A program made the position numbers and the translations under genes. DNA of 64,000 bases from Novipirellula aureliae. Its GTDB lineage: Bacteria > Planctomycetota > Planctomycetia > Pirellulales > Pirellulaceae. The stretch's first letter is position 1; every line of letters begins with the position of its first letter. The notes under the pieces are model-generated. The model was not told the DNA's origin. It saw only the letters and a list, made by a program, of their open reading frames with translations, and did not search any database. Positions 1 through 64,000 of this stretch are shown here, one piece after another. The stretch lies in the NCBI RefSeq assembly GCF_007860185.1, contig NZ_SJPY01000007.1, positions 372,001 to 436,000 on the forward strand, written 5' to 3'.

Positions 1-223
1 CGCGATGATTGGCGCGTCGAATCACTTTGAAGTGGCGATCGCAACGGCCACGATGTTGTACGGATTGTCATCGGGGGCGGCACTAGCGACTGTCGTCGGC
101 GTGTTGATCGAAGTGCCATTGATGCTGGGCTTGGTCAAGTTTTGTCTCAAAACGAAAGATTGGTTTCCAGCCGAGTCTTCAGACAATGGCGAGTTGCAAG
201 AACCTAGTTTGGTGTCCAACTAG
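1..223 (+). CDS. acr3: Arsenite efflux permease, ACR3 family (C-terminal part)
   Basis: Partial gene whose start lies before the window; only the last 73 residues are visible. ACR3 carriers export arsenite through the inner membrane using the proton motive force. The visible part has the family's final conserved segment ([14 protein letters not shown] followed by [15 protein letters not shown]), which forms the last two membrane helices, and then a short polar tail. It is followed on the same strand by arsD, arsA and arsC, which fixes its role as the export component of an arsenic operon. The family assignment rests on this one conserved block and on context, since the catalytic Cys region is outside the window. 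Confidence 0.88.
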
Positions 224-417
224 AATGGTGTCTAATGAATCACGTAGAACACGAAGATTGTTTTGGAAATATTTTCCCTAGACGCATCCGAGCAGGAGAG
301 CAACAGGGCAAGGTGTTTTCGTTGCGTATCGACGCGCCAGCAGGAATATGGCAAGGATCGCACTCCAAAACGCTGTCTCAGCGAATGATTAGTCCTCTTC
401 AAAACGGAGAACACGAA

Positions 418-792
418 ATGACCAAAGTTCAGATTTACGACAAAGCCATGTGCTGCTCGACCGGCGTTTGCGGGCCGCAAGTTGATCCCGTCTTGCCAAA
501 GTTTTCCGCTGATCTCGATTGGCTGAAAGCGCAAGGCCACGACGTTGTTCGTTTCAACCTGGCTCAAGACCCGACCGAGTTCGTCAAGAACGCGACCGTG
601 CAAAAAATGCTCGCTGACGAAGGCGTCGAGTGCCTGCCATTGGTAATCGTCGACGATCGTGTGGTCAGTCGCAGCGAGTACCCATCACGGGGAAATTTGG
701 CAATGTGGGCCGGCACTGCAGTCAAACCAAGAGCGACCCTGCCGATGGCGTCCGACTCGGGATGCTGTGGTGGCGACACGGGTTGCTGCTGA
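418..792 (+). CDS. arsD: Arsenite metallochaperone / repressor ArsD
   Basis: 124-residue ArsD. In characterised systems ArsD binds arsenite with three cysteines and hands it to the ArsA ATPase; it is also a weak repressor. Cys12, Cys13 and Cys18 (MCCSTGVC) are all present, and the C-terminus carries two further vicinal pairs, Cys116-117 and Cys123-124 (GCCGGDTGCC), as in the plasmid R773 protein. The reading frame is open further upstream to 235, but the ATG used here has a GGAG at 406-409 with 8-nt spacing and gives the usual family length. arsA follows after about 30 nt, so the two are probably co-transcribed. Confidence 0.93.
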   Translation: MTKVQIYDKAMCCSTGVCGPQVDPVLPKFSADLDWLKAQGHDVVRFNLAQDPTEFVKNATVQKMLADEGVECLPLVIVDDRVVSRSEYPSRGNLAMWAGTAVKPRATLPMASDSGCCGGDTGCC

Positions 793-823
793 TTCGATTT
801 GCTTGCACACCAGGAGACTTGCG

Positions 824-2599
824 ATGAAATTCTTAGAAACGCCGACGCGGAACTTGTTCTTCACCGGCAAAGGTGGAGTCGGCAAAACTTCGATGGCCTG
901 CGCGATTGCGGTTCAACTGGCTGATCGCGGTTTGCGAGTATTGCTCGTTTCGACCGATCCGGCATCGAACCTTGACGAAGTGCTCCGAACGCCGCTGGCG
1001 AGTCACCCGACGCCGATAGAATCGGTGCCAAACTTGTTGGCGATGAACCTTGATCCCGAGGCGGCGGCTAAAGAGTATCGCGAACGGATGGTCGGCCCCT
1101 ATCGTGGCGTCTTGCCTGACGCGGCGGTCGCAAGCATGGAAGAACAATTCTCAGGTTCTTGTACGCTAGAGATTGCCGCGTTCGATGAGTTCGCAAAATT
1201 GCTGGGCGACAAAGAAGCAACGTCGCAGTTCGATCACGTTGTTTTTGATACAGCCCCCACTGGTCACACGTTGCGTTTGTTGACGCTGCCGTCGGCTTGG
1301 TCGGGATACATCGAGAACAACACGACGGGTACGTCCTGTCTCGGGCCGCTTGCTGGCTTGCAGGCTCAGACATTGATCTACAAACAAACCGTCGATGCAT
1401 TGGCAGACGGCGACTGCACGACGTTGGTGCTGGTCACACGCCCCGAACCGTCGGCGTTTCGTGAAGCTGCCCGGACGAGTAGTGAGTTGCAAGAGCTGGG
1501 CGTTCACAATCAGCACTTGATCGTCAACGGCGTTTTCAAGAACCAGACGCCGACCGATGAAATTGCAACGGCGATGCAGCGTCGGGGTGACGAGGCAGTC
1601 GCGTCGATGCCCGAAACGATCGCGGGCCTCGATCGCACTTCGGTCCCTCTAGCGTCCGGCGGATTGATGGGCGTTGATTCGCTTCGTCGTGTCGGGCAAG
1701 CCGAGTTGAAAATTCAATCTCCCACACTTCCTACTCCCCATCTCCCAGACTATCCCAATGGCCTTGGCTCTTTGGTTGATGAGCTGTCTGCGGTTGGCCA
1801 TGGTGTGATCTTGGCGATGGGCAAGGGGGGTGTTGGCAAAACGACGGTCGCGGCTTCGGTTGCGGTGGCGTTAGCCGAACGTGGCTTTGACGTTCACCTT
1901 TCGACCACCGATCCGGCGGCTCATGTTTCCGCGACAATCGCAGCCGACGAACTGCCCGGTTTGTCCGTGGGGCGAATTGACCCGGCCAAAGAGACTGCCG
2001 ACTACACCGCCGAAGTAATGCAAACGGCGGGGAGAGATTTGGACGCGCCGGGGAAAGCCTTGCTCGAAGAGGATTTGCGTTCGCCATGCACCGAAGAAAT
2101 TGCGGTGTTCCGTGCGTTCGCCAAAGCGGTCTCGAAAGGCGAAAACGGGTTCGTCGTTCTTGACACGGCACCGACAGGACACACGATTTTGTTACTCGAC
2201 TCGGCCTTGGCATATCATCGCGAAGTGACTCGGCAAGCGAGCCAAATGCCCGAGTCGGTTGAACAGTTGTTGCCGCGATTGCGTGACCCCGATTTCACGC
2301 GAGTCTTGGTGGTGACGTTGCCCGAAGCGACTCCCGTTCACGAAGCCGCACGATTGCAACAAGACCTACGGCGAGCGGAGATTGAACCGTTCGCGTGGGT
2401 CATCAACCAAAGTCTCGTCCCGTTGGCAGTGACTGATCCGACACTGCGTCAGCGGCAACAACACGAGTTGCCGTTCATCGAAGAAGTCAAATCGACACAT
2501 GCAAGTCGCGTTGCGTTGGTTCCTTGGCAAAGCGAACCGCCAACCGGACTCGCAGGATTACGCCGCATCGTTGCGGCGGAGTCATCGCTTACTCAATAA
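824..2599 (+). CDS. arsA: Arsenite-stimulated ATPase ArsA
   Basis: 591-residue tandem ATPase that takes arsenite from ArsD and energises efflux. Two deviant Walker A loops (GKGGVGKT) lie at residues 15-22 and 333-340, and each half has the signature DTAPTGHT. The three metalloid ligands known in the R773 enzyme are at identical positions: Cys113, Cys172 and Cys422. The frame stays open upstream to 659 through arsD, but AGGAG at 812-816 and the N-terminus of homologues support this ATG. ArsA is classically paired with ArsB; here it accompanies an ACR3-type carrier, a combination known in other bacteria. A linker of about 25 residues rich in Pro (around residue 305) joins the halves. Confidence 0.95.
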   Translation: MKFLETPTRNLFFTGKGGVGKTSMACAIAVQLADRGLRVLLVSTDPASNLDEVLRTPLASHPTPIESVPNLLAMNLDPEAAAKEYRERMVGPYRGVLPDAAVASMEEQFSGSCTLEIAAFDEFAKLLGDKEATSQFDHVVFDTAPTGHTLRLLTLPSAWSGYIENNTTGTSCLGPLAGLQAQTLIYKQTVDALADGDCTTLVLVTRPEPSAFREAARTSSELQELGVHNQHLIVNGVFKNQTPTDEIATAMQRRGDEAVASMPETIAGLDRTSVPLASGGLMGVDSLRRVGQAELKIQSPTLPTPHLPDYPNGLGSLVDELSAVGHGVILAMGKGGVGKTTVAASVAVALAERGFDVHLSTTDPAAHVSATIAADELPGLSVGRIDPAKETADYTAEVMQTAGRDLDAPGKALLEEDLRSPCTEEIAVFRAFAKAVSKGENGFVVLDTAPTGHTILLLDSALAYHREVTRQASQMPESVEQLLPRLRDPDFTRVLVVTLPEATPVHEAARLQQDLRRAEIEPFAWVINQSLVPLAVTDPTLRQRQQHELPFIEEVKSTHASRVALVPWQSEPPTGLAGLRRIVAAESSLTQ

Positions 2600-2630
2600 C
2601 GAACATCGATTTGCCCAAGGACCAAAACAA

Positions 2631-3059
2631 ATGACGAAAAAGAATGTTCTGTTTCTCTGCATCGGAAATTCATGCCGTAGCCAAATGGCCGAAGGATGGG
2701 CGAGACACTTTCACGGCGATACCATCGAAGCGTACTCAGCGGGCATCGAGGCTCACGGAATGAATCCTAATGCGATGCAGGTGATGAAGGAGGCCGGCGT
2801 GGACATCTCGAACCAGTCGTCGAAACTGGCGAGTTCGCTCACGGACGTCCCACTCGATCTGGTCATCACCGTGTGCGGTCACGCAGATGAGAACTGTCCG
2901 GCCTTTCTTACGAAAGCCAAGCTCGTCCACGTCGGCTTCGACGATCCGCCCAAACTCGCCAAGGAAGCCGCCAGCGAGGAAGAAGCACTCGATTGCTATC
3001 GCCGCGTACGCGACGAGGTTCGTTTGTTCGTTGAGAAAGAACTGCCGAAGTTGCTGTAG
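2631..3059 (+). CDS. arsC: Arsenate reductase, thioredoxin-coupled (LMW-PTPase type)
   Basis: 142-residue low-molecular-weight phosphatase fold enzyme that reduces arsenate to arsenite, the substrate of the pump encoded upstream. The P-loop CIGNSCRS supplies Cys10, Cys15 and Arg16, and Cys82 and Cys89 (VCGHADENC) provide the disulfide relay. These four Cys positions equal those of staphylococcal pI258 ArsC, which points to thioredoxin rather than glutaredoxin as electron donor. The frame is open upstream into arsA, but this ATG gives the normal N-terminus and starts 31 nt after arsA. It is the last gene of the operon. Confidence 0.95.
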   Translation: MTKKNVLFLCIGNSCRSQMAEGWARHFHGDTIEAYSAGIEAHGMNPNAMQVMKEAGVDISNQSSKLASSLTDVPLDLVITVCGHADENCPAFLTKAKLVHVGFDDPPKLAKEAASEEEALDCYRRVRDEVRLFVEKELPKLL

Positions 3060-3170
3060 TGATGCTGCTTGCGATCGAGCAGGATTCAGCCCTTTGGATT
3101 CGTTGACGGCACACCACGAAGAAACGCCCGCGGCAGATTGCTCCACCGCTGGCGTTTTGCGTTTAATGAA

Positions 3171-3245
3171 CTAGGCGACGACTTTCGTGACGACACCCGA
3201 ACCGACGGTTTTGCCGCCTTCTCGGATGGCGAAGTGGTCGCCATC
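3171..3245 (-). pseudogene. Remnant of EF-Tu (tuf) 3' end
   Basis: Read on the minus strand this stretch ends [17 protein letters not shown] followed by VVTKVVA and a TAG stop, which is the highly conserved C-terminal strand of elongation factor Tu. Upstream in the same frame only about ten further residues look plausible (VLFLEIS), and they no longer match domain 3. No start codon or earlier tuf sequence is present. It is therefore a truncated fragment lying convergent to arsC, probably left by a recombination at a tuf locus. Confidence 0.75.
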
Positions 3246-3457
3246 GCTGATCTCCAGGAACAACACCTTCGGAAGACTTGACCGAGTATTAGAAACGGTG
3301 CTTCATAGGTCGATTTGAGTGAGTGAGCCTTTGATATGTGCTCCGATTCGGCAATTTGCAACGCCATTTTCAAGATCAGCGCAGAACGATAGCCAGCTAA
3401 GGTTCGAGATGCTTCGTTTTTAGGTCCACAGGCTAGGCCGCGGAGCTGGGCGATAGG
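3246..3457. other. Non-coding spacer
   Basis: Between the tuf remnant and the left repeat array no reading frame has protein-like composition and I see no RNA gene or clear terminator. Confidence 0.5.
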
Positions 3458-3656
3458 TTCAGTTAGGGACTAGGTTCAGTTAGGGACAGAGCATTTCAGT
3501 TAGGGACAGAGCATGATTCTGGCGGAGAGTCAGTTAGGGACAGAGCATTTCAGTTAGGGACAGAGCATGATTCTGGCGGATTTGCCTTTTCCCTAACCGA
3601 GGTTCAGTTAGGGACAGAGCATGATTCTGGCGGATTTGCCTTTTCCCTAACCGAGG
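3458..3656 (+). repeat. Left-end array of the transposase element (nested truncated copies)
   Basis: Six copies start with the same tip, TTCAGTTAGGGACAGAGCAT or a shortened form, at about 3458, 3475, 3495, 3530, 3549 and 3603. Each breaks off at a different inner point: after GGGAC, after GCAT, after GGCGGA, after GCAT, and twice after CCGAGG; the last continues into the transposase leader. The long form can fold: GTTAGGGA near the tip pairs with TCCCTAAC about 28 nt inward. The tip is the inverse of the tip repeated at the right end (ATGCTCTGTCCCT). Confidence 0.85.
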
Positions 3657-3706
3657 TATACGATTCCTGGTGATTCTGCTGATGCTTTTCTCTCGGGAGG
3701 TGTGTG

Positions 3707-4753
3707 ATGGTTCGGTTGGCACGTAGCGAAGTGTTTGATCCGCATGAGGTCGTTATCGCCCATCTGTACAATCGGACCTGCCGACGCTGTTTCCTGATGG
3801 GAAATGACCAAGTGTCCGGCAAAAACTTCGACCACCGGAAAATCTGGATCGAAAAGTATCTGCAACAGTTTGCAGAATTTTTCTCTTTAGATTTGCTAGC
3901 TTTTTCCATACTAGACAACCACCTCCACTTGATCCTAAGATCGCGGCCCGATCTGGTGGCGACCTGGAGCGATAAAGAGGTGGCTCGGCGCTGGTTGATG
4001 CTCTGTCCACACCGCCGCAAATCCGACGGGTCGCCTTTGCCCCCAAGCGAGACAGAACTCAAATCGATCGCTGGTTGTCCAATCAAATGCCAAGAAATCC
4101 GCGAGCGGCTGAGCAGTTTCAGTTGGTGGATGCGGCTGTTGTGCCAACGCGTTGCGATGCGAGCGAATCGCGAGGAACAGGAGTCGGGCCGGTTCTTCCA
4201 AGATCGCTACCGTGCAACTCGATTGACGGACGAAGCATCCCTGCTGGCCTGTGCCGCTTACGTGGATTTGAACCTGATTCGTGCCGCGATGGCGGAAACG
4301 CTGGAGCAGAGCGATCATACGTCGGTGCAAAAACGAATCGAGGCGATGAAAAGTGAGTCACCAAGCGAAAACAAGCCGGATGCTTTCTTGGCACCTCTGT
4401 CGATCGATGAGCAGCTTGATCCCGTAGGTCCCTGTGCTAGCGACAGCGGCAAGCGTTGTAGTGATAAAGGCTTCTTACCGATTTCGCTCGTGGATTACTT
4501 GAAGCTACTCGATTGGACGGCTCGGCAGGTGGCGCCGGGCAAACGCGGAGTGACGCCTTCGGCCGCACCACCGATTTTGGTTCGGTTGGGACTCGAGCAA
4601 GCGACTTGGTGCGAACTGGTGAAGGACTTTGGGAAATTGTTCTGCAGCATTGCTGGACGCCCCGAGAGTGTCGATTCGATGCGTTGTCACCGCACGCACC
4701 GCCGCTACCATCTCCGCCGCCGCGCCCGCGAGCTATTGACGCTCCCGGACTGA
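3707..4753 (+). CDS. HUH (Y1) transposase, REP-associated / IS200-like family
   Basis: 348-residue transposase. The HUH pair His72-His74 (DNHLHLIL) that holds the catalytic metal is present, and the segment RFFQDRYRATRL followed by AAYVDLNLIRAAM matches the Y-xx-LN-x-xRA block of REP-associated tyrosine transposases. Such enzymes nick and join single strands at hairpin-bearing ends. ATG was preferred over an adjacent in-frame GTG because GGGAGG at 3695-3700 lies 6 nt upstream. The N-terminal half (1-210) holds the catalytic domain; the C-terminal ~130 residues are a basic extension I do not recognise. Arrays of its own ends flank it on both sides, so it is probably a recently active element. 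Confidence 0.85.
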   Translation: MVRLARSEVFDPHEVVIAHLYNRTCRRCFLMGNDQVSGKNFDHRKIWIEKYLQQFAEFFSLDLLAFSILDNHLHLILRSRPDLVATWSDKEVARRWLMLCPHRRKSDGSPLPPSETELKSIAGCPIKCQEIRERLSSFSWWMRLLCQRVAMRANREEQESGRFFQDRYRATRLTDEASLLACAAYVDLNLIRAAMAETLEQSDHTSVQKRIEAMKSESPSENKPDAFLAPLSIDEQLDPVGPCASDSGKRCSDKGFLPISLVDYLKLLDWTARQVAPGKRGVTPSAAPPILVRLGLEQATWCELVKDFGKLFCSIAGRPESVDSMRCHRTHRRYHLRRRARELLTLPD

Positions 4754-4782
4754 GTGCCCCTTCTTCGATTTCCCTCCTTTTC

Positions 4783-5670
4783 GTGACGCTCTTTGAGCTG
4801 CCCCCAGGATGAAGGTACGCACCCAATACGGCCATTCCGAGGAAAAAAGCCTATCTCACTGGCTTACACACACGCTATTTGACGATCCGGTGCAATAGCA
4901 AAGCAAAAATCCTGACATAGTCTGCTCGGGGTGTTACTGCGTCACCTGACATGATGCTCTGTCCCTATGATTTGCTGTGACGCTCTTTGAGCTGCCCCCA
5001 GGATGAAGGCACGCACCCAATACGGCCATTCCGAGGGAAAAAGCCTATCTCACTGGCTTGCACACACGCTGTTTGACGATCAGGTGCAATAGCAAAGCAA
5101 AAATTACGATATAGTCTGCTCGGGGTGTTACTGCGTCACCTGACATGATGCTCTGTCCCTATGATTTCCTCTCACTGGCTTACACACACGCTATTTGACG
5201 ATCCGGTGCAATAGCAAAGCAAAAATCCCGACATAGTCTGCTCGGGGTGTTACTGCGTCACCTGACATGATGTCTGTCCCTTAGATTCTGTGCTCGGGGT
5301 GTTACTGCGTCACCTGACATGATGCTCTGTCCCTTAGATTCTGCGTCACCTGACATGATGCTCTGTCCCTATGCTCTGTCATACGGCCATTCCGAGGAAA
5401 AAGCCTATCTCACTGGCTTGCACACACGCTATTTGACGATCTGGTGCAATAGCAAAGCAAAAATCCCGACATAGTCTGCTCGGGGTGTTACTGCGTCACC
5501 TGACATGATGCTCTGTCCCTTAGATTCTGGTCTGCTCGGGGTGTTACTGCGTCACCTGACATGATGCTCTGTCCCTTAGATTCTGACTGCGTCACCTGAC
5601 ATGATGCTCTGTCCCTTATGCGTCACCTGACATGATGCTCTGTCCCTTAGATTTGCTCCTTAGATTTGCT
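4783..5670 (+). repeat. Right-end array of the transposase element (nested 5'-truncated copies)
   Basis: About eleven copies share one right terminus, GACATGATGCTCTGTCCCT followed by ATGATT or TAGATT, but begin at different inner points. Copies at 4783-4966 and 4977-5160 are 184 nt long; the rest start at about 5170, 5291, 5341, 5371 (10 nt only), 5381, 5531, 5586, 5619 and 5658. Copy one begins 30 nt after the transposase stop, so it is the true right end. Small differences between copies (GATCCGG, GATCAGG, GATCTGG) show they are not all of the same age. No gene lies here. Confidence 0.88.
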
Positions 5671-5685
5671 GTACAGAATCGATTA

Positions 5686-6198
5686 ATGACTCCCCGCAAA
5701 GCTTCCTCTACCTATCGGATCCGCCACTATCGACCTGCCGATGCCGTGCCGCTGGCGGAACTCTTTTGTGATTGTGTTCACCGAGTCAACTGGCGTGACT
5801 ACTCCACTGAACAGCTTCAGGCTTGGGCGCCGGCGGAAATAGATCTGGATGCATGGCAAAAAAGATTCAACGATCGAATCGCCATCGTTGTGGAGTCGGG
5901 CACGGAGATCGCCGGTTTTGCGGACATGACGCTGGCCGGGCATCTGGACCGACTCTTCGTATCCGCTGATCACCAGCGACGAGGCGTCGGCAAGACGCTT
6001 GTCGATGAACTGAAGCTTCGAGCGAGTAATCTGGGGATCGCAGAAATCACGACCGAGGCCAGCATCACGGCAAAACCTTTCTTCGCCGCTCAAGGTTTTA
6101 CGGTTGTTCGCGAACAAAGTGTTTTGTGTCGGGGGCAATATCTGACAAATTACCGTATGCGATCCCAGGTTGAAATCAAAATCAATTCCCCGTTGTGA
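5686..6198 (+). CDS. GNAT-family N-acetyltransferase
   Basis: 170-residue single-domain GNAT. The acetyl-CoA pyrophosphate loop is RRGVGK with the preceding strand LDRLFVSADHQ and following helix TLVDELKLRA; the C-terminal strand pair ends PFFAAQGFTVV. The overall pattern resembles the YafP-like group, but the substrate cannot be read from sequence. The frame is open to 5632, yet those extra codons lie inside the repeat array, so the ATG just outside it is the native start. The array ends only 15 nt upstream, so the original promoter may have been displaced. Confidence 0.8.
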   Translation: MTPRKASSTYRIRHYRPADAVPLAELFCDCVHRVNWRDYSTEQLQAWAPAEIDLDAWQKRFNDRIAIVVESGTEIAGFADMTLAGHLDRLFVSADHQRRGVGKTLVDELKLRASNLGIAEITTEASITAKPFFAAQGFTVVREQSVLCRGQYLTNYRMRSQVEIKINSPL

Positions 6199-6303
6199 TG
6201 AAAATACCTTAACAGCTTTGTGGGGTGTGCGAAATTGTTTGCCATTAAATAGCGACAAACGTTTCCGGTGTTATTAACCCTCCGTCCCTAAGCCATTCAG
6301 ATC

Positions 6304-6648
6304 ATGTCAGAATCAGAGATGCGTGAAGTCTATCGGGCTGCTGATGACAATGAGGCGTATTTGTTATGCAGCGAACTACAAAATGAAGGCATCGAGGCAC
6401 GTGTTGTTGGGAACCCTATCCGTGGCATCCTCAACCACCTCGACATCGGAGCGACCGCACCGAGGATTCTGGTTCCCCCAGACCGCTATGAGGAAGCCCG
6501 CAAAATTGTAGTCGCCCATGAGTCAAGGCAAAAATTGAATTTAGACTCAGCGGAACAATGGGAAGGTGTTCACGGTGGCGAGCTTAATGAACCAACCTTT
6601 GACATTTGTTGGCAGTGCCAAACCGAACATGCTTCTCCAGCCGAATGA
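6304..6648 (+). CDS. DUF2007 domain protein
   Basis: 114-residue small soluble protein. The N-terminal 70 residues match DUF2007 (putative signal transducing protein): VYRAADDNEAYLLCSELQ, then GIEARVVG and the closing PDRYEEARKIV helix. A C-terminal extension ends with a CWQC pair, which in relatives belongs to a zinc-ribbon-like tail, although only two cysteines are visible here. The function is unknown. It stands alone, 105 nt after the acetyltransferase. Confidence 0.75.
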   Translation: MSESEMREVYRAADDNEAYLLCSELQNEGIEARVVGNPIRGILNHLDIGATAPRILVPPDRYEEARKIVVAHESRQKLNLDSAEQWEGVHGGELNEPTFDICWQCQTEHASPAE

Positions 6649-6664
6649 TCGTTATTCATCGTGT

Positions 6665-6823
6665 TTAATCCTGGCTCGGAATCATTATGTCGGCGAGTGT
6701 AGCGATTGCCAGAATCGCCGTGAGCCATCGTCCGCCGATGAAGAGAAACCAACGAACCCAGATTCGATTGTCACCCAGTTGGTCATGATAGTGCTCGATC
6801 AAAGATCCGCTATAGTGGTTCAT
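6665..6823 (-). CDS. Possible small membrane protein
   Basis: Possible 52-residue protein with a polar N-terminus and one hydrophobic stretch (FLFIGGRWLTAILAIATLA). The charge distribution is compatible with a one-pass membrane peptide, but there is no recognisable family and no strong ribosome binding site. It lies between DUF2007 and the NPYRPP gene on the opposite strand and could be chance. Confidence 0.25.
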   Translation of the reverse strand: MNHYSGSLIEHYHDQLGDNRIWVRWFLFIGGRWLTAILAIATLADIMIPSQD

Positions 6824-6868
6824 GGAAACAGCAGTACAGCAGCGATCCGCCATTTCTAAACAGGAAGC

Positions 6869-7225
6869 ATGAGGATGACCGACAACGCAAATCCTTACCG
6901 ACCTCCGAATGAAATAGAACCGCACCAGAGTTGGTGGTCGAAGTTGCGTGGTCGGTTCAGCTCGAAGGGGCCTATTGTCATATCGAGACCGGCTCCAAAC
7001 TTCGCTGGTGGCGAGGCGATCATCTGTGAAGGAATCGCGTTCTTCGTCAATCTGGAAGAACCGTCCCGGTTATACGCTGCGTCCCCGTCCACGGACACCA
7101 GCGACCAACGGATGGACTTTATTCTAGCGGAGGCCATTGGGCAATGCGGTGTTGCCAAAGTATCCGATCAACAGCGCGACTGCATTGGAGCTAGGCCGGA
7201 ATGGCATGTACTGGAGGAATTCTAA
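6869..7225 (+). CDS. Small planctomycete protein with NPYRPP N-terminus, 3' end overrun by a repeat
   Basis: 118 residues beginning MRMTDNANPYRPP, the N-terminal signature seen on many small planctomycete proteins of unknown role. A second ATG at 6875 has better spacing from AGGAAG at 6862-6867 and may be the true start. The middle has a short hydrophobic patch (AIICEGIAFFVNL) and no known domain. From 7188 to the stop the coding sequence lies inside the ~295-bp repeated element, so the last 11 to 12 residues and the stop codon come from that element. The gene may therefore be truncated. Confidence 0.5.
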   Translation: MRMTDNANPYRPPNEIEPHQSWWSKLRGRFSSKGPIVISRPAPNFAGGEAIICEGIAFFVNLEEPSRLYAASPSTDTSDQRMDFILAEAIGQCGVAKVSDQQRDCIGARPEWHVLEEF

Positions 7226-7482
7226 AACGTGAAACATTCTTCCGCCGAGCTTGTCTCGGCGGAGGAAACAAGTGGCGGCCACAAACCGCACGCCGCCCGA
7301 AAGAAATTCGCCCCACCCCCACGAATCGCCTCCGGCGATTCGTGGGGGTGAGGCGAGCGTGGGATTTTGCGTTCATGGTAGCTGCCATCTGTTGCTCTGC
7401 CCGGACAAGCCGGACGGAAGCAGGCCCCCCTGTGAAACTCACTCCGTTTTTCTTAAGTCCACGCCATTCGAGCTAGGCCGGA
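7188..7482 (+). mobile_element. ~295-bp hairpin element with terminal inverted repeats, copy 1 (MITE-like)
   Basis: It is about 90 percent alike to 30378-30674. Ends carry inverted repeats: GAATGGCATGTACT at 7199-7212 (two changes) against AGTCCACGCCATTC at 7456-7469. GAGCTAGGCCGGA occurs directly repeated at both borders. Inside, 7309-7330 pairs with 7334-7355 in a near-perfect 22-bp stem with loop TCC. No transposase frame is present. It is either a non-autonomous element or a structured-RNA gene. Confidence 0.75.
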
Positions 7483-7751
7483 GGCCGAAACATCCGCTGC
7501 CGGTGGAAATGGATGGGTCAGCCCGCGGAGAGGTGAAACCACCGACCAACCCTTCTCGCTTCTATCGGAACGCATGTAAATTGCATCGACCGGCCAGGTC
7601 GTAGCGGAACGAGCGGCTGCGACTACGAACCAAACAGCAAATCCACTACGGGTTGGTCTCTTGGGGGAGAGGTGTTTTGTGCGTAAGATATTGACAGTGG
7701 GATGTTCTCCTTCTCCATTCAGGATTCGTTTGCTGTCCACCTGAATCCGCT
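7483..7751. other. Non-coding spacer
   Basis: No convincing gene. It includes ATCCACTACG at 7641-7650, reminiscent of the dispersed GTAGTGGAT hairpin family, and presumably the promoter of the downstream pair. Confidence 0.4.
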
Positions 7752-8444
7752 TTGCTGTTCCATTCAAGAGGCCCGAGTTTGCCAGAGAATACTGATTTTT
7801 TATCGTGGCGACGGCTAGCAACGGTGGCGATGATTCTGTTGGGGCTTGGGCTGGTGTTCTATTTTGGAAATCGGACGGTTGAGTCGTACCGACAGGTACG
7901 GTTCATCCAAGAACAAGGCTTTGATAGCGGTGACGCTGATCTGGACGCAATTCGACCGTGGATGACGATCCACTTCGTTGCTGCGGCTTATGCGGTGCCG
8001 AAGGAGTATATCTACGCCGAGTTGGGAATTGATCCTGATCGCAACCGACGCGATATTGATCTTCGACGTTTGAATGACGATTTGAAGTTGGGACATTCCT
8101 CACCGCGATCCGAACTTCCGTTGATAAAACGTCTTCGCAATATCATCCTCGACTATCGTGCCGATCCTGTCGCGACAGGCCTCAGCGAACTGCGTGATTG
8201 GATGACGTTGGAGTATGTTGCCAACAGTACAGGAATACCCGCATCAACGATTGTCGATGACCTTGGCTTGGATGACCGGGCACGCGAGCTATCGGCCCCG
8301 AACGGTTCCGATCGAAAGATCGAGGTCAACGTCCATCGGCCGCTGTTCGATTTAGCTCGTGATTTGCACTACCCGGGTGGACCGGGTGGGTTAGGTGAAG
8401 CGATCGAGCGTGTGATTGCAGAACGATCGGTGGAACCACAATGA
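7752..8444 (+). CDS. Membrane-anchored protein with two WMT-type repeats, coupled to a DedA-like gene
   Basis: 230 residues if the TTG at 7752 is used; in-frame GTG (7824) and ATG (7830) are alternatives, but they would begin within the membrane segment. One N-terminal helix (VAMILLGLGLVFYFG) is followed by two copies of a ~35-residue module: IRPWMTIHFVAAAYAVP...ELGID and LRDWMTLEYVANSTGIP...DLGLD. Each module looks like a small helical bundle with HTH-like spacing. I know no function. The stop overlaps the next start by ATGA, so the two proteins are translated together and probably act together at the membrane. Confidence 0.7.
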   Translation: MLFHSRGPSLPENTDFLSWRRLATVAMILLGLGLVFYFGNRTVESYRQVRFIQEQGFDSGDADLDAIRPWMTIHFVAAAYAVPKEYIYAELGIDPDRNRRDIDLRRLNDDLKLGHSSPRSELPLIKRLRNIILDYRADPVATGLSELRDWMTLEYVANSTGIPASTIVDDLGLDDRARELSAPNGSDRKIEVNVHRPLFDLARDLHYPGGPGGLGEAIERVIAERSVEPQ

Positions 8445-9034
8445 GCTTCTCACCCGCCGAACTGAATGAGCATGTCCTCACCTGGATTGTCGCGTATGGG
8501 CCACCATTTTTGGGAGCGACACTGTTTCTGTGCGCCGTGGGTGTGCCGCTTCCAGGTACGATTTTCGTTATCGCTGGAGGTGCATTCATGCGACAAGGGG
8601 TGATGGATGTCACTTGGACGCCCATTGAAGCGTTCGCCGGTGCGGTACTCGGCGACTTGACGTCCTATGGGATGGGACGATCGATGCGCGTGAGAATTCA
8701 GCGACGCTTCAGCGATAGCCCAAAATGGAAACGTGCTGAATCGACCTTTCAAAAACGCGGCGGAGTGGCAATCTACCTAACGCGATGGCTGCTAACGCCG
8801 CTCGCGGTTCCGACCAATCTTTTGGCCGGAAGCGGCGGCTACTCGCTGAAACGGTTCATCGCCTTTGATATCGCCGGCGAACTGACGTGGCTTCTAGTCT
8901 TTGGTGGACTCGGCTACGGATTCGGCAGCCAATGGGAAGCGATCAGTGATTTGAGTCGCGACTTCACGGGCCTTTTTGTCGGCATCGCAATCTGCATCGC
9001 AGGCGTTTATTTATTGGCTCGCATGCGCAAGTGA
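8441..9034 (+). CDS. DedA / VTT-domain membrane protein
   Basis: 197-residue integral membrane protein of the DedA (SNARE-associated, VTT) family, implicated in lipid scrambling and flippase functions in other bacteria. It shows the re-entrant segment GVPLPGTIFVIAGGAFM, the family stretch FAGAVLGDLTSYGMGR, and the conserved region TRWLLTPLAVPTNLLAGSGGY with its arginine and proline. Four to five hydrophobic segments are visible, the last near the C-terminus. Its start overlaps the preceding gene by 4 nt. Confidence 0.85.
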   Translation: MSFSPAELNEHVLTWIVAYGPPFLGATLFLCAVGVPLPGTIFVIAGGAFMRQGVMDVTWTPIEAFAGAVLGDLTSYGMGRSMRVRIQRRFSDSPKWKRAESTFQKRGGVAIYLTRWLLTPLAVPTNLLAGSGGYSLKRFIAFDIAGELTWLLVFGGLGYGFGSQWEAISDLSRDFTGLFVGIAICIAGVYLLARMRK

Positions 9035-9263
9035 TTCATTCATTGCTTTACGGTTCGGCATGATACTTGATCGACGCAACCCCCGTTCACGGGTAGCGAC
9101 AATGAGTTGTGCGATGGTCCCGTCGCATTCGCGACGATAACGCTCGAGACCGTTTCCTGAAAAACGACTGGGGCACCCCCCACTGCGAGAAAGAATCTGC
9201 TAGGATTTGAGTCGTTGAAAGATACGACTTTTGGGTTCCCTTCGTCACATAGGATGCACTTTC

Positions 9264-10880
9264 ATGAACGCCAGATTCACGATGCAACTTCGAGCCGCAG
9301 CGATGGTGCTTTGTCTCACGGGCACTTTCACCTCGCCATTGTATGGCCAAGAAAAGATCGGTAGTGATTACATTCCTAGCGATGCCATGTTGACGGCCGT
9401 CTTCAGTGTTCGTGAAACGATGAAGAGCCCGATTGTCGAAATGTATCCGGTCGAAATCGTCGAAGCGATGGGGAAAGAGAACATCGGGGTTCTACCCAGC
9501 GAAGTCGATCGCGTCAAAGTCATCGTCGGAGTTCCTGGACCAACACCTCCCATGGTGGCTGTGGTGTTCTCCTTGAATCGCGACCTTGCACTCGGCGACT
9601 TGAAGGAAGGATTGATCGATATGGAGGACGCCATCGATATCGATTCAAAGCCGTGTTACCCGCTCGTGGCATCGCCCGACATGATCGTCCACCTCAAGGA
9701 CTCTCGCACGGTGATCCTGGCTAGTGCGAATTATATGGAGTCGGTATTGGACGCGGGTGAAACCGGATCTACCGATGGAGTCCTTGCACAACTATCCGGT
9801 GCAACTCCGCATCGTGGCAATCTATCGGTGCTGTTAGCGGTCGAACCGGTACGTCCGATGGTGAACGGTTTTATCCAGTTTCAGTCTCAGCAAATTCCAC
9901 CCGAGTTTCGCGACCTTACGAAAATACCCGATCTGCTTGACGCGACACTGATCCAGTTGGACCTTGAGGATAGTGAAGCAGGTTTTCGGGTTGTCATGTT
10001 AGCTCGCGATGAGGAATCGAGCGACGAGCTGTTAGCGATTGCCGAAAAATCGATTGAACGGGGGCGGCAAATGGGAGTCGCTGCGATGACCGAAGACATG
10101 CAAGGCGATGATGCGGTTACACAAGCATCGCGCCAATACGTTGATCGCATGGCCGACCAAATTACAAGTATTCTAAAACCGATCAAACAAGGTCGCAGAC
10201 TGACCATTCAAACATCGTCGCAGTACGGAGTTGCCACTCAAGGAATCCTGGTTGGGCTTCTATTGCCCGCGGTCCAAGCCGCTCGCGAAGCTGCTAGGCG
10301 AATGTCATCTTCGAATAACATGAAACAATTCGGGTTGGCATTTCACAATTACCACGCCGCTTATGGTCGCCTACCCGGAACCATCCATAGCGAGTCGGGT
10401 GAACCGTTACTGAGTTGGCGGGTTCAGATTTTGCCATTCATCGAACAGCAACCGTTGTATTCCCGATTCCATTTGGACGAACCGTGGGACAGTGAGCACA
10501 ACCGCCAACTGATCTCGCAAATGCCTGAAATCTATGTAGACCCTCGCTTGACATTGGAACCAGGACAAACCGTTTACCAAACGCCCGTTGGCGAGAATAC
10601 GATCGCTAATCCTGGAGAAACGACGCGATTTCGCGAGATCTTAGATGGATTGTCATACACGATCATGATTGTCGAAACGAACGCAGAAAACGCAGTCGTT
10701 TGGACCAAGCCTAGCGACATTGAAATCGACTTGAATGATCCAACGGCATTCATGCGTGGACGACCGGGTGTGCATGCGACGTTGGGGGATGGAGCCGTAA
10801 AGTTCCTGACCGAAAACATTGACCCCGAAACGTTCAAGGCACTGCTAACCAAATCAGGCAAAGAGCCAGTGCAGTTTTAG
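9264..10880 (+). CDS. DUF1559-containing secreted protein
   Basis: 538 residues. The signal peptide ([16 protein letters not shown]) is followed by a ~300-residue unknown region and then a C-terminal DUF1559 domain: [31 protein letters not shown] and, near the end, [17 protein letters not shown], the H-x-DG motif. Unlike classical members it lacks the N-terminal prepilin GFTLVE, so the domain has been attached to a periplasmic protein. The start was moved from TTG 9231 to the ATG that heads the signal peptide. Function is unknown; DUF1559 is greatly expanded in planctomycetes. Confidence 0.8.
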
Positions 10881-10904
10881 GACGGATAACGAAGTTTCAG
10901 AGAG

Positions 10905-12902
10905 CTACATACGTGGCACGACGTTGATTCCAAGTAGATTCAATCCCAGCCGTAAACAGCGGCCGGTCAAGGCGACGAGTGCCAAACGCAGTGACGCAAT
11001 CGCTTCGCTTTCCGCTTTTAAGACGTGACAATTGTCATTAAACACGGCATAGGCTTTTGCCGTTTCGTACAAGTAGTCAACCAACGCGTTGGGAGCGTAA
11101 TCTTGATACACCGTGGCGAGCGATTCTTCCATTCTTAACAAACAAATCGCCAAGGCTCTTTCGGCAGGGTGAGAGAATGAGTCGACCGATTCGGCAATCG
11201 ATACCACCTCCTCCTCGGATGTTTCTGCACGCCGTAAAATCCCTTGAGTCCGAGCGTAGGAATACTGGACGTAAGCCGACGTATTTCCTTCAAGTGCAAC
11301 CATTTTGTCAAGACTAAAACGGTAATCGCTCGTCCGATGATGCGATAAGTCGGCGTACTTGATCGCTCCGATTCCGACGACATTGGCTACCTCATCCTGC
11401 TCCGTTTCGTTCATCGGCGGATCGAGTTTGGTGATGCGATCGGGGTCACAGACGACTTCACGGGCGCGAGCGATGGCGTCTTGGAGCAAGCCTTCGAGGC
11501 CGATCAGCGTGCCGCTTCGCGTTTTCATCGGGCGACCATCTTCGCCGAGCACGGTACCGAAATTGACGTGTACCATTTTGACGTCTTGCATCCCGATCTG
11601 CTTAGCGACCGCGAACAATTTGTCGAAATGCTCGCCTTGTCGGGAGTCGACAACATACAAAATCTCGTCGGGGCTAAATTGCTCTCGGCGGTAAGCGAGC
11701 GTTGCCAAATCGGTCGTTGCATACAAGAACGCACCATCCTTTTTTCGGACGATCATGGGTGCATCAAATCCGTCCAAAAAGACGCACACGGCACCTTCGC
11801 TATCGCGAGCCAACCCGCGTGCTTCCAAGTCCTCGACCACTCCAGCCAACATCGGATGATAAAAACTTTCACCGAGTGTATGGTCGAACGTGACATTGAG
11901 TGCGTCGTAGATGCGATTGATCTCGTCTTTGCAATGTGGCAAGAATTGCTCCCACAACTGCAAGTTTTGAGCGTCGCCCTGGTGCAGTTTGACCGTTTCT
12001 TCGAGGACAGCCGTATCGACATCGCAATGTTGTTTCGCTTTCGCGGACATTTCCGCGTCTCGGTCGACTGCGGCGATCTTCTCTTCCGCTTCAGTAAGCT
12101 GCGACTCCGCCGCTTTGACCCTCCCCTTCGCACTCTCGACACGCTTTTTAGCCTTTTTCGCATCCTTCGGGGCAGCAACCGCATCGGCTGCTGTACAAGC
12201 CGATGCGACGTCCGATTTGGCTTGTTCGATCGCCGCTTTTAATTTCGCAATCGATTTCTTAGCCTTTTGATACTCGATCAGTTGATTGACCAATCGATAA
12301 AGCTTGGCCAATTCGGGCACTGGGTTCTTGGCGACTTGATCTGGGTCACCAAAGTGTTTGTAGCCGTAGATGATGATGCCAAACTGAGTGCCCCAATCGC
12401 CTAGATGATTGTCGGTGATTGTTTCGTGCCCGAGGAATTTTAAGATGCGGGCGAGTGCATCACCGATCACCGTGCTACGGATATGCCCCACGTGCATCGG
12501 CTTGGCGACGTTAGGCGAAGAGAAGTCGACAATGATCTTCTTTGTCTCGGTCGCTTTACGGATCAAACAACGCTCGTCGCCGAGCATCCGTCGAAGCTTA
12601 TCAAGCAAAAACCGATCTCGAAGCTTCAAGTTGATAAAACCGGGACCTGCTATTTCGACTGGTTCGCAGAGGTCGTCGACCGCAAGTTTTTCGACGATCT
12701 GAGCAGCCAAGTCACGAGGATTGCCGCCGCCGATTTGTTTCGACAATGGCATCGCACAATTGGCTTGATAGTCGCCAAACTTCGGGTCATTGGTCGATCG
12801 GATCATCGACGCATAGGATTGCAAATCGTCGATCGATTGAGTGTTTGGTAGTGAGTCAAGAGCGACCAAGAAGCGGTGGCTAAGCAGTTGAGGAAGGTGC
12901 AT
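10905..12902 (-). CDS. argS: Arginyl-tRNA synthetase with a coiled-coil insertion
   Basis: 665 residues, class I aminoacyl-tRNA synthetase that charges tRNA-Arg. The HIGH motif is HVGH at 137-140 (SPNVAKPMHVGHIRST); the KMSKS position reads MKTRSG, which is usual for many ArgS. The N-terminal Add-1 domain and the C-terminal anticodon domain (YVQYSYARTQGILRR onward) are complete. Residues about 211-300 form an Ala/Lys/Glu-rich helical insertion (AKKAKKRVESAKGRVKAAES) predicted as coiled coil, which accounts for most of the ~85 residues beyond the E. coli length. It stands alone. Confidence 0.96.
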   Translation of the reverse strand: MHLPQLLSHRFLVALDSLPNTQSIDDLQSYASMIRSTNDPKFGDYQANCAMPLSKQIGGGNPRDLAAQIVEKLAVDDLCEPVEIAGPGFINLKLRDRFLLDKLRRMLGDERCLIRKATETKKIIVDFSSPNVAKPMHVGHIRSTVIGDALARILKFLGHETITDNHLGDWGTQFGIIIYGYKHFGDPDQVAKNPVPELAKLYRLVNQLIEYQKAKKSIAKLKAAIEQAKSDVASACTAADAVAAPKDAKKAKKRVESAKGRVKAAESQLTEAEEKIAAVDRDAEMSAKAKQHCDVDTAVLEETVKLHQGDAQNLQLWEQFLPHCKDEINRIYDALNVTFDHTLGESFYHPMLAGVVEDLEARGLARDSEGAVCVFLDGFDAPMIVRKKDGAFLYATTDLATLAYRREQFSPDEILYVVDSRQGEHFDKLFAVAKQIGMQDVKMVHVNFGTVLGEDGRPMKTRSGTLIGLEGLLQDAIARAREVVCDPDRITKLDPPMNETEQDEVANVVGIGAIKYADLSHHRTSDYRFSLDKMVALEGNTSAYVQYSYARTQGILRRAETSEEEVVSIAESVDSFSHPAERALAICLLRMEESLATVYQDYAPNALVDYLYETAKAYAVFNDNCHVLKAESEAIASLRLALVALTGRCLRLGLNLLGINVVPRM

Positions 12903-12954
12903 CGTGCAAGGGGTTGGTTAGGGAGATTTGAATCATTTGGTAAGCCGTTTTGGC

Positions 12955-13082
12955 GCTAGCGGGCTGTCGATTTAATCGGTTTGACTCGACTTATTGTTTA
13001 ACGACAAGCCATAGGCGACCGCTTACGGAAAAGCTGACGCCTTCGGCTAAGCGTTAAACGATTAAATCGACAGCCCGCTAGC
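12955..13082. repeat. Palindromic ~120-bp element, copy 1
   Basis: Perfect 24-nt inverted ends at 12955-12978 and 13059-13082 (core GGGCTGTCGATTTAATCG), with nested inner pairs (GTTTAACG/CGTTAAAC and CGCTTA/TAAGCG). The interior matches the copies at 57053-57170 and 59607-59726. It has no coding capacity. Confidence 0.88.
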
Positions 13083-13371
13083 CATGGGCCGTTCGAAACG
13101 AGGTGTTGAGATGTCGTCTTGTTTCGTTGGTTTCGTTGGTTTCGTCGATTTCTTGGCATTGTATTCAGCCGTAAGCCGTAATAAGTCACGAAGCGACGTC
13201 CGAGAGCAGCCCGGGACGTCAGTTGGGGGGGAGTGCCTCCTGCCGCTGCTTTGCGACGGGTAAACGAAAACAGAAACGGCACAAATTCACCCCACAAGCC
13301 AAAATTCTGAACCGCTCAACCCCAGCCACAATTTCACCACCCAAGAACCGGGGCTATCCCCCGAACGGGCA
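13083..13371. other. Non-coding spacer
   Basis: No gene is supported. It contains a short TTTCGTTGG tandem near 13116-13140 and an interrupted GACGTCC inverted pair around 13195-13220. Confidence 0.4.
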
Positions 13372-13875
13372 CTATCCCTCGACACCCTTCACCCCGAGTT
13401 CATCAAGGGGGATCCGTTTGCCGTCGGCCCACAAGGTCTCTAAGTCGTAGTACTCGCGAGTGTCTTCGTCGAACAAATGAACCACGACGCTGCCGTAATC
13501 GAGCACGATCCAGCGGCTTTCTTGGTAGCCTTCGATGCCCATTCGGCGATCACCCATTTCTTTTTCCAAAACATCGTCGATCTGTTCGCTGATCGCATGC
13601 AATTGCCGGCGGCTCGAACCGGTTGCCAAGACAAACAGGTCAAACTCTGCGGTCTGGCCACAAATGTCCAACACCATCACATCTTCCCCCTTATTGTCGA
13701 GGGCGACCTGCGCGGCAGCAGCAGCCAATTTGCGGCTGTATTCGGTACCTTGATGCCGGATCGCACGGCTAGCGGTCACCATCGGATCCTTTACCGCAGC
13801 GGGTTTGGGAGTATCTGGCTTGGTTTCAGCAGCGGTCGATGGAGACATATCTTGCTCGTTGGTTTGTTCAGTCAT
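13372..13875 (-). CDS. rsfS: Ribosomal silencing factor RsfS
   Basis: 167 residues. RsfS binds uL14 of the large subunit and blocks subunit joining when nutrients are scarce. The conserved core is present: VMVLDICGQTAEFDLFVLAT, SSRRQLHAI and GYQESRWIVLDYGSVVVHLF followed by REYYDLETLW. An N-terminal tail of about 40 residues rich in Thr/Pro/Ala is extra compared with the ~105-residue E. coli protein. It ends a block of minus-strand genes 38 nt after the isochorismatase gene. Confidence 0.93.
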   Translation of the reverse strand: MTEQTNEQDMSPSTAAETKPDTPKPAAVKDPMVTASRAIRHQGTEYSRKLAAAAAQVALDNKGEDVMVLDICGQTAEFDLFVLATGSSRRQLHAISEQIDDVLEKEMGDRRMGIEGYQESRWIVLDYGSVVVHLFDEDTREYYDLETLWADGKRIPLDELGVKGVEG

Positions 13876-13913
13876 ATAGACAGTTTACTCGATTTATAAA
13901 GACTGTCACGCCC

Positions 13914-14477
13914 TTAAAAATCCTTAATCATTCGGCTGATCGCTTTGAATTCAGGATGCTCCGCCGAACCGAGCCATTCAAACAGCAGCGATTCTGCGGA
14001 AATGACCGTCGCCCCGGCCATTGTCATTCGCTCAATCGCAATTTTCTCGTCCAATTCGCCGCGTGATGCGATCGCGTCGGCGACGACAAAAACGTAAAAA
14101 CCTTCTGCAATCAGATCGAAAACCGTTTGCAGAACACAGACGTGCGCCTCAATGCCACAAACGACAATTTGGTCGCGTGCTTGGTTCGCCCACCGGTCGA
14201 TCGCTTTGCGACAAACCGCAGAGCTGAACGCTAGTTTTTCTTCGGGCACCTCCGTCAACTCACCAATCCGTGGAACCAATTGGCCAAGACCTTTGGGATA
14301 CTGAACGGTTGCGGCGAAGGGAACTTCCAATCGCTTCGCCGCTTCGATCAATCGGCGAGTCTGCTTCACAACCGCTTCGCCGGCTGGAATCACTGGCACA
14401 AGCTTTTCTTGCAAATCGACGATCAACAAGCCACATCGAGCCGCGGAGACTCGCAGAGGTGATTCGATGTGTGGCAT
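13914..14477 (-). CDS. Isochorismatase-family cysteine hydrolase
   Basis: 187 residues with the family triad Asp21 (IVDLQEKL), Lys81 (PEEKLAFS) and Cys114 (CGIEAHVCVLQT) plus the cis-peptide region before the Cys. It resembles the YcaC/ISOC1-like group more than siderophore isochorismatases, so the true substrate is open. The ATG overlaps the stop of the FmdB gene (TAATG), which implies translational coupling. Confidence 0.85.
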   Translation of the reverse strand: MPHIESPLRVSAARCGLLIVDLQEKLVPVIPAGEAVVKQTRRLIEAAKRLEVPFAATVQYPKGLGQLVPRIGELTEVPEEKLAFSSAVCRKAIDRWANQARDQIVVCGIEAHVCVLQTVFDLIAEGFYVFVVADAIASRGELDEKIAIERMTMAGATVISAESLLFEWLGSAEHPEFKAISRMIKDF

Positions 14478-14812
14478 TAGGATTTGTCCCCGCTTGAAGA
14501 TTTTGGCTTTGTCTCCGCTTTGGCGGGCGACTTTGTTTCGGAAGCTTTCGATTCCGTCTTCTTTGAATCCCCGCCCTTCGACTCACTGGCCGATTTCTTA
14601 TCCGCCTTCGCTGCTTTTTTGTAGCCCTCGCTGCGATAATCGGTTTGATAAAATCCACTGCCCTTGAACATGATCGCGGCACCGGTGCCGAACAATCGTT
14701 TCAGTTTGTTTTTACCACAGGCAGGACACTTTTTTAGGACAGGATCATTGATCCCCTGAAAAAGTTCCATCGCATGGTTGCACGCTTCGCACTCGTAATC
14801 GTAAGTTGGCAT
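14477..14812 (-). CDS. FmdB-type zinc ribbon protein
   Basis: 111 residues. It opens MPTYDYEC and has paired CxxC motifs (CEAC and CPAC) forming a zinc ribbon, then a region with GSGFYQTDYRS, and a Lys/Ser/Glu-rich low-complexity tail from about residue 65. FmdB family proteins are presumed regulators; function here is unknown. A longer frame begins at 14875, but homologues start at this ATG. It is coupled to the isochorismatase gene. Confidence 0.85.
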   Translation of the reverse strand: MPTYDYECEACNHAMELFQGINDPVLKKCPACGKNKLKRLFGTGAAIMFKGSGFYQTDYRSEGYKKAAKADKKSASESKGGDSKKTESKASETKSPAKAETKPKSSSGDKS

Positions 14813-15165
14813 GGCTTTGCCTCGAGGAATAAAAAGGACAGGAATGTGGTTGGAGTCAGGCGTTCGCCGATTCACGCCAGGGCTTTGTCAGGACTTGATT
14901 TTTAGGCTTGGCAAAACAGTGGCTGGGGCATTTTGCCCCCATAAGCTGCGGCTGGAAGCCACAGCCACCAAAGATTCTTGCCCTCATTCTTCGTTGTGAC
15001 AAAGCACGAGTTGGAATCGAGGCTTTTGCCTAGCGTCTGGGGACACAATGGTAGGAGGCTCGCGCCTCCCCAAGTACCGTAGAGGAGGCAGGAGCCTCCT
15101 GTCTTCACGCAACAAGGCAGGAGCCTTGTGACGAGTGGATTCCGAAAATCTTGCTTCGGGTAATC
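14813..15165. repeat. Repeat-rich spacer: dispersed repeat C copy 1 and three small hairpins
   Basis: 14903-15010 matches 59739-59860 and, inverted and shortened, 38775-38833 (shared blocks GGCTGGGGCATTTTGC, GCGGCTGGAAGCC and CCCTCATTCT). Next come three hairpins: 15054-15069 (GGAGGC/GCCTCC), 15083-15100 (AGGAGGC, loop AGGA, GCCTCCT) and 15112-15129 (ACAAGGC, loop AGGA, GCCTTGT). No gene is present. Confidence 0.7.
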
Positions 15166-15768
15166 TTAGGATCCGCTGCTGACCACCACTTGGCTCGGCC
15201 GTATGACACGATCGTGTAGCTGGTAACCAACGGATGCAACATGCGAAATGGCACCTTCGGGGAACTCGTCACTCGGCATTTGCGAAATCGCTTCATGAAC
15301 GTTGGGATCGAATGTTTCCCCTTCGGTCGGGATGGGATGAACGTTGTACTTCGCCAACGTATCGTCCCATTGCTTAATCACCATCGCAACACCATCGAGG
15401 AGCCCTTGGAGATCGCTCGTCTTTTGAGCCGCTTCGGTCGCCCGGTTCAAGTTGTCACGCACGGCAAGCAAATCGTTGATCAAGGGCAGTGATGCGAAAC
15501 GCATTTGATCTTCGAAGTCCTTGCGCAAACGTTTGCGAAAATTTTCCGCTTCCGCTTGAGCTTGTAACACGCGTTTCTCAGCGGACTCCGACGACGCTCT
15601 TAGTCGCTCGATCTCTTCATCTCGCGTTTCGCCATGCACCGCATCCTTCGCCGCTTGATCGTCAGCTAACGAGTCCTTGTCAGTGTCCGAATCAAAATGC
15701 TCGCCTGAAGGCTCAGGTAAATCATCGTGCTGAAAGGTTTCCGGTTCGTTATTTTGGTTGTCATTCAT
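15166..15768 (-). CDS. grpE: Nucleotide exchange factor GrpE
   Basis: 200 residues. GrpE releases ADP from DnaK. The acidic N-terminal ~55 residues are disordered; then comes the long dimerisation helix (EEIERLRASSESAEKRVLQA and AENFRKRLRKDFE) and the C-terminal beta domain with FDPNVHEAISQMP and YQLHDRVIRPSQV. It is the last chaperone of the cluster, 103 nt after dnaJ; the gap holds a 16-bp inverted repeat. No dnaK is in the window. Confidence 0.95.
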   Translation of the reverse strand: MNDNQNNEPETFQHDDLPEPSGEHFDSDTDKDSLADDQAAKDAVHGETRDEEIERLRASSESAEKRVLQAQAEAENFRKRLRKDFEDQMRFASLPLINDLLAVRDNLNRATEAAQKTSDLQGLLDGVAMVIKQWDDTLAKYNVHPIPTEGETFDPNVHEAISQMPSDEFPEGAISHVASVGYQLHDRVIRPSQVVVSSGS

Positions 15769-15799
15769 TTTTGATTTTCTCTATGTGATCTTTCGTAGC

Positions 15800-15858
15800 A
15801 TAGGCTTCTAGCCTGTTACACCAAGACGAAACGATTTTTTGCCAGGCTAGAAGCCTAT
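15800..15858. repeat. 16-bp inverted repeat between dnaJ and grpE
   Basis: ATAGGCTTCTAGCCTG at 15800-15815 is exactly complementary to CAGGCTAGAAGCCTAT at 15843-15858, with a 27-nt loop that contains a run of six T on the plus strand. On the transcribed minus strand this makes a stable stem between the two cistrons; it could reduce or separate grpE expression, or be a dispersed repeat. Confidence 0.7.
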
Positions 15859-15871
15859 CGCACTTTGACGT

Positions 15872-17020
15872 TTAAGTTTGTGGAGTCTCATCGGGTTCAA
15901 AAAACGTTTTCAGCTTTTCTAAAAAAGTCTTGCGATGAGGTAGTACCGATTCGCGTTCCATTTCCGCTAGTGACCTCAACAATTTTTCTTGATCGGCAGA
16001 CAACTTCTTAGGCACCTCTATGAAAACCTGGACCAACAAATCACCGGGGCGACCACCTCGTGGGTCAGCGATCCCTTCTCCCTTCAAAGTAAACACTTCG
16101 CCCGTCTGCGTTCCTGCCTCAACCCGCAACGTGTTGGGGCCGTCCAACGTCGGGACTTCGATATCTGCACCGAGTGCCGCTTGGGTGTACGAGATCGGTA
16201 GCTGCAAAACGAGATGATTGCCTTCGCGTTTGAACAAAGCGTGAGGCAGGACGGAAATAAAACAATAGCAATCGCCTGGTGGTCCCCCATCGGGACTTGC
16301 TTCGCCCTCGTTTTGGAGTCGCACTCGCATACCATCATCGACTCCAGCGGGAATTTCGACGGTCAACTCCGCCTTCTCTTGCTGCAGCCCCGACCCTTGG
16401 CAATCACCGCATTTCTGACTGATTTGTTGGCCGCTACCGTGGCAATGAGGACAAGCGGTTTGGACCCGTAGGATCCCCGCCGATTGGATCACTTGCCCTT
16501 GTCCGCCGCACGTTGCACAGGTTTCCGGTTGACTACCTGGTGCAGCACCGCTGCCGGAACACGTTCCACAGCGTACCCGCCGACGGAACGAAACCTCTTT
16601 GCTAACCCCACGAGCAGCCTCTTCGAGCGTAAGCGTCACATTGCAGCGGATATCGGCACCTCGCCGTGATCGCCGGCGTCCGCCACCGCGACCACCACCG
16701 CCACCGAACATATTGCCAAACACACCACCGCCGAACAGATCACCAAATGCTTCAAAGATATCTTCGACATCGTTGAATTGATGAGCCGCTCCGTCGACAC
16801 CTGCATGGCCAAATCGGTCATACCGCTCACGTTTCTCTTGGTCGCTTAGAATCTCATACGCTTCGGAAGCTTCTTTAAACTTCGCAACCGCATCTTCGTC
16901 GTTACGGTTTGAGTCGGGATGAAACTTGATCGCCAATTTTCGATAAGCGCGATCGATTTCGCCTTTGCCCGCCGTCCGCGTGACTTGTAAGACTTCGTAG
17001 TAGTCGCGTTTTTCAGCCAT
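15872..17020 (-). CDS. dnaJ: Chaperone DnaJ
   Basis: 382 residues, full-length type I Hsp40. The J-domain carries HPD in KFHPDSNRND (the usual Lys after HPD is Ser). A Gly/Phe/Arg-rich linker follows, then all four zinc-binding motifs (CGTCSGSG, CATCGGQG, CPHCHGSG, CGDCQGSG) and the two substrate-binding beta domains. It co-chaperones DnaK. It lies 119 nt downstream of groEL1 on the same strand and is followed by grpE. Confidence 0.96.
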   Translation of the reverse strand: MAEKRDYYEVLQVTRTAGKGEIDRAYRKLAIKFHPDSNRNDEDAVAKFKEASEAYEILSDQEKRERYDRFGHAGVDGAAHQFNDVEDIFEAFGDLFGGGVFGNMFGGGGGRGGGRRRSRRGADIRCNVTLTLEEAARGVSKEVSFRRRVRCGTCSGSGAAPGSQPETCATCGGQGQVIQSAGILRVQTACPHCHGSGQQISQKCGDCQGSGLQQEKAELTVEIPAGVDDGMRVRLQNEGEASPDGGPPGDCYCFISVLPHALFKREGNHLVLQLPISYTQAALGADIEVPTLDGPNTLRVEAGTQTGEVFTLKGEGIADPRGGRPGDLLVQVFIEVPKKLSADQEKLLRSLAEMERESVLPHRKTFLEKLKTFFEPDETPQT

Positions 17021-17139
17021 GTCGTCTTGAATGGTATTCGGAACCGGATTGTAAAAACGGGTCGCACACCAACGTTTCGATGGCGACGACCCGTTCGATA
17101 ATTACCTTCGAATCTGGGGGGATCCTTCAAAGGAGTCGC

Positions 17140-18759
17140 TTAGGAAACGACACCTTCCACAGGCAAGCGTTCCTTGTCTTCGTCATCAAAGTTTGTGACG
17201 AGAGCTTCGGTCGTAAGCAGAAGACCCGAGATGCTTCCAGCATGGGCAAGTGCGGTGCGGACAACCTTCACAGGATCCATGACACCAGCGTTCATCATGT
17301 CAACGTACTCACCCGTGTTGGCGTTGTAGCCATTCGTACCGGTTTGCTGAGACACGGTGTCGACGACCACGCTGCCGTCGATGCCGCAGTTATCTGCAAT
17401 TTGTCGCATCGGAGCATCGAGAGCGCGAAGCACGATATCGACGCCGATCTTCTCGTCGCCCTTCGCCTTTTTCTTCGCCTCAGCAACGGCCTCACGGCAA
17501 CGCACAAGTGCAACACCACCGCCGGGAAGGATTCCTTCTTCGACAGCAGCGCGAGTCGCATGAAGGGCGTCCTCAAGCCGAGCCTTGGTTTGCTTCATTT
17601 CGGCTTCGGTTTCGGCACCGACGCTGATCACAGCAACGCCGCCGGAAAGCTTGGCCAAACGCTCTTGATACTTCTCGCGATCGTACTCGCTATCGGTTTG
17701 CTCGATTTGGGCACGGATTTGATTGACTCGCTTGTCGATCTCCTCGCGGCTACCGCTACCTTCAACGATCGTCGTGCTACCCTTGTCGACCGAAACCTTC
17801 TTGGCGCGGCCAAGTTGTTCAAGCGTGACGTTTTCTAGTTGAATACCAAGATCATCGCTAATCAACGTTCCGCCCGTTAGCACGGCGATGTCACCAAGCA
17901 TCGCTTTGCGACGATCACCAAACCCAGGGGCCTTCACCGCACACACATTCAGCGTGCCACGCAGCTTGTTGACCACCAACAGCGTCAAGGCTTCGGCGTC
18001 GACGTCTTCAGCGATAATCAGCAACGGCTGACTCGTTTGTGCCGATTTTTCAAGCAGCGGCACAAGGTCGCGAATGTTGCTGATCTTCTTTTCATAGAGC
18101 AGCACCAACGCGTTTTCCAAGTTCGCTTCCATCGTGCTCGGATCGTTGATGAAATAGGGCGAGATATAGCCCTTGTCGAACTGCATCCCGTCGACATATT
18201 CGACTTCGGTTTTACGGCTCTTGCCTTCTTCGACGGTGATCACGCCATCCTTGCCAACCTTCTCAAGTGCATCCGCGAGAAGGTCACCAATTTCGCGGTC
18301 ATTGTTGGCGCTGATTGCACCCACGTTTGCGATTTGATCTTTGTTCTCAACGGGCTTGCCCATCTCGATCAGCTTTGCGGATGCGGCCTGAACCGCCTTG
18401 TCGATTCCACGACGTACGGCAGCAGGGTTGCTACCGGCGACAATGTTCCGCAAGCCCTCCTTGAAGATAGCACGAGCCAAAACGGTGGCAGTCGTGGTCC
18501 CATCCCCAGCGACATCGCTGGTCTTCTGAGCCACTTCCATCACCAACTTTGCACCCATATTCTCGAAAGGGTCTTCGAGTTCGACCTCTTTTGCGACCGT
18601 CACACCATCTTTGGTGACTGTCGGCCCACCGAATGACTTGTCGATAATCACGTTACGACCGGTTGGCCCCATGGTTACAGCAACCGCTTTGGCCAACTTT
18701 TCGACACCCGCCAACATGCGGGCGCGAGCGTGGTCGTCGAATAACAATTGTTTTGCCAC
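17140..18759 (-). CDS. groEL1: Chaperonin GroEL, copy without GGM tail
   Basis: 539 residues, starts with GTG. The ATPase core is intact: [36 protein letters not shown] and GGGVAL. Unlike the copy upstream it ends [10 protein letters not shown] with no Gly-Gly-Met repeats, so it lacks the tail that lines the folding cavity in E. coli GroEL. It lies third in the order groEL2-groES-groEL1-dnaJ-grpE, 134 nt after groES. Such tail-less paralogues usually have specialised clients; that is inference. Confidence 0.95.
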
Positions 18760-18893
18760 GACTGAATTCCTATTTTGCTGGGTTTTGTAGATGTTTCACG
18801 CGGCCGATGGCCGCCAAAGCCGAGCTACGGAAGCTCGGAAAATAATAATGATTTTCCGAAGTCGACCTCAATGGAGTCGACAACGAAAAAAGC

Positions 18894-19190
18894 CTAAAGA
18901 ACCTTTGCCAAGATATCGCTTTCGCGAAGGATCTTCATCTCGCGGCCGTCCACTTCGATATCGCTTCCGCCATATCGACCGTAGATCACCGTGTCGCCAA
19001 CGGTGACGGTCAACTCGCCACGGTTGCCACTGTCAAGCATCTTGCCAGGGCCGACAGCAACCACGGTACCGCGAAGCGGCTTTTCGCGTGCTGCATCGGG
19101 AAGCAAAATGCCGCCTGCGGTCATCTCTTCGGCTTCGTTTGGCTCGACAACAACTCGGTCATCCAACGGACGTAAACTTAACTTTGCCAT
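18894..19190 (-). CDS. groES: Co-chaperonin GroES
   Basis: 98 residues, complete. The N-terminal strand KLSLRPLDDRVVVEP, the mobile loop EEMTAGGILLPDAAREKPL that docks on GroEL, and the roof hairpin are recognisable. It lies between the two groEL genes, 78 nt after groEL2, an order reversed from the usual groES-groEL. It probably serves both chaperonins. Confidence 0.96.
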   Translation of the reverse strand: MAKLSLRPLDDRVVVEPNEAEEMTAGGILLPDAAREKPLRGTVVAVGPGKMLDSGNRGELTVTVGDTVIYGRYGGSDIEVDGREMKILRESDILAKVL

Positions 19191-19268
19191 GTTTGTAATT
19201 CTTATAGTTGGTTAATTGATTTTGAAAATAGTTATGCAACTGAGAAACGGATTTCGCACACTGGCGAC

Positions 19269-21676
<2,408 letters not shown>

Positions 21677-22345
21677 ATGCAAACGCTGCTGTTCGATATC
21701 GACGGAACGCTTCTATTGACCAACAACGGGGGGCGGGGTGCCTTGCAACAGGCTCTCCAACGCGAATTTGAGCTCGATGACGCCAAGGTCGATATTGCGT
21801 TTTGTGGACGTACCGATCGCGATATCGTAGATGAACTGCTGATCCTTAATGATCGAGCGGCCAATGACGAAAACCGACGGCGACTGCAAAGGGTTTATCT
21901 TTCGATCTTCCCTAAAATTTTGAATGACTATGGTGGCGAACTTTTGCCAGGTGTCGCGGAGTTACTCGACCAGTTGGCAGCCGATTCGAAGCTTTGCCTA
22001 AGCGTGATGACCGGTAACTTTCAGGAAAGCGCCATTCACAAGCTCGATCACTTCGGGATTCGGCACTATTTTCGGTTCATCATTGGTGGTGACCATGACG
22101 CACACCGAGATGATTTGGCTAGGCGAGCCAGGATAAAAATCCTTCAAATGGCGGGTGAGGCTGCGACTCGGCGTGTGATGGTGATCGGTGATACGCCAGC
22201 GGACATTCGCTGTGCTCACGCTATCGGTGCCCGCGCCGTCGGCGTTTGCACAGGTAACTATGATCGCGAATCCCTCGAAGCCGAACGACCGTTCACCGTC
22301 CTCGAAGATCTCTCTGACCTCGCCGCTTTCGCCAAGCTACTTTGA
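21677..22345 (+). CDS. HAD-superfamily hydrolase, phosphoglycolate phosphatase-like
   Basis: 222 residues. Motif I is FDIDGTLL with nucleophile and general acid Asp7 and Asp9, motif II is SVMTGN, motif III is the Lys of RARIKIL, and motif IV is VIGDTPADI. The helical cap after motif I is of the C1 type seen in phosphoglycolate phosphatases. Exact substrate unknown. It converges with the barrel gene 8 nt away. Confidence 0.83.
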   Translation: MQTLLFDIDGTLLLTNNGGRGALQQALQREFELDDAKVDIAFCGRTDRDIVDELLILNDRAANDENRRRLQRVYLSIFPKILNDYGGELLPGVAELLDQLAADSKLCLSVMTGNFQESAIHKLDHFGIRHYFRFIIGGDHDAHRDDLARRARIKILQMAGEAATRRVMVIGDTPADIRCAHAIGARAVGVCTGNYDRESLEAERPFTVLEDLSDLAAFAKLL

Positions 22346-22353
22346 GTCACAGG

Positions 22354-24027
22354 TTACCGAACCAAGCTCATGTAAAAGCTAAACACTTGGGTTTGATCGG
22401 TATCGGCTTTGTTGACAGGGAAGGCAAAGTCGAAGGCCAACGGTGCAGGCCCCAGCATTGGGATGGCTACCCGTAAACCAACACCTGGCGACACCCGGAA
22501 CGAATCGCTGTTGAGTTCAATGTCTTTTTCCACCGTTCCAAAATCGACAAACGCGACGCCTTTGAATGCGTCATCTGCTGTGATTGGAAACATGTATTCG
22601 ATTGTATTGAGGAACTTAAACCGACCACCGATTGAAACGCCACTTTCGACTGGACCGGCACCACGGAAATCGAAACCACGAAGTGTTGCATAGCCACCGG
22701 CAAAAAAGTTTTCAAAGAAGGGTGTGTCGTCGCCGCTGTATCCGAATTGGTTCGAATACGAAAGCGTTTGCCGACCGCTGCCGTCCGCTCGCTGAGCCAA
22801 CAACCAATACTTGCGGTACTCCGTTTCAAAACGCGAATATTCGAAATCACCAAACGCTTGCTCGAAGCTGAAGTCAAAGTAATGTCCTTCACTCGATTGA
22901 ATCGGACTGTTCCGTGTATCGTGTTTGAGCGAGATGATACCACTATAAAGATCGCTTTCACCATTGGGGGTGACCGCTGGAACACGAGCATTGCTGATTT
23001 CAACGTTTTGACCACTAAATCCAACCGAGACGGACAAGTCTGGTGTGATCCGGTAACCAAAACTCAACTTACCGCCGAGCCGTTGTTCGTCCCAATCTTG
23101 AAACCGACGGTCGACCAAGAAACCGCTGATCGACATGCTGACGGGTTTGTATCCGAATAAGTTGGGGTCGGCGAAGTTGATCGTATAGCGATCAAAGTCG
23201 CTGCCCGGCGCCGCTTCGACACGAAACGTTTGCCCCGCTCCGCGAAACGCGGTCCCGCTAAATAGATCTTGAAAGGAAGTTGGCCAACGAGTGATGTCAA
23301 AGTTGCGTTCGTCGAGCGTAATTTGTCCGGTAACCCCAGCATCGCTATTGACCGCACCGCCGAGCATGATTCGTCCGGTTCGTGCGGGGTATCCATTGAT
23401 TATCAGATCCGCTTCGCGCACCGTCGGCATGGGCACATAGGTGGTAGGCGGTGCAACCGGATCTCCATAGAGCGTGCTCGGCAAGCCGCTGCCAGGCATA
23501 CTGCTGTCCGGCAGGCCACTGTTGGGAAATCCGCCTCCTGGAAACATCTCGCCTGAAACGGTTGGTGGAGACGCCGGTGCACTTGGTGAACCGTAGTTTT
23601 GTCCGCCACCATAGTTAGGCACATTGTTCGAAGGTGATGACAGAGATGGCGGCGTGTTGTAATTCGTAGACGGTTGTTGTGAATACGTAGACGGTTGTTG
23701 TGAATACGGCGACGGCTGTTGTGAATAACTCGATGGTGGCAGCGTGGTCGATGGTGGCGGTGCGGTCGTTGGTGGAACGTACGGAGGCGTGGATGGATAT
23801 TGACGGGCGACATAGCGATCGCTCGATTCGGATCCGTCGGAAGTCGCCTCGGTTGCCGGAGCCGATACCAATCGAGTGCCGTTTGCGGCCCCGCCCGGCG
23901 TGTTCGCGGAAAACAGACTGTTGCCGACCGTCGGCGCAGGACCAGCGATCCAGCGGTTGCATCCGCATGACAGCGCTGCGATGACAAGCATCGATAAACC
24001 GAGATACGGGGATACAGTTTTTTTCAT
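22354..24027 (-). CDS. Omp85/BamA-type beta-barrel lipoprotein
   Basis: 557 residues from the ATG heading a lipoprotein-type signal (MLVIAALSCGC); the frame is open to 24141. After the signal comes a ~170-residue Pro/Ser/Gln-rich linker with repeated SYSQQPS units, a strand segment (RTGRIMLGGAVNSDAGVTG) normally found just before the barrel in planctomycete BamA, and a 16-strand-like barrel with the L6 motif LRGFDFRG. No POTRA domains are present here; they are in the gene immediately upstream. Together the pair would form the outer-membrane protein insertase. Confidence 0.82.
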   Translation of the reverse strand: MKKTVSPYLGLSMLVIAALSCGCNRWIAGPAPTVGNSLFSANTPGGAANGTRLVSAPATEATSDGSESSDRYVARQYPSTPPYVPPTTAPPPSTTLPPSSYSQQPSPYSQQPSTYSQQPSTNYNTPPSLSSPSNNVPNYGGGQNYGSPSAPASPPTVSGEMFPGGGFPNSGLPDSSMPGSGLPSTLYGDPVAPPTTYVPMPTVREADLIINGYPARTGRIMLGGAVNSDAGVTGQITLDERNFDITRWPTSFQDLFSGTAFRGAGQTFRVEAAPGSDFDRYTINFADPNLFGYKPVSMSISGFLVDRRFQDWDEQRLGGKLSFGYRITPDLSVSVGFSGQNVEISNARVPAVTPNGESDLYSGIISLKHDTRNSPIQSSEGHYFDFSFEQAFGDFEYSRFETEYRKYWLLAQRADGSGRQTLSYSNQFGYSGDDTPFFENFFAGGYATLRGFDFRGAGPVESGVSIGGRFKFLNTIEYMFPITADDAFKGVAFVDFGTVEKDIELNSDSFRVSPGVGLRVAIPMLGPAPLAFDFAFPVNKADTDQTQVFSFYMSLVR

Positions 24028-24094
24028 CAAAGCGTCTTCATCTGCGCAGTACGTGTTCGTCATAGCCGATACATATCGTTTGTTTGTTTCGGTG

Positions 24095-25564
24095 TTAGAA
24101 GTCATCGCGAGGCACCACTTTGATATCCGGTGGGTCCGCAAGTTGCGGATTCGTTTCGAGTAGAGAGCTCTTTTCGATACGGCGACGGTTTAATTCAAGC
24201 GAACGTCGATCGATCCAATCACCTTCGCGAAGATCGACCATGTTGAGCATCGTCGTCTCTTTCATCAAATGCGGCTCGCCTTCGATGTTGACCAAGATCC
24301 GGCCTACCTTCCAGCGATCGCCTTCGTTGATCTCGTAGACCAAGTCGACAACATTTCCCTCATCTCGCATCACCGTTTTCGGTTCCACCTCCGCGTAGAT
24401 GAAGCCCATTTCACCATAACCATAGGTAATTTCACCAATATCGCGGCGCATCAGTGTGCCATCAAACATGTCACCCGAATGCAGTTCCAAACGAGCACGC
24501 AATGATTCTTCGGTGATGAATTGGTTACCAACAATTTTTACATCGTTGACTGTAAAGCGTGGTCCTTCATTGATCACAAATGTCACGGTCATCCATTTTC
24601 CCGATTCGTCATAGCGAATGCGGCGACCTACCGTTGCCGTTAAAAAGCCTAAGTTGTGATAGTAGCTAGCCAAGATATTGACATCGTCATCAATCTTTCG
24701 CATGTCAGCCACGTTGCCGATGTGGTAGAGCACGCCGACGGTTGGCCCGCGACTCTTGATGATTTTCTTTAGACGAGACTCACTAACGATGGTTGCCCCT
24801 TTGATCTCGATCGCTTCGATTCGCTCTTTGGGCCCTTCGTTGATTCGAAAAATCACCGTTCCGGGATCATCCTTAAAGCCGATCGTTGAATCGATCGAAA
24901 CCTGATTGAATCCCTCTTCTTGGTAATAGTCGATCATTCGGCGGCGTGCCGATTCGATCGAAAATTCGCTCAAAGGATCCGATTTCGATACGCCCGCGCG
25001 GCCTGCCAATTCGCGATCATTCAAGGCCCGGTTGCCGTGAAAGACGACCTGAGTGATCACGGGCCGTTCGTGAACCACAAAGGTCACAGTGACTCCGCCA
25101 GGTTGTTCGTCGATTTTGAAGGTCACATGGTCGAACGAACCGATGTCATTGAGCCGACGGACGTCTCCGAGAACCGTTTCGTAATCGTAAAAGTGATCGC
25201 GCCGAGTTTGTATTTTTTCTTGAATCGTATAGCTGCTGACGACCTTGTTGCCAACAACCCGCACGCCCAAGACAACCGCGTCCCCTTTTTCGCGGCGAAT
25301 GGCCAACCCATCACGACTGCGAACATGATCCAAGAATTTCGGTTTTGTGTCGGGGGTCGGGCCGTTGGGCCCGGCACCAGCACCACCGCCTCCAAACCCA
25401 CCGCCGCCCATTTGGGCATCCGCGGTGGCCGGAATAACGAAAAATGCTAATAAAAGTGTCCACAGCAACATCGATGGCGTTCGTGAAACGATCGGTTTCA
25501 CGATGCAAGTCGATGCACCGAAGCCGTGCGAGGCGGGTGCGGAATTGATTATATGTCGAGTCAT
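24095..25564 (-). CDS. POTRA-domain protein (BamA N-terminal half)
   Basis: 489 residues. A signal segment (MLLWTLLLAFFVIPATADAQ) is preceded by a ~30-residue N-terminal extension, so the true start may be internal. A Gly-rich stretch then leads into five POTRA-like modules, recognised by starts such as GVRVVGNKVV, QVVFHGNRAL, AIEIKGATIV, DVKIVGNQFI and GRILVNIEGE. The protein stops right after the fifth with no barrel. It would receive unfolded outer-membrane proteins in the periplasm and must act with the barrel lipoprotein encoded 68 nt downstream. Confidence 0.85.
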   Translation of the reverse strand: MTRHIINSAPASHGFGASTCIVKPIVSRTPSMLLWTLLLAFFVIPATADAQMGGGGFGGGGAGAGPNGPTPDTKPKFLDHVRSRDGLAIRREKGDAVVLGVRVVGNKVVSSYTIQEKIQTRRDHFYDYETVLGDVRRLNDIGSFDHVTFKIDEQPGGVTVTFVVHERPVITQVVFHGNRALNDRELAGRAGVSKSDPLSEFSIESARRRMIDYYQEEGFNQVSIDSTIGFKDDPGTVIFRINEGPKERIEAIEIKGATIVSESRLKKIIKSRGPTVGVLYHIGNVADMRKIDDDVNILASYYHNLGFLTATVGRRIRYDESGKWMTVTFVINEGPRFTVNDVKIVGNQFITEESLRARLELHSGDMFDGTLMRRDIGEITYGYGEMGFIYAEVEPKTVMRDEGNVVDLVYEINEGDRWKVGRILVNIEGEPHLMKETTMLNMVDLREGDWIDRRSLELNRRRIEKSSLLETNPQLADPPDIKVVPRDDF

Positions 25565-25782
25565 GCGGCCAAATTACCGGTTGGAAAGATCGCGGCTAAG
25601 TCCTGCGAAATGGTCTGACTTGCTAACTACCACTGAGTAAGTCGCCACCACAAGATTGATTTGGATAATTTGCTATAAAACAAAAGACTCACAAGCTGCG
25701 CACGCTCTCTCTCTTGAGAAGGTCTGTGGTTCGCTACGGACGCCGGATCGGCGTCGTTTAATAGAAAGCTCTTCGACCAAGC

Positions 25783-27429
25783 CTACAACGACGACTCCGA
25801 CAAACCGTCGCGTGCTCTTAGGCGTGCAATCATTGCAACAACGGTTACAACAACCAATGCGGCGCTAAACAGAAAATAGCCCCATACGATATTCAAGTTG
25901 CCTACGTTCGCGGGCTCCTCTCCCCCATCACTGCCGAGCACATCGGCGTTAAATGGCAATGAGAAGGCTGCCGAAAAAGGACTGGTAATCCCAAACCCTT
26001 CGGCCTTTGCAATCGATTCGATTGGAAAATCGAGAATCGTCATCAGCGCAACCATCGTCGGCGGCCCGATATACAACAGTAGCAGTACGACATACGTGCT
26101 CAGCAGCGAAATCGACGTTTTCTTTTGAAACAACGAGCAAGCCAATGCAATGATTGCATTGACCAAACAAACCATCACGACGATCGCAAACATTCCGAAT
26201 ACGCTCGGCAGATTGGTCCAATAGCTGTCATTGAGTAGTCCCAATAGAAGTGGCCAAAGCAGAAACCCTGTCAAAACGCCTGAGATACGAAAGCCGACCA
26301 CGAACTTACCCCATAAAATTTGCCAAGGAGTTAAGGTGGTCGTCAACAGTAGATCCAACGTCTGCCGCTCTCGTTCGCTGGTCATCGATCCCGCCAAGAA
26401 GACGGGGCCAACCAACATGTTAAAGACGATCACGTAGAGCGTAAACCAAGCGATTTTTTCGGCCCAGAAAAACAGAAAGACGCCCATCAACGGGATTGCC
26501 AACAACATGCTAATCTGGATCACCAAGCGAAGCATCAGCGTGCCTTGGCTGAAAATCTCGCTGTGAATCTCTTTGTCGTAGACGGGATTGGTCCCATCCG
26601 CCATAAGCTCTGACTTTTTCGGCGGTGCGAACAATCGATCAGGAAATTGGTCTGGTTGAATAATCAAACCAACGGCCTCTTCCGCCTCACGTTGTAAATC
26701 GACCACCTCGTTCCCTTCGCTGCCGACATCAGGTGGGTAGAGCATCCGACCGGCTGCCGCCGAGCACATCAAAATGACGGCGGTCAGCGCGAATGCAGGT
26801 ATCACCAAAACCGCCAATTTTAGTCGCAATTCCCCTTGTCCTTCGAGCGATTGCCAAAACAGGACGGCACCGATGACCAACGGCAAGATAAGCATGTAAC
26901 TGACGACCAACGAATTGCTGGTCCGCGAAAAGTAACTGCTGCAGAAAACGCCAATCGCGCCGAACAGGATCACCGAAACGATTAGGCCGAGGTAGGCGGC
27001 CAACACCTCATAAACGCTGACGCCACCAAGCGGCAAACATAAAACGATAATCGGCAGCGAGGCTAAGATTAGCATCCCGAGGTGGGTTAACGACGCAACC
27101 ATTTTGCCAATCACGATCGCACCAGGCCGCAACGGACTGGCCAGCAACATCTCGTACGTGTGTCGTTCCTTTTCGCCAGTGATCGTTCCCGCCGCAAAGC
27201 TGGGGGCCATCAGCGATGCGATCACGTATTGGCCGAGGAAAAACAGGTTCACCAATTTTGCGGCCGACGGGGGATTGCTCGTCAGATCCAACCGCTGCTC
27301 ACTCGGCCATGCCAAAAGGACGACAGCAGCCAGCAGCAGTTGATAGACCAGCAGCAACACGAAAGCTCGGTTCGTCCGCAGGTTTCCCAACAGTTCTCGC
27401 TGTAGGACCGGGTTTTCAAAGATGTACAT
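25783..27429 (-). CDS. ABC-2 type transporter permease (duplicated)
   Basis: 548 residues with about twelve membrane helices in two homologous halves. Each half has the ABC-2 signature: TITGEKERHTYEMLLASPL in the first and SMTSERERQTLDLLLTTTLTP in the second. This duplicated layout is like the GldF/NosY-type exporters. No ATPase subunit is encoded next to it in the window, so the substrate and partner are unknown. Confidence 0.85.
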   Translation of the reverse strand: MYIFENPVLQRELLGNLRTNRAFVLLLVYQLLLAAVVLLAWPSEQRLDLTSNPPSAAKLVNLFFLGQYVIASLMAPSFAAGTITGEKERHTYEMLLASPLRPGAIVIGKMVASLTHLGMLILASLPIIVLCLPLGGVSVYEVLAAYLGLIVSVILFGAIGVFCSSYFSRTSNSLVVSYMLILPLVIGAVLFWQSLEGQGELRLKLAVLVIPAFALTAVILMCSAAAGRMLYPPDVGSEGNEVVDLQREAEEAVGLIIQPDQFPDRLFAPPKKSELMADGTNPVYDKEIHSEIFSQGTLMLRLVIQISMLLAIPLMGVFLFFWAEKIAWFTLYVIVFNMLVGPVFLAGSMTSERERQTLDLLLTTTLTPWQILWGKFVVGFRISGVLTGFLLWPLLLGLLNDSYWTNLPSVFGMFAIVVMVCLVNAIIALACSLFQKKTSISLLSTYVVLLLLYIGPPTMVALMTILDFPIESIAKAEGFGITSPFSAAFSLPFNADVLGSDGGEEPANVGNLNIVWGYFLFSAALVVVTVVAMIARLRARDGLSESSL

Positions 27430-27450
27430 CGGCGAATTTCTGTGACGCTC

Positions 27451-28581
27451 TTAACGCCGTTCGATCGTGGGGGTCTTGGAGGATTGGCCAGCTAGCTCGC
27501 TAACGTAGGTGGGGACCGCATAGCCAGGCAAACGTCGACGGATTTGGCTCAACAATGAAAGTCCCTTCTCAATCGGCACCTCGAAATGCTTCGTACCTCG
27601 CACTCGATCGAGTTGATGCAAATAGTAGGGTTGGATTTTGTGGTCGACTAATTTTAGCAGAAGTTCGACGAGCGAGTCTTCGTCGTCATTAACGCCGCGA
27701 AGCAGGACCGCTTGATTCAAGACGGGGATGCCCGAATCGACCAGCATGCCGAGCCGGTCAAGGCAAGCTTGGTCGAGTTCATTGGCGTGATTGGCATGGA
27801 CGACAAACCAAACGCTGGCTCGCAGCGAACGCAATTTCTCGCATAGGGATGCCGTAATACGCTGCGGTATCACGATCGGAAGCCGCGTATGAAAACGAAT
27901 CCTGTTCACGTGTTTGATGGAGTCGATGCGTTGGAGTAACTCAAACAATTGGTCATTGACGAGCGTCAACGGATCACCTCCGCTGAGGATAACTTCGCGT
28001 ATATCTTCGTTTAGCTCGATATAGCGGATGGCCGGATTCCAATTTTCACGACGAGAACCAGCCTCGATGTAAGGAAATTCACGCCGGAAACAGTAGCGGC
28101 AATGCACCGCGCAGGCCGACGATGCGATCAGCAGCACACGTCCATCGTATTTGTGAATCAGTCCCGACGTCGCCATTGCGTCAAGGTCTCCGACCGGGTC
28201 TGGCACGAATCCATTGTGAAGGATTTCCTCTGCCGCGGTTGGCAAAACTTGCCGAAGCAGCGGGTCGTTGGGGTTACCGAGACGAATCCGCCTGAGAAAT
28301 TCGAGCGGCACGAAAGTGGGGAAAACCGGAGCCGATTCTGCCTGTTTCTTGTCCCGCTCACCACCCTCCGATTCGGGCGGCAAACCGACTAACCGCCTCA
28401 GCTGATCGGTGAATCGGACCGATCGGCGCATCGCTGCGAGCCAATCAACGTCCCAATCGACACGATTTTGGTCAAAAAGTGTGGATTCTGCCCCCGAACC
28501 GGGTAGGACAAAATTTGATCCCGGCGTTAGAATCTTGGCCGGTTGAGTACCGGGTCGACCATTCGGTAGGGTCTGACTCAT
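27451..28581 (-). CDS. epmB: EF-P beta-lysylation protein, lysine 2,3-aminomutase EpmB
   Basis: 376 residues, radical-SAM/PLP enzyme converting (S)-alpha-lysine to (R)-beta-lysine for attachment to EF-P. The cluster motif is C157-x3-C161-x2-C164 (CAVHCRYCF), followed by ILSGGDPL and NQAVLLRGVND; PYYLHQLD and the C-terminal PLP Lys region are present. The short length (E. coli 342) and position opposite efp favour EpmB over catabolic KamA. The divergent promoters share a 65-nt spacer. Confidence 0.9.
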   Translation of the reverse strand: MSQTLPNGRPGTQPAKILTPGSNFVLPGSGAESTLFDQNRVDWDVDWLAAMRRSVRFTDQLRRLVGLPPESEGGERDKKQAESAPVFPTFVPLEFLRRIRLGNPNDPLLRQVLPTAAEEILHNGFVPDPVGDLDAMATSGLIHKYDGRVLLIASSACAVHCRYCFRREFPYIEAGSRRENWNPAIRYIELNEDIREVILSGGDPLTLVNDQLFELLQRIDSIKHVNRIRFHTRLPIVIPQRITASLCEKLRSLRASVWFVVHANHANELDQACLDRLGMLVDSGIPVLNQAVLLRGVNDDEDSLVELLLKLVDHKIQPYYLHQLDRVRGTKHFEVPIEKGLSLLSQIRRRLPGYAVPTYVSELAGQSSKTPTIERR

Positions 28582-28646
28582 ACGATTTCTACGGTAGCAA
28601 CCGATCCTGTATAGAAAAATTGACTCGTAAAACGGAGCCGTTCAAT

Positions 28647-29216
28647 ATGGCTACTTATAACACAAGTGACTTCCGCAAAGGCCTGAAAGTCCAAATTGAC
28701 GGCGATCCTTATCTGATGACCGAGATGACATTTGTCAAACCGGGCAAAGGTAACGCTTTCTACAAATGTAAACTCAAAAACTTGCTTCGTGGCACGTCAC
28801 TGGACCGCACCTACAAGGGGGGCGACTCTCTCGAATCGGCCGACGTCGAAACGACCGAAGTCCAGTTTTTGTACCGCCAAGGTGAAGATTACGTCTTCAT
28901 GAACAACGCAACGTTCGAACAATACGAAGTTGCCAGTGACATCGCTGGCGATATCTGGATGTATCTCAAAGACGGAATGACCTGCACGGCAACGCTTTAT
29001 AACGGCAATGCAATTATTGTCGAAGCACCCAATCATGTCGAGTTGGAAGTCGTTGATTGTGTCCCCGGAACCAAAGGCGACACCGCAACGAACGTGACCA
29101 AGCCAGCGAAGGTGGAGACGGGAGCCGAATTCATGGTCCCAGGATTTATCAAGATGGGCAACGTCATCAAAATCGATTCGCGGACGGGTGAGTACATCGA
29201 GCGGGTCAGTAATTAG
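28647..29216 (+). CDS. efp: Elongation factor P
   Basis: 189 residues with the three beta-barrel domains of EF-P, which relieves ribosome stalling at polyproline. Lys34 sits in the loop KPGKGNAF, the residue that receives beta-lysine. The C-terminal signature GFIKMGNVIKIDSRTGEYIE is intact. The frame is open upstream to 28479, but the ATG after CGGAG gives the family N-terminus. epmB lies divergently; epmA is not in the window. Confidence 0.96.
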   Translation: MATYNTSDFRKGLKVQIDGDPYLMTEMTFVKPGKGNAFYKCKLKNLLRGTSLDRTYKGGDSLESADVETTEVQFLYRQGEDYVFMNNATFEQYEVASDIAGDIWMYLKDGMTCTATLYNGNAIIVEAPNHVELEVVDCVPGTKGDTATNVTKPAKVETGAEFMVPGFIKMGNVIKIDSRTGEYIERVSN

Positions 29217-29425
29217 CGATTTAGCAATGAAAGAGTGAGTCGTTTGGGGGGCATTGCCGAGGCTGGTACAATGTCATTCAGCCACTCGTTCCTAGACTCC
29301 TGCCCGCTGAGTGCCGGGCCCGCGACGCGGGATCGGCGAGAGAGAGTCGCGGAAATCGGCGAAAGCCTCGTTTCCAACAAACGTGTGAAATGTTCAAACA
29401 ACCCTCAAACAGGATTGATTCTCGG

Positions 29426-29998
29426 ATGAAATACTTACTCGCACTGACATTCGCCCTCACTCTCGGATTCGCCGCAATGACCAATCATGCCAATGCCGAC
29501 GAACACCAAAAAGGTGCACTCGATTTCAAAGTCAAAAACATTGACGGCGAGGTGGTCAACCTGGAAGATTACCACGGCAAGGTCGTTCTGGTCGTCAATA
29601 CGGCAAGCAAATGTGGATTGACACCACAGTACGCGGGGCTGGAATCGATCTACAAAAAGTATTCTGAGCAAGGCTTCGTCGTACTGGGATTTCCCTGCAA
29701 CCAGTTTGCGGAACAAGAACCAGGCAGCGAAGCGGACATTAAGACGTTCTGTTCAACGAAGTACAACGTCACCTTCCCGATGTTCAGCAAAGTCGACGTG
29801 AACGGTGAGGATGCTGCGGACCTCTACAAGTTCCTCACCGCCAAGGATGTCGAGCCAGTGGGCAGTGGAAAAGTATCATGGAACTTCGAAAAGTTTCTGA
29901 TCAACCGAGAGGGCAAATTGGTGCATCGCTTCAGCCCGCGAACCACCCCGAGCGACGCCGAATTGCTGAAAGCCGTCGAAGCAGAGCTTGGAGAATAA
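29426..29998 (+). CDS. Secreted glutathione peroxidase (Cys type)
   Basis: 190 residues with a signal peptide (LLALTFALTLGFAAMTNHANA), so it acts in the periplasm. The tetrad is Cys63 (NTASKCGLTPQ), Gln93 (FPCNQF), Trp152 and Asn153 (WNFEKFL). Cysteine replaces selenocysteine, and most such bacterial enzymes use thioredoxin. The ATG was chosen to give a normal signal peptide. Confidence 0.92.
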   Translation: MKYLLALTFALTLGFAAMTNHANADEHQKGALDFKVKNIDGEVVNLEDYHGKVVLVVNTASKCGLTPQYAGLESIYKKYSEQGFVVLGFPCNQFAEQEPGSEADIKTFCSTKYNVTFPMFSKVDVNGEDAADLYKFLTAKDVEPVGSGKVSWNFEKFLINREGKLVHRFSPRTTPSDAELLKAVEAELGE

Positions 29999-29999
29999 G

Positions 30000-30377
30000 A
30001 GAGGGGAGAATTCTTGTCCGTTGGAATCTCTCGCGGTAGTAGTGTGATTGGGTACATTCCTCGGGGAGACGAATGGCCCAAACTTAGGCGGTCTCCCTCA
30101 GTGCCAGTGTGTGACTGCAGAAACAGTCGTAGCAAACCCTCGTGCTTTGCCCAGATTGAGAAATGGCTCGACCGAAAAATCCGTGGGTTGATTCATTAAT
30201 CCCATGTACCGAAGGCTAGGTTTTTCAGGCACCGCAGGGCTAAAAGAATGTTCCCGGTGCATCGGCAATCGGACGTTCAAAAATAAACCTCGGCAACGCA
30301 AGCCGTTTTATCAAGGCCAAGCGAGACATCCTTCCCGCCCTGACCCCGTTGTCCCTAAGGAAGTTGCTCCCTCAGCA
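30000..30377. other. Non-coding spacer
   Basis: No reading frame with protein-like composition and no obvious terminator after the peroxidase gene. Confidence 0.4.
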
Positions 30378-30674
30378 GAGCTAGCCCGGAATGGCGTGGA
30401 CTGAAGGAATTCTAAAACGCGAAACATCCTTCCGTCGAGCTTGTCTCGGCGGAGGAAACAAGTGGCGGCTACAAACCGCACGCCGGAAAGAAATTCGCCC
30501 CACCCCCACGAATCGCCGGAGGCGATTCGTGGGGGTGGGGCGAGCGTGGGAGTTTGCGTTCATGGTAGCTGCCACCTGTTGCTCCGCCCGGACAAGCCGG
30601 ACGGAAGCAGGAAAAACACCCCTGTGAAACTCACTCCGTTTTTCTTAAGTCCACGCCATTCGAGCTAGGCCGGA
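30378..30674 (+). mobile_element. ~295-bp hairpin element with terminal inverted repeats, copy 2 (MITE-like)
   Basis: Same element as at 7188-7482. Inverted ends are exact here: GAATGGCGTGGACT at 30389-30402 and AGTCCACGCCATTC at 30648-30661. The inner stem 30496-30517 / 30521-30542 is a perfect 22 bp with loop GGA, the reverse complement of the TCC loop in copy 1. Border GAGCTAG(C/G)CCGGA is again repeated directly. Confidence 0.78.
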
Positions 30675-30898
30675 GGAGGAGTCCAAGATCGCATACCGTC
30701 GCCGCAGTCATTTCGGCGAACCACCGTTCGCGGTCATCAAGGTGATGTTCGATCGGCGTCGTTTCTTGCTCCGAGGCATCGAGGGAGTCGAGCAAGAGTG
30801 GCAATGGGTATCGCGAATGCCATGCCCCCAAAAAAACTTCCGCAACTTCCTTTTCACCCACAGATTCTTCTGACGAGGCAAAAAAAATAGGGTTGGTC

Positions 30899-30966
30899 GT
30901 AGTGGACGAGGTTACGAGTCCCTTACTGTACAACGGTCCAAAAGGACTCGTTACCTCGTCCACTAC
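30899..30966. repeat. 23-bp inverted repeat downstream of the barrel gene
   Basis: GTAGTGGACGAGGTTACGAG plus TCC at 30899-30921 pairs with 30944-30966 with one mismatch; the loop is 22 nt. It sits 44 nt after the stop of the minus-strand outer-membrane gene and could end its transcript, although no T-run follows. It opens with GTAGTGGA like the hairpin at 32731. Confidence 0.6.
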
Positions 30967-31009
30967 TCTAAAACGAAACCTTGACGCACCACGAGTGGTT
31001 GGAGTGCGG

Positions 31010-32509
31010 TTAGTAACCGATGCCCAGGCGTAGCATGAAGGCGTCGTCGGGGTCGATGTCATCGTTTGGGTTGTAGCGATACACGAGTTCTCGGTTGAAT
31101 ACGTAGCCGATTTCGATGAACGAGTTTCGGCGGCCCGCACGGATGTAGTCGTGTTGTCCCCACTCTAACCCCATCATGATCCGCCAATCGTTGATATCGA
31201 CACTGTCGTTCATCCCACTTTCTCGCTTGATCGTCCAGGAACCGCCTCCGTATTCCCCTGCGATGTACCCCCACACGTCTTGCGTGCCAACCGTTCGACA
31301 ATAACGCGAGTACTTTGGCTGGGGAAAGAAGATGTCCCAACGAGAATAGGGGGTCGGTTGCCAAAGCAAACCACCCGCAGGCAGCAGTTTTATCTTGTTC
31401 CGATCGAGATAGTACGCGCCTGCTTTCAGAGTCGACGTCGGAGTCAAGCGAAAATTCCCCAACACTCTCCCCATGATTCGAAAACTATCATTGGTATAGG
31501 TATCAAAATCAGTGAACACACCGAAACGAGTTCCCACTTCCATTCCAAAGATCTGGTTCGGATCGCTTTGCCAACCTAAATCGAGAAATGCGCTATACGC
31601 GTTTGGTGGCAAATCGGCTCCTGTGCTACTCTCGGGACCGTCCCACAAATGAAGCGAGAAGGAAGGAGCGATCATCAGCGGCTGGCTGGAATATAAAAAG
31701 TTCTGCCAAGCAAAAACGATAGAAGTATCGAAGTCATTGATTCCTAGATCATACGCGGTCGAATCGCCAGATCCAATGTAGGTATAGCGGAAACGCGGCC
31801 CTTGCAGTAACCGATACACGCTCATGGTTGCCGTATCCCAGTTCATTGAATCGTTCCACAAGCCGCTCGGGAACAGCGTTGTCGGTGCCGATTGCGGGTA
31901 AGGGGAACCGTAGGGCGAAACACCTAGAGGTGCACTTCCATAAGTGGTGGGAGGTGATTGCGTGAACGGTGGCAACGTCGTTTGCCCATAACTAGGTAGA
32001 TCGTAGGATGGTGGATAAGTGGGCGGATTGGTGATCGGTGTCCCGTATGTCGATGCTGCCCCATATGCCGGAGGATAGACACCCGCGTTGGCTGGCGGTG
32101 GAACGTTATCGTTCAATCCATAACCGGCTGGCGAGCCGAGTGGAGCCGCAGTGCTAAACGGGGTTTGCGTGCCAGAAAACAGTCGGTTCAACAAACCACC
32201 ATTGTTCGGAGCGGCAGGAATTGCGTTCCCCAATGTTGCGCTCGACGGATAGCCCTGCGGATTGGCAGCGTACGGATTAAACGATCCGCTCGGTGCGGGC
32301 GATGTCGAGCCTTGGAACGTTGAAGGACCGTTCGTTCCCGGCGGTGGACCGATCGGTTGCAAATTCGTTTGCGGCGTGTCGAACGAGTTTTGCCCCGAAA
32401 CATAATTGCCGCCGACAACCGAAGTTGCCACAATCAAGCCGATTCCCAGGCTGCGCATCAACAACGCGCCTCGCGAGCGAATCCAGTTTGGGGTGAAAGC
32501 AAGTGACAT
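31010..32509 (-). CDS. Predicted outer-membrane beta-barrel protein with Pro/Tyr-rich linker
   Basis: 499 residues. A signal peptide (SLGIGLIVATSVVGGNYVSGQ) is followed by ~170 residues rich in Pro, Ser, Tyr and Gly (units like TYPPSYDLPSYG), then ~270 residues of alternating aromatic strands ending FMLRLGIGY, as expected for a barrel with a C-terminal aromatic. No named family is recognised. The linker resembles that of the barrel lipoprotein at 22354 and may cross a periplasmic or surface layer. Confidence 0.65.
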   Translation of the reverse strand: MSLAFTPNWIRSRGALLMRSLGIGLIVATSVVGGNYVSGQNSFDTPQTNLQPIGPPPGTNGPSTFQGSTSPAPSGSFNPYAANPQGYPSSATLGNAIPAAPNNGGLLNRLFSGTQTPFSTAAPLGSPAGYGLNDNVPPPANAGVYPPAYGAASTYGTPITNPPTYPPSYDLPSYGQTTLPPFTQSPPTTYGSAPLGVSPYGSPYPQSAPTTLFPSGLWNDSMNWDTATMSVYRLLQGPRFRYTYIGSGDSTAYDLGINDFDTSIVFAWQNFLYSSQPLMIAPSFSLHLWDGPESSTGADLPPNAYSAFLDLGWQSDPNQIFGMEVGTRFGVFTDFDTYTNDSFRIMGRVLGNFRLTPTSTLKAGAYYLDRNKIKLLPAGGLLWQPTPYSRWDIFFPQPKYSRYCRTVGTQDVWGYIAGEYGGGSWTIKRESGMNDSVDINDWRIMMGLEWGQHDYIRAGRRNSFIEIGYVFNRELVYRYNPNDDIDPDDAFMLRLGIGY

Positions 32510-32730
32510 ACGAAAACGGCAAAAGGGACGGTGGGAAAACAGGCAATCGATTCAGTTCTATGTTGAGTTACGAATTCGTTACCACCAATGTCAAGATGAA
32601 ATGGAAAATGGAAGGAATTTGTTTCAAGCTTTCGGAAACTTTAGCCGACAAGCTTGTTGCGAAGGACGGATCGAATTGACCACAATGAAAGCAAGGAACC
32701 GCCTCATCGCGGTTTATTGCAAAAACACCG

Positions 32731-32786
32731 TAGTGGATCTTGTTAAAGACCCCGCCTCAGAGGGGCCTTTAAAAAAATCCACTACC
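32731..32786. repeat. Palindromic hairpin of the GTAGTGGAT family
   Basis: GTAGTGGATCTTGTTAAAG and the opposite CTTTAA...ATCCACTAC arms form an interrupted stem that also pairs CCCC with GGGG around loop GCCTCAGA. One arm recurs at 55803-55828 on the opposite strand. It lies between two divergent genes. Confidence 0.6.
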
Positions 32787-32835
32787 GCAGGACTGCCTCA
32801 ATCCCGCCTACCCCTGTTTTCGATGTGACACAACG

Positions 32836-33537
32836 ATGGAAGATTTAGACGTAGCACGAATCGCCGAGTATTTGCACTTAACACCGCCGCAAGTCGTGAA
32901 AATGGCAGATCGCGGACGTATTCCAGCCCGCAAGGTGGGCGGCCATTACGTTTTTAACGAGGCTGAGATTCACCATTGGCTTGAGGCAAGGATTGGTGCG
33001 AGTGACTCGGCACAACTCGACGAAGTCCAAGAAGTGCTCGATCGCGTTTCCCCGACTGCGGTTGACCGTCCGATCGCCGAGCTTTGCTCGGTTGACGCGA
33101 TTGCCGTCCCGCTGAATTCACGGACTCGAGGGTCGGTCATTCGGTCAATGTCCGATTTAGCGGCGAAATCGGGGTTGATGTGGGATGCCCCCGCGATGGC
33201 AGAAGCCGTGAGTGTCCGTGAACAAATGCACCCAACGGCACTCGACTGCGGCGTCGCTTTGCTTCACCCACGCCGTCCCCAAACATCGATCTTGGCCGAT
33301 TCTGTGGTCGCCCTCGGCATTTGTCCCTCGCCGCTTCCGTTCGCCGATCGCGGTCAACTAACCGATGTTTTCTTTCTAATTTGCTCTTACGACGACGCCA
33401 CTCACCTTCGTATCCTCGCCAAGCTGAGTCGCATGATCGTCGCGGACGGATTCCTCGATGAACTGCGCACCACCGAGACCGCTGGCGAAGCATGGAGTTG
33501 TCTGCGGGATTGCGAAGAGCGAATCGATCAGGAGTAA
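32836..33537 (+). CDS. Excisionase-type HTH fused to a PTS EIIA domain
   Basis: 233 residues. Residues 5-50 are a MerR/excisionase winged helix (ARIAEYLHLTPPQVVKMADR, then GRIPARKVGGHYVFNEAEI). Residues ~80-230 are a PtsN/fructose-type EIIA domain with the phospho-His equivalent His144 (CGVALLHPRRP). No EIIB or EIIC is nearby, so it is likely a regulator whose DNA binding responds to PTS phosphorylation rather than a sugar transporter. This is inference from the domain pairing, which I have met in planctomycete genomes. Confidence 0.78.
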   Translation: MEDLDVARIAEYLHLTPPQVVKMADRGRIPARKVGGHYVFNEAEIHHWLEARIGASDSAQLDEVQEVLDRVSPTAVDRPIAELCSVDAIAVPLNSRTRGSVIRSMSDLAAKSGLMWDAPAMAEAVSVREQMHPTALDCGVALLHPRRPQTSILADSVVALGICPSPLPFADRGQLTDVFFLICSYDDATHLRILAKLSRMIVADGFLDELRTTETAGEAWSCLRDCEERIDQE

Positions 33538-33599
33538 AAAGTTTAGCTTTTTCGGCGATTCGAAACTCCTAAACAAAACACCAACCGAACGAACGAACG

Positions 33600-34484
33600 A
33601 TGGATCGTCACCTACCAAGCAGACCAACCGCGCATGGCGGTTGCCAAACTCTTTTATGGATTGGGCCACGTGATGCGAAGGAGCTACATGAGGCGTACGA
33701 TTTCTGCGAGCGTTCTGCCTCTCAAATCGCTTACCGGCATTCGATTGCCGATGCCATCCAACGACCTGCGATGAGCGTTGACCGAATCTTGTTTGCTCGC
33801 ATCAACCGAGCCCCCTTCGATTGGCGTTTCGCGAATACGGTTCTAAGTAAGACGGACGATATTCGCGCAGCATGTCTGATAGGGAGCCTTTGTGATGGCG
33901 TCCCGCATAACGAACGGTTTGCAATTTCAGAGTCGAATCGATTGCGACTTGCATCCTCCTCTGCAGACGTAAATCAAAAGCTCCTCCTTATCAAATCGCA
34001 CGCTTGGAATCAATCATTACCCGCATGGCTCGATGGTACGGATGTTTCTCAGCCGATCATCGCGACGACCAAAAAAACAGTTGCCGTTATCGCAGCAACC
34101 TTTGCAGCGGCTGAGCCAATCTTGGATTTGATCAGTGACTTGGGGCATAGCGTGGTTTGGATACGAAGCCCCGAGTCGGTGAGGGTTCGTAACATCGATC
34201 AAGTGATTTGGGATGATTCGCTCGCCTCGCCAGCGACCTTTCAAACATGGCGACACCGAACCGAGTCGGTTGCTACTCAGAAGAATACCAAGCACGCTTG
34301 GATTGCAAGTAGCCCACGAATCGATCAATCGGACTCGGCTCGTCGAGCAGGCGTCGATTTAGTGCTTAGCAAGCCGTTTTCCTGCCGTGCACTCAGTCAA
34401 TGGCTCGCCGAAAAGGAAAGCATTCGCGAAGGAGGCTCACGATTGCAAAACACTCTGGCAAAGCGAAGCAAGGTCGCGGCCTGA
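33600..34484 (+). CDS. Unknown protein with degenerate receiver-like C-terminus
   Basis: 294 residues, no clear family. Residues ~150-275 look like a response-regulator receiver fold: strand TVAVIAATFAAAEP, then HAWIASSPRI and, at the end, ARRAGVDLVLSKPF, where the KPF matches the conserved Lys-Pro. The usual acidic pocket and phospho-Asp are not visible, so it is probably not phosphorylated. It follows the HTH-EIIA gene by 62 nt on the same strand, which suggests a joint regulatory role. Confidence 0.5.
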   Translation: MDRHLPSRPTAHGGCQTLLWIGPRDAKELHEAYDFCERSASQIAYRHSIADAIQRPAMSVDRILFARINRAPFDWRFANTVLSKTDDIRAACLIGSLCDGVPHNERFAISESNRLRLASSSADVNQKLLLIKSHAWNQSLPAWLDGTDVSQPIIATTKKTVAVIAATFAAAEPILDLISDLGHSVVWIRSPESVRVRNIDQVIWDDSLASPATFQTWRHRTESVATQKNTKHAWIASSPRIDQSDSARRAGVDLVLSKPFSCRALSQWLAEKESIREGGSRLQNTLAKRSKVAA

Positions 34485-34494
34485 GCCGTTTCGT

Positions 34495-36078
34495 TTAACA
34501 TTCACTCAGGTTCACGGCTATTTGGACAGCTAATCCGCCTTCGGATGTTTCTTTGTACTTGGCGTTCATATCGAGCGCCGTTTCCCACATCGTTCGAACC
34601 ACACCGTCGAGCGAGACGCGAGCTTCCGAGGGATCACGTCCGATCGCCAAGCGGGCAGCCGTAATGGCCTTGATCGCTCCGAACGCGTTGCGTTCGATAC
34701 ATGGTATTTGAACCAGACCAGCAATCGGATCACACGTCATCCCCAAATGATGCTCCATCGCAATCTCGGCCGCTTCGGTCACTTGCCGTGGAGAACCGCC
34801 CAAGCATTCTGCCAAGCCCGCAGCCGCCATTGCAGAGGAGACACCGATTTCTGCTTGACAACCGCCTTGAGCAGCCGAGATGGTCGCACCCTTTTTGAAA
34901 ATGCAACCAATTTCCGCGGCTGTCAACAAGAACGTTATCCAATCGTCATCGCTGGAGTCACAGAAAAGGAGTAGATACATCATCACCGCCGGAATCACTC
35001 CTGCCGCCCCGTTGGTCGGTGCCGTGACGACTCGGCCGAACGCCGCATTCTCTTCGTTCGTCGCGAGCGCAAAACAACTGACCCAGTCCAACACGACGGA
35101 AAAGTCGTGCGTTTGACGCTTGAGAATTGAAATCCACTCGTCACGATCCGCGGGGACTTCGCCGCCAAGAAGTTTCCTCGCCATTCGAGCGGCACGCCGG
35201 CGAACGCCTAAACCGCCCGGCAACGTCCCGTCGCATCGGCAGCCACGATGAATCGTTTCGAGCATCGTTTCACGAATCCGACCCATTTTGTCGCGAATAG
35301 CTGGCTCGCTTCGCCAGCTCAATTCGTTCTTCAAAACCAACCGAGAAATCGATAGCGATTGAGCAGCACAATGAACCAACATGTCTTCACCACAATCAAC
35401 CGGGAACGGAACCGATGGCGTCGGCGATAGGTCCGTTTCGCCCGCTTTCAGGATAAAACCACCACCGACTGAAAAGAAAGCCTCACTCTGCAATGGTTGT
35501 TTACCCGCCCACGCAATAAACTTCATGCCGTTTGGATGTTGAGGGAGTACCTCGTCAAAGTGAAAGACGATATCCGTCTTTGGGTCGAACGTAATCCAAT
35601 GTCGACCGAGCAAACAAATGACTCGCGACTCAGCGATTCGCTTTAGTCGCGTGTCCAGGGATTCAATATCAATCGTTTCAGGATGCTCGCCCATCAACCC
35701 AAACTGGACCGCGATATCAGTTCCATGACCTTTCCCCGTCTTCGCGAGCGAACCGAATAACTCGATTTGTATTCGCGTAATGGCCTCCAATTCATCGGGC
35801 GTTCGTTCCTTCAAAAACCGAGTCGCTGCCAACCAGGGGCCCATCGTATGTGAACTAGATGGACCGACTCCAATTTTGAACATGTCAAAAACGCTGAGCG
35901 ATTCGAATACCCGGGCTGGCTCGATCGGCAGAATGGTAGATGGCAATGAATCGTTCTCGGCAAGCGAATGGAGATGGTTTGATTGCGTAACAAAACGGTG
36001 GGTTCCGAGTGGTCGACGTTGACCTATGTATTCAATCCTTTGCCGTCGTGTTGAGAGGAAAAAACTTGGCGGGAGCAA
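34495..36078 (-). CDS. sdaA: L-serine ammonia-lyase (iron-sulfur type)
   Basis: Up to 527 residues. It deaminates L-serine to pyruvate with a [4Fe-4S] cluster. The N-terminal beta domain begins FDMFKIGVGPSSSHTMGPW; the catalytic alpha domain has GGCQAEIGVSSAMAA, MTCDPIAGLVQIPC and ERNAFGAI, which include the cluster cysteines. The single-chain form is about 455 residues in E. coli, so the ~65 extra N-terminal residues may be untranslated; a TTG at 35946 is an alternative start. The longest form overlaps the upstream gene by 47 nt. Confidence 0.92.
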   Translation of the reverse strand: MLPPSFFLSTRRQRIEYIGQRRPLGTHRFVTQSNHLHSLAENDSLPSTILPIEPARVFESLSVFDMFKIGVGPSSSHTMGPWLAATRFLKERTPDELEAITRIQIELFGSLAKTGKGHGTDIAVQFGLMGEHPETIDIESLDTRLKRIAESRVICLLGRHWITFDPKTDIVFHFDEVLPQHPNGMKFIAWAGKQPLQSEAFFSVGGGFILKAGETDLSPTPSVPFPVDCGEDMLVHCAAQSLSISRLVLKNELSWRSEPAIRDKMGRIRETMLETIHRGCRCDGTLPGGLGVRRRAARMARKLLGGEVPADRDEWISILKRQTHDFSVVLDWVSCFALATNEENAAFGRVVTAPTNGAAGVIPAVMMYLLLFCDSSDDDWITFLLTAAEIGCIFKKGATISAAQGGCQAEIGVSSAMAAAGLAECLGGSPRQVTEAAEIAMEHHLGMTCDPIAGLVQIPCIERNAFGAIKAITAARLAIGRDPSEARVSLDGVVRTMWETALDMNAKYKETSEGGLAVQIAVNLSEC

Positions 36079-38374
36079 TTACAATCTCTGTTTCGATATC
36101 GCTCGCTTGAATCATCGGTGTAGTCGCTAACATTTTCGTAAAGGAACCACCAGGACGAAAGATCGGATCAAGAGTAGCCGTCACACGAATCGGTCGGTTG
36201 GGGACGTCAAACAACTTTGTCCGATTGCCATCGCGTTGCCCAGCGATCATGCTCAGCACGACTTGCCCCGGATCAGGCAACAAAGACACGTTCGCCTGGG
36301 TGACATCGCGTCCGAGATGATTAACGACGCGGCAAACAGCGGTTCGGTTTCCCCTCAAAATCGATAACTCCGGGCCTGTGACTCGTTCAACACCTTCTTC
36401 CTTGCTGACCATTGCCGGTTCGTTGCCGATCAACGTCCACCCCTTCGTTAGTAACCCCGGCTGGATTGTGAGACCGTACTGATTGGCATCGGCTGCGATG
36501 ACTTCGTAATGCCCGTCCGAATCGCTGACGCCTAAGAAATTCAACACTTGAAAGTTTTCTTCGTTTGAATGCTCCGCAGTGGCGACCGCACGAATGAGTC
36601 CGTGCGAAAGCGGTTGTTCGTTGAACGTCAAGACTCCATCAATTTTAACGGCTCGCTGTAGTCGGATTTTAACAATAGGTTGTTGCGTTGACTTCACCTT
36701 CAGCTCAGCAAAGAACTGGGGATCCACTTCGGGATAGATGACGGTAACAAGACGATCGCATTCAAAATCGAAGCAAGTTCGCACCTCGGCTTTACCGCTA
36801 TTGTCGGTCAACGCAAACGTTCGATATTGCCCTTCGATCGACTGCGTCTGCAAAATAGGCTTTGACTTATTGCGGCCGGGCTTGCGATTCGGCGTCACCC
36901 AACACCGAACTTTTGCATCGGGCACCGGAGATCCATCGGGAAAAGTCACTTGGACCGGAAGCGGTGGTTGTGAATCGGATTCGACGAACCGAATTTCTCC
37001 GAGCGACTCCACATCGCGATCAGAAACGGATAACTCGATTTCAAGAGACTTCCCTTGACTGACGTACTGCTCTAGCTCACGATCACTCAGCCATCCCGGC
37101 ATCAATCTTAGAGTCTTGCAACCATGCTCGACCAAAACACGAAAGGTTCCCGCTTCGTCCGTTCTTGCAAGCAATCGCCTACCATTCGTTTCGACAATCA
37201 CATCCTTTATCGGTTCCTGCTGGGGCGCCGATCGGATCGTGCCACTTATCCATCGTCCGGCGACCAATTGATAGTCAGGCTGTGGCATTCCCTTTGCCAC
37301 AGCTTTGCGATCAATCCTCCATTTCCAGCCTAGATCAGTGCTGTCTGGCGGAGGGATCACCTTCAGGGATGATACGTAGCGTGAGACTTCGACTTGATAA
37401 CGTCCCCGTTCATCGACCGTGATCTGTTTGGTTGCTGATTTGATGATCGCACCGTCAGCCGGTTCGCCACTGCTATGCAAGACCGTTCCAGACAGGACGA
37501 CTGCCATCTCAGGCCTCTTCGTAAGTGCAAACGGACTCGACCTAATCGCTTGGGCATGGGGTCCCGCTCTCAGCGGAGTATTGGTCCAACATTGCTCGTG
37601 GTTAACAAATACCTCTGTATTGGGCGGCAGGTTATTGAACAGGAATCGACCCCGTTTGTCTGTTTTTGTTTTCCATCCGCTGAGACCTAAGGGAGACAAA
37701 TACGGAACAAGGGATTCCCCGCTGCGCTGCTGGAAAATGCTACCCAGCGCGACATCCTCGCCAACCACAACTTCTCCCGATTCATCATATAAAACGCCAT
37801 AGACGGAGCCGCCAATCGGCTGGAGTTCCAAGTCGCAATCAATCCTCGAACGAGACAATAAGAGCTGCGGTGTTACCCAAGCGACACGATCAATGGGCGT
37901 CGCAGCAAACACGTAAACGGGGAATCCGTACCGCTCGATTCGGCCATCGAGCATAAAGTTGATCGACGATAGGTATGAATCGGAAGTTATATGTCGCTTA
38001 CCCATTGCAGCGAAACGCTCATCCAGATCGCGAACGAATGCGGCATCCAAGGTGTATTCGCCATTCTCATCAGACGTTGTTTTGGAAATCAATTTCCATT
38101 GATTGTCCCAGTTCTGGACCCAGCAACCCACGCGTGCATCGGCGACCGGTTGTTGCATTTCATCAATCACTTTTCCGTGGATTTCCAGCGGATCGATTGA
38201 ATTGGATTTCACGTCAGCATCTAGCTTCCAAGTTGCTGCACTATCGAATGCCGAAGCTGCCTTGACGTCTGAAAAGTCAACAACCTTGGTCGTCTCATTC
38301 GAGGCCAACTCGGATGAACAACCAACCGAAACAGTACAGGCAATCGCCAGGAGGCAAAGACCACGTTGATTCAT
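36032..38374 (-). CDS. Large lipoprotein with carboxypeptidase-regulatory-like domains
   Basis: 780 residues with a lipoprotein signal (LLAIACTVSVGC, lipid Cys19). Several Ig-like repeats of the carboxypeptidase-regulatory type follow: GKVIDEMQQPVADARVGCWV...DENGEYTL, GTVLHSSGEPADGAIIKS...DERGRYQV, and others. Such proteins are numerous in planctomycetes and presumably sit at the periplasm or surface. No catalytic domain is visible. Confidence 0.75.
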   Translation of the reverse strand: MNQRGLCLLAIACTVSVGCSSELASNETTKVVDFSDVKAASAFDSAATWKLDADVKSNSIDPLEIHGKVIDEMQQPVADARVGCWVQNWDNQWKLISKTTSDENGEYTLDAAFVRDLDERFAAMGKRHITSDSYLSSINFMLDGRIERYGFPVYVFAATPIDRVAWVTPQLLLSRSRIDCDLELQPIGGSVYGVLYDESGEVVVGEDVALGSIFQQRSGESLVPYLSPLGLSGWKTKTDKRGRFLFNNLPPNTEVFVNHEQCWTNTPLRAGPHAQAIRSSPFALTKRPEMAVVLSGTVLHSSGEPADGAIIKSATKQITVDERGRYQVEVSRYVSSLKVIPPPDSTDLGWKWRIDRKAVAKGMPQPDYQLVAGRWISGTIRSAPQQEPIKDVIVETNGRRLLARTDEAGTFRVLVEHGCKTLRLMPGWLSDRELEQYVSQGKSLEIELSVSDRDVESLGEIRFVESDSQPPLPVQVTFPDGSPVPDAKVRCWVTPNRKPGRNKSKPILQTQSIEGQYRTFALTDNSGKAEVRTCFDFECDRLVTVIYPEVDPQFFAELKVKSTQQPIVKIRLQRAVKIDGVLTFNEQPLSHGLIRAVATAEHSNEENFQVLNFLGVSDSDGHYEVIAADANQYGLTIQPGLLTKGWTLIGNEPAMVSKEEGVERVTGPELSILRGNRTAVCRVVNHLGRDVTQANVSLLPDPGQVVLSMIAGQRDGNRTKLFDVPNRPIRVTATLDPIFRPGGSFTKMLATTPMIQASDIETEIVIAPAKFFPLNTTAKD

Positions 38375-39144
38375 CTCTAAACTCCACTCTCAGTCGTAGG
38401 GGTTATTGCGTATGGGATTGCCAGTCATACAACCTTAGCCATCCTAGCACAAAATAACTTGCCTACTACCTAAACCTTAACGGATAACTCGAGGCTCCAG
38501 TCGATGCCTGGAAATAGATAAAACGCAGTAGCGACATGAGTAGAAAAACCGAAGCGTCAACGAGAAGATATCCTGTCGATACCGGGGACGACAACCATAC
38601 TCAACGAGCATATCGAGACCAACGCTTTGGTCGGAGTCGTTTTGTTTTCTGGTCCTGTTCGTCAGGCATGCCTAATGCTTCTTCATCCGTTTTGCCGTGT
38701 CAGCGCAACCAAAGCATCGTGAGCTCGGGCTGTGGTACGACCAGCGCCAATCCCTCATCGTCGCCAAGCCGCCCTCGTGCTTTGTCACAACGAAGAATGA
38801 GGGTAAGCATCTTTCGTGGCTTTTGCCAAGCCTCTAACGCCGAAACGGCTAATGAATCATTCGGGTCAGCGGAGGGCGAGTGTACTGATGAAATTTGCGT
38901 TTCGAGTCGGCTGGGTCAAGCCGCGGTAGCGGTGCCGATCCGGCTAGAAACCGGGACACCCTATAGGCCCATTCCAGACATAAAAAACGCCCGGAGAAAC
39001 CGAGCGTTTGATGGTTGCTAGGGGCTGCCGAAACGAGCAAAAAAATAACCTCAGCGATCCCGGTTCAATCAGCCTTGCGATCATGGCCAAATGAACCGTA
39101 ATGGACTGGTTTTTGCTGGTACCGAATCGTGTAACCGATCCCTA
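38375..39144. other. Repeat-bearing non-coding region
   Basis: No gene is supported; an open frame at 38536-39021 has Arg/Ser-rich composition and contains repeats. 38775-38833 is an inverted, internally shortened copy of repeat C, and 38917-38960 matches 42098-42140 (GCGGTGCCGA...CCGGGA). Confidence 0.6.
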
Positions 39145-39330
39145 TTACGGCATCTCCGCCGCCTGTTCCTTCTGGATCCTCTCTTGCTCTGCATTGTATT
39201 CGGCCCATTCATCGGGAGTCATGTCGGCAAACGTATTGGTACCGCCAGAGGAGGCCGTATCGCCGTCACAACCGACCATCGTCGACACGTACAGTGAAAG
39301 GAGTAAAACGAATAAACACGATCGAAACAT
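39145..39330 (-). CDS. Small lipoprotein
   Basis: 61 residues from the ATG with AGGAG seven nt upstream. Signal MFRSCLFVLLLSLYVSTMVGC with the lipid Cys at 21, then a short polar tail (MTPDEWAEYNAEQERIQKEQ). Small lipoproteins of this kind commonly follow DUF1559 genes in planctomycetes. A strong terminator separates it from the DUF1559 gene, so it probably has its own promoter. Confidence 0.7.
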   Translation of the reverse strand: MFRSCLFVLLLSLYVSTMVGCDGDTASSGGTNTFADMTPDEWAEYNAEQERIQKEQAAEMP

Positions 39331-39383
39331 TCCAAGTCTCCTAAAGACAATCCGCAATGATTAAAAAACATAAGTGAAACAGA

Positions 39384-39423
39384 CAGAAAAATCGCACCAC
39401 GGAAGACACTTCCGTGGTGCGAT
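39384..39423 (-). terminator. Rho-independent terminator of the DUF1559 gene
   Basis: Perfect 15-bp stem (ATCGCACCACGGAAG at 39391-39405 against 39409-39423, 3-nt loop). Read on the minus strand it is followed by TTTTCTG. It lies 22 nt after the DUF1559 stop. Confidence 0.88.
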
Positions 39424-39445
39424 CAAATGTCAAACAAGGTGAGGG

Positions 39446-40675
39446 TTAAATCTCTTCGTCGATGACTTCCTTCGCACTGCGAGTGCCCAAAGCACCCCAA
39501 AGGCCGTAAGGACTCGCTCTACCAGGAGCCTGAGCCCCCGATCCACCCGACCAAACGGCGCCGGCAGTTGAGTTACCCGCGTCAATGGAGTCGGTCATGT
39601 ATTTTACAGCTCCGTCACCCATCAATACATGACAACCACCTGAGTGATTACTCGACATCGTCCCGATTAGATCCAAGTCATCACCATTACTACGTGAACA
39701 AATCTCGCGGTTGGGAGGTAAGATCGTGAAACAAGTGGTGTAGATACCCTGAGCGTCGGCCCATCGGTAACCGCGAGCATTTCCTTCCCGGGAAGTACTT
39801 TGCCAACGCATTGGAGATTCAGGATCGACTCCATTTGCATGGTTGCCACAAATACTCGGGTTGTCACGCATATTTCGATTTGTCGTATCCAGGTTACCCC
39901 CGGTCAAATTGCCACCGGGCAATACCGTTCGCTTGTCTGAATCTTGGAGATACGTTGCGATTTCTCCCATCGCGATCGTATTGGAAAGACCATCAAGGAT
40001 ATCCCTGAACCCCATCGAATTTTTAATAAATGGCCGGAAGAATCCACGATGGGTGCTATTTGAGTCAGCGGCATTGTCCGCTGGATCGGTTCGATCTCGG
40101 TCCCATGTACCGTACATCGTATTGTAGGTGGAATCGCCTAGACAAGCCGCATAATTGGTTCGTCCAAGAGCAGGTCGGCCTTGCCCATCATCGCTCGGGC
40201 AGCGAAGGCCCGGAAACTCGGTAACCCAGGGAATGTAGTTAGCCTCATCGGGAGTTGGCCCCATCGGTGCCCATGGATTGGTTGGTGTTCCGATTCCTGC
40301 ACCCGTATTCCCATCCGATCGCTGTGCGCTTGGGTTAGAAATTTGCTCCCAAGATGCTTGCTGTTCCATAAACGGCAAAATTCCCACCAACATACTCAGG
40401 CGGTAGTTATTGAACAGATCCGAATCGTTATAACATGCAAATCCTCCATTATTACCTGTGCCGCTGCCCTGCTTGGGTAGCTGGTTGAAGGCAGAGTGAT
40501 AATTATGGATCGCCAAGCCGATTTGCTTGAAGTTATTGCTGCAGCTCATCCGTCTAGCAGCTTCCCGAGCGGCTTGAACTGCTGGTAGCAGCAAACCAAC
40601 TAAAACGCCAATAATGGCAATGACCACCAACAACTCCACGAGCGTGAAGCCACGTTTTCTCAATCTCATACGCAT
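39446..40675 (-). CDS. DUF1559 pseudopilin-like protein
   Basis: 409 residues. It starts [20 protein letters not shown], a type IV prepilin/pseudopilin leader and hydrophobic helix, followed by [18 protein letters not shown] and the DUF1559 body, and ends with the H-X9-DG motif [18 protein letters not shown]. It is thus complete. The ATG used has GAGG upstream; the frame is open to 40786. The role is unknown, probably exported and assembled or processed by a type II secretion-like system. Confidence 0.87.
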
Positions 40676-40796
40676 TTTGAATACCTCAAATACATGACGA
40701 TTACCGACGCTGGACCGTGCCAGCACCGTGTCTGAAGAAAAGAAAGTGGACTGATACGACAGTCCAAACAACAAGGAAAATCTCAATCTCTGTGCC

Positions 40797-40821
40797 TCGT
40801 TGCCAGCACCGCTGGCAACGA
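40797..40821. repeat. 11-bp inverted repeat between DUF1559 genes
   Basis: TCGTTGCCAGC, loop ACC, GCTGGCAACGA. Perfect stem lying between the headless and the complete DUF1559 gene; no T-run follows on the minus strand. Confidence 0.6.
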
Positions 40822-40852
40822 AACAAAAGTGCTTTTAGTACAAAAGAGCTTC

Positions 40853-41365
40853 TTAAAACTCTGTTTCGATAACTTCTTTGGCGGCCATAGTGCCCAAGGC
40901 ACCCCCCAAGCCAAATGGGCTTTTATCGCCAGGGTTATTCTTAAAGATGATCATCTGGCCGCCTGTTTGATCGCCGGCCTCCATGGAATCCGTAATGAAC
41001 TTCACGGCTCCATCGCCCATCAGAACGTGGTAACCGCTTTGCTGGTTGCTACGAGGCGGCAAAATCCCATCGGTATTGGCATTATCGCCATTCATGCAGA
41101 GCGTTGAATTTGGCGGATTGATTGTCGTCATACCCGTGAACAGAGCGCGTCCATACACCCTGCGGAAACCACGTCGCTCTTCCGAACTGGTAATCGTTCC
41201 GTATGCAGCGGAAGTAGAATCCCAGAATTGAGGTCTTTGCGTATCGCGAAATCGGTCACAATCGCCAGCCACACCGGCGTCGGTCAAAAGATTTCCATCG
41301 ACCGCATCAACCCGACGCGCGCGGACATAGGCATCAGCGAACAAGGACGAATAAGACAACTTCAT
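40853..41365 (-). pseudogene. Headless DUF1559 copy (C-terminal part only)
   Basis: 170 residues matching the last third of DUF1559 proteins, including [20 protein letters not shown] and the ending GGALGTMAAKEVIETEF, closely like the neighbour's [18 protein letters not shown]. The prepilin leader, hydrophobic helix and first ~240 residues are absent, and nothing like them is seen upstream. It is most likely a truncated duplicate; expression is uncertain. Confidence 0.7.
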
Positions 41366-42224
41366 TTCGAAGACCCGTGCAAACGAGAAAGAGGAAAAAA
41401 CTACGGAGATTTACTGTTGGGCAGAAATATTATGGAGCGCCGTTGTTGGCACTCCATCGATCGACGCCTTCATTCTCGGCGCCGCGCAAGTACACGTTAA
41501 AAATGCAGACTAGGGAAGAACACCCTCCGCAATCATGAGATGATGCAAATCGAGAAAAACTCTAGGAAGCTGCTAACGACCACTTAAAACCTCGCCAGAA
41601 CGGGGATCACCCCCCACTCCCCCGGAAGCAACCTCTAAAATCGAGCAAAACCATCCGCCAAGTGATCAGCCAACTCCATGGGAATCCAGTATAGGGACAA
41701 AATTCGCAACGGTCAATAAATACAAGGAGAATATAAGCACCGTCCGCATTATTTTTTTTCGGCAAAGTGTTAATGATTTGCGACACGATAAGATGGAAAC
41801 AGAAAGATTCGCAGAAGGTATCAATGTCTGGAAAGGGACCAATACGCGTCAATCCAAAGGGCATTGGGGAGTCGTTTTGTGGAAACGAAGCAGTCTTAGA
41901 GCAGCTCGGTTCTTGCCTCTGCCATTTTTGTCAACAGCCTCCTCGGGATGTTTATCGTCTGCCGCTGTTCAATCAAAACGCCAGTCTTTCATCTGGCAGT
42001 CTGCGCACTTGATTCTGCGCACTTGATTGTCAAGCTGCGAGCGTGATCATGCGGCTTTCAATACGGACATCGCCCGCGTGCGCGAACGCTGTACTTGAAG
42101 CCGCTGTGGCGGTGCCGACCCGGCGAGGAAAACCGGGAGATGCTTTCCCGTTGCCAAGTGGTGGGTGCGGGGGCTCCCAATTGTCGAGCCAGTCTACCTG
42201 CTGCTTGTCGGTTCTACCTACAAA
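41366..42224. other. Long non-coding region
   Basis: About 860 nt without a supported gene. A run of eight T lies at 41752-41759, and 42098-42140 is a copy of the repeat at 38917-38960. Confidence 0.5.
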
Positions 42225-43934
42225 CTACGACCGCAAATAGTACAAAACCAAGCATACCGCTAACAAGAAAGTGGACCAGAACGTCATGGTGCTCGTTGAC
42301 CACGTACGACCAAGTAGCCCCTGTTCATTGAAACGAGTCCTTGCGTCAAAAACGATATGGCGAAGTATCGCAAGCACTCCCTGACGCAAAAACTGATCGA
42401 TCGAACGGACGCCCTTTCTGGTTACCGCAACCAACTTCGGTAGCGCCCGCCGATAGATCCAATCGGTGTCCAAATTGGTGGCACGCTGTTCCGATGGGTA
42501 GAGTCCAGTCTTCATCAAAAACACAAACGCCAACGCTGCGAACAACAATAGCTGCAACTGTGTGACGACGTGAGTGACGGTGTAAGGATGGTATTCGACA
42601 TCGTTGGGCAATAGCCGATAGAGCAATGGATAGGCAATCCCAAGTCCGATACAGAAAAACGAGGCGATCCCCATCGCAACCAACATGTTCATCGGCGCTT
42701 CTTTGACCCGCTTGCCGGAATCGTGCGCGAAAAACGCAAAGAACGGAATCTTGATGCCCGAGTGCTCCATCACCCCCGCTGACGCGATCAACAAGATCAA
42801 CCAGGTGATGAACTGATGTTCTTCGGCCGCAGCACTGATAATCATCGATTTACTGATAAAACCACTGAGCAGCGGAAAACCAGAAATCGCCCCCGCTCCG
42901 ATGATGCAAAATGCAGTCGTCCAAGGCATCGATTTATGTAGGCCACCGAGTTCGGTCGCCTTTACCGTTCCGACTCGGTACAAGACCGCTCCCATCGACA
43001 TGAACAACAATGACTTGTAAATGATGTGGCAAAACGCGTGGGCAATGGTTCCGTTGATCGCCAAGTCGCTACCAATCCCAATCCCAACGACCATAAACCC
43101 GAGCTGATTGTTCAAGCTGTAAGCCAGTACTCGACGCAAATCGTTTTCGATCACGGCAAATACGATTGGGAACAACGTCATGATGCAGCCAACCCAAATC
43201 AACGGCTCGAAACCAGCGAAGCCTCGGATCAATGAATAGACGGCCAACTTGGTCGTGAACGCACTCAAAAATACCGAGCCCGTCACCGTCGCCTTGGGAT
43301 AGGAATCCTGCAACCAATTGTGCAGCAGTGGAAACGCACACTTGATCCCAAAGGCAAACAAGATCAAGCATGCCGATGCGCTCAGCGGCTCTCCTTCAAC
43401 AACCATCTTGGTAAACTCAAGCGACCCCGTTTCGACGAGACGCATGATCGCACCGGAAAGCAATAACACTCCTGATGTGACTTGGATGATCAAATATCGC
43501 ATCCCGGCGCGATAGGAGCGTTCATTGTTACTGGCCCAAATCAAAAAGACACTCGAAAGAGCTGTCAATTCCCAGTAAACAAACAACGTTAGCAGATCAC
43601 CTGCGCAACAAGCACCGATGGCGGCACCGGCGTAAACGATTCCCGATACGTGTTGCCGCGTGTCGCGAACATGCAGCGCATAGATCGCTGATACAATCGC
43701 TGCGATATGAAACACGATGCCAAAAATGCGACTCGTCGCATCGATGCGAACCATTTCAAGCGTTGTCCCAAACAACTCAATGTGTCCGAAACTCGTTTCA
43801 CTTGTCAAGCAAAACAGCAACAAACTAAGCAGCGACAATGCCAGTACCACGATCGCTTGGAGACGTTGCGCAAAGAATGGCAATACCAACGCGCCGAGGA
43901 TCATGATCAAACCAGGTGGAATGTTATCGATCAT
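42225..43934 (-). CDS. Mrp-type antiporter, third D-like (NuoL/M/N) subunit
   Basis: 569 residues, about 14 to 16 membrane helices, with the proton-channel family core: FVYWELTALSSVFLIWAS (the channel Glu), FGIKCAFPLLHNWLQDSYP (Lys and His) and HAFCHIIYKSLLFMSMG. It is a proton-translocating subunit of a multi-subunit cation/proton antiporter. The start was placed at ATG 43934, preceded by GAGG, rather than 43958; it overlaps the small upstream gene by 11 nt. It is the last gene of the operon. Confidence 0.85.
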   Translation of the reverse strand: MIDNIPPGLIMILGALVLPFFAQRLQAIVVLALSLLSLLLFCLTSETSFGHIELFGTTLEMVRIDATSRIFGIVFHIAAIVSAIYALHVRDTRQHVSGIVYAGAAIGACCAGDLLTLFVYWELTALSSVFLIWASNNERSYRAGMRYLIIQVTSGVLLLSGAIMRLVETGSLEFTKMVVEGEPLSASACLILFAFGIKCAFPLLHNWLQDSYPKATVTGSVFLSAFTTKLAVYSLIRGFAGFEPLIWVGCIMTLFPIVFAVIENDLRRVLAYSLNNQLGFMVVGIGIGSDLAINGTIAHAFCHIIYKSLLFMSMGAVLYRVGTVKATELGGLHKSMPWTTAFCIIGAGAISGFPLLSGFISKSMIISAAAEEHQFITWLILLIASAGVMEHSGIKIPFFAFFAHDSGKRVKEAPMNMLVAMGIASFFCIGLGIAYPLLYRLLPNDVEYHPYTVTHVVTQLQLLLFAALAFVFLMKTGLYPSEQRATNLDTDWIYRRALPKLVAVTRKGVRSIDQFLRQGVLAILRHIVFDARTRFNEQGLLGRTWSTSTMTFWSTFLLAVCLVLYYLRS

Positions 43935-44220
43935 AATAATCCTCGGGTCTCGAAACAAAAATCCTTAACAAACGACCTAAAAAGACGACAACGACAAAAG
44001 CGATAAATCCAAACCAGGCTTGGAATCCGATCACATTTTCCCAGGCGGGGAAATGTGGATGCGGGTTCGTGTAAAAGAAATCGGCTAGAACTAACAGAAC
44101 GCAAACGACCACCAACGCAATCACCATCTTGTTGATGTTGCTCGGTCTTTCAAACCAACTCGGATCGTCATGTCCATTGGCGTGAACCGATTCACCGCTG
44201 TTTTGGGAAGAGTCATTCAT
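43924..44220 (-). CDS. Small two-helix membrane protein of the antiporter operon
   Basis: 98 residues: a polar N-terminus, two hydrophobic helices (MVIALVVVCVLLVLADFFY and FQAWFGFIAFVVVVFLGRL) and a short basic/acidic tail. No named family, but it lies within the operon between two D-type subunits, overlapping the second, so it is likely an accessory subunit. Confidence 0.7.
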   Translation of the reverse strand: MNDSSQNSGESVHANGHDDPSWFERPSNINKMVIALVVVCVLLVLADFFYTNPHPHFPAWENVIGFQAWFGFIAFVVVVFLGRLLRIFVSRPEDYYDR

Positions 44221-44248
44221 AAGGATTAAAATCGTATTGAGAACGAGC

Positions 44249-45808
44249 TTATTTCGTCGTAATGGGCAGCAAAACGTCGTAGATCCACTCGGCGCTAAAG
44301 AACAACATGACGCTCAACAAGGCAGTGATGCAAAGCGGGACGACGCACATCCAAGGTGCCTCCTGAATCCCGCTGCCTGTGTCCCCACTGTCTGTGTCCC
44401 CGCTGCCTGTGTCCCCACTGTCTGTGTCCCCGCTGTCTGTGAAATTGTGGTCGCCGATGGAATCGGTTTCTAACGGAGCCATAAACGCGCGAATGGGGAT
44501 CGGGATCAAGTAGGCGATATTCAATAATGAACTAATCATCAATGCCGCCAACAACAGATAGAGGTGTGCCTCGACCGTTCCAATCGCCAAAAACCATTTG
44601 CTCCAGGCGCCACCGCCCGGTGGCAATCCGATGATGCTAACCGCGGCAACCAAGAAAGCAGCAAACGTGAATGGCATTTTCCGCCCCAACCCTCGCAGTT
44701 CACTGATGTTCGTCTTATGAGCGGCGACGTAGATCGCACCCGCACAAAAGAAGAGCGTGATTTTGCCGACCGCATGCATCGCAATGTGCATGCCACCACC
44801 GATCACACTGTTCGGAGTCGCCAACGCCGCGCCAAGCGTGATGTAGGCTAACTGGCTAATGGTGGAGTAAGCCAAGCGAGCTTTCAGATTATCTTTGCTC
44901 ATTGCAACCAATGAAGCGATGAGTATCGTCGCGCCGGCAACGTAAGCTAACCAAACGCTAACGCCACTGAGCTGTAGCAAATCGATGCCGAAAATGTACA
45001 CGACCACTTTTAGCACCGAGAAGACGCCGACCTTTACGACGGCGACCGCGTGCAACAGAGCACTAACGGGTGTCGGAGCGACCATCGCAGCGGGCAGCCA
45101 ACGATGAAATGGCATGAGCGCGGCCTTGCCAATGCCAAATGCAAATAGCCCCAGCAAGACGCCGAGCTGCAGATCATTGATTTTACCATCGGCATACGCA
45201 AAGTTTAAAATCCCACCAGGCGTAAAATCGAGCGTACCGGCTAGAAACCAAGTCCAGGCGACCGCCAACATGAAGAACGCGATCGATGTCGAAAGCAATA
45301 TTCCCAAGTAGACTCGCCCACCATCGCGTGCTGCCTTGGTGCCGTGATGGGTAACGAGCGGGTAGGTCGACACGGTCATCAATTCATAAGCGACAAATAA
45401 TGTAAAAAGATTGCTGGAGAACGCGGCAGCCATTGCGGCGAAAATCGCAATCGCGAAACAGCAATAGAATCGAGTTTGATGCTGTTCATGATGACCACGC
45501 ATATAGCCGATTGCATAAACACTTGTCAGAATCCACAAGCCGGATGCAACGAGTGCGAACAGCATTCCAAGCGGTTCGACTTTGAAAGCGATTTCGAAGC
45601 CTGGGATCATTTCGCCCACGGACCACATCGGTCGCTCGCCCGCAAAGACATGACTTGCCAATCCACAAGTGACCAAAAACAGCATGCCAGAAACCGCTAA
45701 CATGCACGCTTCACGTACGTTTGGCCATTCACCAAACGCATTGATGAGCAGCAACGCGACCAATGGCAAAACCAGAGCTGCGACGATCAAGTTCTCTGGG
45801 GTCATCAT
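44249..45808 (-). CDS. Mrp-type antiporter, second D-like subunit
   Basis: 519 residues, proton-channel subunit with FVAYELMTVSTYPLVTHHG, GIGKAALMPFHRWLPAAM and HAVGKITLFFCAGAIYV. A cytoplasmic-side loop near the C-terminus carries a 15-nt tandem repeat encoding DSGDT/GSGDT units at 44371-44441. Its start overlaps the previous D subunit by ATGA. Confidence 0.85.
   Translation of the reverse strand: MMTPENLIVAALVLPLVALLLINAFGEWPNVREACMLAVSGMLFLVTCGLASHVFAGERPMWSVGEMIPGFEIAFKVEPLGMLFALVASGLWILTSVYAIGYMRGHHEQHQTRFYCCFAIAIFAAMAAAFSSNLFTLFVAYELMTVSTYPLVTHHGTKAARDGGRVYLGILLSTSIAFFMLAVAWTWFLAGTLDFTPGGILNFAYADGKINDLQLGVLLGLFAFGIGKAALMPFHRWLPAAMVAPTPVSALLHAVAVVKVGVFSVLKVVVYIFGIDLLQLSGVSVWLAYVAGATILIASLVAMSKDNLKARLAYSTISQLAYITLGAALATPNSVIGGGMHIAMHAVGKITLFFCAGAIYVAAHKTNISELRGLGRKMPFTFAAFLVAAVSIIGLPPGGGAWSKWFLAIGTVEAHLYLLLAALMISSLLNIAYLIPIPIRAFMAPLETDSIGDHNFTDSGDTDSGDTGSGDTDSGDTGSGIQEAPWMCVVPLCITALLSVMLFFSAEWIYDVLLPITTK
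44371..44441. repeat. 15/30-bp in-frame tandem repeat
   Basis: Two exact 30-nt units (44371-44400 and 44401-44430), each made of two near-identical 15-mers (CGCTGCCTGTGTCCC type), followed by a partial unit. Length divisible by three keeps the antiporter frame open. Confidence 0.85.
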
Positions 45809-47286
45809 GGTGCGACTCCCAATAGCGACGCAGCCGCAGCCGCAGCCAAGTCAGCCGAATACGTCGTCCAAAAACCGAACAACAAAATCGATCCCATCAT
45901 CAGGTAGGTTGGCACAAGCATTGTTAGCGGAGCCTCTTTTGCAGCCGCCGTTACCTCCGTCGGCTCGCTAAAGAACAGCGTCTCGACGACTCGCCATACA
46001 TACACGACCGCCAACAGCGAACTGAGAAGCATTAAGACGGCAACGATAACATGGTGGGTTTGAAACGCGGACGTTAGTAGTAGCCATTTACTAACAAAGC
46101 CAGCGGTTAGGGGAACACCGATCAAACCGAGTCCACCAATGGCCCAAGCCGTCGACGTCCATGGCATCGTCCGCCCGGCACCACGCCAATCGGAAAGCTG
46201 AACCGAGCCAAGCTGCAGAGCGAAACAGCCAACCACCATAAACAAGCCACCTTTGATGATCGCGTGATTGAACATATGACTAATCCCGGCAGTCAAGCCT
46301 GCTTGATTGGCCATACTAATACCGAGCAAGATGTAGCCGATTTGGGCAATACTCGAATAGGCCAACAAACGCTTTACGTTTTCTTGGAAAATCGCAGCCG
46401 TCGATGCCGCAAAGATCCCGACGAGTGCCAAAACCATAAGCGCCGTTCGCAGCGGTAACTGCTCGAACGCGAATTGCATCGTAAAAATGCTGAACACGAT
46501 TCTCAGCAATGCGTAAACCGATACCTTGGTCGCTGTCGCAGCAATAAAGCAAGTGACCACCGAAGGAGCATAGGTGTAGGCATTTGGCAGCCAAGAATGA
46601 AGTGGAAAGACAGCGACTTTGATAAACAGACCGATCGTCATGAAGGCAAACGCGACCAAAACGGTTCGCGGCCCATGGTCGATCGGCAAACGGCCAGCAA
46701 TATCCGCCATGTTCAGCGTGCCGGTCATTTGGTAGACCAATCCGATTCCGATCAAGATGAACGTCGCCCCCACACTGCCTAAAATCAAGTAGTGGAAAGC
46801 TGCCAGCGGAGCACGTCGCGTTCGGCCTAAACTGATCAGTGCATAAGATGATAACGACGAAATTTCCAAAAACACAAACAGATTAAACAGGTCTCCGGTG
46901 ATGCAAATCCCCAATAACCCCGTTAGGCAAAGCAGGTAGGTTGCAAAGAACAGATAGTGTTTCGATTCAGGGATTTCTTTGGCAATACTGGCCGGTGCAT
47001 AAGTCATCACCATCGCTCCGAGAGCCGAGACGAACATCACCACAAAGCTACTCAAACCATCGGCAACGTACTCGATTCCATACGGCGGTTCCCAGTTGCC
47101 GATGTTGTATCGGATGACCCCTTCGGAGGAAACTTTTATCATCAAAGCCACCGCAATTGCAAACACCGCATAGGTGGTCAACAAACAAATCGCGTAAGCC
47201 GCCCGTCGATGGCCGACCAACACGCATAGGGGGGCAGCCATCAATGGGATGACGATTAGTAGGATTGGCAAATTGAAATCGATCAC
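45805..47286 (-). CDS. mnhD: Mrp-type antiporter subunit D
   Basis: 493 residues, the closest to canonical MnhD/MrpD in order and sequence: FNLFVFLEISSLSSYALISLG, FIKVAVFPLHSWLPNAYTYAP and HMFNHAIIKGGLFMVVG. It begins within the stop of the C subunit (ATGA) and ends within the start of a second D-like gene. Confidence 0.88.
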   Translation of the reverse strand: MIDFNLPILLIVIPLMAAPLCVLVGHRRAAYAICLLTTYAVFAIAVALMIKVSSEGVIRYNIGNWEPPYGIEYVADGLSSFVVMFVSALGAMVMTYAPASIAKEIPESKHYLFFATYLLCLTGLLGICITGDLFNLFVFLEISSLSSYALISLGRTRRAPLAAFHYLILGSVGATFILIGIGLVYQMTGTLNMADIAGRLPIDHGPRTVLVAFAFMTIGLFIKVAVFPLHSWLPNAYTYAPSVVTCFIAATATKVSVYALLRIVFSIFTMQFAFEQLPLRTALMVLALVGIFAASTAAIFQENVKRLLAYSSIAQIGYILLGISMANQAGLTAGISHMFNHAIIKGGLFMVVGCFALQLGSVQLSDWRGAGRTMPWTSTAWAIGGLGLIGVPLTAGFVSKWLLLTSAFQTHHVIVAVLMLLSSLLAVVYVWRVVETLFFSEPTEVTAAAKEAPLTMLVPTYLMMGSILLFGFWTTYSADLAAAAAASLLGVAP

Positions 47287-47696
47287 GATTGAAGATCCAT
47301 TTCTAAGACTTCGCTTTCATCGATCGTGCCGTATTCTTCACGAATTCGAACGATCAATGCGAGTGCTAACGAGGTGGTCGCAATACCGACGACGATCGCG
47401 GTAAGCATCAGAACACTCGGAAGTGGATTGGAGTAAATGATCGCCTCGGCTGCCGCATGTCCAGTCGCTGCCTCGGCCGCATGTCCATTCGCGATTGCTG
47501 GCGGAACAATCGGTGCCGTGCCTCCTTCCACTTTTCCCATCGTCACGTACATCAGAATGACGGATGTTTGAAAGATGTTTAACCCCAACACGACCTTCAC
47601 CATGTTTTGGCTGGCGATCACAATATAGAACCCCGTCATCATCAAACAAATCACGATCCAATAATTGTATAGCCCAAAAATTTGCTCCAAATTCAT
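47283..47696 (-). CDS. mnhC: Mrp-type antiporter subunit C (NuoK-like)
   Basis: 137 residues, three helices: YNYWIVICLMMTGFYIVIAS, VVLGLNIFQTSVILMYV (with its NuoK-like Asn) and VLMLTAIVVGIATTSLALAL. It is related to NuoK. The start overlaps subunit B by ATGA. A ~20-residue His/Ala-rich loop (NGHAAEAATGHAAAEA) is inserted between helices 2 and 3. Confidence 0.88.
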   Translation of the reverse strand: MNLEQIFGLYNYWIVICLMMTGFYIVIASQNMVKVVLGLNIFQTSVILMYVTMGKVEGGTAPIVPPAIANGHAAEAATGHAAAEAIIYSNPLPSVLMLTAIVVGIATTSLALALIVRIREEYGTIDESEVLEMDLQS

Positions 47697-48133
47697 GTGA
47701 CTCGTCTCCTGCCCGCGAATAAATAGAAGATCATCGTCATCACAGCCGTCACGGTAATACCGACACCACATTCCACCAAAAAGATGCCTAGGTGCTGGCC
47801 CGCCGGAACACCGTAATCGGTCAACCAATTATGTTCGAGCATTTCGTAGTCGAGAAAATGACCTCCGAGGAACATCGTCAAAAAGCCGGTGCCCGCGTAG
47901 ATGCTGACGCCCAGCGCCATCAGTTTTTCGACCGTTCGCGGTGGAGCAACCTGCTGAACGGCAGGCAAGCCGAACACCAATCCATACAAAATCAATGCTG
48001 ACGCCAAGATCACCCCCGCTTGAAATCCGCCCCCCGGTCCAAAGTCGCCATGAAATTGGACGTAGAAAGCAAACAACAAGATGTACGGAATCAGAATCTT
48101 GGTAATGATTCGAATGATAGGAAACGCTCTCAT
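47693..48133 (-). CDS. mnhB: Mrp-type antiporter subunit B
   Basis: 146 residues with four helices and the MnhB signature HGDFGPGGGFQAGVILASAL. It overlaps neighbours at both ends by 4 nt. Confidence 0.92.
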   Translation of the reverse strand: MRAFPIIRIITKILIPYILLFAFYVQFHGDFGPGGGFQAGVILASALILYGLVFGLPAVQQVAPPRTVEKLMALGVSIYAGTGFLTMFLGGHFLDYEMLEHNWLTDYGVPAGQHLGIFLVECGVGITVTAVMTMIFYLFAGRRRVT

Positions 48134-48708
48134 TTGGTTGACGCTCCGAATGTTGAGTCTTTGCCAACCAAGTCGCTCGACGGTGTCTTGTCTCGACGCA
48201 AAATAAGCATCACGGCAATACCAGCCGTTAAAACCACGGTCGTTTCTCCGAGCGTGTCGTAGCCACGATAGCTAGCCAAAATCGAAGTCACAATGTTGGG
48301 TAGTCCATGCATGTCATGCAAGGACCGCTCAACAAACGATGGGGAGGGATGCAGGTGAATCGGTGCTTGTGGATCCGCAAAATGCGGCATGTCGAGCGTG
48401 CCGTAGCCTAGGATTAGTCCGGTCGTTAAGACCAATACGAGCGGCAGCACTCGAATTCGCTTGAGACGCGGTATTCGATTGCCGGTCAGTTTTAAGGTGC
48501 CAAGCATCAATACCGTTGAGATCCCAGCACCGACCGCCGCCTCGGTAAACGCCACATCGGGTGCATCAAGAACCAGCATCCAACTTGCACTCAAAAAGCT
48601 GTAGATACCCGTAAACATGATCGCGGCCCACAAGTCTCGAAGCCGAGCAATGGTGACAGCCGTGACGACCAGAAAAGCCAGAATGGAAAAATCGATCAAT
48701 AAACTCAT
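48130..48708 (-). CDS. DUF4040 protein, fused MbhD/MbhE-like subunit (MrpA C-terminal equivalent)
   Basis: 192 residues. The first half has DUF4040 (DLWAAIMFTGIYSFLSASWM, then APDVAFTEAAVGAGISTVLM), equal to the C-terminal part of MrpA or MbhD; the second half has one or two helices ending with SYRGYDTLGETTVVLTAG, typical of MbhE or the MrpB N-terminal region. It replaces the missing MnhA and supports the Mbh-type gene order. Confidence 0.85.
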   Translation of the reverse strand: MSLLIDFSILAFLVVTAVTIARLRDLWAAIMFTGIYSFLSASWMLVLDAPDVAFTEAAVGAGISTVLMLGTLKLTGNRIPRLKRIRVLPLVLVLTTGLILGYGTLDMPHFADPQAPIHLHPSPSFVERSLHDMHGLPNIVTSILASYRGYDTLGETTVVLTAGIAVMLILRRDKTPSSDLVGKDSTFGASTK

Positions 48709-49127
48709 GCTGACTCGGTTCCCTTCTCTTGCGAAGCCGACTTGATCGCGTCCTTCTGCTCTGCTATCGCAGGCCCGCCTGACTCAGAGCGGCCGGATCC
48801 AGAGCGGCCCGCCCGGCGACTCGAATCCAAGTCGACGCCTGGCATAAAGCTGTGTTCCATCGCTGATCGCGCCAGTGCGTGGCAAGAACTCGGGCTCGTG
48901 ATCAGCAGGAAGAAAAGAATCGCAACAAGCTTCAACGTTGTGAGGCTAAGTCCCGATTGACACATCAACCCAGCAACAATCAATCCAGCACCCATCGTGT
49001 CGGTTATCCCGGCACCGTGCATTCGAGAATAGAATTCGGGGAGTCGTACAATTCCAATCCCGCCGATCATCGAAAAGATCGACCCCGTAATCAACAACAC
49101 CCAACTGAAAATATCCCAAAGGCTCAT
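48705..49127 (-). CDS. mnhG: Mrp-type antiporter subunit G
   Basis: 140 residues. MnhG core with three helices: MIGGIGIVRLPEFYSRMHGAG is the family signature. A hydrophilic Ser/Arg/Glu-rich tail of ~50 residues (SRRAGRSGSGRSESGG) is extra. A GTG three nt upstream is an alternative start; either way it overlaps the F subunit. Confidence 0.9.
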   Translation of the reverse strand: MSLWDIFSWVLLITGSIFSMIGGIGIVRLPEFYSRMHGAGITDTMGAGLIVAGLMCQSGLSLTTLKLVAILFFLLITSPSSCHALARSAMEHSFMPGVDLDSSRRAGRSGSGRSESGGPAIAEQKDAIKSASQEKGTESA

Positions 49128-49414
49128 CACGCCGGCTCCTGATCCGCTAAAGATTCGTCGTGGGTAAACCTTAGCAAAGCGACCATGCCAATGAAGTTCA
49201 TCAAGCTGTAGAGTAGTGCCAGATCGAGGAAATCATCACGAGTCGTCATGAAGTCAACAACGCATATAAAAAGCACGGTCTTTGTGCCGAATGTGTTGAG
49301 GGCCAAAACGCGGTCGAAAACCGTTGGCCCACAAATCGCCCGGGTCAACGCCAATGACATCGTCAGCAGAATTCCAATCGCTGTAATCGCAAACATCCAA
49401 TCAATGTTGTTCAT
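49127..49414 (-). CDS. mnhF: Mrp-type antiporter subunit F
   Basis: 95 residues, three helices, with ALTRAICGPTVFDRVLALNT (family signature) and ALLYSLMNFIGMVALLRF. The ATG at 49414 overlaps the E subunit by ATGA; a longer frame exists but runs into it. Confidence 0.92.
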   Translation of the reverse strand: MNNIDWMFAITAIGILLTMSLALTRAICGPTVFDRVLALNTFGTKTVLFICVVDFMTTRDDFLDLALLYSLMNFIGMVALLRFTHDESLADQEPA

Positions 49415-49893
49415 CTCGCCCCCTCCAATTCGCAAACTTTACGGTCCATTTCGCCCGCGATATCCTCGTCGGCCTCCACCTGTGAGAGCGCATGGATGGA
49501 AATGTTGTCGTCGTCCAAACAGATCGAAACGGTTCCGGGAGTCAACGTGATTGAATTCGCCAAAATGACGCGTCCCAATTCCGTTTTAGGGCCCATCTTG
49601 GTCGTCACCACACAGCGACGCAGAGGAAGATCGCGAGACAAGATGATCTTGGCAACCGTCAAGTTTGATTTGACGACTTCCATTCCCAGATAGGGGATAT
49701 ACCTCGCCAACGGCAGAATGCCTAATTCTAACGGAGTCCCTTCCTCGTCCACGATTTTCATTCGCAGCGATAACCACAAGCAGAAAAAACTGGAAAGTAC
49801 ACCGAGCGATAACAGAAATGGATTGTCAAAATGACCTGACCAAACACACCAAGAGGCGAATAGCAATCCAAGTAAAATCAGTGAGTATTTCAT
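49411..49893 (-). CDS. mnhE: Mrp-type antiporter subunit E
   Basis: 160 residues. Two N-terminal helices, then the conserved MnhE cytoplasmic domain: LARYIPYLGMEVVKSNLTVAK and ANSITLTPGTVSICLDDD. First gene of the operon; an ATG 18 nt upstream (49911) is an alternative start. I see no obvious promoter or regulatory gene between it and the divergent patatin gene. Confidence 0.92.
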   Translation of the reverse strand: MKYSLILLGLLFASWCVWSGHFDNPFLLSLGVLSSFFCLWLSLRMKIVDEEGTPLELGILPLARYIPYLGMEVVKSNLTVAKIILSRDLPLRRCVVTTKMGPKTELGRVILANSITLTPGTVSICLDDDNISIHALSQVEADEDIAGEMDRKVCELEGAR

Positions 49894-50069
49894 GAACAAA
49901 TTCCATCCCATTCATCGCGAAAGAGCGAACGAGCGGTAAATATAGTGCGACATTTACTTTCTTGAACAGGGCGGCTCAGCGAGCAAAGCCGGTTGTGGCT
50001 AGGATTTAGTAGAAAAACAGACGCCAAACCGTTCGCTTCTCTATAATGCATCCATTGAGAGTCGCCTCT

Positions 50070-51050
50070 ATGAAACTGACCAACTTTCTCCGAAATCGAA
50101 CCGCAAAGGGACAAAACGAGCCGATGCAAGCTCCGCGGATGCGGCGAGCCGTGATCGCTCTCGGAGGTGGCGGTGCCAGAGGACTTGCCCATCTGGGGGC
50201 GATCCAGGCGATCGGTGAGGCAGGAATCCGAATCGAACGATTTGTCGGAGTCAGTTTGGGAGCGATGGTAGGTGCAATGTGCGCCGCAGAACCGTCGGCT
50301 CCGAAAGTGCAAGCTCAAGCGCTGGAGTTTTTGTCGTCAGAGGCTTTTTCGCGGGACCAGCGACGATTGTTTGGTTCGACGAAACAGCCTATGGATGATT
50401 CGCAGAGTACCCTGATCGCTTGGTACAACCGCGTCAAGCATCTCTATTCCGCGCACCGCCGGTTAACTCGGGCGGCCACAACGCGATCTTTGCTGCCGTC
50501 GGAGTTGTTGGCTGCTGCTGTCGATGCCCTTATTCCTGATCGGCAGTTTTCTGATTTGCCAAGATCCCTCAGTATCGTCGCGGTCGATCTTCGCAGCGGC
50601 CATCGGGTCGTCATTGAAAACGGATCGGTTCGCCAAGCGGTGCTGGCATCGATGGCAATCCCAGGCATTTTTCCTCCCGTGGATATCGATGGAATGCTGC
50701 TCGCTGACATTGGGGTGATCGATTCCCTGCCATCGATTGTGGCAAAAACTTACGCATCCGATTTGTCGATCGCCGTCGATGTGGGCCAGTATCCAAACCG
50801 AGTCGAGGATTGCACCACCGCGCTCGATGTGATGATGCGCATGCAGGATATCGGCGAGAGAATGATGCGCCGCGAAAAGCGAGAGGCCTCCGATATCGTG
50901 ATTTGCCCTCAGCTGGATAGCATCGAGTGGTTCGATTTCCGCAAACCACTTTGGATTATTGAACGCGGGCACGCAGCCGCCCATCAAAAGTTGAAAGCTT
51001 GGCGCGCGGAAACTCGCAGGCCGCTGGAAACTCGTAGGCCGCCGCCTTGA
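50070..51050 (+). CDS. Patatin-like phospholipase
   Basis: 326 residues. Oxyanion motif GGGGARG at 32-38, nucleophile Ser62 in GVSLG, and Asp213 in ADIG where the family usually has DG[GA]. These form the Ser-Asp dyad of the patatin/RssA-type esterases. No signal peptide. Start ATG chosen after GAGAG; another ATG lies 24 nt upstream. The C-terminus ends with short repeated RRPLETRRP. Confidence 0.85.
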   Translation: MKLTNFLRNRTAKGQNEPMQAPRMRRAVIALGGGGARGLAHLGAIQAIGEAGIRIERFVGVSLGAMVGAMCAAEPSAPKVQAQALEFLSSEAFSRDQRRLFGSTKQPMDDSQSTLIAWYNRVKHLYSAHRRLTRAATTRSLLPSELLAAAVDALIPDRQFSDLPRSLSIVAVDLRSGHRVVIENGSVRQAVLASMAIPGIFPPVDIDGMLLADIGVIDSLPSIVAKTYASDLSIAVDVGQYPNRVEDCTTALDVMMRMQDIGERMMRREKREASDIVICPQLDSIEWFDFRKPLWIIERGHAAAHQKLKAWRAETRRPLETRRPPP

Positions 51051-51564
51051 TCGAACCCGACCGGATATTGCAATCCTATTCCCGTGAGCGTTCGCGACCG
51101 GATACGCGTTTTGCGTACCCGGCCCGTGAGATTGGTGATGAATCGGCGGCTCATGCCAAAGAGACATCGACGGAAACCAGCCCGTGGCCGCAAGCTGGTT
51201 GACGAAATAACCTCACGCAAGGCGAACTCGCGGAAGACGCTCAAGTACGAATGGAAAGATGGGTGGACATCTGTTGGTCAACCATGACTTCGCGATGCGT
51301 TTTGCATTTAGGAGCGACAGGACTAGGGTACGTCGTTCACCGCACCGGTCAACCTCCGATTTTACAAATTCCTTCCAGCCGAGTCGCCGGAAAGAGCGTA
51401 AAGCCTTCTGCATAAGTAAGTTAAGAATTTTGACCCGATTTTTCGAGCGACGCCCCACAGACCCCCCGAACATGGTTTTCGACGCTAGCAATAGCAGCCA
51501 CATGATTGTCTAGCTCGCCCGGGGGGTGGAAGCAGAGATTGATGACCAGCAGGGGGCGTCTCAC
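51051..51564. other. Non-coding region
   Basis: About 510 nt with open frames of Arg-rich composition only. I see no gene, RNA or clear hairpin here. Confidence 0.4.
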
Positions 51565-52902
51565 CTAGCGGAGTTTCAAAACCCGTCGGATGCGGGCGTT
51601 TACGATCGGGTCGCGTTCTTGCTCGAGTCGACTTCGTAGAGTTTGCATCATCTCGGGGTCGTTCATTGTCGCGATCACCGAGATCGTTTTCAGCCTCACC
51701 TCGCGGTACGAATCGTTGAGCAAAATGGCGAGCCAGGGTCGAGGATTCTCGATTCGTGAACGTGCAATCGCGTCGACGAGTGCTAAACGCGACGCGGAAT
51801 CAGGCGATGCAATCTGAGTCGCAATCTCGATCTGCTGTGCCGAGAAACCACGCCGCATCAGTTCCAATTTGGCCTTCTGCCGAAGGGATGCCTCTTCACT
51901 GCCGAGCCAATGGATGACCGATTGGTCGTCGTAGGATTCAAACGCGGAATCGGTTAAATAACTGGTGGGAACAATCGTACCGTTTGCAGCAGGCGGCGAT
52001 TGCGTGACAGCGAGCGGAGAAGCAGAAACAGGCACGGTCTCCGCCGCCAAGGAGTCGGGTTTGGTCGCTTGGATATCACGCAAAACAATGTTTTCACCTG
52101 ATTCAACGGGTCGCAGTTTCGATGCACTCGACCGATAAACGGACGCACCTGGCTTTGATTCTTGCGAGGGTTGCTCATCCGATGGAATGTGCGACGATGT
52201 TTCGCGGGACTGCGGGGTTGGCCAATCGGTCCACGCCCCGAAACTCTCCGCATCCGCAACGGGCAACGGCTTTGAGCGGACCATTAAACGCACCGGAGCG
52301 TTCTGGTCGAGCGGTTGGGTATCGAGGACGCTCGGCCCTGAACCCGTGCTGAGCGACATACTGCCGAGCGTTTGAGAGGCGAAATTGTAGAGGTTCTTTG
52401 AAGCAGCGTCATCTTTTTGCACCGACTCCATAATCGTTTGCTGGATCAAGGAAGTCGTCCATCCGGTGCGTCCCTCTGGGATTGCAGAGGAGATCCGGGC
52501 GAGTTGTTTAACGAGTTCTTCATGGTAGGTTCGCGAGTCCGACCAGTCAAAAGAGGTCCAATGGTTTTGCGATTGCCGAAGCAATTCGCAAGCGGTCCGA
52601 GCGACCTCGGTTTCTGGATCAAGGATGGCATCGACAAGTGGTTCGATTGCCGGAATACCAAGCTCCGAGATTTGAGCCAATCGCTGCTGCTTTTCGGGCA
52701 CCTGCAATTCACTAAAGCCGCTCATCAAACGGTTTACAATCCATTGGCGGCTTTGGCTACCGACGGCAAGGGTCACGCCAAACAAGAGCGTGATCATGGC
52801 AAAGAACTTTGCAGCCGTTCGGAAGGAGGACCTGGACGGACGGTTGCCATCAACGTGCAGAGCAAATGGGTTGGGGTGATTCGTGAAGTCGCCGGATTGC
52901 AT
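51565..52902 (-). CDS. Membrane-anchored HEAT-repeat protein
   Basis: 445 residues from the ATG after the upstream stop. One N-terminal helix (FFAMITLLFGVTLAVG), HEAT-like repeats at both ends (LGIPAIEPLVDAILDPETEV and LLNDSYREVRLKTISVIATM), and a Pro/Ser-rich central linker. Probably a scaffold facing the periplasm. It follows the DUF1573 gene on the same strand. Confidence 0.65.
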   Translation of the reverse strand: MQSGDFTNHPNPFALHVDGNRPSRSSFRTAAKFFAMITLLFGVTLAVGSQSRQWIVNRLMSGFSELQVPEKQQRLAQISELGIPAIEPLVDAILDPETEVARTACELLRQSQNHWTSFDWSDSRTYHEELVKQLARISSAIPEGRTGWTTSLIQQTIMESVQKDDAASKNLYNFASQTLGSMSLSTGSGPSVLDTQPLDQNAPVRLMVRSKPLPVADAESFGAWTDWPTPQSRETSSHIPSDEQPSQESKPGASVYRSSASKLRPVESGENIVLRDIQATKPDSLAAETVPVSASPLAVTQSPPAANGTIVPTSYLTDSAFESYDDQSVIHWLGSEEASLRQKAKLELMRRGFSAQQIEIATQIASPDSASRLALVDAIARSRIENPRPWLAILLNDSYREVRLKTISVIATMNDPEMMQTLRSRLEQERDPIVNARIRRVLKLR

Positions 52903-52928
52903 TGCAAGTTCATTCGTAACAAAGTGGT

Positions 52929-53936
52929 TTACTTGGCGGACAACGTTCCGGTGACGATACAATCTGCAGACGGATCGCCGGGCAAATCCGTGATGATGCG
53001 AATCGTTTGAGAGATCTGAGCGGCTTGTCCATCTCCTTCGAACTTCATTTTGACGAAGTGCAACTTTTTACTGCCGACGGGAACTTCGAATGTAAATCGC
53101 TTGTCGTCGCAAACGACTTCTTTCACGGAAAAAGGCTCATCTCCTTTGACAACCAAGCGTTTTTCAACAACGGCGTCGGCGGATGTCGATCCCAACGTCA
53201 CCGCGGCTGGCGAAACACTCAACGCGGCTCGAGCGCGGCCTGAAATCGCCATTTCGGTGGTCGGAAAACTGCGATCGTTGCTGATCAGCGTCAATCGCTC
53301 TTGAATCTCACCTTCCGGTACATCCTCTTGCATCGTGACATGCATCCGATAACGCACCAATCCAGGCGATAGCTCAGGTTGTCCGAGCGAAACCTTCAAG
53401 TTGCTGCAGTGGCTGCGGACGTCGGTGATTCGCCAGTTGCTGTTACCGGTATGCGAGATGACCACATCACGCTCTTGGGGTTTACCCGATCGGAATTCGC
53501 CGAATGCGACTTCGGGTGGATCAAACGTGATGTCAGTACGGATGTAGCCGCTGACCTTCAATTGAACTTCCGCGTAATAGGGCTTATCGAATACGACCGT
53601 AAAAGTCGCTCCCTTCTTGCCAACGAACGTACTGGTGTTGAACGTCGCGACGACCGCTCCGGTCTCGTGAGTTTTGAGGGTATCTTTGGTGACCGAAGGG
53701 GTGGTGCATCCACAACTGCTTCGCACCGCCGCAATATGCACATCCTCTTCGTAGAGATTGGTGAGTTCGAAATGGAACTCCGCTTTCGCGCCGCGTCCGA
53801 CCGTTCGGAAATCGTGAGATTGGACCTTGAACATCTTGTCTGCCCAATTCTGGGCTCGCAGCGGTGTTCCCGAGAAAAAGCCACCCACCACCATACCTAC
53901 GAACAATACGAAACAGCGACTCAACATTGAACCCAT
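52929..53936 (-). CDS. Secreted DUF1573 protein
   Basis: 335 residues with signal peptide (VLFVGMVVGGFFSGTPLRAQ) and a DUF1573 domain marked by VRSSCGCTTPSV; the rest is two or three Ig-like beta domains (GEFRSGKPQERDVVISHTG). It probably acts in the periplasm or on the cell surface; function unknown. A second ATG lies 9 nt into the gene. Confidence 0.82.
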   Translation of the reverse strand: MGSMLSRCFVLFVGMVVGGFFSGTPLRAQNWADKMFKVQSHDFRTVGRGAKAEFHFELTNLYEEDVHIAAVRSSCGCTTPSVTKDTLKTHETGAVVATFNTSTFVGKKGATFTVVFDKPYYAEVQLKVSGYIRTDITFDPPEVAFGEFRSGKPQERDVVISHTGNSNWRITDVRSHCSNLKVSLGQPELSPGLVRYRMHVTMQEDVPEGEIQERLTLISNDRSFPTTEMAISGRARAALSVSPAAVTLGSTSADAVVEKRLVVKGDEPFSVKEVVCDDKRFTFEVPVGSKKLHFVKMKFEGDGQAAQISQTIRIITDLPGDPSADCIVTGTLSAK

Positions 53937-54183
53937 GCCAGGAAAGAGGAATTAAATGAAGACGAGAATTTCAACCGCTGCACCATAGCAACATTTCTTG
54001 GATGTCTAAAGACAGATTTTGACAGTTTACGATTTGAGCCCAAGTGCAAAATAACACGATCCCGTTAGCATCAGGCGAAGGCCTTTTAACTTCGGTCCAC
54101 TCAACGAGTGTTTGATTCGCGATGACGAGTGCTCCCCAAACGGAGTGCTCTCCAAAGGCAGAGGACGAATGTCCCCGATTTTC

Positions 54184-54248
54184 AGGGTGCCCCGTCTAGC
54201 CAAGCCCGTCTAGCCAAGCCCGTCTAGCCAAGCCCGTTAGCCAAGCCC
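54184..54248. repeat. 14-bp tandem repeat covering the uxaC 3' end
   Basis: About four units of CTAGCCAAGCCCGT, the innermost lacking C of CTAG, in tandem. The stop codon and last residues of uxaC lie in the first units; the rest are outside the gene. Confidence 0.85.
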
Positions 54249-55642
54249 GTGAACTGCTTCGCGTTGGCGTAGCAGATGTCCCGGACCATGCCGCCGACCA
54301 AATCGAAGTCGCCCGGCAGTTGGCCCAACTGCATATCGCGGCCGAGTAAATTGCACAGTACACGCCGGAAGTATTCATGACGTGGATAGGACATAAACGA
54401 ACGAGAATCGGTCAGCATCCCAACAAACCGCGAAAGTAACCCCAGGTTTGCTAGCGTTCGTATTTGCCACTCCATCGCCTCCTTTTGATCCAGGAACCAC
54501 CACCCCGAACCGAATTGCATCTTGCCCGGAATCGATCCATCTTGAAAGTTACCCACCATCGTTGCAAAGGCGTAGTTGTCTGCAGGGTTCAAGTTATAGA
54601 CGATCGTTTTCGGCAAAGCGTTTTCTTGGTCGAGCCGATCGAGGAGCTGACCGAGGGGTGCGATCTGCGGGGTATCTGCGATCGAATCGAACCCGGTATC
54701 AGGACCGACGGAGTTGAACAAGCGAGTGTTATTGTTACGGCGAGCTCCGAGGTGCAATTGCATCGTCCAACCTTTTTCAGCGTTCCAACGCCCAACCGAG
54801 AGCAGGATGTGGCTGGCGAACTGGCCCATTTCCACGCTCGTCACGGCCGTTCCGGAACGAGCTTTGCCGAAGATCGCTGCTGCCTCGGCATCGCTCGGAA
54901 AGTCTGCATAACATTTCTCCATGCCGTGGTCGGAGAGACGCCCACCGATTTCATGAAAGAAATCGTGGCGTTTCTTGAGTGCATCAAGGAACTCATCCAG
55001 CGTAGAAATACTCTGGCCCGTAGCTCGCTCCAAGGCATCGACCCAATCATTCCAAACTTGTGGTTGATGCACGTTGAACGCCTTGTCAGGGCGAAACGTC
55101 GGAAAAACCTTGGTGCTGAGCTCCGACTTGGCGATGGCTTGGTGATACGATAGATCGTCCGTTGGATCGTCTGTCGTGCCGACCACTTTGACCTTGAATC
55201 GATTCAGGATGCCATGCGCGGAAAGCTCCGCTGAAGCGAGTAGCTCGTTGGCTTGCTCCCAAACCGCCGGTGCGGTTTGTTCGTTCAGCAACACGTCGAT
55301 GCCGAAATAGCGTTTCAGCTCCAAGTGCGTCCAGTGATACAGCGGGTTGCACAAGGTTTGTGGTACCGTCCGCGCCCAAGCCAAAAACTTGTCATACGGA
55401 TCGGCATCCCCGGTGCAGAGTCGCTCTTCAACCCCTGCGGCCCGCATTGCTCGCCATTTGTAGTGGTCGCCTTCGAGCCAAATCTCAAACAAATTATTGA
55501 ACTGGCGGTTTTCCGCCACATCCTTCGGCGGCAAATGACAATGGTAATCCAAAATCGGTTCGCTCACGGCGTAATCATGAAACAGCCGACGGGACGCCTC
55601 GGTCTCCAACAGAAACTCTTCGTGAATAAATGGAACCTTCAT
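54224..55642 (-). CDS. uxaC: Glucuronate isomerase
   Basis: 472 residues. UxaC interconverts D-glucuronate and D-fructuronate, the first step of uronate catabolism. Metal-site motif YHCHLPPKDVAENR near the N-terminus, then HWTHLELKRYFGI, QLHLGARRNNNTRLF and GMLTDSRSFMSYPRHEYFRRVL are present. The C-terminus GLANGLG is encoded by a 14-bp tandem repeat. No other uronate pathway genes are adjacent. Confidence 0.95.
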   Translation of the reverse strand: MKVPFIHEEFLLETEASRRLFHDYAVSEPILDYHCHLPPKDVAENRQFNNLFEIWLEGDHYKWRAMRAAGVEERLCTGDADPYDKFLAWARTVPQTLCNPLYHWTHLELKRYFGIDVLLNEQTAPAVWEQANELLASAELSAHGILNRFKVKVVGTTDDPTDDLSYHQAIAKSELSTKVFPTFRPDKAFNVHQPQVWNDWVDALERATGQSISTLDEFLDALKKRHDFFHEIGGRLSDHGMEKCYADFPSDAEAAAIFGKARSGTAVTSVEMGQFASHILLSVGRWNAEKGWTMQLHLGARRNNNTRLFNSVGPDTGFDSIADTPQIAPLGQLLDRLDQENALPKTIVYNLNPADNYAFATMVGNFQDGSIPGKMQFGSGWWFLDQKEAMEWQIRTLANLGLLSRFVGMLTDSRSFMSYPRHEYFRRVLCNLLGRDMQLGQLPGDFDLVGGMVRDICYANAKQFTGLANGLG

Positions 55643-56198
55643 CGAAACTCAACTTACCTTTTTCCGAAGTATGAAAGAATATGCAGCTCCAATATACCAA
55701 GCTGCTGGTGTCCTTGATAGAAACCACGATGGATGTCTTGGACGAGCCATTGGGAGGCAATCTCTCGTGACACGGGTTTCTCGCTGCTGAAGATCCCACA
55801 CGCTGGGGTCTTTATCAAGATCCACTACCATTTATCCCGCTCCTAAGATGCCATCCACTTCATCGCTATTCACTTCATCGCTCATCCACTTCACTTCTCC
55901 GGCCGAGCGATTCGTCGCAGCTGTTTCTTGGTGCCTTGGCTACGCGGGTCACTCGTTCTCGATCCCAATTTAACTTTCGGGCTCGGGTGACCGGGATAGC
56001 GACCTCTGATATGCCAACGAGGCTAGGGGAATGGCGGGTAGCCTGAATGGTTACGGCGCATCATACTTGTGCTTTGTCTTGCGCGAATTGTTTTGCACGA
56101 AAACGGGCGTGGCTAGTGTTTCTATCGGATTCAAACTTCGCGTTGGCGGTAGGATGTTGACAAAGCAAGAGCCCATTTCATAGGAAAAGAGCATCAAA
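55643..56198. other. Non-coding region with a GTAGTGGAT half-hairpin
   Basis: No gene. 55803-55828 repeats, on the minus strand, one arm of the hairpin at 32731-32786 (GTAGTGGATCTTGATAAAG). The terC promoter should lie at its right end; no yybP-ykoY-like riboswitch is recognisable. Confidence 0.5.
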
Positions 56199-57068
56199 AT
56201 GCAGTGGATGATATCAGCGACCGACTCGGTTGGATTGCTTGCTTCGGCGACCGGCGTAGCGGATGGACCGGTCGAGAGTTTCTTTTCGCTGCATGGCATC
56301 TTTACCCTCGGGATGCTGGTGCTTTTGCAAGTCGTATTGGGCTTCGACAATTTGCTCTACATTTCGATCGAGAGCAAACGAGTGGAGGAGAGCCAGCAGT
56401 CCAAGGTACGGCAGGTCGGCATTGGTTTGGCAATTCTGTTTCGAATCATACTGCTGTATCTGATCATTCACTTGATCGCGTTGCTTGAGGATCCTTTTTA
56501 TGAATACAGTAGCAAGTTGATCGAGGCCAAAATCTCCGGACACAGTCTGATTGTCTTGTTCGGTGGCGCGTTCATCTTATGGACGGCGATCAAGGAAATC
56601 TATCACTTGCTGGCGATCCATGAGGTTGGTGATGGATCAAAAAAGTCAGAGAAACAGAGTTTTGGCAAGACGATTGCTTTGATCGTCACCATGAATTTGG
56701 TCTTTTCATTTGACTCGATCCTGAGTGCCATGGCGTTGACAAAGAACTTCGCCATCATGGCAACGGCCGTCGTGATTAGTGGTGTGATGATGATCTGGTT
56801 GGCCGATCGGGTTGCCGAATTCCTGAAAAAGAACCGCATGTACGAAGTGCTCGGTTTGTTTATCCTGTTTATTGTCGGCGTCATGCTGACGAGCGAAGGA
56901 GGGCATTTGGCCGACCTGCATCTGTTTGGGCATATCGTGATGCCGATGGCGAAGAGTACTTTTTACTTTGTCTTGGCGGTCTTGATCGTCGTCGATGTGG
57001 TTCAAAGCCGATACCAAAAACGCTTGCTTGCTGAACAAGCTGCCCAGCAGAACGGGCTGTCGATTTAA
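56199..57068 (+). CDS. TerC-family membrane protein
   Basis: 289 residues, about eight helices. The TerC signature pairs LGFDNLLYI and FSFDSILSAMAL contain the conserved Asp residues thought to bind metal; relatives such as Alx and MeeF export Mn2+. The last four residues (GLSI) and stop codon lie inside a palindromic repeat that starts at 57053, so the native end was altered. Confidence 0.85.
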   Translation: MQWMISATDSVGLLASATGVADGPVESFFSLHGIFTLGMLVLLQVVLGFDNLLYISIESKRVEESQQSKVRQVGIGLAILFRIILLYLIIHLIALLEDPFYEYSSKLIEAKISGHSLIVLFGGAFILWTAIKEIYHLLAIHEVGDGSKKSEKQSFGKTIALIVTMNLVFSFDSILSAMALTKNFAIMATAVVISGVMMIWLADRVAEFLKKNRMYEVLGLFILFIVGVMLTSEGGHLADLHLFGHIVMPMAKSTFYFVLAVLIVVDVVQSRYQKRLLAEQAAQQNGLSI

Positions 57069-57170
57069 TCGGTTTGACTCGACTGATTGTTTAACGTCAA
57101 GCCATAGGCGACCGATTATGGAAAAGCTGACGCCTTCGGCTAAGCGTTAAACGATTAAATCGACAGGCCG
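57053..57170. repeat. Palindromic ~118-bp element, copy 2
   Basis: Arms CGGGCTGTCGATTTAATCG (57053-57071) and CGATTAAATCGACAGGCCG (one mismatch) bracket the same core as at 12955-13082. It overlaps the 3' end of terC. Confidence 0.86.
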
Positions 57171-57274
57171 AGAAGTCGCCGGCATGATTGGCCATCGTCG
57201 CCTTTCACACAATCTTTCACCCAATCACATTCATTTGATAAAAAACACAACAAGAAGATGGAATCGGACGGATC

Positions 57275-58579
57275 ATGAGCTTGGAATTATCGGAATTTGG
57301 AGAGCAACTCGGCGTTGGTAGCGGAATCAGCGAGTTGATGGACGATCTCGGCAACGCTTTGGCGATCGCCGCGACGTCACCAGGCAACGAGCGAGTTTGC
57401 ATGCTCGGAGGCGGCCAACCAGCACACATTGCTGAAATGGACGCGGTTTGGCGGCAGCGAACCGAAGCGATCTTGGCCAAACCAGGTTTACTCGAGCATA
57501 CCCTTGGTCATTACGAACCGCCTGTCGGAAACACCCCCTTTCGCACGGCCATGGCCAACCTGCTGCGCCGCCAATACGATTGGGACCTCTCCGCCGATAA
57601 CATCGCCGTGACGGCTGGAGGGCAAACGGCCTTCTTTCTGCTCTTCAACGCGTTGGCTGGTAAGTTCCGAGACGGAAGACGCAAAAAAATCTTGCTTCCG
57701 CTCGTACCCGAATACATCGGTTACGCGAACCAGTCTGTCAATGCGGAAAGGGGGCCAGGCGACGGTTTGTTCCGAGCGATAAAGCCACGCATCGAAATCA
57801 CAGGGAAACACGAGTTTAAGTATCGAGTCGATTTCGATGCCCTAGAAGTTACCGACGACATCGCAGCAATCTGTGTTTCCCGGCCTACCAATCCGACCGG
57901 TAACGTGCTCACCGATGCCGAAATTGACCGGCTTTCGCGTTTAGCCCACCAGCATCGTATCCCGTTGATTATCGACAACGCATATGGAGCGCCCTTTCCA
58001 AACGCGATTTTTTCGGAGACGCGGTTGATTTGGAACGACAACACGATCTTGACTTTAAGCCTATCAAAGATCGGCTTGCCGGGAACTCGAACAGGAATCG
58101 TCGTTGCGAATACGGAGATTATTCAGTCGTTGTCGTCGATGATGTCAATCGTTGGTCTTGCGAACAATAACTTTGGTCAAGCATTGGTGACGCCATTGAT
58201 CGAATCCGGAGAGGTTTTGCGACTGAGCAATGAAGTCGTGCAACCCTTCTATCGCGAGAAATCACGACTGGCCCAACAGTGGGCGCACGAATTTTTCGAT
58301 GATTCCTTGCCCTATTTTTTGCATCGTAGCGAAGGGGCGTTCTTTTTATGGATGTGGTTCAAGGATCTACCAATCTCATCGCAGGAACTTTACCAGCGGC
58401 TGAAACGACGTAATGTCTTGGTCGTTCCAGGCAACTACTTTTTCTTCGGAATGGACCACTCCGATTGGAAACATGCAAGCGAATGTTTGCGAGTCACTTT
58501 TACCATGCCTGACGGCGACGTCAAAACAGGTTATAAAATAATCGCCGAAGAGGTTGCCCGCGCTTATCGAGAAAATTAA
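57275..58579 (+). CDS. avtA: Valine-pyruvate aminotransferase
   Basis: 434 residues, fold type I PLP enzyme. AvtA transfers an amino group between valine and pyruvate. The PLP Lys265 lies in LSLSKIGLPGTRTG; Asn206 (RPTNPTGN) and Asp234/Tyr237 (IIDNAYGAP) match. The N-terminal GGGQPAHIAEM and GHYEPPVGNTPFR are characteristic of AvtA rather than AspC. Confidence 0.9.
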   Translation: MSLELSEFGEQLGVGSGISELMDDLGNALAIAATSPGNERVCMLGGGQPAHIAEMDAVWRQRTEAILAKPGLLEHTLGHYEPPVGNTPFRTAMANLLRRQYDWDLSADNIAVTAGGQTAFFLLFNALAGKFRDGRRKKILLPLVPEYIGYANQSVNAERGPGDGLFRAIKPRIEITGKHEFKYRVDFDALEVTDDIAAICVSRPTNPTGNVLTDAEIDRLSRLAHQHRIPLIIDNAYGAPFPNAIFSETRLIWNDNTILTLSLSKIGLPGTRTGIVVANTEIIQSLSSMMSIVGLANNNFGQALVTPLIESGEVLRLSNEVVQPFYREKSRLAQQWAHEFFDDSLPYFLHRSEGAFFLWMWFKDLPISSQELYQRLKRRNVLVVPGNYFFFGMDHSDWKHASECLRVTFTMPDGDVKTGYKIIAEEVARAYREN

Positions 58580-58639
58580 GCGATTCGGCCTACCCAGGCC
58601 CCCCCCAGTTTTCACATCCTTCTTACCAACTGATCCAAC

Positions 58640-59578
58640 ATGGACACTCGTATTTTCCGCGGCTGCATCCCTGCCATCATGACCCCTTGCCACAAGGACC
58701 GAACCCCCAATTACGCAGCCTTGGTCGAAACGGCCCAGGATTTGATGCAGAAAGGGATGGATGGCGTCGTCTACTGCGGCTCGATGGGCGAGTGGCCTCT
58801 TCTAAGCGACTCGCAGCGGCAAGAAGGTGTCCGGCAATTGGCTCAGGCCGGTATCCCCGTCATCGTTGGCACCGGGGCGATTAGCCCAAAACTTGCCGCC
58901 GAACATGCCGCGCATGGCCAATCGGTAGGGGCCAAGGGGTTAATGGTCATCCCCCGTCTACTATCACGCGGCACCTCCTCGGCAGCCCAAAAAAATCACT
59001 TTGAAACCGTCCTTTCGGCTGCGCCCGAATTGCCTGCGGTGATTTACAACAGCCCCTATTATGGCTACGAAACGAAAGCTGATTTGTTTTTCGAGCTGCG
59101 ACGTGGATTTAAGAACCTCGTCGGGTTCAAGGAGTTTGGTGGAGCAAGTTCCTTAAGTTACGCTGCGGAATTCATCACCAACGCCTCCGAAGACATTCTG
59201 CTGCTGGCCGGCGTCGATACAACCGTTTACCACGGTTTTGTTCATTGTGGAGCGGATGGTGCGATCACGGGAATCGGAAATTGTCTGCCCGAACCAATCT
59301 TGAAACTCGTTTCACTGTGTAAACAAGCCCAATCAGGCAACACGCAAGCTCGCCGGTACGCTCAGGAACTCGACGAAGCACTAAGTGTACTTTCAAAATT
59401 CGACGAAGGCCCCGACTTGGTTCTCTATTATAAGTATTACATGGTTCTGGCCGGTCACGATGCCTACGAACTTCCGCTGGAGGAAGGAGACGCATTGAGT
59501 CCAAGCCAAAAGGCGTTTGCACGAACTCAGTGGGAATTGTTCCAAGCCTGGTGGGCCGACTGGGCTGGGAAAGCTTAG
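58640..59578 (+). CDS. DapA-family (dihydrodipicolinate synthase / N-acetylneuraminate lyase) aldolase
   Basis: 312 residues, (beta/alpha)8 aldolase. Schiff-base Lys164 (GFKEFGG) and Tyr136 (VIYNSPYYG) are conserved; the GTTGE motif reads GSMGE at 47-51. The second Thr of DapA is replaced by Met, so it is not a standard DapA; a sugar-acid or hydroxyproline-type aldolase is likelier. It follows avtA by 60 nt and may share its transcript. Confidence 0.82.
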   Translation: MDTRIFRGCIPAIMTPCHKDRTPNYAALVETAQDLMQKGMDGVVYCGSMGEWPLLSDSQRQEGVRQLAQAGIPVIVGTGAISPKLAAEHAAHGQSVGAKGLMVIPRLLSRGTSSAAQKNHFETVLSAAPELPAVIYNSPYYGYETKADLFFELRRGFKNLVGFKEFGGASSLSYAAEFITNASEDILLLAGVDTTVYHGFVHCGADGAITGIGNCLPEPILKLVSLCKQAQSGNTQARRYAQELDEALSVLSKFDEGPDLVLYYKYYMVLAGHDAYELPLEEGDALSPSQKAFARTQWELFQAWWADWAGKA

Positions 59579-59606
59579 TGCTTTGTGACAGCTTGACTTG
59601 AGGCTT

Positions 59607-59726
59607 GCGGCCTGCTGATTTAATCGGTTTGACTCGACTTATTGTTTAACGCCAAGCCATAGGCGACCGCTTATGGAAAAGCTGACGCCTTCGGCTAAGC
59701 GTTAAACGATTAAATCAGCAGGCCGC
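59607..59726. repeat. Palindromic ~120-bp element, copy 3 (covarying arms)
   Basis: Arms GCGGCCTGCTGATTTAATCG (59607-59626) and its exact complement (59707-59726) bracket the same core as copies 1 and 2. Arm bases differ from those copies but stay complementary. Confidence 0.88.
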
Positions 59727-59738
59727 TTGCCAGAATCT

Positions 59739-59860
59739 GAGGCTTGCCAGAATCAGGGCTGGGGCATTTTGCGGCCAGTAAACTGAGCCAGTAAACTGCG
59801 GCTGGAAGCCGCAGCCACGAAAGATTTTTACCCTCATTCTGAGTGCTGGCAAAGCATGGG
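59739..59860. repeat. Dispersed repeat C, copy 3
   Basis: It matches 14903-15010 with GCTGGGGCATTTTGC, CTGCGGCTGGAAGCC and CCCTCATTCT, plus a short inner insertion. Function unknown. Confidence 0.7.
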
Positions 59861-60236
59861 TGTGAACCACGGGCAATGTCCCCCTTCGGCTCGTTTGAGG
59901 GAAGGTTTATTTCAATTAGCGGTGCGCCAGTGTGGCATTCTGTCCTTGTTGCATCAAACTTGGCGCCGCTCGGCTTGTAGTTTTCTGCGATATCCGTAGA
60001 TTCATAAGTCCAAGGACCAGCCACGACGAAAGAAAGCTGGCTTTTCCTTCGATGTCAATTTTCGCTAGACTGTCGTTTCGCCAGATTCGCGGACCAAGCT
60101 CTCGGTTTTGCCAGATAGGGAATTTGTTGCATGCAACAAAATTGAAAATCATCGCTCAACTTAGATTGCCAAATTCGCCGACTCTCGGTTTATAGGTTAC
60201 TAGACAACTCACTCCGCTTTCCCCCTGACGCCTAAA
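59861..60236. other. Non-coding region upstream of sdhC
   Basis: No gene is supported. Promoter of the sdh operon is expected here; no clear motif is identified. Confidence 0.4.
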
Positions 60237-61142
60237 GTGTCTCAATCAACTCACGAACCATCGTTCTTTCTTCGCCACGAGTTCTTGCTCCGACGCTTGC
60301 ATTCCTTGACAGGCATCGTCCCGTTAGGACTCTACATGTGTGTCCACCTGACGGTAAACTCCAGCCTGCTCAACAGCGTCCAGAGTTTCCAGGGTGCCGT
60401 TTATGGCATCCACAGTTTGGGTCGGTTTCTACCGATCGTCGAATGGGGCGGCATTTTTCTGCCGCTCCTGTTCCATGCTCTGTTCGGCGTTTGGATCGCC
60501 AAGAATGCGAAATTGAACACAAGCCAATATAAGTACACCAGCAACCGACGCTATTCTTGGCAGCGTTGGACGGGTGTGATCGCATTGGTGTATTTGTTCG
60601 TCCATGTCTTGCACCTGCACGGTTGGTTCCATTTCGCGCCATATTTGGCGGTCATTGAACCAATGAATTTTGCCCAGTTCAAGCCATACAATGCGGCGAG
60701 CACCATGATGTCAGCAATGAACGATTTTGGCGGCTTTGTCTGGCCTGCGTTTTATCTGGTTGGCATGCTTTGTTGCGTCTACCACCTGGCCAACGGTATT
60801 TGGACCGCCGGAATTACTTGGGGATTGTGGTTGACCCCAGCGGCTCAGCGGCGTGCTTCGATCGTGAGCGCTGCATTCGGTATCGGGCTCGCTTTCGTCG
60901 GTACGGCAGCCTGGTATGCGGCGACTTCCGCAGGACCGGAGGACATCGCACGGGCGAAAATGATTGAAGACCGGATGTACCAAGTTGGTTTGGATGCCGG
61001 TTATGTTCCTGTTTCCGAAGAAAAACGTACTCAACCCGACGAGATCTCGGAGCAATTTGAGGCCGAAGAGGCTGCCGAGGAACAAGCGATTCATGAGCAG
61101 TTGGAAAACGCGGGCGCCGAAGTGTTGGCTGACCAAGAGTAA
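60237..61142 (+). CDS. sdhC: Succinate dehydrogenase cytochrome b subunit
   Basis: 301 residues, GTG start. Five hydrophobic helices; His residues in RRLHSLTGIVPLG, FHALFG, FVHVLHLHGW and CCVYHLANG fit the di-heme cytochrome b558 type (Bacillus/Wolinella-like). It anchors SdhAB and reacts with quinone. The final ~70 residues form a Glu/Ala-rich hydrophilic tail not present in typical members (~200-230 residues). sdhA follows after 92 nt. Confidence 0.93.
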   Translation: MSQSTHEPSFFLRHEFLLRRLHSLTGIVPLGLYMCVHLTVNSSLLNSVQSFQGAVYGIHSLGRFLPIVEWGGIFLPLLFHALFGVWIAKNAKLNTSQYKYTSNRRYSWQRWTGVIALVYLFVHVLHLHGWFHFAPYLAVIEPMNFAQFKPYNAASTMMSAMNDFGGFVWPAFYLVGMLCCVYHLANGIWTAGITWGLWLTPAAQRRASIVSAAFGIGLAFVGTAAWYAATSAGPEDIARAKMIEDRMYQVGLDAGYVPVSEEKRTQPDEISEQFEAEEAAEEQAIHEQLENAGAEVLADQE

Positions 61143-61234
61143 ATCGGAAAGCGAATGTTGATAGAATTGGTTCCCACGAATCGTTCGTTGTCGCATCAAA
61201 CCTATTTTGCAACCTAAAACTGTACTAATTAATT

Positions 61235-63217
61235 ATGTCTGAGCATCGTGTTGTTGTTGTTGGTGGTGGACTTGCTGGGCTTGCTTCGGCAATGAGACTT
61301 GCCGAGCTTGGTATCAAAGTCGACTTGATTAGCCTCACGCCCGTTAAGCGGTCGCACAGTGTTTGTGCCCAAGGAGGGATCAACAGTGTGAACGATTCGA
61401 CTCGCCAACTTGGTGACGATGAGTGGAAACACTTTGATGACTCGGTCTACGGTGGTGACTTCTTGAACCACCAACCGCCCGTAAAAGAAATGGCCTATTG
61501 GGCTCCACGGATCATTGACCTGATGGACCGATTGGGTGTCACCTTCAATCGAACCGGAGAAGGTTTCCTCGATCGTCGACGATTCGGTGGAACGCTATAC
61601 AAACGAACGGCTTTTGCAGGAGCAACAACGGGACAGCAGTTGCTATACGCTCTCGATGAGCAAGTTCGTCGCTGGGAAAGCGAGGGTATGGTTAAGAAAT
61701 ATGAGTACTGGGATTTCTTGAACCCTATCCAAGATGAAACCGGTCGTTGCCGTGGGATTGTTGCCCAAGATTTGGTATCGATGAAAATCAAGGCCTTCCC
61801 GGCCGACGCGGTCGTCGTTGCGACCGGCGGTTGTGGTCTGGTTTATGGCCGTAGCACGATGAGCGTTTTCTGTACCGGAAGCGCCGTCAGCCGCTGTTTC
61901 CAATCGGGCGTTAAATATGCTAACGGCGAATTTATCCAAGTTCACCCCACCGCAATTCCTGGCAGCGACAAGCTACGTCTGATGAGCGAATCGGCTCGCG
62001 GTGAAGGTGGCCGAGTTTGGGTGCCGCGGAAAGCTCAGGACCCACGTGAACCAAACGACATCCCCGAAAATGAACGCTACTACTTCTTGGAAGAACGCTA
62101 TCCCGAATATGGCAACTTGGTCCCTCGGGATATCGCGACGCGAGAGATCTTTGACATCTGTGTCAATGATGGTCTGAGCGTCGATACCGACAAAATGTGC
62201 GTCTATCTTGACTTGACCCATATTCCGCGAGCCGAATTGGATCGCAAGTTAGGTGGGATCATGGAAATCTATGAGAAGTTTCAAGGGGTCGATCCTCGTG
62301 ACGAGCCGATGCGTATTTTCCCGGCGGTCCACTACAGCATGGGCGGTCTTTGGGCCGATTATGTCAAGTCCGCCGATGATGGCATGGAACAAGGTGCTCC
62401 GCAAAACCATATGACGAACATCGAAGGCTTGTACGCCATCGGTGAATGCGATTACCACTACCACGGTGCTAACCGCCTCGGTGCTAACTCGTTGTTGTCC
62501 TGTATCTTTACCGGTCTGTTCACGGGACCGTCGATCTTGAACTTTGTCGAGAAGCAAACCTCGGGGGCAAACGATCTGCCTGCGGATGTGATCGGCGCCG
62601 CGGTTGCGAAAGAGCAAAAACGTCATGACGATCTGCTGGGCGGCAATCCAGGGAGTGATGAGAACCCTTATTTAATTCACCAAGAGCTTGGCGACTTGAT
62701 GACTCGCGTGGCTACCGTGGTTCGCCGCAACGATCAATTGGCGGATGCAATCGAGAAGGTCAAAGGTCTGCACGAACGAGCGATGAAGGTCAACCTTTCT
62801 GATACCGGCAGCTGGACCAACCAAAACGTGGTGTTTGCAAAAGCACTGCAGGACATGTTTCCACTTGCAAAAACCATTTTGCTCGGTGCGTTAATGCGAG
62901 ACGAATGTCGCGGTGCTCATTATAAGCCGGAGTTCGAGAAGCCATCGTTGACCGCGGAGGACCCTGCCGAGCGACGTCGCCAAGCGGAAGAGTGGTGTGA
63001 TGCCTTCGAAAAGAACAATGAACGGTTCCTCAAGTCCACGATTGCGACTTGGAATCACGAAACTCAAATGCCTGAAATCACGTACGAAGACCTCGACACC
63101 TCGATCATTCCACCACGTCCACGATTGTATGGTTTGGTGGGTGCGAGTGAGATTGAAGAGGTTTGGAACGAGCGAGCCAAAGCGAAGAAAGAGCAGAAAC
63201 TCGCCAATACTCACTAG
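61235..63217 (+). CDS. sdhA: Succinate dehydrogenase flavoprotein subunit
   Basis: 660 residues, complete. FAD-binding VVVGGGLAGLASAMRLAE at the N-terminus, FAD-linking His41 (RSHSVCAQGG), HPTAIPGSDKLRL, and active-site regions REIFDICV and HYSMGGLWADY are present. Oxidises succinate to fumarate. The gene order C-A-B and length match the b558-type complex. Confidence 0.96.
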   Translation: MSEHRVVVVGGGLAGLASAMRLAELGIKVDLISLTPVKRSHSVCAQGGINSVNDSTRQLGDDEWKHFDDSVYGGDFLNHQPPVKEMAYWAPRIIDLMDRLGVTFNRTGEGFLDRRRFGGTLYKRTAFAGATTGQQLLYALDEQVRRWESEGMVKKYEYWDFLNPIQDETGRCRGIVAQDLVSMKIKAFPADAVVVATGGCGLVYGRSTMSVFCTGSAVSRCFQSGVKYANGEFIQVHPTAIPGSDKLRLMSESARGEGGRVWVPRKAQDPREPNDIPENERYYFLEERYPEYGNLVPRDIATREIFDICVNDGLSVDTDKMCVYLDLTHIPRAELDRKLGGIMEIYEKFQGVDPRDEPMRIFPAVHYSMGGLWADYVKSADDGMEQGAPQNHMTNIEGLYAIGECDYHYHGANRLGANSLLSCIFTGLFTGPSILNFVEKQTSGANDLPADVIGAAVAKEQKRHDDLLGGNPGSDENPYLIHQELGDLMTRVATVVRRNDQLADAIEKVKGLHERAMKVNLSDTGSWTNQNVVFAKALQDMFPLAKTILLGALMRDECRGAHYKPEFEKPSLTAEDPAERRRQAEEWCDAFEKNNERFLKSTIATWNHETQMPEITYEDLDTSIIPPRPRLYGLVGASEIEEVWNERAKAKKEQKLANTH

Positions 63218-63329
63218 ACCTCCTGCTCAATAGACTCCGCTACGACAATGATGGAACTCCTCTCGAGTTCTTCAACCGTTTCCTTCACAACATTTTTCCA
63301 CGCAAATTTAGAAACATCAGGATCGACGG

Positions 63330-64000
63330 ATGATTGCCCTCGACACGAAAAAACGCACTGAAATCAAGATCCGAGTCCGTCGGCAAGACGGGCCTGGCAA
63401 AAAGCCCTATTGGGAACTCCATACTTTGCCGTATGAGCCCGAGCTAAACGTGATCAGTATTTTGCAAAAAATTGCTGCCCAATCGAAGACCAGCGACGGC
63501 AAAAAAGTCACTCCCGTGGTCTGGGATTGTGGCTGCTTGGAAGAGGTTTGCGGTGCCTGCACGATGGTCATCAATGGTAAAGTACGGCAAAGCTGCAGTG
63601 CCTTGGTCGATCGTTTGCTCGAAGACAACCCCGACGAAATCGTCCTAGAGCCAATGCGAAAATTCCCTGTTTTGCGAGATTTACTTGTCGACCGTCAACG
63701 GTTGTTCAAGGCCCTCGAACGCGTCGAAGCTTGGGTCCCCGTCGACAGCTACTACGACATGGGGCCAGGCGAACGGCAATCCCGCGACTCCCAGGAACAA
63801 AACTACCCGCTCAGCCAATGCATGAGCTGTGGTTGCTGTTTGGATGCCTGTCCTCAATTCTTGAAGATCGAATTGGAACAGAAGGCTGGTGAAAGCGATG
63901 AGGATTTCCAAGCTCGCAAAAATGCGGCCTACAACGAATCCTTTGTTGGTCCTCATGCGATTTCGCAGGCGATGTTGTTCAACAACAATCCGGTTGGAAA
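63330..64000 (+). CDS. sdhB: Succinate dehydrogenase iron-sulfur subunit (partial)
   Basis: The gene is open to the window end; 223 residues visible. [2Fe-2S] ligands Cys69, 74, 77 and 89 (CLEEVCGACTMV...SC) and the first cluster of the C-terminal domain, Cys164, 167, 170, 174 (CMSCGCCLDACP), are in place. It passes electrons from FAD to the cytochrome. ATG is preceded by CAGGA; 112 nt separate it from sdhA. Confidence 0.95.
   Translation, partial: MIALDTKKRTEIKIRVRRQDGPGKKPYWELHTLPYEPELNVISILQKIAAQSKTSDGKKVTPVVWDCGCLEEVCGACTMVINGKVRQSCSALVDRLLEDNPDEIVLEPMRKFPVLRDLLVDRQRLFKALERVEAWVPVDSYYDMGPGERQSRDSQEQNYPLSQCMSCGCCLDACPQFLKIELEQKAGESDEDFQARKNAAYNESFVGPHAISQAMLFNNNPVG

Follow-up and report, generated by a model that had tools for sequence, protein, structure and literature searches.

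Beside a transposase gene of Novipirellula aureliae lies a run of direct repeats that raises the question of how an array of nested, truncated transposon ends arises next to the element itself. The repeats occupy positions 4783-5670 of the window, by which we mean the whole 64,000-nt stretch of contig NZ_SJPY01000007.1 analysed here, and they are in register at one end, as recovered by both a direct-repeat search and a tandem-repeat search (TRF). A preliminary description of this DNA attributed them to a HUH transposase that re-inserts its own ends. The origin and spread of the REP, BIME and TIR repeat families is an open question; REP literature from 2010 to 2021 proposes transposase-made 3′ ends, and a sequence record of that reaction was not found in the available portions of this literature.

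The repeats adjoin a mobile element of 1.36 kb with one long gene and inverted tips of 13 bp, left and right being perfect reverse complements, as had been described. The product of this gene is a Y1 HUH protein resembling REP transposases, and no second gene was found within the element when long genes were looked at. The predicted fold of the focal protein is Y1 HUH. Residues H72, H74, Y185 and N189 are invariant in an alignment of 28 transposase sequences, all of which (28/28) match the REP_Tyr_transpos model NF047646 at an E value of 1e-3 or better, and 11 of which match Pfam Y1_Tnp at 0.01 or better. The focal transposase itself scores below the curated cut-off of NF047646 (33.6 versus 80 bits) and below the gathering score of Y1_Tnp (18.3 versus 23 bits). 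The element is mobile and multicopy: the genome has eight full copies of it, with 97-100% protein identity, plus fragments. The 9-nt tip core AGGGACAGA occurs 123 times in the genome, versus 13 times for the reversed control. No target duplication was seen by eye at the element copies, and since no empty site was found, the insertion boundary is unproven. On contig C25 (locus L012), three elements stand in a row, two of them full and one present as its right end, with a few hundred bases between them. Upstream of the focal element (659-3059), the genes resemble, by eye, a tandem anion-pump ATPase and a low-molecular-weight phosphatase-like arsenate reductase, of which only the phosphatase family (PF01451) was tested. 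The features of the locus, in window coordinates, are as follows.

3455-3609, minus strand: left array, with extra tips beginning at 3482, 3502, 3536 and 3556 and a partial AGGGAC at 3465
3610-3656, plus strand: left end of the element, tip AGGGACAGAGCAT beginning at 3610
3707-4753, plus strand: Y1 HUH transposase gene, 348 aa from the ATG at 3707 (a GTG at 3704 is also open)
within 3707-4753, plus strand: HUH motif NHLH (H72, H74) and tyrosine motif YVDLN (Y185)
4754-4966, plus strand: right end of the element itself, with its tip ATGCTCTGTCCCT ending at 4966
4967-5160, plus strand: tag ATGATTTGCT and unit 2 (184 nt)
5161-5281, plus strand: tag ATGATTTCC and unit 3 (112 nt by eye; tip one base short)
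5282-5334, plus strand: tag TAGATTCTG and unit 4 (44 nt)
5335-5370, plus strand: tag TAGATT and unit 5 (30 nt)
5371-5520, plus strand: partial tip ATGCTCTGTC (5371-5380) and unit 6 (~140 nt by eye)
5521-5576, plus strand: tag TAGATTCTG and unit 7 (47 nt)
5577-5616, plus strand: tag TAGATTCTG and unit 8 (31 nt)
5617-5647, plus strand: tag TA and unit 9 (29 nt), the last tip ending at 5647
5645-5670, plus strand: 13-nt micro-duplication CCTTAGATTTGCT (TRF), then flank

Eight exact plus-strand occurrences of the 17-mer CATGATGCTCTGTCCCT lie between 4950 and 5647, and with up to two mismatches it has 11 matches in the window, versus 0.01 expected. A ninth tip, ending at 5281, is one base short. 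The right array contains nine tips and two fragments in total, and the first tip (ending at 4966) belongs to the element itself and is no added copy; the eleven copies of the preliminary description are therefore eleven pieces, one of them the element's own end. The copies do begin at differing internal points, as it had stated: the eight added units extend 184, 112, ~140, 47, 44, 31, 30 and 29 nt inward from the tip, where the 112 and ~140 nt were measured by eye, a script having split both units at a base change or indel. The boundary common to the copies, which had been placed at the tip itself, lies elsewhere. Each copy overruns the tip into a short piece of flank, mostly TAGATTCTG or ATGATTTG, before the next copy begins. 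The left array (~3455-3609) mirrors the right one with the tip reverse-complemented, and the outward tag AACTGA is present on six of six left tips, the element's own and the partial tip counted.

Such tags, defined as the run-on into flank after a tip, are found genome-wide. Among 98 junctions in 24 arrays, as split by script, the tag measures 6-12 nt in 68 and falls outside this range in 30 (12 shorter and 18 longer, where some of the longer ones are composites or were divided by an indel). Of the 122 tips in these arrays, 102 carry the modal 6-nt tag of their own array, and 6-nt tags are identical in 279/391 pairs within arrays (0.71) versus 272/6990 pairs between arrays (0.039). The start points of the units, in contrast to this boundary, wander from 6 to 362 nt inside the tip, with a median of 15.5 nt; units of 16 nt or less make up 50 of the 98, a count that includes the pieces of focal units 3 and 6 and of L011 unit 2, which the script broke up where a base change or indel occurred. 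The first tip of L035, too near the contig end, was left out of the tag counts and the junction split and was kept in the end alignment and the tag-body comparison. In the latter, right-end tags track the similarity of the element bodies (Mantel r 0.37, 21 of 5000 permutations as good), whereas left-end tags do not (Mantel r 0.12, 843 of 5000). The 80 junctions with tags of 12 nt or less divide into 13 with an overlap of at least 3 nt with the outermost flank, 27 with an overlap of 0-2 nt, 21 with 1-4 unmatched nucleotides, and 19 with a tag unlike the outermost flank. Repeated locus tags at other copies include the following.

C7, 576.6k: GGGCTCTG
C4, 569.5k: AATGCCGTCC
C1, 1184k: TGGCTGTG
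left of the C7:577k copy, top strand: ATAACACCA

Mirror arrays are present at left ends and also at ends without an adjoining gene. The isolated tips that the preliminary description had suggested looking for elsewhere in the genome do exist. Lone ends L030, L034 and L037 bear arrays and have no transposase match nearby, which fits action in trans. The array at L037 is uniform, with six TGTCTCA units. L026 has a similar array, but an 82-codon gene fragment lies 0.8 kb away.

The transposase protein was found in 30 of the 60 genomes searched, the own genome included. Among 46 of 80 fetched loci, those with a long match and flanking sequence (some near contig ends were dropped), 35 have a TGTCCC tip downstream and 37 have the inverse tip upstream. 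At least two tips on one side are present at 26/46 loci from 15/24 genomes, versus 1/46 for the reversed control, and the five nucleotides after TGTCCC are identical in 151/487 pairs within arrays versus 140/12514 between loci. GGGGACA tips occur in many relatives. Seven of the 46 loci (L057, L062, L092, L096, L097, L106 and L118) have no tip on either side, and some of these tipless loci have other repeated motifs. As a separate observation, a transposase relative in genome G021 (L143) adjoins a different repeated motif, CATCGACTCCAG, in nine copies.

The flank next to the right tips contains a candidate cleavage site. Counting one tip per end, CT stands at positions +4/+5 after the tip in 12 of 24 right ends of the own genome, and in 10 of 17 distinct right-end tags (binomial P 1.2e-8). 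Half of the right ends (12/24) do not have CT, and AT is found in eight of these; a T at +5 is present in 20/24 and absent in 4/24. The 19 left ends, read outward, all have G at +5. In Neorhodopirellula pilleata, whose copies are an independent family, NNN-CT follows the tip in 9/9 right ends (eight near-identical copies and one diverged), +6 is C in seven of the nine, and divergence starts at +7. REP transposases are described as making their cut next to the REP at C|T (for one of them, CA serves as well), and cleavage by TnpA_REP as yielding a 5′ phosphotyrosine and a 3′-OH (PMC8266576, available portions). Given the NNN-CT after right tips and the published C|T cutting, cleavage between +4 and +5 would be the natural prediction for this transposase, and the tip-NNN-CT spacing makes that prediction a precise one. 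We note that array tags mostly reach 1-8 nt beyond C|T, so that the nick and the break in copying should not be the same point. A brief extension of the 3′ end, bridging C|T and the end of the tag, is our conjecture here.

The sequence of the units themselves bears on their source. Sixteen units were compared with element ends, and 15 were scored, as an inverted left end in L018 has no end of its own. Five of the 15 are strictly nearest the end of their own locus, three are tied, and seven are nearer another copy. The five are L011 units 2 and 3 (6 versus 18 and 1 versus 6 differences), focal unit 3 (2 versus 5), L018 unit 4 (0 versus 1) and focal left unit 2 (0 versus 1). Three of the foreign-leaning units are clear, namely L035 unit 2 (3 versus 18), L009 unit 3 (2 versus 7) and L018 unit 5 (18 versus 24), and the remaining four differ by one or two bases. 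L009 unit 3 joins a foreign body to the local tag. In C19 (L035), the right end is identical over 120 nt to the end at C1:333421 and has the 10-nt tag ATACTCGTTT in common with it, and the further unit with 3 differences from the C5:500818 end and 18 from its own bears the 7-nt tag of C5. C19 and C25 have 102 bp of last tags and flank in common and differ in array content, which indicates that arrays change. An earlier form of our proposal, in which re-priming occurs most often in the same end, was dropped because of the seven units nearer another copy.

The observed array anatomy, tags, mirror symmetry, multicopy spread, predicted fold and recurrence in other species are best explained, in our judgement, by a transposase that nicks just outside the tip, with the released 3′ end then being lengthened and priming again in the same or another end. 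We give this explanation about an even chance, and we infer the nick, its position, and the extension and re-priming steps. The transposase would recognise the tip and, a few nucleotides beyond it, nick the strand reading ...TGTCCCT-NNN-C|T; for the left end, it would use the other strand or a mirrored site. By analogy with other HUH enzymes, the 5′ end of the flank would be held on the tyrosine, and the tip would keep a free 3′-OH. After extension by a few nucleotides into the flank, this 3′ end would be released and would prime again, now at any of various positions within its own end or within that of a different copy, and everything from the priming position through the tip and tag would be copied anew. 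Repetition would produce nested, 5′-truncated ends with a common tip and tag at either end of the element, and also at lone ends, where the transposase would act in trans, with units that could range up to nearly whole elements. The explanation is supported by the boundary that stays in the flank while start points wander, by the locus specificity of the tags, by the arrays at left and lone ends, by the CT at a fixed place after right tips here and in N. pilleata, by the units nearest their own end and the C19 units from elsewhere, and by the recurrence of arrays in relatives. It is weakened by the tags that overrun C|T, the right ends without CT (12/24), the tags outside 6-12 nt (30/98), the uneven match of tags to the outermost flank, the seven units nearer another copy, the foreign body with local tag in L009 unit 3, the left tags that do not track the element body, and the seven tipless loci among relatives.

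The strongest rival, and the one closest to the idea of the preliminary description, is self-targeted transposition, in which single-stranded excised ends or elements insert beside tips, precisely at the tag side and imprecisely at the other, thereby producing truncation. The HUH transposase and the arrays at both ends stand as had been described, whereas self-insertion is retained here as a rival that we regard as unlikely, though with more in its favour than any other. Two pairs among the eight full copies sit within 1.6 kb, and the units nearer another copy, the three clear ones above all, speak for it. The C11 array, where right-end units stand together with inverted left-end ones that have a left-type tag, the C19 units with tags of other loci, and genome G008, where a tip and tag are followed by nearly a whole second element without its left tip, point the same way. 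Against it, the own locus tag is repeated in most tips (102/122), five of the 15 scored units are strictly nearest their own end and three are tied, and about half of the units (50/98, at 16 nt or less) are short for excised pieces.

That short units prevail, that some arrays are uniform (L037), and that overlaps of at least 3 nt occur at 13/80 junctions would also suit a passive origin without the enzyme, through slippage during replication or unequal recombination at a fragile sequence, where short units expand like a minisatellite. Under such a process, which we consider improbable, it is hard to account for one boundary mostly 6-12 nt outside the tip when the other wanders over hundreds of nucleotides, and for arrays at both ends, at lone tips and in 15/24 genomes; moreover, the tested right ends show no stronger folding than shuffled DNA. 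Tandem insertion of whole elements with later deletions, the units being stubs of older copies, has still less to recommend it and only a slight chance, even though tandem copies exist and C19 contains an older end cut down to its last 25 nt beside other units. Between right-array units no directly oriented left-end remnant, other than whole elements, was seen by eye in the printed loci (the arrays judged in this way are those of the fetched loci), and tags repeat within an array where separate insertions should bring separate ones. The genome is in 40 contigs, several of which (C11, C19 and C25) end inside elements, which might suggest an assembly artefact, but the focal array, whose units each have distinct variants, is enclosed in a contig of 598 kb, and the same anatomy appears in many unrelated assemblies, including the single-contig G008. 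We regard an artefact as hardly credible.

The element belongs to the TIRYT/TIRtron kind described in 2013, in which terminal inverted repeats with GGGGWSAS enclose a Y1 HUH transposase gene (Di Nocera et al. 2013, PMC3733652). The available portions of that account mention TIRtron repeat families and end clusters, state that for some TIRtrons the tips form a genome repeat family, and list R. baltica as one of the hosts rich in tyrosine transposase genes and in repeats that flank them. The likeness here consists of a Y1 HUH transposase (HUH motif, catalytic tyrosine, predicted fold), perfect 13-bp inverted tips, where AGGGACAG fits seven of the eight GGGGWSAS positions, and tips that form a genome repeat family (123 versus 13). 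Nested truncations, flank tags and a cleavage-site dinucleotide do not appear in those portions, and the element here differs in having eight near-identical full copies. In RAYT/REP systems, a transposase lies between inverted ends, tandem arrays stand beside rayt genes, and rayt 3′ ends are captured in BIMEs; RAYTs are linked to REP palindromes and have no IS-like multicopy mobility, and in 2010 priming from a transposase-made 3′-OH was put forward for REP systems (Nunvar et al. 2010, PMC2817692, available portions). REPIN tandem arrays have been described as including flanking sequence (Bertels and Rainey 2011, PMC3116915, available portions). Inverted ends and arrays beside the gene are also found here; the multicopy element, the one-ended nested units and the locus-specific tags set the present case apart.

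A REP hairpin of the GTAG type was not apparent. The right ends of two copies show no stronger folding than shuffles (z 0.71 and 0.08; on rerun 0.53, 0.23 and 0.01), and GTAG or CTAC is found within -40 to +12 of the tip in only 2/32 ends. When two left ends were read outward, folding exceeded that of shuffles just for the one with the AACTGA tag (z -2.9; its top strand z -1.9). We also observed that in this left end (3600-3660) the stem, with the same z of -2.9, is formed with an inner TTAGGGA that also occurs in copies with other tags and might be the remnant of an ancestral hairpin or a guide. By description only, the focal protein resembles TnpA_Y1 subclass 2.3 (for which Quentin et al. 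2018, PMC6006769, list a median of 325 aa, several copies in each genome, and the motifs NH-x-H and YVDLN(P)) in its length near the median, its several copies and its motifs. The available portions of that study report no REP-like sequences with subclasses 2.1 or 2.3, in contrast to the defined tips and arrays here. The predicted Y1 HUH fold, and the lack by eye of a target duplication, are likenesses to IS200/IS605 elements (IS608, ISDra2), from which the element differs in having inverted tips instead of a clear hairpin at the tested right ends and no second long gene. In one-ended transposition of Helitrons and IS91, a HUH enzyme generates one precise and one imprecise end, but the enzyme class is different. 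Titles and abstracts of the Helitron/IS91 literature gave no arrays of this kind, and a description of tagged, nested, one-ended arrays was not found in the literature covered, most subscription journals being outside its scope.

We therefore describe the locus as a mobile TIRYT-type element with repeatedly re-copied ends, in which the anatomy is firm and the enzymatic route is one that we put forward with confidence evenly divided. More tentatively, and with the balance somewhat against it, the HUH transposase may have a second mode, a nick-primed re-copying of tips that captures a few flank bases, whereby tips would become self-amplifying, heritably tagged and able to persist or grow without the element. 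If this mode is true, it would be a sequence-recorded route for the birth of REP- or TIR-type families from a transposon end. The arrays may preserve a record of the reaction, as each unit retains its start point, tip and flank tag, so that the order, polarity and source of events should be readable, and the copies in many planctomycetes are natural replicates.

Other repeats were observed in the course of this work. A 15-nt tandem repeat at 44369-44441 of the window contains CTGTGTCCCC, which is like the tips of related elements in other species, and may be a coding repeat. At 54191-54250, a 14-nt repeat, CCCGTCTAGCCAAG, is present in 4.4 copies near TGTCCCC. In the 3200-7800 flank of L013, a stretch of ~140 bp (query 3757-3898) matches many places in the genome and both congeners, mostly at 87-96%, and is an unrelated dispersed repeat.
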